Source: an uncultured Clostridia bacterium
GTDB taxonomy: Bacteria; Bacillota; Clostridia; Oscillospirales; Oscillospiraceae
DNA: 33,891 bases
Direction of reading: 5' to 3'
Assembly (NCBI GenBank): GCA_947306975.1
Contig: CAMZHU010000003.1
Span: 1 to 33,891 of the forward strand
Below, piece by piece: positions 1-33,891 of this stretch. The notes under the pieces are model-generated. The model did no database searches, was not told the origin of the DNA, and saw nothing but the letters and a program-made list of their open reading frames with translations. Within the stretch, counting starts at the first letter, position 1; each line of letters starts with the position of its first letter. A program made the position numbers and the translations under genes.

Positions 1-369
1 AAGCACGAAGGCGATGTCCTCGAGCGCGATTTCCACATCCATGTCGACCTCATCACCAACCATTTCGGCTGGCGTCTCAAATCATTCATCCTGTTCCTTG
101 GAAGGATACTATGTACCGTTACTTACGGATTTGCAGCTTATCTTTTTATAGCCAAGATCAACGACGCTACGAAATACTTCAAGGTAACCGACCTGTATCA
201 TATCCCCTATCAGTATATCTATTGGATATTCCTCGTGCTCCTTGCCATTTCGGCGGTCGTCTTCCTTTGGCAGACGATCATATACCTCATCGGGATCTTT
301 GTTAATTTTGACAAAGCCGATCCCAAGCCTGTGGCTGCCGAGACCGCCGACGTCACGGAGGGTGCATGA
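1..369 (+). CDS. TRAP transporter small permease (DctQ-like), C-terminal part, truncated by window start
   Basis: Open frame 1 from base 1 to TGA at 367-369; hydrophobic segments (FILFLGRILCTVTYGFAAYLFIAK, IYWIFLVLLAISAVVFLWQTIIYLIGIF); directly upstream of a DctM gene. Confidence 0.75.
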   Translation, partial: KHEGDVLERDFHIHVDLITNHFGWRLKSFILFLGRILCTVTYGFAAYLFIAKINDATKYFKVTDLYHIPYQYIYWIFLVLLAISAVVFLWQTIIYLIGIFVNFDKADPKPVAAETADVTEGA

Positions 370-409
370 TCATGTCTGGTTTTAAAGAATTGAAAGGGGG
401 AAACACGCT

Positions 410-1723
410 ATGACAGGCTTGACCGTAGGCATCCTCTCTATCGTCGTATTTCTGATACTTCTTTTCTTGGACGTTCCCGTTCATGTGGGAATGATGATTT
501 GCGGCGTCGTTTTCTCGATTTTCCTCGTAAGGACTCCGAAATCCGCTATTACTTTCCTGAGCGAAGCATTCTTCAGCTCGTTCACCAGTTATACCACTTC
601 CGTCATGCCGATGTTCCTGCTGATGGGAAGCCTTGCAGCCGAGTCCCGGCTCGGCGATGACCTGTTTGACTGCTTTGCCGCCGTCATAGGCCACAGGAGA
701 GGCGGCCTCGCCAGCGCGACCATGGTCGCATGCGCTGTGTTCGGAGCCATCTGCGGCTCCGCTGCCGCGACGACTGCTCTTATGTCCCGCGTCGCTTATC
801 CGCAGATGAAAAAATACAACTATAAGGAGACCCTGTCCTGCGGCGGCATTTCCGCCGGCTCGGCACTCTCCATACTTATTCCGCCCAGCATGTCCCTTAT
901 CATGTACGGTCTGACGGCTGAGGCGTCCATAAGCAAGTTGCTCATGGGCGGCATCCTCACCGGCGTCGTTCTGATGATCGTCTTTATAATCGTCGTAAAG
1001 ATCTGGACGATCATTGATCCTCATGTCGCACCGGCAAGCCGCAAATGCACCGGCAAAGAACGCTGGCGCGCTATCAGGCAGGGCGGCATCATAGAGATAT
1101 TCATCGTCTTTGCTCTTTCAATGGGCGGCATGTTCGCTGGCTGGTTCACTCCCACCGAAGCCGGCGTCGTCGGCGTTGCGGGCATGTTCATAGTTTCGCT
1201 CATATTCAAGCGTTTCAGCTTCAAGGTGCTGTGGAACGCGGTTCTCGATACCCTTGTCATGTCTGGCATGATGTACGTCATGATGGTCGGCGCGACCTGC
1301 TTCGGCAAGCTGTTCACCATCTCCGGCATACCGACGGCTATCGGAAACCTGGCAGCGAGCGCGCATCTGTCCAGCTTCGGTATCGTTATGATGATCACTC
1401 TCGTCTATCTGATACTCGGCTGCTTCATCGACTCCGTTCCGCTCGTGCTCCTCATGACCCCGATCTTCCTTCCCGTCGTAGAGATGGCCGGTTTCGATGC
1501 CATCTGGTTCGGCTGCTATGTCGTTGTCGTCATCAGCCTCGGCTCAGTCACTCCCCCTGTCGGCATGGCCTGCTATACCTGCGCAGGCATCGTACGGGAG
1601 GTGGCGGTAACGAAGATCTTCAAGGGTGCCATACCGTTCGACATAGGCTTCGTCGTGATGTGCATCCTGCTCGCACTCTTCCCGCAGATAGCCACATGGC
1701 TGCCGTCCCTTGTAATGGGCTGA
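410..1723 (+). CDS. TRAP transporter large permease (DctM family)
   Basis: 437 aa polytopic protein with DctM-like motifs (LFLDVPVHVGMMICGVVFSIF, GAICGSAAATTALMSRVAYPQMKKYNY, GGISAGSALSILIPPSMSLIMYG, FTPTEAGVVGV, TPPVGMACYTCAGI). Confidence 0.92.
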   Translation: MTGLTVGILSIVVFLILLFLDVPVHVGMMICGVVFSIFLVRTPKSAITFLSEAFFSSFTSYTTSVMPMFLLMGSLAAESRLGDDLFDCFAAVIGHRRGGLASATMVACAVFGAICGSAAATTALMSRVAYPQMKKYNYKETLSCGGISAGSALSILIPPSMSLIMYGLTAEASISKLLMGGILTGVVLMIVFIIVVKIWTIIDPHVAPASRKCTGKERWRAIRQGGIIEIFIVFALSMGGMFAGWFTPTEAGVVGVAGMFIVSLIFKRFSFKVLWNAVLDTLVMSGMMYVMMVGATCFGKLFTISGIPTAIGNLAASAHLSSFGIVMMITLVYLILGCFIDSVPLVLLMTPIFLPVVEMAGFDAIWFGCYVVVVISLGSVTPPVGMACYTCAGIVREVAVTKIFKGAIPFDIGFVVMCILLALFPQIATWLPSLVMG

Positions 1724-1777
1724 CCGCAGCATAAGTACTAATCTGCCAACTTAATGACTCTGATTTTGAAAGGAGAA

Positions 1778-1810
1778 GCCGGCAGCAGAATAACGATCCC
1801 TGCTGCCGGC
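1778..1810 (+). promoter_or_regulatory. Perfect 11-bp hairpin between an SD-like sequence and the start codon of the first oxidoreductase
   Basis: GCCGGCAGCAG (1778-1788) / CTGCTGCCGGC (1800-1810), 11-nt loop; GAAAGGAG at 1768-1775 lies just 5' and ATG 1821 lies 10 nt 3'. No T-tract follows. Confidence 0.6.
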
Positions 1811-1820
1811 TGATTTGCGT

Positions 1821-3812
1821 ATGAAATATCCTCATGTGTTCTCGCCGATCAAACTCGGCGGCATCTATTACAAGAACCGTATCTTCGCGGCGCCCAACGG
1901 CTTCCACCACCTGACCAGCGACCGCGCACCCACTCCGGAAGAGATCGCCTTCTTTGAGCGCAAGGCCATCGGCGGCTTCGCTTCCGTCACCATCGGCGAG
2001 TGCTGCGTCGACTCTGAACGCGGACTTGCTCATCCGCACATGTTCCAGCTCGACAACCCCCTCGCCTACTCCCGGTTCGGCGCTTATACCCGCGCCATAG
2101 AGCGTCACGGCGCCGTGCCGTCCGTCGAACTCCAGCACTGCGGTATCTTTGCCCACTACATCTATGAGACCGGCAGAAAACTCTACGGTCCTTCTGAAAT
2201 GTTCATCCCCGATGAACACAAGATCAACAACGACGGTGGCGACGTCTATCACTCTGAAGACGGTATGCGCCACATCTATGAGATGACCGAAGAGGACATC
2301 TACCGCATGATCGACAAATTCGCGAAAGCGGCTGCGTTCTCGCAGCGCTGCGGCTGCGGCTCCGTCATGATCCACGGCGGCCATGGCTGGGGCGTTTCCC
2401 AGTTCATCTCTCCCCGCTGGAACAAGCGTACCGACCGCTGGGGCGGAAGCCTCGAGAACCGCATGAGACTGCCTATCGCCATCTGCGACGAGATCCGCAA
2501 GCGCTGCGGCAAGAAGTTCGTCATCGAGTACCGCATGAGCGTCAACGAGTATCTCCCGGACGGTTACGGCATGGATGAGGGCATCGAGATCGCAAAGCTG
2601 CTCGACGGAAAGGTAGACCTTCTCAACGTCTCCTGCGGCGACCACGAGAGCCAGGAAGCCAATGTCCACACTCACCCGACAATGTTCGTTCCTGACGGTG
2701 TGAACGTATGGCTCGCCACAGAGGTCAAGAAGTACGTCGAAACCCCCGTCTCCTGCGTCGGCGGTCTCTGCGAGCCCGAGATGCTCGAAGAGATCATCGC
2801 CACTAAGAAGGCCGACGTCGTTCAGATCGGTCATCAGTCTCTTGCTGACCCCGACCTTCCGATCAAGGCCCGTCTCGGCAAGGAAGACGAGATCAATCTC
2901 TGCCTGCGCTGCAACAACTGCAACAGCTACGGTTTCCTGTACCGTCAGAGATCCTGCACCATCAACCCCGAACTCGGCTTTGAGTTCGACCTCAAGAATG
3001 ATGCACCCCCGAAGTTCAAGAAGAAGGTCCTCGTCATCGGCGGCGGCATGGGCGGTATGCAGGCTGCTCTTACCTGCGCTCAGCGCGGCCACGAAGTTAT
3101 CCTCTGCGAGAAGGAAGCACAGCTCGGCGGCATCCTACGCTGCGAAGACAAGGTCCCGTTCAAGAAGCGTCTTGCCGCTTATATGGACCGTCAGGAGCTC
3201 CTTCTGAACCGTGCCGGCGTCGAGATCCGCAAGAACGTCACTGTAACGCCCGAATACGCCAAAATAATCGGCGCTGATGCAATAGTAGTCGCTCTCGGCG
3301 CGACTCCGATAAAGCCCCCTATCCCGGGCATCGACGGCAAGAATGTAATGAGCGCTGAATACGCTTATGTACATCCTGAAGAAGTCGGTGAAAACGTCGT
3401 CATCCTCGGCGGCGGTCTCGTCGGGACCGAGCTCGGCATCTACCTTGCCATGCTCGACAAGAAGCCGAAGGTCATAGAGATGATGCCCCAGATGAACAAC
3501 GGCGGCAACGCCGGTCAGCAGAACGCCATCGAGGTCGAGATGAGACATCGCGGTGTCACCCTTGACTGCAACACGAAGGCTCTTGAGATCACCGACAAGG
3601 GCGTCCGCTGCGAGAATCCCGACGGCGAGATTTTCTATGATGCTGACACCGTCATCTACGCCGTCGGTCTGAAGCCCCGCTTCGAAGAGGCCAACGCCTT
3701 CTATGACTGTGCTCCGGACTTCCACCAGATCGGCGACTGCGTCGCTGCAAAGAACGTACAGTGCGCAACGATGGCAGGCTTTACAGCCGCAAGAATGATC
3801 GGCAGACTGTAA
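1821..3812 (+). CDS. Old-yellow-enzyme-type NAD(P)H:flavin oxidoreductase with [4Fe-4S] and FAD/NAD-binding domains (2,4-dienoyl-CoA reductase/BaiCD-like architecture), copy 1
   Basis: N-terminal OYE barrel (FSPIKLGGIYYKNRIFAAPNG, HGGHGWGVSQFISPRWNKRTDRWGGSLENR), Cys cluster CLRCNNCNSYGFLYRQRSCTINP, dinucleotide motifs VLVIGGGMGGMQAA and VVILGGGLVGTELG. Start taken at ATG 1821 rather than TTG 1815. Confidence 0.9.
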   Translation: MKYPHVFSPIKLGGIYYKNRIFAAPNGFHHLTSDRAPTPEEIAFFERKAIGGFASVTIGECCVDSERGLAHPHMFQLDNPLAYSRFGAYTRAIERHGAVPSVELQHCGIFAHYIYETGRKLYGPSEMFIPDEHKINNDGGDVYHSEDGMRHIYEMTEEDIYRMIDKFAKAAAFSQRCGCGSVMIHGGHGWGVSQFISPRWNKRTDRWGGSLENRMRLPIAICDEIRKRCGKKFVIEYRMSVNEYLPDGYGMDEGIEIAKLLDGKVDLLNVSCGDHESQEANVHTHPTMFVPDGVNVWLATEVKKYVETPVSCVGGLCEPEMLEEIIATKKADVVQIGHQSLADPDLPIKARLGKEDEINLCLRCNNCNSYGFLYRQRSCTINPELGFEFDLKNDAPPKFKKKVLVIGGGMGGMQAALTCAQRGHEVILCEKEAQLGGILRCEDKVPFKKRLAAYMDRQELLLNRAGVEIRKNVTVTPEYAKIIGADAIVVALGATPIKPPIPGIDGKNVMSAEYAYVHPEEVGENVVILGGGLVGTELGIYLAMLDKKPKVIEMMPQMNNGGNAGQQNAIEVEMRHRGVTLDCNTKALEITDKGVRCENPDGEIFYDADTVIYAVGLKPRFEEANAFYDCAPDFHQIGDCVAAKNVQCATMAGFTAARMIGRL

Positions 3813-3829
3813 GCGTAATCACTATCGAT

Positions 3830-3865
3830 CCGTCCGGGCTCATCAGTAGCCCGGACGGGTTTTTT
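3830..3865 (+). terminator. Rho-independent terminator-like hairpin between the oxidoreductase paralogs
   Basis: CCGTCCGGGCT (3830-3840) / AGCCCGGACGG (3848-3858), 7-nt loop, followed by G and TTTTTT (3860-3865). Confidence 0.88.
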
Positions 3866-3880
3866 AAAGGAGCATTTCAA

Positions 3881-5884
3881 ATGTACACTCTCAAATATCC
3901 GCATCTTTTCTCTCCCATAAAACTCGGCGGCATCTACTACAAAAACCGTCTTTTCGCCGCCCCCAACGGGTTCCACCATCTGACCAGCGACCGCGCCCCG
4001 ACGCCGGAGGAGATCGCCTTCTTTGAACGCAAAGCCATCGGTGGATTCGCGCAGGTCACCATAGGCGAGTGCTGCGTCGATTCCGAGCGCGGACTTGCCC
4101 ACCCGCATCAGTTCCAGCTCGACAACCCGCTCGCCTACTCACGCTTCGGCGCTTATACCCGCGCAATAGAGCGTCACGGCGCGGTGCCGTCTGTACAGCT
4201 TCAGCACTGCGGCATATTCTCACACTACATATATGAACACGGCGGAAAGCTGCTTGGACCGTCAGAGCTCTTCATTCCCGACGAGCATCGCGTAAACAGC
4301 GACGGCGACGAGGTCTTCCATCCGGAGGACGGGCTGCGACACGTATATGAGATGACCGAAGAGGACATCTACCGTATGATCGACAAGTTCGCAAAGGCTG
4401 CTGCCTTCGCCCAGCAATGCGGCTGCGGTTCCGTCATGGTACATGCGGGACACGGCTGGGGCATTGCGCAGTTCCTCTCGCCGCGTTTCAACAAGCGCAC
4501 CGACCGTTGGGGCGGCAGCCTTGAAAACCGCATGAGGCTCCTTCTGGCCGTCATCGAGGAGATTCGCAAGCGTTGCGGCAAGAAGCTCGTCATCGAGGTC
4601 CGTATGAGCGCCGACGAATACATGCCGCCTGATGGCTACGACATCTCCACAGGCATAGAGATCGCCAAGATGCTCGACGGCAAGGTCGATTTAATAAACG
4701 TCTCCTGCGGCGACCATGAGAGCCGCGAGTCGGCATGCCGCGCATTCCCGACTATGTTCGTCCCGGATGGCGTGAACGTACATCTGGCGACGGAGATAAA
4801 GCAGTTCGTAAATACACCCGTCTCCACGGTCGGCGGTCTCTGTGAGCCCGAAATGCTGGAAGAGATCATCGCGAGCGGCAAAGCGGATATCGTACAGATC
4901 GGTCACCAGTCGCTCGCAGACCCGGACATGCCCCTCAAGGCACGTCTCGGCAAGGAGGACGAGATCAATCTCTGTCTCCGCTGCAACAACTGCAACAGCT
5001 ATGGTTTCGTCTACCGTCAGAGATCCTGTACGATAAACCCCGAGCTCGGATTTGAGTTCGATCTCAAGAACGACGCTCCCCCTAAGCGCAAATGCCGTGT
5101 GCTCGTTATCGGAGGCGGTATGGGCGGAATGCAGGCGGCTCTCACCTGCGCGCAGCGCGGTCATGAGGTCATCCTCTGTGAGAAAGAAGCACAGCTCGGC
5201 GGTATCCTCCGCTGCGAAGACAAGGTACCGTTCAAAAAGCGTCTCGCCGCTTATATGGACCGTCAGGAACTGCTTCTTAACCGCGCCGGTGTAGAGATCC
5301 GCAAGAACGTCACGGTAACTCCTGAATATGCTAAGACGATCGGCGCAGACGCCATAGTTGCAGCTCTTGGCGCGACTCCGATAAAGCCCCCTATCCCGGG
5401 TATCGATGGCAAGAACGTCCTCAGTTCCGACTACGCCTATGTACACCCTGAAGAAGTCGGAGAGAATGTCGTCATACTTGGCGGCGGCCTCGTCGGCACA
5501 GAACTCAGCATCTATCTCTCCATGCTCGGAAAGAAAGCTACCGTCATCGAGATGCTTCCCCAGATGAACGACGGTGGCAACGCAGGCCAGCAGAATGCCG
5601 TTCAGGTCGAAATGCAGCGTCTCGGCGCGAAGCTTGACTGCAATACTAAAGCTCTCGAGATCACGGACAAGGGACTGCGTGCCGAAAACCCGGACGGCGA
5701 GATCTTCTATGAAGCTGACACCGTCATCTACGCTGTCGGTCTGAAGCCCCGTTTCGAAGAAGCTAACGCCTTTTATGACTGCGCTCCCGATTTCCATCAG
5801 ATCGGCGACTGCGTCGCGGCGAAGAATATCCAGTGTGCAACGATGGCAGGTTTCACGGCAGCCAGAATGATCGGCAAAGTCTGA
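3881..5884 (+). CDS. Old-yellow-enzyme-type NAD(P)H:flavin oxidoreductase, copy 2 (tandem paralog)
   Basis: Same architecture as 1821-3812 (HAGHGWGIAQFLSPRFNKRTDRWGG, CLRCNNCNSYGFVYRQRSC, VLVIGGGMGGMQ). SD AAAGGAG 3866-3872 supports ATG 3881 over the longer track ORF start at 3761. Confidence 0.9.
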   Translation: MYTLKYPHLFSPIKLGGIYYKNRLFAAPNGFHHLTSDRAPTPEEIAFFERKAIGGFAQVTIGECCVDSERGLAHPHQFQLDNPLAYSRFGAYTRAIERHGAVPSVQLQHCGIFSHYIYEHGGKLLGPSELFIPDEHRVNSDGDEVFHPEDGLRHVYEMTEEDIYRMIDKFAKAAAFAQQCGCGSVMVHAGHGWGIAQFLSPRFNKRTDRWGGSLENRMRLLLAVIEEIRKRCGKKLVIEVRMSADEYMPPDGYDISTGIEIAKMLDGKVDLINVSCGDHESRESACRAFPTMFVPDGVNVHLATEIKQFVNTPVSTVGGLCEPEMLEEIIASGKADIVQIGHQSLADPDMPLKARLGKEDEINLCLRCNNCNSYGFVYRQRSCTINPELGFEFDLKNDAPPKRKCRVLVIGGGMGGMQAALTCAQRGHEVILCEKEAQLGGILRCEDKVPFKKRLAAYMDRQELLLNRAGVEIRKNVTVTPEYAKTIGADAIVAALGATPIKPPIPGIDGKNVLSSDYAYVHPEEVGENVVILGGGLVGTELSIYLSMLGKKATVIEMLPQMNDGGNAGQQNAVQVEMQRLGAKLDCNTKALEITDKGLRAENPDGEIFYEADTVIYAVGLKPRFEEANAFYDCAPDFHQIGDCVAAKNIQCATMAGFTAARMIGKV

Positions 5885-5894
5885 TAATCACAAA

Positions 5895-5939
5895 ACAAGA
5901 AGAATCGGTGCTCTTTGACGGAGCACCGATTTTTCTTGT
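5895..5939. terminator. Terminator after the oxidoreductase pair
   Basis: ACAAGAAGAATCGGTGCTC (5895-5913) / GAGCACCGATTTTTCTTGT (5921-5939): 19-bp stem with a single mismatch/wobble and a T-rich 3' arm. Confidence 0.85.
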
Positions 5940-5964
5940 AATGCCTGCAAAACAGTGATAAAAT
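5936..5964 (+). promoter_or_regulatory. Candidate sigma-A promoter for degV-family gene
   Basis: TTGTAA (5936-5941), 17-bp spacer, TAAAAT (5959-5964). Confidence 0.45.
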
Positions 5965-6022
5965 GTAATAAATTGTTTAATATCAATACTGTTAGTCTAT
6001 CCGCAGAGAAAGGAACCCGCAC

Positions 6023-6868
6023 ATGAAGATCAAGATATCTGCCGACAGCACATGCGATCTCCCTTCCGAGATCATTGAAAGATATAATATAAGCATCATC
6101 CCGCTGTATATAATCAAGGACGGTCAGGCATACAAGGATGGGCTGGAGATAACCCCGGATGAGATCTTCCAGTACGTCGACAGCGGCGCCGGTATCTGCA
6201 GCACTTCTGCCGTCAATATATCCGATTACCACGACTGCTTTTCCGAGTACCTGAAAGAGTATGACGCCGTCATACACATAAATATCAGCAGCAAGTTCTC
6301 TGTATGCAACCAGAACGCGCTTGCAGCTGCGGAGGATTTCGAAAACGTATATGTGGTGAACTCCTACAACCTCTCGACCGGCAGCGGGCATCTTGCCATC
6401 GACGCAGCGCAGATGGCTGAGGCTGGGATGGATCCGAAGGATATCTATGACCGTCTGAACGAAAACGCAAAGAAGCTGGAAGTCAGTTTTGTAATCGATA
6501 CGCTTAAGTACCTCCGCAAGGGCGGCCGATGCTCGGCCCTGGCAGCTCTCGGCGCAAATGTTCTGAAACTCAAGCCCTGCATCGAGGTCAAAGACGGCGC
6601 TATGGGCGTGGGCAAAAAATACCGCGGAAACTTCGATAAGGTGATCATACAGTACGTTCACGACCGGCTCGCCGGCAGGACGGATATCGACCCCCGAAGG
6701 ATCTTCATCACCAATACGACGCATGTGTCCAAAGACATCATCAAAGCGGTGCGCGACGAGATAAACGCATGCCAAAAGTTCGATGAAATCTGCGAATCGT
6801 ACGCCGGCTGCACTATATCCAACCACTGCGGTACGGTCTGCCTGGGCATTCTCTTCTTTACTAAATAA
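6023..6868 (+). CDS. DegV family (EDD domain) fatty-acid-binding protein
   Basis: MKIKISADSTCDLPSEIIERYNISIIPLYIIKDGQAYKDGLEI...STSAVNISDY, LSTGSGHLAIDAAQMAEAG, TLKYLRKGGRCS, NHCGTVCLGILF typical of DegV. Confidence 0.93.
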   Translation: MKIKISADSTCDLPSEIIERYNISIIPLYIIKDGQAYKDGLEITPDEIFQYVDSGAGICSTSAVNISDYHDCFSEYLKEYDAVIHINISSKFSVCNQNALAAAEDFENVYVVNSYNLSTGSGHLAIDAAQMAEAGMDPKDIYDRLNENAKKLEVSFVIDTLKYLRKGGRCSALAALGANVLKLKPCIEVKDGAMGVGKKYRGNFDKVIIQYVHDRLAGRTDIDPRRIFITNTTHVSKDIIKAVRDEINACQKFDEICESYAGCTISNHCGTVCLGILFFTK

Positions 6869-6904
6869 CGGACGCTCAAGACAGGAGCACGCCATAAAGA
6901 AACC

Positions 6905-6935
6905 AACCGGGAAGCAATTGTGCTTCCCGGTTTCT
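6905..6935. terminator. Terminator between convergent degV-family gene and whiA
   Basis: AACCGGGAAGCA (6905-6916) / TGCTTCCCGGTT (6921-6932), ATTG loop. Confidence 0.75.
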
Positions 6936-6953
6936 GTATCCTTATGTCCGGTC

Positions 6954-7859
6954 TCAGCCGATGTTTTCGGCGATTTCGGTCAGTTTGCGGATCCTGTGAT
7001 TTAGACAGGATTTCGTTATGGGCGGCGTATGCGCCGCTGCGAGTTCCGACATGCTGTACTCGGGATTCTCCAGACGCAGCATTGCCGTCTCCCTCAGACG
7101 TTCAGGCAGGCTCTCGATACCGCTGTTCTGTCCGATCTTCCGTATGGCTTCCAGCTGCCTCTGGGCCGCATCGACGCTTTTCAGTACGTTCGCAGTGTCG
7201 CAGTTGACCTTCCGGTTCACGCTGTTTGTCATTTCCTTCTCTATCTTTGCGGACATAACGTTCATTGCGGACACAGGCGCTCCGAGAGTCGTGAGCATAT
7301 CCGCAATGGCTTCGCTCTGTTTGAAGTAGACTATATAGTTTCCTCCGCGGGATGTGCTTTTGGGCTCAAACCCCATGTCGAGCAGCATCGGAAATATCTC
7401 GCGGCTGACATTATAGTGGTCGGTCACGAGTTCCAGATGATACCTTTTCATGGGATCGGTCACAGAGCCGCCGGCAAGGAACGCCCCTTTGATAAAGCTC
7501 ACCCTGCAGCAATCCTCTTCCAGGACGCTGAGGTTTATATGGTGCGCCACAAGACTCGACCCTCCATATCCGTAGGTGTCGAAAACGCGCGCCAGTTTCT
7601 CCGGATCATTCATCGCGAACGTGACCTTGCCACGTTGTTCCGATACGTCGGGCAGAATGTCAAAGGTGATCCCAAATGCGCGTCTGAACAATCTCGGCAG
7701 TGCTCCGGCAAATTCACGGCTCTCTGTGATTATCCTGATCTCCTTAGAGGAAAAAGTATTGCAGTAAAGCAGTATTCCGTAGCACATGGCCACGCTGCAG
7801 CACTTCCTGTTGGTAAGCTCTCTGCAGATCTCCTCTTTTACACTGGATGAAAACGACAC
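6954..7859 (-). CDS. whiA: DNA-binding protein WhiA
   Basis: MSFSSSVKEEICRELTNRKCCSVAMCYGILLYCNTF..., KGAFLAGGSVTDPMKRYHLELV, C-terminal NPEYSMSELAAAHTPPITKSCLNHRIRKL; next to rapZ. Confidence 0.95.
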   Translation of the reverse strand: MSFSSSVKEEICRELTNRKCCSVAMCYGILLYCNTFSSKEIRIITESREFAGALPRLFRRAFGITFDILPDVSEQRGKVTFAMNDPEKLARVFDTYGYGGSSLVAHHINLSVLEEDCCRVSFIKGAFLAGGSVTDPMKRYHLELVTDHYNVSREIFPMLLDMGFEPKSTSRGGNYIVYFKQSEAIADMLTTLGAPVSAMNVMSAKIEKEMTNSVNRKVNCDTANVLKSVDAAQRQLEAIRKIGQNSGIESLPERLRETAMLRLENPEYSMSELAAAHTPPITKSCLNHRIRKLTEIAENIG

Positions 7860-7893
7860 GCCGAAACACCTCCTCCCGGCGCCGTTCCAATGA

Positions 7894-8751
7894 TCACTTA
7901 TCTATATCCCTGTGAAAACATTCCGCAGGGTATCCGAGTTCGTCCGCGATAGTCTTCACAGCCTCGGCAATTGCCACAGACCGGTGACGTCCGCCCGTAC
8001 ATCCGACGGCTATAACGAGGCACCGCTTTCCCTCCTCGACATATCCCGGCAGCAAAAACGCAATCAGAGGGGCAAGTTTATCAAGAAACGTGTCTGCCTG
8101 TCCGGATGAGAACACGTAATCGCGGACGGCGGCGTCTTGACCCGTTCCTTCCTTAAGTTCCGGCACATAATACGGATTCGGCAAAAAGCGTGCGTCCAGT
8201 ACTATGTCTGCATCGATCGGAATACCGTATTTGTATCCAAAAGAAACTATATTGACCGTTATCGGCTGTTTGTCATGCCTGTCTGAAAACAGCTTGTATA
8301 TACGTCTCTGCAGCTGTCCGAGCGTAAGGTCGCTGGTATCAACAATATAGTCGGCGCGCTGTTTTACCGGCGCCATCATAGCGATTTCCCGTTCTACGGT
8401 CCCGGCAAGATCGGCCCCCTCAGCGGACAGCGGATGCCGGCGTCTCGTCTCTTTATACCGCTTGACGATCGTCTCAACACTGGCCTCCACGAACAGTATA
8501 CGCGGCGCGCAGCCCATCTGGCCAAGATCGTCGCATACCTTGAACAGTTCACCGAAATCCTTGATCGTGCGGATATCCGTCACCAGTGCCACATGCTCGT
8601 AGCGTCCTCGGGAAGCGATACACAGTTCGGCAAATTTAGGCATAAGCGCAACAGGCATGTTATCCACGCAGTAATAGTCCAGATCCTCGAGTATGCCCGC
8701 GACCCGGCTCTTTCCCGCGCCTGACAGTCCCGAAATGATCAGTATGTCCAT
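7894..8751 (-). CDS. rapZ: RNase adapter protein RapZ (YvcJ)
   Basis: MDILIISGLSGAGKSRVAGILEDLDYYCVDNMPVALMPKFAEL, VSFGYKYGIPIDADIVLDARFLPNPYYVPELKEGTGQD, VIAVGCTGGRHRSVAIAE. Start set at the internal Met (8751). Confidence 0.96.
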   Translation of the reverse strand: MDILIISGLSGAGKSRVAGILEDLDYYCVDNMPVALMPKFAELCIASRGRYEHVALVTDIRTIKDFGELFKVCDDLGQMGCAPRILFVEASVETIVKRYKETRRRHPLSAEGADLAGTVEREIAMMAPVKQRADYIVDTSDLTLGQLQRRIYKLFSDRHDKQPITVNIVSFGYKYGIPIDADIVLDARFLPNPYYVPELKEGTGQDAAVRDYVFSSGQADTFLDKLAPLIAFLLPGYVEEGKRCLVIAVGCTGGRHRSVAIAEAVKTIADELGYPAECFHRDIDK

Positions 8752-8770
8752 CAATACCGTCCCCTTCCGG

Positions 8771-9703
8771 TCATTCGGTGCCCCATCTGCGCCGGATGAT
8801 CTTAACCTCTGGTTCCAGTTCTGCGCCGTATTCCCTGAAAACACGCTCCTGAACTATCTCTATAAGGCGCATCACATCGTCGAACGACGCGCCGCCTTTG
8901 TTCACTATGAATCCGGCGTGTTTGGGAGACACCTGGGCGCCGCCTACCGAACACCCTTTCAGTCCCGCACCGTCGATCATGGCAGCGGCATACCCGCCCT
9001 TGGGCCGCTTGAAAGTGCTGCCTGCGCTGGGCATATCCAGCGGCTGACTTGCTCTGCGTTTTTCCGAGAGCTCATCCATCCGCGCCTTTACCGCGTCTGC
9101 GTCGCCCCGTTCAAGACTTATTACTGAAGAAAGTATCACTGAATCAGTATCTGAAAACACGCTGTGTCTGTATGAGAAGTCATGTTCTTCTTTCCTGACC
9201 TCATACACGCCCCGTTCCGGGTCGAAGGCAAGCGTCGACGTGACGACGTCCTTCATCTCTCCGCCGTATGCTCCCGCGTCCATGGATACGGCTCCGCCCA
9301 GGGTTCCCGGTATACCGTGGGCGAATTCAAAGCCCGTAAGCCCGTTCTGCAGGGCGAATACCGCAAGACGCGAGAGGAGGATCCCGGCGGGCGCAGTTAT
9401 CTCCGCATCGCCCGACAGATGAGCGTTGTCGTCCCCGCACATCGTCTTTATAACGGGAAACTCCAATTCTCCGTCCTCTATGAGCAGATTCGTGCCGTTG
9501 CCCGTGACCAGCGGCCGCACGCCCAAGTCGCTTAGCGCGGCGCAGAGCTCCGCCAGCGTCTCCGGTCTCTCGGGGACGAACATGACGGGCGCTTCACCGC
9601 CGATACGGAACGAGGTGTGTTCCTTCATGGGAACGCCCTCGAGCACGCGGGCATCGGGAACACGCCTGCGGATATCACTGATAAGAGAACCAAATCCTCT
9701 CAT
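8771..9703 (-). CDS. murB: UDP-N-acetylenolpyruvoylglucosamine reductase MurB
   Basis: MKEHTSFRIGGEAPVMFVPE, GNGTNLLIEDG, GFEFAHGIPGTLGGAVSMDAGAYGGEM, SAGSTFKRP, AAMIDGAGLKG. Confidence 0.96.
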   Translation of the reverse strand: MRGFGSLISDIRRRVPDARVLEGVPMKEHTSFRIGGEAPVMFVPERPETLAELCAALSDLGVRPLVTGNGTNLLIEDGELEFPVIKTMCGDDNAHLSGDAEITAPAGILLSRLAVFALQNGLTGFEFAHGIPGTLGGAVSMDAGAYGGEMKDVVTSTLAFDPERGVYEVRKEEHDFSYRHSVFSDTDSVILSSVISLERGDADAVKARMDELSEKRRASQPLDMPSAGSTFKRPKGGYAAAMIDGAGLKGCSVGGAQVSPKHAGFIVNKGGASFDDVMRLIEIVQERVFREYGAELEPEVKIIRRRWGTE

Positions 9704-10651
9704 TTACTGATCCTTATCCTCCGGCTCTTCAAAGTGGTTGTTGATCTGGTCCGCCAGCTCCTGAGCAGCGTTGAATCCCATCATCTTCTGTCTGTAGTTC
9801 ATGGCGGCAACTTCGATGATGATGGCTATGTTTCTGCCGGGCCTTACAGGCACGGTATAAGATACCACATCGACGCCGAGGATGTTCTCATAACTCTCGT
9901 TTATTCCGAGGCGATCGAAAACGACGCCCTCCTCCCAGTTTTCGAGTTTTACTATGAGATCTATATCCTGCGACATCTTGACGGCGCCTATGCCGAACGT
10001 ACGGCGTACGTCTATGACTCCGATTCCTCGGAGCTCCACATAGTATTTTATGAGATCCGGAGCCGAGCCTTCCAGTTTGTCCACGTCAACGCGCTTTATT
10101 TCTACCGCGTCGTCCGCTATGAGCCTATGGCCCCGCTTGAGGAGTTCTATGGCCGTCTCGCTCTTGCCTATGCCGCTCTCACCGAGGATGAAAACACCGG
10201 TGCCGTAGACTTCCACCAGAACACCGTGCCTGGTTATACGGGGCGCCATGGCGACCGTGAGGAGCCTTATTGCCTCCGCAATGACCTGCTGCGGGTCACG
10301 GGTATCGCTCAGAACGGTGACGTCGTACTTCTCCGCAGCGGAGATTAGTTCCGGTCCGGGATCTCTGCCGTGGCAGATAATGATCACAGGGATGCCTTTC
10401 GAGAACAGTTCGTCCCACTTCTGTTTTCTGACCTCGTACGGGAAGGAAAGCATGTAGGCAAACTCTATGCCTCCTATTATCTGGATGCGGTCCGCAAAAA
10501 AGTAGTTGTAGTAGCCGGTGAGCTGCAGACCGGGTCTGTGCACATCGGCGTTCTTCAGGCGTTTCGTTTCGTAATCCGTGGACCGGTACAGGATTTTGAG
10601 CTTCATCTCGTCTACGAGATAGCTCAGTTTCACGGTCTTGTAGTCATCCAT
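9704..10651 (-). CDS. hprK: HPr kinase/phosphorylase
   Basis: LQLTGYYNYF, GVLVEVYGTGVFILGESGIGKSETAIELLKRGHRLIADDAVEIKRV, PVRPGRNIAIIIEVAAMNYRQKMMGFNAA. Confidence 0.96.
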   Translation of the reverse strand: MDDYKTVKLSYLVDEMKLKILYRSTDYETKRLKNADVHRPGLQLTGYYNYFFADRIQIIGGIEFAYMLSFPYEVRKQKWDELFSKGIPVIIICHGRDPGPELISAAEKYDVTVLSDTRDPQQVIAEAIRLLTVAMAPRITRHGVLVEVYGTGVFILGESGIGKSETAIELLKRGHRLIADDAVEIKRVDVDKLEGSAPDLIKYYVELRGIGVIDVRRTFGIGAVKMSQDIDLIVKLENWEEGVVFDRLGINESYENILGVDVVSYTVPVRPGRNIAIIIEVAAMNYRQKMMGFNAAQELADQINNHFEEPEDKDQ

Positions 10652-10712
10652 ATGCTCCGCCTCCGAAAAAATTAATCATGGAACCATGCTTTATATATCA
10701 TTATACATAGTA

Positions 10713-10741
10713 ATTTTATCTAAAAGTGCCTTGTTTTGCAA
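10713..10741 (-). promoter_or_regulatory. Candidate sigma-A promoter for the hprK-murB-rapZ-whiA operon
   Basis: Minus strand TTGCAA, 17-bp spacer, TAAAAT. Confidence 0.55.
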
Positions 10742-10789
10742 GACTTTCACCGTTTGTTATGATTTAAACTCTTTAATAAAAAATAATGC

Positions 10790-10818
10790 TTGCATTTTGT
10801 TTTTGATTCTGTTATTAT
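10790..10818 (+). promoter_or_regulatory. Candidate sigma-A promoter for rpmB
   Basis: TTGCAT (10790-10795), 17-bp spacer, TATTAT (10813-10818), about 45 bp before the rpmB start. Confidence 0.5.
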
Positions 10819-10863
10819 AATCAAGCTATTTGATCACATATGTTATGCAAGGAGGTGCAGCAG

Positions 10864-11052
10864 ATGGCCAAGTGTGATTTTTGCGGCAAGGGTGTTACGT
10901 TCGGCATCAAGGTCAGCCACTCCCACAGGCGCAGCAACAGGACTTGGAAGCCCAACGTAAAGCGAGTAAAGGCTATCGTTGACGGCTCTCCCTGCCACGT
11001 ATATGTCTGTTCCCGTTGCCTTCGCAGCGGCAAGGTGACCCGCGCTAACTGA
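10864..11052 (+). CDS. rpmB: 50S ribosomal protein L28 (Cys-containing, probable zinc-ribbon form)
   Basis: MAKCDFCGKGVTFGIKVSHSHRRSNRTWKPNVKRVKAIVDGSPCHVYVCSRCLRSGKVTRAN; SD AAGGAGG upstream. Confidence 0.97.
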   Translation: MAKCDFCGKGVTFGIKVSHSHRRSNRTWKPNVKRVKAIVDGSPCHVYVCSRCLRSGKVTRAN

Positions 11053-11068
11053 CAGACCGTCTGATTTT

Positions 11069-11105
11069 TATGCTCACAGCTTACCGCTGTGAGCATAATT
11101 TGTTT
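11069..11105 (+). terminator. Terminator after rpmB
   Basis: TATGCTCACAGC (11069-11080) / GCTGTGAGCATA (11086-11097), followed by T-rich ATTTGTTTT. Confidence 0.85.
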
Positions 11106-11159
11106 TAAGGCCGCCCGGTGTCTTTAACTGGCCCGGCACTTTATACGGAGGATGATGAT

Positions 11160-11906
11160 ATGAAAATAGGTATAATCGGCCTCGGCCATCTCGGCCGCTC
11201 GCTTCTGCAGGGACTCCTCTGCTCCGGTATAGCGCCGGATGAAATAACCGCGTACAACCGCACCGCCTCCGTATGCGACGCCGTGTGTGAGAAGTTCGGC
11301 ATAGACGCCACAGGCGACCCCGGATACGTCGCAGAGACATCCGACGTCATATTCTTTGTGACGAAAGGCGCCGCTTTGGAAGAGCTCTCGGAGAGCATAC
11401 CGAGTAAAGCCTACGCCGGCAAGACCGTGGTTAGTTTCATGGCGGGCGTTCGTCCCGAAAAACTGGAATCCGCCTGCCCCGGTGCGGAGATCGTTGTCGC
11501 AATGCCGACGGTATCCATAGCGGACTGCACCGGCATAATCGCCCATACGAAGGCTCCCGAAAACGTAAGTCAGCTTTTTAAGCGTCTCGGCTATTCGTTC
11601 GAGACGACCTACGACGGCGCCGTCAGGAGCGCCGCATACGCCGCTAGCGGTCTCGGCTTTGCGGCTTATCTCCTCAGCGCTTACATGAAGGCGGGACGTG
11701 ATCTCGGCTTTAGGGAAGACGAATGCGCTAAGATAACAGATATACTCTTCACTACTGCCCTGCGGCGCGGCGATTTCGATACGATCGTGGCCGAGGTGGC
11801 GACGAAGGGCGGTGCGACTGAACGCGGCGTTATGCGCATGGATAACGTCGGAGTTCCGGGAGCTGTATCGGATGCAGTGCGCCTCGCGTACGAAAAGATG
11901 GCTTGA
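11160..11906 (+). CDS. Pyrroline-5-carboxylate reductase family protein (ProC-like)
   Basis: MKIGIIGLGHLGRSLLQGLLCSGI (Rossmann), VVSFMAGVRPEKLE, VVAMPTVSIADCTGI, C-terminal EVATKGGATERGVMRMD. SD GGAGG supports ATG 11160. Confidence 0.85.
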   Translation: MKIGIIGLGHLGRSLLQGLLCSGIAPDEITAYNRTASVCDAVCEKFGIDATGDPGYVAETSDVIFFVTKGAALEELSESIPSKAYAGKTVVSFMAGVRPEKLESACPGAEIVVAMPTVSIADCTGIIAHTKAPENVSQLFKRLGYSFETTYDGAVRSAAYAASGLGFAAYLLSAYMKAGRDLGFREDECAKITDILFTTALRRGDFDTIVAEVATKGGATERGVMRMDNVGVPGAVSDAVRLAYEKMA

Positions 11907-11930
11907 CCGCTTAAAACACTGAGGATACAA

Positions 11931-11970
11931 AGATATCCCCGATGCGAAAGCATCGGGGATATCTGTTTTT
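11931..11970. terminator. Strong terminator between convergent proC-like gene and der
   Basis: 15-bp perfect stem AGATATCCCCGATGC / GCATCGGGGATATCT with GAAA tetraloop, then GTTTTT. Confidence 0.95.
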
Positions 11971-11988
11971 GTCAGGTCATATACGGCA

Positions 11989-13317
11989 TCAGGGTTCTTT
12001 GTCGCCCTTTTGCCTTATTATCATGCGCACCGGCGTCCCCTCGAGTCCGAAGGTACCGCGTATCTGGTTTTCCAGATAACGCTGATACGAAAAATGGAAC
12101 AGCTCCGCGCTGTTGCAGAAAGCTACGAACGTGGGCGGACGGACGCCTGTCTGGGTCATATAGTAGATCTTAAGCCTGCGACCTTTATCCGTGGGCGGCT
12201 GCACACGGGCCGTAGCGTCGGCCAGGACATTGTTCAGCATCCCCGTAGTTATTCGCATAGCCGACTGGTCGTTCACGTAGTTAATGAGTTCGAACAGGCG
12301 GTCGACACGCTGGCCGGTGAGAGCGGATATGAACAGTGTGGGAGCGTAAGTCATGAACGCAAGGTCGCGGTACACGTCTGCGCGCATCTTGTCCATCGTC
12401 TTCCCGTCTTTTTCAACAAGATCCCATTTGTTTATGACGATAATGCTCGCCTTGCCCGCTTCATGAGCCAGACCGGCGACCTTCGTATCCTGCTCCGTGA
12501 CGCCTTCCCTGGCGTCGATCATGATTATGCACACGTCGGAGCGTTCTATAGCCAGCTGCGCCCTCATGACGCTGTACTTTTCTATCCTGTCGTCTACTTT
12601 AGATTTGCGTCTTATTCCCGCCGTATCTATGAAGACATAGCTTCCGAATTCATTTTCAAACCTGCTGTCCACCGCGTCCCGCGTCGTTCCTGCCATATCG
12701 CTCACAATCACGCGGTTCTCGCCGAGTATCCGGTTGACAAGCGAAGACTTGCCGACGTTCGGCTTTCCTATGACGGCGACTTTTACGGCTCCGTCTTCCG
12801 TTTCGCTTCCGTCCTCCGGAGGCAGCGCGGCGACGCAGGCGTCCAGCAGTTCGTCTGTTCCGTGACCATGTGCTGCTGAAAGTGCTATCGGATCTCCCAG
12901 CCCGAGAGTGTAGAACTCGTAGATATCCGGGTTTACCGGCCCTATCGAGTCCATCTTGTTTACTGCGAGCACGACAGGTTTCCCGGATCTGAGCAGCATG
13001 TTCGCGACCTCGTGGTCGGCCGCTGTGACGCCCGTCGTTATATCCGTTACGAAAATGATGACGTCGGCGTGATCTATCGCAAGCAGCGCCTGCTCGCGCA
13101 TGAAGAGCAGTATCTCGTTATCAGTCCGGGGCTCGATACCTCCGGTATCCACGATATCGAATGATCTACCGTTCCAGTCCGAGGATGCGTACAGCCTGTC
13201 GCGAGTGACGCCGGGCGTATCCTCAACTATCGCGAGGCGCTGGCCTGCGAGCCTGTTGAAAAGCCGCGACTTTCCCACGTTAGGCCTGCCGACTATGGCA
13301 ATGAGCGGTCTTGACAT
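11989..13317 (-). CDS. der: Ribosome biogenesis GTPase Der (EngA), two G domains
   Basis: MSRPLIAIVGRPNVGKSRLFNRLAGQRLAIVEDTPGVTRDRLY and second G domain VAVIGKPNVGKSSLVNRILGENRVIVSDMAGTTRDAVDS; KH-like C-terminus. Confidence 0.97.
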   Translation of the reverse strand: MSRPLIAIVGRPNVGKSRLFNRLAGQRLAIVEDTPGVTRDRLYASSDWNGRSFDIVDTGGIEPRTDNEILLFMREQALLAIDHADVIIFVTDITTGVTAADHEVANMLLRSGKPVVLAVNKMDSIGPVNPDIYEFYTLGLGDPIALSAAHGHGTDELLDACVAALPPEDGSETEDGAVKVAVIGKPNVGKSSLVNRILGENRVIVSDMAGTTRDAVDSRFENEFGSYVFIDTAGIRRKSKVDDRIEKYSVMRAQLAIERSDVCIIMIDAREGVTEQDTKVAGLAHEAGKASIIVINKWDLVEKDGKTMDKMRADVYRDLAFMTYAPTLFISALTGQRVDRLFELINYVNDQSAMRITTGMLNNVLADATARVQPPTDKGRRLKIYYMTQTGVRPPTFVAFCNSAELFHFSYQRYLENQIRGTFGLEGTPVRMIIRQKGDKEP

Positions 13318-13335
13318 CAGTCAACCCCCCTCCTT

Positions 13336-14658
13336 TCAGTTTCCAAATATGGCATCGGCGAAGTCGAAACCGTCCTGCTCGACGACCCTGATCGGAACAC
13401 CGAGCAGACCGGACAGCTCCTCCACCGTCATATCGTCGAGGAACATCGTCTCGCCGTGGCGAAGCATGTTCCTCGGCAGCAGAAGTCTTTCACCAAGCGG
13501 GCATCCGCGAAGCTGTTTCGCGATGTCCCCTCCCGTAACGAGCCCTGCCACATCGATCGTATGACCGAGAAAATCGTTTTCCACGGCGTACACGCGACCG
13601 TCGATACCGCTGTACCTGGCCGCCGCGTCTTCTATCATAGCCCTCATGAACGGAGCAGCCGAGCATCCGGATACTGCTGAAAAGGGCTTTTTGTCCGGTT
13701 CTTCAGGCATGTCCCTCATCGCCGCGTAAAACTCCGTCATGAAAAGCCGAAGCATTCCCACGCCGTTCTCTAACTGCGGGTATTCCTCATAGTATTCGTC
13801 GGGCGGCAGTTCCAGCCCTGCCTTCAGATAAAGCTCGTCTGCGCAGAAGAAGATGCGCGTACCGAACCTCTCGACACATTTATCGCCGTAGGAATCCACA
13901 GCCTTTACCGTCTCCATCGCCAGTTCTCTGTCGAACGGGCGGAGCGGATAGAGCCCGTCGCGGTGTTTGGTGAGGCCGACGGGGACCACCGATACGCTCG
14001 CTACCCCGGGATACATCTCCGACAGATCGGACATGCTCCTGATAAGATGCTCTCCGTCGTTGAGTCCGGGACAGCAGACTATCTGACAGTTCATCGTTAT
14101 ACCGGCGCCGGCAAATTTCCTCATTATCTCTATACCCCGGCCGCCGTTTTTATTGCCCAGCAGCATGGACCTCAGTTCCGGCTCTGTCGAATGGACCGAT
14201 ACGTTAATCGGGCTAATGCGGAGGTCCATGATCCTGCGTATCTCCCGCTCAGACAGATTCGTCAGAGTAATGTAATTGCCCTGCAGGAAACTGAGGCGAT
14301 GGTCGTCATCCTTGAAATAGAGAGTACTGCGCATGCCTCGGGGAAGCTGGTCCACGAAACAAAATACACATCTGTTCGCGCAGGCGCGCGCAGTGTCGAT
14401 AAGATATGACTCGAACTCTATTCCCGCGTCGTCGCCGTCCGGCTTCCGGATCACTGCATGCTTCTTCTGTCCGTTTGCTGACAGAAGCTCCACGGCAAGG
14501 CGCGCGTCGTATGAGTAGTACTTATAGTCGAGCACGTCGTGTATCTTATGCCCGTTTATAGTCAAAAGCCTGTCTCCTGCAGAGATCCCGGCCTTTTCGG
14601 CCGGGCTTCCCCGGTCGACAGACTTTATGGTGTTGTTCACTGCGGCACAGCCTTTCAT
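13336..14658 (-). CDS. DUF512 family PDZ/radical-SAM-like Fe-S protein
   Basis: PDZ-like N-terminus (VDRGSPAEKAGISAGDRLLTINGHKIHDVLDYKYYSYD), Cys motif ARACANRCVFCFVDQLPRGMRSTLYFKDDDHRLSFLQGNYITLTNL, adjacent to der as is usual in Clostridia. Confidence 0.9.
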   Translation of the reverse strand: MKGCAAVNNTIKSVDRGSPAEKAGISAGDRLLTINGHKIHDVLDYKYYSYDARLAVELLSANGQKKHAVIRKPDGDDAGIEFESYLIDTARACANRCVFCFVDQLPRGMRSTLYFKDDDHRLSFLQGNYITLTNLSEREIRRIMDLRISPINVSVHSTEPELRSMLLGNKNGGRGIEIMRKFAGAGITMNCQIVCCPGLNDGEHLIRSMSDLSEMYPGVASVSVVPVGLTKHRDGLYPLRPFDRELAMETVKAVDSYGDKCVERFGTRIFFCADELYLKAGLELPPDEYYEEYPQLENGVGMLRLFMTEFYAAMRDMPEEPDKKPFSAVSGCSAAPFMRAMIEDAAARYSGIDGRVYAVENDFLGHTIDVAGLVTGGDIAKQLRGCPLGERLLLPRNMLRHGETMFLDDMTVEELSGLLGVPIRVVEQDGFDFADAIFGN

Positions 14659-14675
14659 TCAGCCTTATTAGTACA

Positions 14676-14701
14676 AAAGGCGGGGATGCATCCCCGCCTT
14701 T
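14676..14701 (-). terminator. 26-nt perfect palindrome downstream of rpmF, terminator-like
   Basis: AAAGGCGGGGATGCATCCCCGCCTTT, followed on the minus strand by a further T. Confidence 0.75.
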
Positions 14702-14714
14702 GCATGAGCGATTG

Positions 14715-14897
14715 TTACTCCTCGACCTTGAGGACTTCGCGCCCGTTGTATGTGCCGCAGGATTTGCAAACCCTGTGAGACACACCGAGCTCTCCGCACT
14801 TGGGACAAGCCACAAGATGCGGAGCGGTGAGCTTCCAGTTGGCAGAACGTCTCTTATCTCTTCTCGCCTTCGATACTTTCCCCTTCGGAACCGCCAT
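14715..14897 (-). CDS. rpmF: 50S ribosomal protein L32 (CxxC...CxxC zinc form)
   Basis: MAVPKGKVSKARRDKRRSANWKLTAPHLVACPKCGELGVSHRVCKSCGTYNGREVL. Confidence 0.97.
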   Translation of the reverse strand: MAVPKGKVSKARRDKRRSANWKLTAPHLVACPKCGELGVSHRVCKSCGTYNGREVLKVEE

Positions 14898-14914
14898 GAT
14901 GACACCTCCTGTGC

Positions 14915-15409
14915 TTATTTTTCCAGGAACTGTCCTAAGACAGCCAGCCTGGGGTCGATTTCCTTAGTGCATGAACAAGGGCCGTCGTTAAGATCGGCAC
15001 CGCACTGCGGGCATAGTCCTTTGCAATCAGCCCTGCAGAGCCAGCTCTCTTCCGCGCCAAGCAGAAAAGCCGTGACGACTATCTCGTCGATATCGGCGAA
15101 GTTTCCGTACAGCGGAAACATCTCCGGGTCCTCGCTGTCCTGCGCGTTGTCGGCCAGTGTTGCTTTGATGTCGCGGTGTATGCGTCTCGTCTCCTCCCTT
15201 AGGCACCGGTCGCAGACGAAAACGGCGTCCAGATCGAGCGTTGCCGTCAGAGTGAGAACTCCGGCAATATTCCTTATGTTTCCTGACACTTTTGCAGGTC
15301 CCACGACCTCTTTGATCGGAGGATCCGCGCAGTCGGAAAGGTCGGTCTCATAATCGAATCCGACCGATTCGCCAGGTATCTGGATGATATCTCGCAGGTC
15401 AAGACGCAT
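14915..15409 (-). CDS. DUF177 (YceD-like) protein
   Basis: Located immediately 5' of rpmF; LDLDAVFVCDRCLREETRRI and SWLCRADCKGLCPQCGADLNDGPCSC Cys motifs. Confidence 0.92.
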   Translation of the reverse strand: MRLDLRDIIQIPGESVGFDYETDLSDCADPPIKEVVGPAKVSGNIRNIAGVLTLTATLDLDAVFVCDRCLREETRRIHRDIKATLADNAQDSEDPEMFPLYGNFADIDEIVVTAFLLGAEESWLCRADCKGLCPQCGADLNDGPCSCTKEIDPRLAVLGQFLEK

Positions 15410-15435
15410 GGTACACCTCGCACAATTGCTTGAAC

Positions 15436-15464
15436 ATTATAATCTATGCGTTTCCTGTTGTCAA
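15436..15464 (-). promoter_or_regulatory. Exact-consensus sigma-A promoter for DUF177-rpmF operon
   Basis: Minus strand TTGACA, 17-bp spacer, TATAAT, 27 bp upstream of the DUF177 start codon. Confidence 0.85.
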
Positions 15465-15519
15465 ATACTTTTTTAGGAATTACTGCCTGATCCAGGATCT
15501 GTATTTCTCGCGGACGCCG

Positions 15520-16791
15520 TCAGCGTGCGTATTCGAACTCCAGATCGAAAATGCTGACCGTATCCCCCTCGTTGATACCGAGTTCCTCCAGCCTGTCATA
15601 AACGCCGGAATTGCGGAGCATCCTGTCAAAGAACATCCTCGATTCATAGTCGGAAAAGTTCACGTTCCGCACCAGCTTTTCGAGCCACGGCCCCTCGAGG
15701 ATCCACACGTCGTCACAGTGCCGGATCTTAAGATCCTCAGGTGCGCAGGTATCCGGTATCGACTCGACATACTCAGGTTCATATACCGCTATCGGCGGCA
15801 GGCACTTGAGCATATCAGCCGCTCCCATGATGAGTTCACGAATGCCTGTATGGGCTGCTGCAGATATCTCGAACATCGGTATGCCTTTTTCTGCTATGTA
15901 ATCTCGGAACGATTTCAGCGTTTCCTCATCGGATACGATGTCGCACTTGTTCGCGGCTACTATCTGCGGTCTGGATGCCAGTTCAGCGCTGTAGTTCTCC
16001 AGTTCGGCGTTTATCGCCTCGAAATCCGCAATTGGGTCGCGACCCTCGCTCCCTGATACGTCAACGACATGGATAATGAGCCTGCATCTGTCTATGTGGC
16101 GAAGAAAATCATGCCCGAGTCCCGCGCCTTCCGACGCTCCCTCGATGATACCGGGGATATCCGCCATGACGAAAGAGGATCCCTCCCCGGCGTAAACGAC
16201 GCCCAGATTCGGATAGAGCGTCGTGAAATGATAATTGGCTATTTTCGGATGTGCTTTCGATACCACTGACAGGAGCGTCGACTTGCCGACGTTCGGGAAG
16301 CCTACGAGCCCTACATCCGCCAGCAGCTTGAGCTCGAGGACCACCTCCCGCTCTTCTCCTGCCAGACCGCTCTTCGCAAAACGCGGAGCCTGTCGGGTCG
16401 GCGTTGCGAAGTGCTTGTTGTCCCAGCCTCCGCTGCCGCCGCGCGCAAGCACGAACGGTTCGCTTCCGGACATGTCCTTGATGATCGCGCCGGACTCCCT
16501 GTCGCGCACTATCGTTCCGTTGGGGACATTGATGACAAGGTCTTCGCCGTCTTTCCCGGAGCAGCGTTTTCCGCCGCCGTCGGTGCCGTTTTCAGCAACG
16601 TACTTGCGTTTGTACCTGAAATCCATCAGCGTGGACATATTCGGGTCCGTCTGGAGGATAACGTTTCCTCCCCGCCCTCCGTCACCACCGTCGGGGCCTC
16701 CCGCGGCGACGTATTTCTCCCTATGGAAAGCAACTGCACCGTTTCCTCCGTTCCCGGCTTTTACTTTTATTGTGGCTTTGTCAACAAACAT
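15520..16791 (-). CDS. obgE: GTPase ObgE/CgtA with C-terminal OCT domain
   Basis: MFVDKATIKVKAGNGGNGAVAFHREKYVAAGGPDGGDGGRGGNV, GLVGFPNVGKSTLLSVVSKAHPKIANYHFTTLYPNLGVV. Confidence 0.97.
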   Translation of the reverse strand: MFVDKATIKVKAGNGGNGAVAFHREKYVAAGGPDGGDGGRGGNVILQTDPNMSTLMDFRYKRKYVAENGTDGGGKRCSGKDGEDLVINVPNGTIVRDRESGAIIKDMSGSEPFVLARGGSGGWDNKHFATPTRQAPRFAKSGLAGEEREVVLELKLLADVGLVGFPNVGKSTLLSVVSKAHPKIANYHFTTLYPNLGVVYAGEGSSFVMADIPGIIEGASEGAGLGHDFLRHIDRCRLIIHVVDVSGSEGRDPIADFEAINAELENYSAELASRPQIVAANKCDIVSDEETLKSFRDYIAEKGIPMFEISAAAHTGIRELIMGAADMLKCLPPIAVYEPEYVESIPDTCAPEDLKIRHCDDVWILEGPWLEKLVRNVNFSDYESRMFFDRMLRNSGVYDRLEELGINEGDTVSIFDLEFEYAR

Positions 16792-16930
16792 TCTGTTTCC
16801 TCCGGTTAATGAAGAAAGCTTTGGCGCAGGAGGCCTGCATATGGCGATTATACCAGTAAAACACAGCTATTTCAACAACGACATGGTTTAGGGCAGAACT
16901 ACGACTTTCATGGAGTGATTTGCATATAAA

Positions 16931-16959
16931 TTGAAAAAGTAGTATTATTTATTTAATAT
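16931..16959 (+). promoter_or_regulatory. Candidate sigma-A promoter for acyltransferase gene
   Basis: TTGAAA (16931-16936), 17-bp spacer, TAATAT (16954-16959). Confidence 0.55.
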
Positions 16960-16997
16960 GATTTCCAATGCAGAATAGTAAGTGAGAGGAGTTCCAT

Positions 16998-18056
16998 ATG
17001 GGTCCGGAACCGACTATTAACAAAACTGATCGGATCATTTACTTCGATTATCTCAGGGTCGCAGCTATTTTTGCAATAATAATGTTACATGTTTCCGCAC
17101 AAAACTGGAACGCTGTCGATGTAAACTCGCTGAAATGGCAGGTTTTCAATTGCTACGACGGCTTGCTGAGATGGGGCTCTTCGAATTTTGTTATGATTAG
17201 CGGAGCACTCTTTCTCAGCAGGAATATCCCTTTGAATAAGATCTATTCCAAGTATGTATTAAGACTGGTGATAGCTTTTCTTGTCTGGTCCTTTATATAT
17301 TCGTTATTTGAAAAAGGGCCGATCGTAAACAGAATAGTACTGATCGTCCAAGGCCATTACCATATGTGGTTTATACTTATGATCATTGGTCTGTATATAT
17401 GTCTGCCTTTTATTAGCCTCTTCACACAGAATAACAATAGAATCCGGTATTATCTGCTGCTGTGGCTTATATTTGCGTTTCTCATCCCAGAAGTTGTGCT
17501 GTTAGTTGGGGATTTTGGAAGCGAGACTGTTAAACAAATAGTAAATGCGGCAAATAAAAGCGTTGCTTATATGAAGATGAATCTCGTGATCGGATATGCC
17601 GGCTATTTTGTTCTGGGATACTATCTCAATAATATTACATTGGAAAGAAAATTCCGAATCGTTATTTATGTATTGGGCCTCTTCGGCTTTTTATCTACCA
17701 TAGGTTTAAGCTCGATCGTTTCAATAAAAACGCAGGATTATTGTTCACAATACTATAGCCCTTTCACTGTAAATGTACTGCTTGAAGTGATTGCTGTGTA
17801 TACCTGGTTCAAGTACCGGGATTATAAACGCAACAGATTGAATCGTTTTTTCCAGAAACTTGCAAAATACAGTTTTGGTGCATACCTCATTCACCCTCTT
17901 ATTATTGAACAGCTGGATAAGCATTTGGGTCTGAATACGCTTTCATTTAATCCCGCGTTTTCGGTCATTTGCATCGGCGTATTTGTCTTTATCGTTTCTT
18001 TTGGCATATCTGCACTATTGAACCAGATCCCCGTAGTGAAGAAGTATCTGGTCTAG
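16998..18056 (+). CDS. Acyltransferase 3 family membrane protein (surface polysaccharide O-acyltransferase-like)
   Basis: DRIIYFDYLRVAAIFAIIMLHVSAQNW, NFVMISGALFLSR, MWFILMIIGLYICLPFISLF, FGAYLIHPLIIEQL. Confidence 0.88.
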   Translation: MGPEPTINKTDRIIYFDYLRVAAIFAIIMLHVSAQNWNAVDVNSLKWQVFNCYDGLLRWGSSNFVMISGALFLSRNIPLNKIYSKYVLRLVIAFLVWSFIYSLFEKGPIVNRIVLIVQGHYHMWFILMIIGLYICLPFISLFTQNNNRIRYYLLLWLIFAFLIPEVVLLVGDFGSETVKQIVNAANKSVAYMKMNLVIGYAGYFVLGYYLNNITLERKFRIVIYVLGLFGFLSTIGLSSIVSIKTQDYCSQYYSPFTVNVLLEVIAVYTWFKYRDYKRNRLNRFFQKLAKYSFGAYLIHPLIIEQLDKHLGLNTLSFNPAFSVICIGVFVFIVSFGISALLNQIPVVKKYLV

Positions 18057-18107
18057 TCATGGATATTTGTTTTATGAATCAGGCAAAAGGTATCGGAAGT
18101 TAATGTG

Positions 18108-18156
18108 AAATTAAAAGGTGCTTGCATACATCTGTGTGCAAGCACCTTTTAATTTT
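18108..18156. terminator. Long bidirectional terminator between convergent genes
   Basis: AAATTAAAAGGTGCTTGCATACA / TGTGTGCAAGCACCTTTTAATTT with one mismatch; A-tract and T-tract on both sides. Confidence 0.9.
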
Positions 18157-18178
18157 GAGAAAGATTGAGCCGAATTAT

Positions 18179-20845
18179 TTACTTCTCCTTTTTGCGCTGT
18201 AATAACAGGCTCATTACGTTGATCACCTGCTTTTGCCGAAATGCAATACTCAAGCCAAAATACACTATGCAGCCGATAACGCCTACAAGTATACACTTAA
18301 GCATCAGCATGATCTTGCCCTCATGGCCGTTTAATATCATCGTCCGTCCGCCCCAGAGCACAGCGTACATTATGGCCGTTGCCGCTATGCCCTTTATTAT
18401 GGGAGCCAGACGCAATACACCAGATCCATGGAAGAGCTCCGCCGCCATAATAATCGCTCCGAGAGTTATGGCAATGGATGTCGCCAAGGCGACACTTGCA
18501 CCAGTATGGAACAATCGGTTGAGGAACAGATTAACAAGAAGTATTCCAATGTTGATAAGCAATGGAACTAATGTCTTTTTCATTGCGTAGTGCGCTTTAT
18601 TCAGCAGATCTAACGCTGAGAAACCGCACATGCCGACAGCATACATCATGAAGATGCTGCCGGTGACAGCGGTAGATTCTCCGGTAAAGCTGCCGCTCTC
18701 AAACAGCACACGGATTATGTCAGAACCAAAAGCACACACCATCGCGCAGACCGGTAACATGAACAGCAACGTGCTCTCTATTACGTCCCAGAAATAACCG
18801 AGATAACTGCGATTGTCTTTGCTGGCCACTTCTCGGTTAAAACGGGGAAATACAACGGCGCTGATGCTGTAGAGTACAGTCGTGGTCAGAGGCGTGTACA
18901 GCTTGTCGGCGTAATAGAACGCACTGACTGCCCCGCTGTCAAAGGATGCGGCGCGCGAGGTGTCGATCAGGTAACAGAACAGAAACACTGAAGTCGTCAG
19001 TACAGTGACTGCTGCGGTCTTGAAATACAGTCCGATGTAGTCAACGCTCAGGTCAAGTGTCGGGCGATAGCGATAATGCTCCTTCACTGCATAGGGAATG
19101 CTCATGCCGAGTTGCAGCAACCACGCCGCGGTGCAGGCAACGACAATGCCGCCAATGCCGAAACGCGCACCCACAAGCAGCATGAAGAGCGAGAGGAATA
19201 CGTTGTACGGCAGGCTCATGCTTCCCTGCAGCGTGTAGTGATCCATAGCTTGAAACATTGCCACCATCAGATACGCGACTGCCACTACCGGAAGTGATAG
19301 CGCCATCACACGGATATACAGAACGAGGCGGGGCAAATCCATAGCTGCCGCATCTTTCCAGATCGCACCGACCAGCGGCGTAGACGCCAACAACTGCCAT
19401 AATCCCAACAAGACGAGAGAAAGAATTATCGTCAGCGTAACCAGATTGTTCGCTGCATGAAAACCGCGTTTCCGGTCTTTGGCAAATTCCTTGGTCAGTA
19501 TAGGCACCGCTGCGATGCACAGCGCATAGCACACCGTGGTGAACAGATAGATAGTTGAATTATATGATGCCGTGTATAGGTCCGCGTCAACGCCGGTACC
19601 AAAATAGTGCGCCTGAAGCATCTCGCGCACTATTCCGGTCATCTTTGCTGCCAACGTCAGCAAAAACACGATGCCTATGGCTCCAGCAGTGCGAACTCCG
19701 CTTCTTGCATCAGCAGAAGTATTCATCTGCGACTTTGCATCTGAAGTCTTAGTGCTCTCTTCCAGCAGCGTGCAGATCATATCTTCGTTCGCAGTTAACT
19801 TGCTCTGCAATTCTGCTACATGCCGGGATACTATTTCCGTCTGCTGAGTTCCCTGGTTCAGCGTCTGTGCGAAACCTGCCTTGAAGCTTTCTGCAGTGAA
19901 ACTCTCTTGAGTAGCCAGCGGTTCCTGCCCGACAGAACGCAGGAATGCAGTACACTTCGGATCATAAGAGACGCCTATCATGGGAACTCCCATTATAGCT
20001 GCGTAAATAAGCGAGTGAAGCCGCACGCCAACAAGGATATCCATATTGCCAATGACAGAGAGCATATCTTCAGAAAGGCACTTTTCGCGCAGACAGACAG
20101 CCTCTCCGTCCAGTCGTGCCGCTATTTCATTGCAGACAGCCAGATACTCCTCATAATATAAAGGAATAAGCACAGATTCAGCGTCGTATGTTTCCTTCAG
20201 CCAGTGGATGCTCTTCGTTATCTCACTAACGAATGCACTGTCTGGATCTTTTTCGCGGATTGCCCACCCCACGGTCAACGGGCGCCGCTCTGCTCCCGCC
20301 CTGCGCAACACCTCTGCGCCGCGCTCCGTGTCTACGCGCGGTGTTCTAAGTACCGGGTCGGCTGTAATAATGACTTTTTCCCGAGAGATGCCGATCTCTT
20401 CCAACAAGTTCGCCGAACGTTCGTCGCGCACGACAATGCCGTCCACCTTGCGCAGTACGCGAGCAGTGATGCGACGGTTAGACACGCGATTGATCGGTCC
20501 GATACCTTGCGAATAGATGAATACCTTCTTACCGAAATGTTTGGCAAGACGAATAATGAAAAGATAGTATAACAGGCTCTTACTGCTTGTCGTGTCCTGC
20601 AAAAGGCTGCCGCCGCCAGAGATCAGCATGTCGCAGCGACGGAGCGCGCTCAAAATTTTCAGCGGCGCCATACGGTCCACCGCCTCAACGCCGTATTTCT
20701 CTCTGGTTCCCTCCGGATCGTGAGACAGTACAGTCAGCGAGCAATCCGGCAAACGCGTGCGGACGCTGTTGATAACGGCTCGCAGGATGGACTCGTCGCC
20801 GATATTGTCAAAACCGTAATAGCCTGAAATCAATATGTTGTACAT
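18179..20845 (-). CDS. Fusion protein: N-terminal CsaB-type polysaccharide pyruvyl transferase + C-terminal MurJ/MviN-type flippase
   Basis: 888 aa uninterrupted ORF. N-term MYNILISGYYGFDNIGDESILRAVI, CDMLISGGGSLLQDTTSSKSLLYYL, VGVRLHSLIYAAIMGVPMIGVSYDPKCTAFL (CsaB); C-term from about residue 382 GVRTAGAIGIVFLLTLAAKMTGIVREMLQAHYFGTGVDADLYTASYN... polytopic MurJ/MviN-like. Confidence 0.88.
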   Translation of the reverse strand: MYNILISGYYGFDNIGDESILRAVINSVRTRLPDCSLTVLSHDPEGTREKYGVEAVDRMAPLKILSALRRCDMLISGGGSLLQDTTSSKSLLYYLFIIRLAKHFGKKVFIYSQGIGPINRVSNRRITARVLRKVDGIVVRDERSANLLEEIGISREKVIITADPVLRTPRVDTERGAEVLRRAGAERRPLTVGWAIREKDPDSAFVSEITKSIHWLKETYDAESVLIPLYYEEYLAVCNEIAARLDGEAVCLREKCLSEDMLSVIGNMDILVGVRLHSLIYAAIMGVPMIGVSYDPKCTAFLRSVGQEPLATQESFTAESFKAGFAQTLNQGTQQTEIVSRHVAELQSKLTANEDMICTLLEESTKTSDAKSQMNTSADARSGVRTAGAIGIVFLLTLAAKMTGIVREMLQAHYFGTGVDADLYTASYNSTIYLFTTVCYALCIAAVPILTKEFAKDRKRGFHAANNLVTLTIILSLVLLGLWQLLASTPLVGAIWKDAAAMDLPRLVLYIRVMALSLPVVAVAYLMVAMFQAMDHYTLQGSMSLPYNVFLSLFMLLVGARFGIGGIVVACTAAWLLQLGMSIPYAVKEHYRYRPTLDLSVDYIGLYFKTAAVTVLTTSVFLFCYLIDTSRAASFDSGAVSAFYYADKLYTPLTTTVLYSISAVVFPRFNREVASKDNRSYLGYFWDVIESTLLFMLPVCAMVCAFGSDIIRVLFESGSFTGESTAVTGSIFMMYAVGMCGFSALDLLNKAHYAMKKTLVPLLINIGILLVNLFLNRLFHTGASVALATSIAITLGAIIMAAELFHGSGVLRLAPIIKGIAATAIMYAVLWGGRTMILNGHEGKIMLMLKCILVGVIGCIVYFGLSIAFRQKQVINVMSLLLQRKKEK

Positions 20846-20855
20846 AGTTCCTCCG

Positions 20856-23042
20856 TCACGACCTGCCGGCCTGCGCCCACCAGCGTCGAAGCAGATGCAG
20901 CAACAGTTCGGCCACCACCGTCAAAACCACACCGATAAGCAAACCAAACAGCAATCCCCATCCTGTACGCAGCAGACTAAGCAAAAACGGCGTACGAATG
21001 TGCAGGAATGTATTGACCACGCTTACAAGTCCGATGCTCATTCCGCCGCCGAAAAGTATCGGCAGGAAGTTCATGTGTCGACGCAGCGACCAAATAAACA
21101 GCATTGCACACGGCCAGCCGATGAGCATCTCCTTTGTACGCGGCCGAGCGATCAGCAGGTTTTCCAGCATACTGCGTAACCTCAGTTCCCCGGCGGAAAC
21201 ATTGGTGGCGTTGCCTGTGCGGTAAATATAGTAGACGCCCGCTCCAAAAACAAACAGCAGTACGACAGCCACCACGAAAATACCAGTCAGCCAGCCCAGT
21301 TTTACTGGCTGATTCATCAGCTCTGACCAATAGGCATAAAAACGGGGCGCTCTTCCCTTCTCTCCGCGCTTGCCTATGCGCTTTAGGACGGCTGCTTTGG
21401 CGCCACTCTCCTCATATGCGTATACCAGTAGGTATGCAAAAACGAAAACAGCGATTGGAATAAGCTGCATCAGCTTGACGCCGCGGTAAAGATCGAGCTC
21501 CAACAGATAGGACATCTGTGACAATGCCGATGAGGATAAGACTGCACCGCACAGGCAGAGTACGGCAGCTATGAGCAGCGTGCCAAGCGCTTCAGCGAGC
21601 AGCCGGCCAAATCTGGCTTTTGGCTCTTCCCGTCTGCGTTTTGCGGTATGGCGGCACAGCCACACCGCCGCCAGTGCCGGCATGACCATACCGCCACCCA
21701 TACTCAGTATCAGCTGGTAAGCATGCGGCTTTAAAACGGCCAGCACCAACACGCACACGATCCCCAGCGCCGATAAAACGATGCGTGCGCGACGCGGAAG
21801 CACAAACAGAGAATCGAGCAGCAGCACGGCAGCAGCAACCACGCCAATGCCTTCAATGATATGCCATATACGATTCGGTGTTTCCAGCGTCATTGCCTGC
21901 ACCGTGCGATGTGTATAGCCCAGCTGCGAAAGGCGCACGTCCAGATCGCCCAGCATCTTCTCATATTCGGCGGGATCGGTGATATATGTCCATTTGCTCT
22001 CATCGGCATCGACGTGTACGTCGTTATCCGGCTCAAGGATCATATTCAAATAAATAATGCGGCAGTTGCGCTCTGCAATGGCGCGGAAAAAAGAGTTAGT
22101 GATCTCCTCCGGTCCCTCATAGCCGCAGTAGGCATAACGGTTCTGGATATATGGCCACTCGTTGAACAAACGGACGCCGCGATAACCGGTATCCTCAAGC
22201 AACGCAACATATCCATCCCAGACCAGATTACCGCTCTGATCGTTCTCCTCAAAGGCACCGATACTTATGTCAGAAGTTCGGAGATATTCCAGCAGCAGTT
22301 TCTTGCCCTCCGGGTCGTCATTACCAAGGAGCGAATCGCCCATGTTGAGAAAATACGGAGAACCAGATTCATCCAGAATGCGTAAAAAACTACGGGCAAA
22401 GGCCTCTCCGTTCAGTTTGTCTACCGCCTCAGTGCGCGGAATCACCTGCATGCCATGCTCCTGCGCTTGTTCCAGCATCTCCGGCCATATGCCGATCGGC
22501 AGATCCAGTACATCCACGCCTTGCAGACCATTGCTCTGCCTCTGGAAAAAAACATAGGTCACGCCGTTCTCTTCATATTTGCGATAGCTGATGCCCGGAA
22601 TCCGTTCATCAAAGGCATTGCACACCCACTCTGCAGATGACGTGTCCTCGACAATCACCAGTGCGTCAAATAGATTATCTGTCATCTCAATCCATCTGGA
22701 GACTTCATCCGGATAGCGCAATTGCCATGCGTGGGAATTCCGAATCTCCGAAACAGTTCCGCCAAACACAGGTATCATCGCATTGGACGACATTTTTCGT
22801 ACTGAGAGTTCGCCAAGCACAAGCTTGTCAACGCCCCAGCCCCGGAACATATCCAGCCATTCGTCCATGTCGTATTCCGACTGCTGTACCATCGACTGCA
22901 GACTGTTGTAGCTGAGGATCAGATCGTAGCTCTTGTTCTCCTCTTCCGCACGTACTCGTGAAACAATCGGAATCAGCGCTGCCAAAATGCCCAGCAGTAT
23001 CAATACCGCGATTATGCGATTCCGTTTGAGACACTCTTTCAT
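20856..23042 (-). CDS. DUF5693-like membrane protein
   Basis: 728 aa: N-terminal TM, extracytoplasmic region (YDLILSYNSLQSMVQQSEYDMDEWLDMFRGWGVDKLVLGELSVRKM), multiple C-terminal TMs; 10 bp upstream of csaB-type gene, a context typical for this family. Confidence 0.75.
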   Translation of the reverse strand: MKECLKRNRIIAVLILLGILAALIPIVSRVRAEEENKSYDLILSYNSLQSMVQQSEYDMDEWLDMFRGWGVDKLVLGELSVRKMSSNAMIPVFGGTVSEIRNSHAWQLRYPDEVSRWIEMTDNLFDALVIVEDTSSAEWVCNAFDERIPGISYRKYEENGVTYVFFQRQSNGLQGVDVLDLPIGIWPEMLEQAQEHGMQVIPRTEAVDKLNGEAFARSFLRILDESGSPYFLNMGDSLLGNDDPEGKKLLLEYLRTSDISIGAFEENDQSGNLVWDGYVALLEDTGYRGVRLFNEWPYIQNRYAYCGYEGPEEITNSFFRAIAERNCRIIYLNMILEPDNDVHVDADESKWTYITDPAEYEKMLGDLDVRLSQLGYTHRTVQAMTLETPNRIWHIIEGIGVVAAAVLLLDSLFVLPRRARIVLSALGIVCVLVLAVLKPHAYQLILSMGGGMVMPALAAVWLCRHTAKRRREEPKARFGRLLAEALGTLLIAAVLCLCGAVLSSSALSQMSYLLELDLYRGVKLMQLIPIAVFVFAYLLVYAYEESGAKAAVLKRIGKRGEKGRAPRFYAYWSELMNQPVKLGWLTGIFVVAVVLLFVFGAGVYYIYRTGNATNVSAGELRLRSMLENLLIARPRTKEMLIGWPCAMLFIWSLRRHMNFLPILFGGGMSIGLVSVVNTFLHIRTPFLLSLLRTGWGLLFGLLIGVVLTVVAELLLHLLRRWWAQAGRS

Positions 23043-23283
23043 GCTATCACTCCTGTCCGAAAATGCGTAGGTTTGCCTGTCGGTCCGCAGTTTTATGTAA
23101 TAATCATTGTGCTAGATAAGTCTATCAAATCCATTGTTTATTTGCAAGCTTTGCTCCACACTGTAAATAACACTTTGGTTGCGTTCTGTCCTGACCGGAC
23201 AAATCGTGCAAGCCTGGCTTTGCTAACAGAACATGATTAGAAATCCCACATCTTTCATAATTAGATGCCGCTGTGCATAGGTT

Positions 23284-23427
23284 TTATTCTGTCGTGCAAC
23301 AAGTATGCTTGACCACCGTTATCTCTCTGTATATTGCCCGTCTCCTGTACTTCGGGGCAAATACCATGTGATATTGACATCTCCACGAGGTGTGCTCTAA
23401 ACTACCTATGTCCTTATCTTTAACGAT
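23284..23427 (-). pseudogene. Truncated IS200/IS605-family TnpA (N-terminal remnant)
   Basis: Minus-strand translation VKDKDIGSLEHTSWRCQYHMVFAPKYRRRAIYREI matches the conserved start of IS200-type TnpA; similarity then stops (TVVKHTCCTTE*), with HUH and catalytic Tyr regions absent. Confidence 0.8.
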
Positions 23428-23569
23428 AAGACCTCCCTGTTATTGTAGTTGTGTGGTCGGCAAACCACTTCTACCCTGGGCAGGGAGCTTTTTTCTTGCC
23501 CACTTCTTCCCTCGCTGGAACCTCTCCGTTTCTCAGGCTTAGCCGTGGTCTTCTTTGATGCAATCAAAA

Positions 23570-23607
23570 CAGCACCGCTGCGATGCATTCACATCGCTGC
23601 GGTGCTG
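23570..23607 (-). terminator. Terminator downstream of nrdG
   Basis: Minus strand CAGCACCGCAGCGATG / CATCGCAGCGGTGCTG with one mismatch, 6-nt loop, then TTTTGATT. Confidence 0.75.
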
Positions 23608-23649
23608 CATGTAGGGGTCGTTTTCAGCCCGTTCGGACACTCATTTAAG

Positions 23650-24147
23650 TCAATCCGCATACAGTATTGGGGTCCCTGCCTCGAGACTCTTCACAACGTC
23701 AATCAGACGTTGATTCGTGCTGCCTCGCCATTTGATATTCAAACTCCTCTGCGCCAACACGAATCTGCCGTCCACTAGAACATCCGTTAGTTCAAGGAAT
23801 CTCCTCACCTCTGGCTGCTGCTCTGTCTTTTGAATCAGTTCCTCAAAGGTGTAACCAGAATATGCCCAGACATTGAGACCGTTATCCCGCGCTGCACGTG
23901 CAATAACTGCGCAGTCCTCTGCCTGTTCAAACGGTTCGCCGCCAGAAAAAGTAATCCCGTCAGTCAAAGGATTCGACAGCAGTTTTTTGATTATTTCATC
24001 TGTGCCCACCTCGCTGCCGCCGCTGAAGTCATGAGTTTCAGGGTTATGGCAGCCTTCGCAGTGGTGCGGACAGCCCTGTGTGAAAAGCGTAAATCGGAAC
24101 CCCGGCCCGTCGACTATAGAATCCTGTATCATACCTGCTATGCGCAT
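23650..24147 (-). CDS. nrdG: Anaerobic ribonucleoside-triphosphate reductase activating protein
   Basis: MRIAGMIQDSIVDGPGFRFTLFTQGCPHHCEGCHNPETHDFSGG (radical SAM CxxxCxxC), GITFSGGEPFEQA; downstream of nrdD. Confidence 0.96.
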   Translation of the reverse strand: MRIAGMIQDSIVDGPGFRFTLFTQGCPHHCEGCHNPETHDFSGGSEVGTDEIIKKLLSNPLTDGITFSGGEPFEQAEDCAVIARAARDNGLNVWAYSGYTFEELIQKTEQQPEVRRFLELTDVLVDGRFVLAQRSLNIKWRGSTNQRLIDVVKSLEAGTPILYAD

Positions 24148-24169
24148 ATATGTCCCTCCCTCAATCACT

Positions 24170-24197
24170 CACGGGGCAGGCTGCCGCCCGCCCCGTG
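24170..24197 (-). promoter_or_regulatory. Intercistronic GC-rich hairpin between nrdD and nrdG
   Basis: Minus strand CACGGGGCGGGC-GGCA-GCCTGCCCCGTG: 12-bp stem with a G-U wobble, tetraloop, no T-tract. Confidence 0.6.
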
Positions 24198-24221
24198 TCA
24201 AAAAGGTATTCAGCCGCGTCC

Positions 24222-26546
24222 TCAGATGTTGTGTTTGACGCGGTCATGCTCCTCGGCGCGCTTTGCGTTGTTAAAACGGTCCAGCGTCCCTACGAGGTAG
24301 CCTGTTATACGCCTGATGCGTTCAAAACCTATCTCTGCGTCTTTCTCTTTGCGGCCGCAATGAGGACATTCGTCCTTGATTATTCCGGTATATCCGCAGA
24401 CAGGGTCACGGTCTACCGGATGGTTGACGGAGCCGTAACCGATACCGCACTTCTGCATGTAGCGGATGATCTTTTCGAAAGCTTCGAGGTTATCCAGTGG
24501 GTCGCCGTCCATCTCGATATAGCTTATGTGTCCGGCGTTAGTGAGCGCATGGTAAGGGGCTTCTATGCGTATCTTATCGAAAGCGCTGATCGGATAATAA
24601 ACGGGAACATGGAAGCTGTTGGTATAGTAATCTCTGTCGGTAACCCCGGGGATCACGCCGAAACGTGCCTTGTCCATCTTTACGAAACGGCCGGACAGGC
24701 CTTCCGCCGGCGTTGCGAGAAGCGAGAAATTGAGATTGCGTTTCTTGCTCTCCTCATCGCAGCGGGCACGCATGTGGCTTATTATATCGAGGCCGAGGTT
24801 CTGCGCGCGCTCATCCTCGCCGTGATGCGTTCCGATGAGGCACTTTAGCGTCTCTGCGAGACCGATGAATCCGATGGAAAGCGTACCGTGCTTCAGCACC
24901 TCCCTGACCTCATCGTTCCACGAGAGCTTATCGCTGTCGATCCATACTCCCTGACCCATCAGGAACGGATAGTTGTAAACATGTTTGCGGCACTGGATCT
25001 CAAAGCGCTCAAGGAGCTGATCGACTACGAGGTCCATTTTATGGTCAAGATCCTCAAAGAATCTGTTGATATCTCCGCGTGCTTTGATCGCTATGCGAGG
25101 CAGGTTTATCGAGGTGAACGACAGGTTGCCTCGGCCGTTGCATATCTCGCGCGTGGGATCGTATGTATTGCCGATAACTCTCGTGCGGCAGCCCATATAG
25201 GCTATTTCCGTCTCCGGATGTCCGGGCTTATAGTACTGAAGGTTATACGGTGCGTCGATGAACGAGAAGTTCGGGAACAGACGTTTCGCGGAGCAGCGGC
25301 AGGCGAGCTTGAAGAGATCGTAGTTGGGCTCGCCCGGATTCAGGTTGACGCCGTCCTTTACTCTGAATATCTGTATCGGGAATATGGGCGTCTCTCCGTG
25401 TCCTAGGCCATCCTCGGTCGTCAGCATGACGTTCTTCATGACCATGCGTCCCTCGGGAGTCGTGTCCATGCCGTAGTTGATGGAGGAGAACGGTGTCTGC
25501 GCACCGGCGCGCGAATGCATAGTGTTGAGATTGTGGATGAAGGCTTCCATCGCCTGGAAGGTAGCTCTGTCAGTATCCTTCTCGGCATAATGGGAAGCAA
25601 GGCGCTGCGCTTTTTTCATGCCTTCCTCATCGCCGTATTTCTCGACCAGTATCGGAAGCTCTACTTCCTGATACTCTGCATCATGCTCAAGGCGCGGGTA
25701 AAGGCCCGTCTTTTCCTTTATGTCTGCTATCATCGCCTTGATGTCGTCTTCGGGATCATCAAGGTCATACATGAGCATCAGCGCCTTTGCGAGGTTCTGC
25801 CTGTAGAGGCGGATGTAGGTCTTTCTGACGCCTTCCGCCATACCATAGTCGAAGTTGACTATGCTCTGACCGCCGTGCTGGTCATTTTGGTTGGACTGGA
25901 TCGCTATGCACGCCAGCGCAGAGTACGACGCGATGTCGTTCGGCTCACGCAGTGTGCCGTGTCCGGTGGAGAAACCGTCCTTGAACAGCTTTATGATATC
26001 TATCTGCGTGCATGTCGTCGTCAGGGTCAGGAAGTCGAGGTCATGGATATGGATATCGCCTTCCGAATGCGCTTTCGCATGATCCGGATTGAGCACGAAC
26101 ATGTTGTAGAACTGCTTCGCGCCCTCGCTGCCGTACTTGAGCATAACGCCCATAGCCGTGTCGCCGTCTATATTGGCGTTCTCACGCTTAACGTCGGAGT
26201 CCTTCGCATCTGCAAATGTTATCTCCTCGTAAGTCTGCATGAGGCGGGTATTCATCTCGCGGCGGCGGGATCTCTGGTCACGATAAAGTATGTAAGCCTT
26301 TGCTGTGGTAACAAAACCGTTGTCCATCAGCACCTTTTCTACGATGTCCTGGATATGCTCGACGTCCGGGATCTCGGAACCTTCCACTTCCAGGATGGAT
26401 ATTACCTCTTTAGTGAGCGCTGACGCCGTATCTCCGCTATTTGGCCTGTATGTCGCGTTGAACGCTTTCTCTATTGCGGACGCTATCTTCGCCTCATCGA
26501 ACGGAACGACTCTTCCGTCTCTTTTTCTAATGCTTGTTACTGACAT
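24222..26546 (-). CDS. nrdD: Anaerobic ribonucleoside-triphosphate reductase with N-terminal ATP-cone
   Basis: MSVTSIRKRDGRVVPFDEAKIASAIEKAF (ATP cone), DIHIHDLDFL, C-terminal ECPHCGR and glycyl-radical-site-like RITGYLVGTLDRFNNAK. Confidence 0.97.
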   Translation of the reverse strand: MSVTSIRKRDGRVVPFDEAKIASAIEKAFNATYRPNSGDTASALTKEVISILEVEGSEIPDVEHIQDIVEKVLMDNGFVTTAKAYILYRDQRSRRREMNTRLMQTYEEITFADAKDSDVKRENANIDGDTAMGVMLKYGSEGAKQFYNMFVLNPDHAKAHSEGDIHIHDLDFLTLTTTCTQIDIIKLFKDGFSTGHGTLREPNDIASYSALACIAIQSNQNDQHGGQSIVNFDYGMAEGVRKTYIRLYRQNLAKALMLMYDLDDPEDDIKAMIADIKEKTGLYPRLEHDAEYQEVELPILVEKYGDEEGMKKAQRLASHYAEKDTDRATFQAMEAFIHNLNTMHSRAGAQTPFSSINYGMDTTPEGRMVMKNVMLTTEDGLGHGETPIFPIQIFRVKDGVNLNPGEPNYDLFKLACRCSAKRLFPNFSFIDAPYNLQYYKPGHPETEIAYMGCRTRVIGNTYDPTREICNGRGNLSFTSINLPRIAIKARGDINRFFEDLDHKMDLVVDQLLERFEIQCRKHVYNYPFLMGQGVWIDSDKLSWNDEVREVLKHGTLSIGFIGLAETLKCLIGTHHGEDERAQNLGLDIISHMRARCDEESKKRNLNFSLLATPAEGLSGRFVKMDKARFGVIPGVTDRDYYTNSFHVPVYYPISAFDKIRIEAPYHALTNAGHISYIEMDGDPLDNLEAFEKIIRYMQKCGIGYGSVNHPVDRDPVCGYTGIIKDECPHCGRKEKDAEIGFERIRRITGYLVGTLDRFNNAKRAEEHDRVKHNI

Positions 26547-26594
26547 TTTCCCACTCTCCCTGTGATGATCAAGAACTGCCCGTTTAAGTATGAT

Positions 26595-26610
26595 ACACAA
26601 TATATTGTGC
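26595..26610. promoter_or_regulatory. NrdR box upstream of nrdD
   Basis: ACACAATATATTGTGC contains the perfect palindrome CACAATATATTGTG, matching the NrdR-box pattern ACACWATATATWGTGT; lies 49-64 bp upstream of the nrdD start. Confidence 0.75.
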
Positions 26611-26633
26611 CATGATTTCTAAGTGCGTAACTA

Positions 26634-26662
26634 ATGATACAACTTATAGTCTGTTAAGTCAA
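26634..26662 (-). promoter_or_regulatory. Candidate sigma-A promoter for nrdDG
   Basis: Minus strand TTGACT, 17-bp spacer, TATCAT, just upstream of the NrdR box. Confidence 0.6.
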
Positions 26663-26793
26663 GGGCGAAAACACACCGATCCGCCTGTTTTCACGTTTTT
26701 TACTCAGTTTTTTATTTCCGTTTTCTTTATTCCATTTTTACTGCGCCGGTGTTAGAATGATTACGGGGATTTTTTGAAGGAAGAGGTGAAAAA

Positions 26794-27546
26794 ATGCCTT
26801 ACTACAGCCTTGCCTCTCTCAAGCAGCAGGCAAAGAACACGATGAAGACAACGAAACCCAATGTTTTCGTCGTTACGATAATATACTTCATAATAATCAT
26901 GATCCTGTCGAACCTCACCACCCGTCTGAGCGGCATAGACAGACTGTACAACGAGATGTTTCAGTATATCGCCAGCGGAGAGAGCTTCGACTACTTCGAA
27001 TTCATCTACAGCCACATGCCGAATGTCGGGGCCTTTGCAGGCCTTCTCATCTTCATAATCGCTCTGATGAACTCCATGCTGTCCGCAGGATACATGGGCT
27101 ACTGTCTTAAGGTCAGCCGTGGCGAGCAAACGCGTCATATGGATATCTTTCGCAGTTTCGACCACTTCGGAAAAGCGCTCGGCATCGTGGTGCTCATGGG
27201 GATATATGTGTTCCTGTGGTCGCTGCTCCTTGTGATACCCGGGATCATCGCCGCTTACAGGTACAGCCAGGCGTTCTATATCATGTACGACCATCCCGAA
27301 TATACCGTTACTCAATGCCTGCGCGAGTCGTCCCGCATAATGAACGGTTGGAAGTGGAGGCTCTTCATACTGGAGCTCTCCTTCATCGGCTGGAACATCC
27401 TCAACTCGCTGCTCGCGGTATTTCTCGGTATCGGTTTCCTCGACATATTCATCCAGCCTTTCTTCGGCATAACCAGGGCAAACTTTTATAACTTTATCAC
27501 CGGCGGAGTGCAGAATGACGCGCCGCCCGTCTGGGAGAACTACTGA
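26794..27546 (+). CDS. DUF975 family integral membrane protein
   Basis: SLASLKQQAKNTMKTTKPNVFVVTIIYFIIIMILS..., IPGIIAAYRYSQAFYIMYDHPEYTVTQCLRESSRIMNGWKWRLFILELSFIGW typical of DUF975. Confidence 0.88.
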   Translation: MPYYSLASLKQQAKNTMKTTKPNVFVVTIIYFIIIMILSNLTTRLSGIDRLYNEMFQYIASGESFDYFEFIYSHMPNVGAFAGLLIFIIALMNSMLSAGYMGYCLKVSRGEQTRHMDIFRSFDHFGKALGIVVLMGIYVFLWSLLLVIPGIIAAYRYSQAFYIMYDHPEYTVTQCLRESSRIMNGWKWRLFILELSFIGWNILNSLLAVFLGIGFLDIFIQPFFGITRANFYNFITGGVQNDAPPVWENY

Positions 27547-27719
27547 TGACAGCCAGAAGCATTATAATGACGGTTGTTGTCGCGGTGATCGTCGCCGCTG
27601 CCGTGATCGCGGCACTGGCATTATATATCCGCACGCACAAACGCTGCGGCTACAGGCCGGGCTGCGGTGACTGCAGCAACTGTTGCGACAAGGATTGCCC
27701 CGGCGCTGATAAAAAGTAA
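27546..27719 (+). CDS. 57-aa Cys-rich single-TM small protein (FeoB-associated Cys-rich protein-like); absent from ORF track
   Basis: ATG overlaps the DUF975 stop (TGATG). MTARSIIMTVVVAVIVAAAVIAALALYIRTHKRCGYRPGCGDCSNCCDKDCPGADKK: one TM then six Cys. Confidence 0.7.
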   Translation: MTARSIIMTVVVAVIVAAAVIAALALYIRTHKRCGYRPGCGDCSNCCDKDCPGADKK

Positions 27720-27734
27720 AAAAGTAAAAAACAT

Positions 27735-27790
27735 CTCCCGTTCCGGATAGACATCTGGTCACATCCGGGACGGGAGTTTTGTATTTCTAT
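27735..27790. terminator. Terminator between the small Cys-rich ORF and convergent dnaE
   Basis: CTCCCGTTCCGGAT / ATCCGGGACGGGAG (one wobble) followed by TTTT. Confidence 0.8.
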
Positions 27791-27801
27791 AATGATAACA
27801 G

Positions 27802-30800
27802 CTACTTTACGACTACGTTCTCATCACCGAGCATCTCTTTCAGCTCATCTACCAGCGCTTCGTGGATCACGCACCGCGCGCCGCGCCGTTTTTTCGTATC
27901 CTCGAAATAGAGCACCATCTGCTCATTCCCCGGGAACATCACAAGGATGAGCCTGATCCTCTCGCATGCGGGATCGTTCTCGCTTCTAAGCCGGACGTAG
28001 AGTTTCCTCTCCGTCTTACGAGGCACCGCCGTTTCCGCAATTTGATCGATATCTTCGGTGTTATCAAAATCCGTGATGGGTCTTATCGTGTCGATAACGA
28101 GCTGCGGCTCCTTTTCATCACGTGCGGACAGTCTTCCGGTTATCACTACCGCAAGATTATCCCTTACAAATGCACCTCCGGTATCCAGCGCGCGCTGGAA
28201 CGCGAGGAGCTCCATGCTGCCGGTGCCGTCCTCCAGCGTGATATACGCCATGAGGCTGTTGTTCTTTGTCGTCTTCGTTTTCACTGCCGAGATGACGCCC
28301 GCGAGCGTTACAAGCTGGTCGTCCCTGAACGTGACGTTCCCGCCATCCTGGGCAAAGTCTGCGAGTATCGCTCCGATCGGAACGGCTCCCGCCTTCTTAA
28401 CAGCGGCGCGGTAGTGGTCCATCGGATGACCGCTGAGATACAGACCTGTGACCTCGTGTTCCATCGCCATCAGTTCCTGTCCGGAAAACTCTGGAATATC
28501 CGGCAGGGCGAGCTTGCCGCCGTGTGTTTTTTCGTCGTCCTCCTGCATACCGAACAGATCAAGCTGGCCTTCGACGTTCTTTCTGCGGCTCTCAGCGATG
28601 CTGTCGAGCACTGTGCCGCACACGAACATCAGCTGGCTCCGCTTTGCGCCGAGGCTGTCGAAGCCTCCGCACTTTATGAGGCTCTCCACCGCGCGCCTGT
28701 TGAGGTCAGCGCCGTGCATGCGTGCGCAGAAGTCCTCAAAATCCGTGAACCGACCGTTAGCGGTCCTCTCTTCCATCACGTTCCTGATAAATCCACGGCC
28801 GATTCCCTTCACCGCGACGAGACCGTATCGTATGTCGTTTCCTGAAACGGAGAACATGTCGTCCGACTCGTTCACGTCAGGCGGCAGCAGTCTTATGCCC
28901 ATCTCACGGCATTCATCCGTATATTCAGCCACCTTTTCCGGCAGGTCGAGAACGCTGCTCATGAGAGCCGCCATATACTCGCGCGGATAATGGCACTTAA
29001 GGTAAGCCGTCTGATAGGTTATCATGGCGTATGATACGGCGTGCGCCTTATTGAAGGCGTAGTTTGCGAAGTCCAGTATCTCGTCGTAAATACTGCCGGC
29101 TACTTCGCGCGGCACGCCGTTTTTCACAGCTCCGCATATTCCCCTCTCGGGATCACCGTCGACGAACGCCTGGCGCTCGCGCTCGATCTCTGCCTGTTTC
29201 TTCTTTGACATGGCGCGGCGTATCATGTCCGCCTGTCCGAGGGAAAACCCTCCCAGACGGCGGAATATCTCAATGACCTGCTCCTGATACACAATGCAGC
29301 CGTATGTTACTTCGAGGATCGGCTTGAGAAGAGTGTGCTTGTATGTTATCTTTGACGGGTTTTTATTGTTAGCAAGAAAACGCGGTATAGAATCCATCGG
29401 CCCCGGCCGGTACAGGGCGATGATAGCGGTTATGTCCTCGATGCTCTTCGGCCCAAGTCCGGAACAGACAGCGGTTATACCAGCCGACTCCAGCTGGAAC
29501 ACACCGGACGTCTTTCCCGCGGAAAGCATCGCATATGTTTCTCTGTCGTCGTCCGGTATGGCCCTGATATCAAAATCCGGTTCTCTCCGCCGTATCTCCT
29601 TAACCGCGTCGTCTATCACGGTAAGGTTCCTGAGGCCGAGGAAATCCATTTTCAGCAGACCGAGCTCCTCGAGAGTCGTCATTACGTACTGAGTGGCTAT
29701 GGAGTCGTCCTTTTTTGAAAGAGTGAGAGGTACGTAATCGCAGACCGGTCTTTTCGTGATCACGACGCCTGCCGCATGCGTGCCGGAGTCCTTCGGCATA
29801 TCCTCAAGCGCCGCAGCAGTGTCGACGACTTTTTTGATGCGGTCGTCACCGTCGTACATATCGCGAAGCTGTTTCGACGTTTCAAGCGCCTTCGCGATCG
29901 TCATCTTGAGTTCGTTGGGGACCGCTCTCGCAAGTTCGTTTTCCTCGGCAAACGTCAGAGAAAGCACTTTCGACACGCTGCGGATGGCGTTCTTCGCCTT
30001 AAGTGTGTTGAACGTCACGATCTGTGCGACGTGGTCTTCTCCGTATTTGCGCTTTACGTAATCTATGACCTCTCCGCGTCTGCGCTCGCAGAAGTCCATA
30101 TCTATATCCGGCATGCTCACACGCTCCGGATTCAGGAACCTTTCAAAATAAAGGCTGTACTTTATCGGGTCGATATCCGTTATGCCCAGACAGTAGGAAA
30201 CGACGCTGCCGGCAGCGGAACCGCGCCCCGGTCCGACAGGGATATTCTGACCTTTGGCAAAGGCAACAAAATCCGAAACGATCAGGAAATAGTCCGTAAA
30301 GCCCATCCGGCCTATCATATCCAGCTCATAATCCAGCTGTTTCTTTACGTCTTCCCTGCCGCTTCCGTATCTTTTCTCAAAGCCGGCAAGACAGAGTTTT
30401 CTCAGGTAATCGGCGCTGTTCTCGCCGTCAGGAACTGTGAATTCCGGGAGATGGTAATGACCGAATTCGAATTCCAGATCGCACATCTGCGCTATGCGGG
30501 CCGTGTTGTCCGCTGCCTCCGGGCAATCCGGGAAAAGCGCGCGCATGTCGTTCTCCGACTTCAGGAAAAACTCGTCCGTCTCAAAACGCATACGGTCCGT
30601 GTCTTCTATCTTTTTTCCGGTCTGGATACACATCAGCACATCCTGTGCGTATGCGTCGCTGCGTTTGAGGTAGTGCACATCGTTCGTTGCCACGACCGGT
30701 ATCTCCGTCTCCTCATGGATACGGAGAAGTCCCCTGTTCACTTCTTTCTGCTCGGCGATTCCGTGATCCTGCAGTTCAAGATAGAACCCGTCATCCCCGA

Positions 30801-31293
30801 ATATCTCACGCAACTCCAAAGCCTTGTTCTTTGCTGCGGTGTAGTCGCCCGCTGAAAGAAGCCTCGGTATCTCTCCGGCAAGACATGCAGAAAGGCATAT
30901 CAGCCCCTCCGAGTGTGCCCGCAGCAGTTCCATGTCTATACGCGGTTTTATATAGTATCCTTCGGTGAACGCGCGGCTCACCAACAGGCAGAGGTTCCTG
31001 TACCCCGTCTCGTTCCTGCACAGAAGCACCATATGGTAACGCACGGAGTCAAGGTCGTGATCCTTATCGAACCGGGAACGCGGCGCAACGTACACTTCAC
31101 ATCCGATTATCGGCTTGATTCCGGCGTTCTTCGCTTCTTTGTAGAAATTAACGGCGCCGTACATCACTCCGTGGTCCGTGACCGCGAGCGCAGTCTGCCC
31201 CAGTTCGGACGCGCGTTTCACAAGATCTTTGATCCTGCAGGCACCGTCGAGGAGGCTGTATTCGCTGTGAACATGCAAGTGTACAAATGCCAT
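27802..31293 (-). CDS. dnaE: DNA polymerase III subunit alpha (DnaE)
   Basis: PHP start MAFVHLHVHSEYSLLDGACRIKDLVKRA, PVGPGRGSAAGSVVSYCLGITDIDPIKYSLYFERFLNPERVSMPDIDMDFCE. Start reset from track 31440 to 31293, consistent with the promoter at 31358-31386. Confidence 0.97.
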   Translation of the reverse strand: MAFVHLHVHSEYSLLDGACRIKDLVKRASELGQTALAVTDHGVMYGAVNFYKEAKNAGIKPIIGCEVYVAPRSRFDKDHDLDSVRYHMVLLCRNETGYRNLCLLVSRAFTEGYYIKPRIDMELLRAHSEGLICLSACLAGEIPRLLSAGDYTAAKNKALELREIFGDDGFYLELQDHGIAEQKEVNRGLLRIHEETEIPVVATNDVHYLKRSDAYAQDVLMCIQTGKKIEDTDRMRFETDEFFLKSENDMRALFPDCPEAADNTARIAQMCDLEFEFGHYHLPEFTVPDGENSADYLRKLCLAGFEKRYGSGREDVKKQLDYELDMIGRMGFTDYFLIVSDFVAFAKGQNIPVGPGRGSAAGSVVSYCLGITDIDPIKYSLYFERFLNPERVSMPDIDMDFCERRRGEVIDYVKRKYGEDHVAQIVTFNTLKAKNAIRSVSKVLSLTFAEENELARAVPNELKMTIAKALETSKQLRDMYDGDDRIKKVVDTAAALEDMPKDSGTHAAGVVITKRPVCDYVPLTLSKKDDSIATQYVMTTLEELGLLKMDFLGLRNLTVIDDAVKEIRRREPDFDIRAIPDDDRETYAMLSAGKTSGVFQLESAGITAVCSGLGPKSIEDITAIIALYRPGPMDSIPRFLANNKNPSKITYKHTLLKPILEVTYGCIVYQEQVIEIFRRLGGFSLGQADMIRRAMSKKKQAEIERERQAFVDGDPERGICGAVKNGVPREVAGSIYDEILDFANYAFNKAHAVSYAMITYQTAYLKCHYPREYMAALMSSVLDLPEKVAEYTDECREMGIRLLPPDVNESDDMFSVSGNDIRYGLVAVKGIGRGFIRNVMEERTANGRFTDFEDFCARMHGADLNRRAVESLIKCGGFDSLGAKRSQLMFVCGTVLDSIAESRRKNVEGQLDLFGMQEDDEKTHGGKLALPDIPEFSGQELMAMEHEVTGLYLSGHPMDHYRAAVKKAGAVPIGAILADFAQDGGNVTFRDDQLVTLAGVISAVKTKTTKNNSLMAYITLEDGTGSMELLAFQRALDTGGAFVRDNLAVVITGRLSARDEKEPQLVIDTIRPITDFDNTEDIDQIAETAVPRKTERKLYVRLRSENDPACERIRLILVMFPGNEQMVLYFEDTKKRRGARCVIHEALVDELKEMLGDENVVVK

Positions 31294-31357
31294 CTCCGTT
31301 CTCCTTTCTGCGGTCACTGAGTCCGCGGCGCTTCCGGACATCTCTTTATACAATAGT

Positions 31358-31386
31358 ATTATACCTGCCTGCGACATGCTTTTCAA
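31358..31386 (-). promoter_or_regulatory. Sigma-A promoter for dnaE
   Basis: Minus strand TTGAAA, 17-bp spacer, TATAAT. Confidence 0.75.
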
Positions 31387-31572
31387 CTGATAACGGTATT
31401 CAGAACAGGCATCCTTAAGCCGTACCGTCCGTGGTAACATTTGGGTATTGTATTAGTGCTCTAATGTGGTATTATAGTAAAGTAATACTAATTGATATGG
31501 TCCCGTGCGCTGATTATATACCGGATGTCAGTACCGGTTTCGGTACACCACGGACCGGAAACGAGGTCAATA

Positions 31573-32376
31573 ATGAAAAAGACAATATCAGTAATCCTCA
31601 TACTAGTTCTCTGTCTCGCTCTGCTCACTGCATGCGGCGGCAAAGAGACCAAGACCGAAGGAATAAGCTATACGCCTGTGTCCACCATGGCGGACGCGCT
31701 GCTAGAAGTAAAATCCGGCACCGCCACATGCGCCGTTGTCGACTATGTCATGGCCAGATCAATGGTAGGTGAAGGGACCGACTACGCCGATCTGACTATC
31801 CTGGAAGGTGTTGATCTCGCAGCCGAGGAATATGCTATCGGCTTCCGCAACGGCAGCACGGCCGTTGAAAAGATCAATGAGGCCATTGATGCACTTGCAG
31901 CTGACGGGACTCTTGCTAAGATAGCAGAGAAATATGATCAGACCTACGCGCTGATCGCCAATCCTGTGCCCTCTCCTGAATCCGGCACCTCCAGCGACGA
32001 TGACTGGGCCTACATACAGGGCAAGGGATCCCTGGTCATCGGCATCACCGAGTATGCTCCCATGAACTACTATGACGATGACGGGACTCTGATCGGTTTC
32101 GATACCGAGTTCGCACAGGCGGTCTGCGATTATCTCGGCATCAAGGCTGAATTCACCGTCATCGAATGGGAGACCAAGGAGATCGAGCTCAGTTCCAAGA
32201 CGATCGACTGCATCTGGAACGGGCTCACGGTCGATACAGAACGCATGGAGAACATGGATTTCTCCTCTTCCTACATGGTAAATAAGCAGTGCCTGGTCGT
32301 AAAGAACGCCGCGTTCGTCGCGGAAGCCGGTTCCGCCGGTGAAGGCGTCGTGACGGACGTCATGCACATCAAGTGA
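31573..32376 (+). CDS. ABC transporter substrate-binding lipoprotein (amino-acid type, SBP family 3), apparently circularly permuted
   Basis: Lipoprotein signal MKKTISVILILVLCLALLTACGG; then lobe 2 / C-terminal motifs (TMADALLEVKSGTATCAVVDYVMARSM...LAAEEYAIGFRNGSTAVEKINEAIDALAADGTLAKIAEKY) precede N-terminal motifs (DDWAYIQGKGSLVIGITEYAPMNYYDDDGTLIGFDTEFAQAVCDYLGIKAEF...DCIWNGLTVDTERMENMDFSSSYMVNKQCLVVKN). SD GAGGT at 31563-31567. Confidence 0.88.
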   Translation: MKKTISVILILVLCLALLTACGGKETKTEGISYTPVSTMADALLEVKSGTATCAVVDYVMARSMVGEGTDYADLTILEGVDLAAEEYAIGFRNGSTAVEKINEAIDALAADGTLAKIAEKYDQTYALIANPVPSPESGTSSDDDWAYIQGKGSLVIGITEYAPMNYYDDDGTLIGFDTEFAQAVCDYLGIKAEFTVIEWETKEIELSSKTIDCIWNGLTVDTERMENMDFSSSYMVNKQCLVVKNAAFVAEAGSAGEGVVTDVMHIK

Positions 32377-32409
32377 AAGTAATCCCGACACGAACAGTAT
32401 GAAATCTAT

Positions 32410-32442
32410 CGTTACGGCAGGGGCTGCTCCCCTGCCGTAACG
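32410..32442 (+). promoter_or_regulatory. Intercistronic hairpin between SBP and permease genes
   Basis: Perfect 14-bp stem CGTTACGGCAGGGG / CCCCTGCCGTAACG with CTGCT loop; no T-tract. Confidence 0.75.
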
Positions 32443-32462
32443 CAGTGAAAGTGGAGATATAT

Positions 32463-33104
32463 ATGCTTGTGACAGTGACCCTTACCCTGCTCAAGGGCTT
32501 TGGCACGACATGCGCCATATTTCTTATAACGCTCGTCTGCTCCCTTCCGCTGGGACTTGTCATTGCTTTCGGTGCGATGAGCCGTTTCGCGCCGCTCAAA
32601 TGGCTCATAAAAACGATCGTATGGATAATACGCGGCACCCCGTTGATGCTGCAGGTCATCATCGTCTTTTACGGTCCCGGCCTGATCTTCGGCTGGGACG
32701 CTCTGGAACGTATGACCGCCGTTCTGATTGCTTTCGTCATAAACTACTCCTGCTACTTTTCCGAGATATTCCGCGGCGGGATCGAAGGCATACCGCGAGG
32801 CCAGTATGAGGCCGGGCAGGTGCTCGGTATGACGAAGAAACAGATCTTCTTCAAAATCATACTCCTACAGGTCGTAAAACGTATCGTTCCGCCCATGTCC
32901 AACGAGATCATTACGCTCGTCAAGGACACTTCTCTTGCCCGGATCATCGCTGTACGCGAGATCATCAAGGAGGCTGAGACATACATCGCTGTAAAGTCTC
33001 TCATATGGCCCCTGTTTTACGCCGGCGCTTTCTATCTCGTCTTCTGCGGCGTACTTACGCTGCTGTTCGGATGGATCGAGAAACGTCTGAGCTATTTCGT
33101 GTAA
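32463..33104 (+). CDS. Amino acid ABC transporter permease (HisM/GlnP type)
   Basis: LKGFGTTCAIFLITLVCSLPLGLVIAFG, WIIRGTPLMLQVIIVFYG, EIFRGGIEGIPRGQYEAGQVLGMTKKQIFFKIILLQVVKRIVPPMSNEIITLVKDTSL. SD GTGGAG before ATG 32463. Confidence 0.95.
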   Translation: MLVTVTLTLLKGFGTTCAIFLITLVCSLPLGLVIAFGAMSRFAPLKWLIKTIVWIIRGTPLMLQVIIVFYGPGLIFGWDALERMTAVLIAFVINYSCYFSEIFRGGIEGIPRGQYEAGQVLGMTKKQIFFKIILLQVVKRIVPPMSNEIITLVKDTSLARIIAVREIIKEAETYIAVKSLIWPLFYAGAFYLVFCGVLTLLFGWIEKRLSYFV

Positions 33105-33117
33105 GGGGGCGCGACGG

Positions 33118-33891
33118 ATGAGTATTCTTGAAGTCAGCGGTATAAACAAACATTTCGGTCAAACTGAAGTCCTGAAAGGCATCGACTTCACTCTGGAAAA
33201 GGGGCAGGCCCTTGCCATCATCGGACCCTCAGGCAGCGGCAAGACTACGCTCCTACGCTGCCTCACATACCTGGAGACCCCCGACAGCGGGAAAATCAGC
33301 GTGAACGGCGAAGTAATCTTCGACGCTGACGACCCGTCTCAGCTCTCTGAGGAGAAAAAAAGACTTAACCGCCTCCATTTCGGCCTTGTTTTCCAGTCGT
33401 TCAACCTGTTCCCGCAGTACACTACTCTCCAGAACGTGACGCTGGCCGGGGAACTCCTCGCAAAGGAGCGTCCGGATTACAAGCAGAACAAGAAAGATAT
33501 CATCAGAGATATCCGAAGCAACGCCGAAGAGATCCTTGCCAGCGTCGGCCTGTCTGACAGGCTGAACAGCTATCCCCACCAGCTCTCCGGAGGCCAGCAG
33601 CAGCGCGTCGCGATAGCCCGTGCCCTTGCGCTTAAGCCGGATATCCTGTGTTTCGACGAGCCCACGAGCGCTCTCGACCCTGAGCTCACAGGAGAAGTGC
33701 TGAAAGTCATCCGCGGCCTTGCGGAAAAAAACACGACGATGGTCATCGTCACCCATGAGATGCAGTTTGCACGCGACGTAGCGGATAACGTGCTGTTCAT
33801 GGCTGACGGCGTCGTAGTCGAATACGGCCCGCCTGAAGAAGTATTCGGAAACCCCAAAGAAGACCGCACCAAACAATTCCTGGAGCGCTAC
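33118..33891 (+). CDS. Amino acid ABC transporter ATP-binding protein, 3' truncated by window end (not in ORF track)
   Basis: [53 protein letters not shown]... [35 protein letters not shown]...[15 protein letters not shown]; open to the last base. Confidence 0.95.

Follow-up and report, generated by a model that had tools for sequence, protein, structure and literature searches.

The window, the whole stretch of DNA analysed here (33,891 nucleotides), corresponds to the entire contig C3 of a draft genome that consists of 123 contigs and is 64% complete. Translation confirmed an ORF of 267 amino acids at 31573-32376, and its coordinates, lipoprotein signal, lipobox and Shine-Dalgarno sequence, read directly, are all as given in the original prediction (Table 1). 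The ORF encodes a substrate-binding protein (SBP), a lipoprotein with a PF00497 domain that is ordered as C-terminal part, linker and N-terminal part: residues 28-129 comprise the rest of lobe 2, hinge 2 and the C-terminal part of lobe 1, and the linker connects the former C-terminus with the former N-terminus. The permease and ATPase genes that had been predicted as cognate adjoin it, and the SBP, the BPD_transp_1 permease and the ABC ATPase stand together as in a polar amino acid ABC importer. The true start of the permease is probably the ATG at 32463. The ATPase gene stops short by a few residues at the contig end (a relative ends ...LERYSS).

Table 1. Features of the permuted SBP gene and its neighbours in the window.
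Feature	Coordinates	Strand	Basis
Shine-Dalgarno sequence GAGG, 6 nt before the ATG	31563..31566	+	Direct reading
Signal peptide of a lipoprotein, with lipobox LTAC at its end (Cys 21)	31573..31635	+	Translation; retained in the G001, G010 and G082 relatives
Later part of a canonical SBP, residues 28-129 (model 176-276)	31654..31959	+	PDB, Pfam and family-HMM alignments
Pro/Ser/Gly linker NPVPSPESGTSSDD	31960..32001	+	Translation; alignment to canonical relatives
Canonical start, residues 144-247 (N-terminal part of lobe 1; model to 143)	32002..32313	+	PDB, Pfam and family-HMM alignments
Present C-terminus (residues 248-267), the first strand/helix of lobe 2 (FVAEAGSAGEGVVTDVMHIK)	32314..32373	+	Alignments
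Cognate ABC permease (BPD_transp_1)	32445..33104	+	Pfam, E 1.4e-22
Cognate ABC ATPase, truncated at the contig end	33118..33891	+	Pfam, E 3.3e-37

Order of the SBP_bac_3 segments

Canonical SBP_bac_3 proteins run from the start of lobe 1 through lobe 2 to the end of lobe 1, an order that the window protein does not follow. In the native order, SBP_bac_3 (PF00497) matched in two stretches (E 2.3e-29, 102.3 bits; cut-off 26.4), the better of which aligned residues 155-246 with profile positions 2-93 of 132; the first half alone matched positions 97-129 and fell under the gathering score when isolated. In a copy rotated in silico, a single PF00497 stretch was obtained (residues 11-215, profile 2-129 of 132, E 2e-31, 108.9 bits). 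A family HMM made from canonical relatives aligned residues 28-129 with model positions 176-276 and then residues 139-247 with positions 35-143. The N-terminal parts of PDB entries 4ohn and 3hv1 aligned to residues 139-252 and their C-terminal parts to residues 37-121 of the native sequence, and these two swapped blocks became one block against the rotated copy. The merging of both the Pfam stretches and the PDB blocks upon rotation, a comparison that had been proposed for the profile, bears out the view that the gene carries a true rotation and not two fragments, and the alignments place the cut where it had been expected, at a point in lobe 2 that follows the GSAGE strand/helix. A match to PF07951 (Toxin_R_bind_C, E 0.009) lay under its cut-off and was disregarded.

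Rotation yields a continuous alignment across the whole domain, apart from a 14-residue gap at hinge 1. The original prediction had seen no missing piece, but about 14 residues are absent between VVKN and FVAEAGSAGE in comparison with canonical relatives (VVKN-AAFVAEAGSAGE); these correspond to the hinge-1 crossing and a short DLxGK helix, and the rotated model is therefore not quite complete. The segment is retained in the relative L065 (66% identity), whose two ends meet at model position 172 as an exact rotation, and another relative, L008, is shortened in its own manner, unlike the window gene. Since L065 and the window gene form a clade that leaves out L008 (100/98), the shortening at hinge 1 probably occurred twice.

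An AlphaFold2 model built from an alignment of canonical halves had a mean pLDDT of 78.7 and a pTM of 0.74; values of about 80-98 were reached over most of the two lobes, and in the tail (residues 245-267) the block means were 64 and 50 and no strand was called. The Foldseek alignments to canonical SBPs extended over one half, about 80-90 residues at an rmsd of 0.8-1.3, and the best matches include isolated domain-1 constructs; because the program keeps chain order, the whole rotated fold is beyond its reach. In the structural comparison suggested by the original prediction, the overall model scores speak for a permutant, and the weak C-terminal tail and the match to a single half speak against it.

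Permuted proteins in class Clostridia

The search for homologs that share the permuted order, which had been put forward as a check, was positive: the order recurs in a second species of the same genus (G001; identity 95% for amino acids and 84% for nucleotides), and two further genera carry it as well (G082, 66%; G010, 60%). Between the window gene and its G001 counterpart, dN is 0.028, dS is 1.15 and dN/dS is 0.025, and the C-terminal tail shows no amino-acid change; on these substitution rates, the window gene is under purifying selection.

The permutation is not a one-off, being one among many recurrent cases in class Clostridia. The swapped order was seen in many other ORFs of 250-320 amino acids from related genomes, and mechanical scoring of domain order classed 91 ORFs of the collected loci as permuted and 80 as canonical, a count that describes a collected set and not a random sample, gives no frequency, and excludes one further ORF cut by a contig end. 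The permuted calls rest on this scoring; each ORF joined to itself gave no single alignment, because the signal peptide and linker interrupt it. The cut lies at hinge 1 (model about 140-157) in 40 ORFs, at hinge 2 (model about 208-229) in 47, and within lobe 2 after the GSAGE helix (model about 172) in the remaining four, which constitute type A, the type of the window gene. A lipobox-like site is present in 88 of the 91. When 288 genomes of the class were surveyed, end-to-end matches were obtained in 16 with a hinge-1 permuted profile (A4) and in more than 30 with a hinge-2 profile (A5), the latter with G360 and G389, two single-contig genomes, among them, and in a phylum-wide draw of 249 genomes such matches exceeded the thresholds only in genomes of the same class; the thresholds were strict, and the survey counts are lower bounds. 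Pfam and NCBI models match permuted proteins piecewise, so standard SBP annotation in Clostridia conceals the topology class. Two further matches, one on a viral contig (L181) and one on a Pusillibacter faecalis plasmid, proved to have the canonical order.

Several loci show arrangements of their own. A canonical and a permuted SBP lie a few kb apart on the same strand at L049, L050 and L064. The genus of the window species carries a second, strongly diverged hinge-1 permuted lipoprotein (L057, G001:C77), and at L058 (G051:C10) two near-identical lipoproteins of permuted order stand in tandem, far from all others (branch 2.07). In the hinge-1 clade L067-L074, neither end has the DLxGK helix and the ligand Arg of lobe 1 has been lost, which suggests an altered binding mode.

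For tree building, all sequences were rotated into the canonical order. A FastTree analysis of 171 rows required 20 changes between canonical and permuted arrangements, a rough count given several long branches, and 11 of these were forced by well-supported branches. In the window subfamily (59 rows, IQ-TREE mixture model), seven changes were required, six of them forced, and type A formed a single clade (98/88). A single origin of all permuted rows was rejected (dlnL 339.5, AU p=0.0025), as was a common origin of type A and a nine-row hinge-1 clade (p 3e-8); a grouping of type A with L066 was not rejected (AU p 0.50). The groups tested were named after inspection of the data, and the changes of arrangement may be gains or reversals, between which the tree does not distinguish. 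When the two halves were analysed in separate trees, the N-half and the C-half each required seven changes, with few strong branches per half tree.

Alternative readings and possible origin

A misassembly, or the collapse of two tandem SBP genes into one, which the original prediction named as grounds for refutation, might be suspected in a fragmented metagenome draft in which the locus lies near a contig end. However, separately recovered genomes at 95, 66 and 60% identity share the order with dS above 1, and other permuted types occur in two-contig and single-contig genomes; the occurrence of the same order in independent genomes refutes such an artefact, to which we assign practically no probability. 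The gene could also be the degenerating remnant of a tandem pair, a pseudogene with no transport role, as the loss of the hinge segment and the weak AlphaFold2 tail might indicate, but the low dN/dS and the unchanged amino acids of that very tail, together with a reading frame, signal and operon that are intact in four lineages, make decay very improbable.

A few permuted ORFs have no permease gene within the flank examined, which would suit a sensor or scavenger and not the binding protein of an importer. This reading is unlikely for the window protein: permease and ATPase genes directly adjoin all four type A genes (4/4), and in one relative (L100, G305:C11) a hinge-1 permuted SBP is fused to an ABC permease in one ORF of 537 amino acids. 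Finally, a tandem origin would in principle permit the C-part of one SBP to be joined to the N-part of a different one. The equal change counts of the two half trees speak against chimeras; both half trees also recover the type A grouping, though with low support within each half, no well-supported conflict between them was seen, and L071 and L012 give the best canonical scores for the one half as well as for the other. A chimera is accordingly held to be most improbable, and, as judged from these trees and scores, both halves of the window protein share one ancestry. The family-3 (polar amino acid) SBP lipoprotein encoded by the window gene is very probably a true circular permutant, and a functional one.

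Such permutants probably started from SBP domains in tandem, brought about by gene duplication or present in a fused importer of the tandem type. Deletion of the outer parts would then have left the C-part of copy 1, a linker and the N-part of copy 2, with cuts tolerated chiefly at the two hinge crossings. The linker of the window protein is rich in Pro, Ser, Gly and Asp and resembles the post-Cys spacer of canonical lipoproteins, as expected if tandem copies lost their outer pieces. Two single-chain importers offer living analogues of this route: L179 (G010:C31:6500-11500) covers model positions 141-276, 43-276 and 47-143 in succession, followed by permease and ATPase, and L180 (G026:C108:6000-11000) covers 142-276, 55-274 and 46-144, likewise followed by permease and ATPase. 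With a C-part before and an N-part after a full unit (C-NC-N), both resemble tandem SBDs in a permuted register and stand one deletion away from a hinge-1 permutant, and G010 carries both a type A gene and such an importer. The permuted register is also present across the junction of the tandem SBDs that are fused to a permease in GlnPQ (6h30), and the fused protein L100 is a further candidate intermediate. By analogy with these proteins, duplication followed by partial deletion, as originally proposed, remains the best account of how the permutants may have arisen.

Class Clostridia is likely a hot spot of repeated permutation in family-3 SBPs, with at least seven changes in one subfamily and about 20 overall, nearly always at a hinge crossing; the C-NC-N importers would be living intermediates and chain order an evolving trait. 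The window gene is very probably one of many cases in which this fold was rotated independently within the class.

Predicted function and comparison with known permutants

In the proposed working of the window protein, Cys 21 would serve as the lipid anchor of a two-lobed Venus flytrap fold whose chain enters and leaves in lobe 2, and an amino acid would be bound between the lobes and then passed to the adjoining permease and ATPase. The lobe-1 Arg and the lobe-2 Asp are conserved (GLTVDTER and CAVVDYVMA in the alignment); from HisJ and GlnH, we take these to be the residues that hold the amino acid backbone, a putative role here. The ligand Arg is missing in L008 and L065, which counts against this explanation. 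Cuts at the hinges would leave a single chain crossing between the lobes, and the lobe-2 cut of the window protein is predicted to retain both crossings and to place the lipid anchor on lobe 2 instead of lobe 1. The original judgement that the gene is probably functional is strengthened by the purifying selection and by the operon; binding and transport are predictions from sequence.

Natural circular permutations have usually come to light in structures, as single events of ancient date. The many events found here, with three cut sites, canonical sisters, operons and candidate intermediates, would show which cuts are allowed and how the tandem route proceeds, and also whether relocation of the anchor or opening of a hinge alters binding; many separate swaps in related gut bacteria would thus provide a natural record of protein rewiring in which the shape is kept.

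Permutation of SBPs as such has already been published, and the family-3 case is apparently unreported: no report of a natural family-3 permutant was found in the open-access literature, subscription journals being mostly outside this coverage. The original prediction likewise knew of no natural permutation in this family, but was incomplete in that other SBP types have published cases. PDB profile searches yielded no solved natural permutant, and among the matches listed the only end-to-end spans were those of GlnPQ 6h30 and BvgS 4q0c, both tandem proteins. Circular permutants of an SBP have been engineered for FRET sensors (Clifton et al., 2017, as cited in PMC7683729); according to that citation, the binding protein was permuted deliberately, and these permutants are man-made. 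Glycine-betaine binders (OpuAC/ProX) are related by circular permutation to molybdate binders and CysB (CPSARST, PMC2395249), a relation among two-lobed binding proteins as in the present case, but one that is structure-based, joins functional families at under 24% identity, and is neither of SBP_bac_3 nor recent.

A natural precedent in kind is TpMglB-2 (Tp0684) of Treponema pallidum ('Type Ic / Cluster Bc'), a glucose-binding lipoprotein that is a natural circular permutant, with demonstrated ligand binding and homologues in treponemes and Gram-positives, and for which a link between permutation and tethering has been proposed (PMC4990184). Like the window protein, it is a natural permutant of an ABC binding lipoprotein; unlike it, TpMglB-2 has a type I sugar-binding fold, which belongs to another SBP class and includes a fourth, additional crossing at the hinge, whereas the window protein matches PF00497, a type II family, and not the type I sugar-binding fold. 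TpMglB-2 is also regarded as one founding family and not as recurrent, unlike the Clostridia permutants. The canonical proteins 3hv1 and 4ohn belong to the same domain family as the window protein, with about 40% identity over the N-terminal part, but have the opposite segment order and possess the hinge segment. In GlnPQ-type proteins (6h30; E. faecalis WP_002361277.1), the C-part of SBD1 and the N-part of SBD2 match the permuted profile or protein nearly end to end, but these importers have whole canonical units in tandem, fused to the permease.
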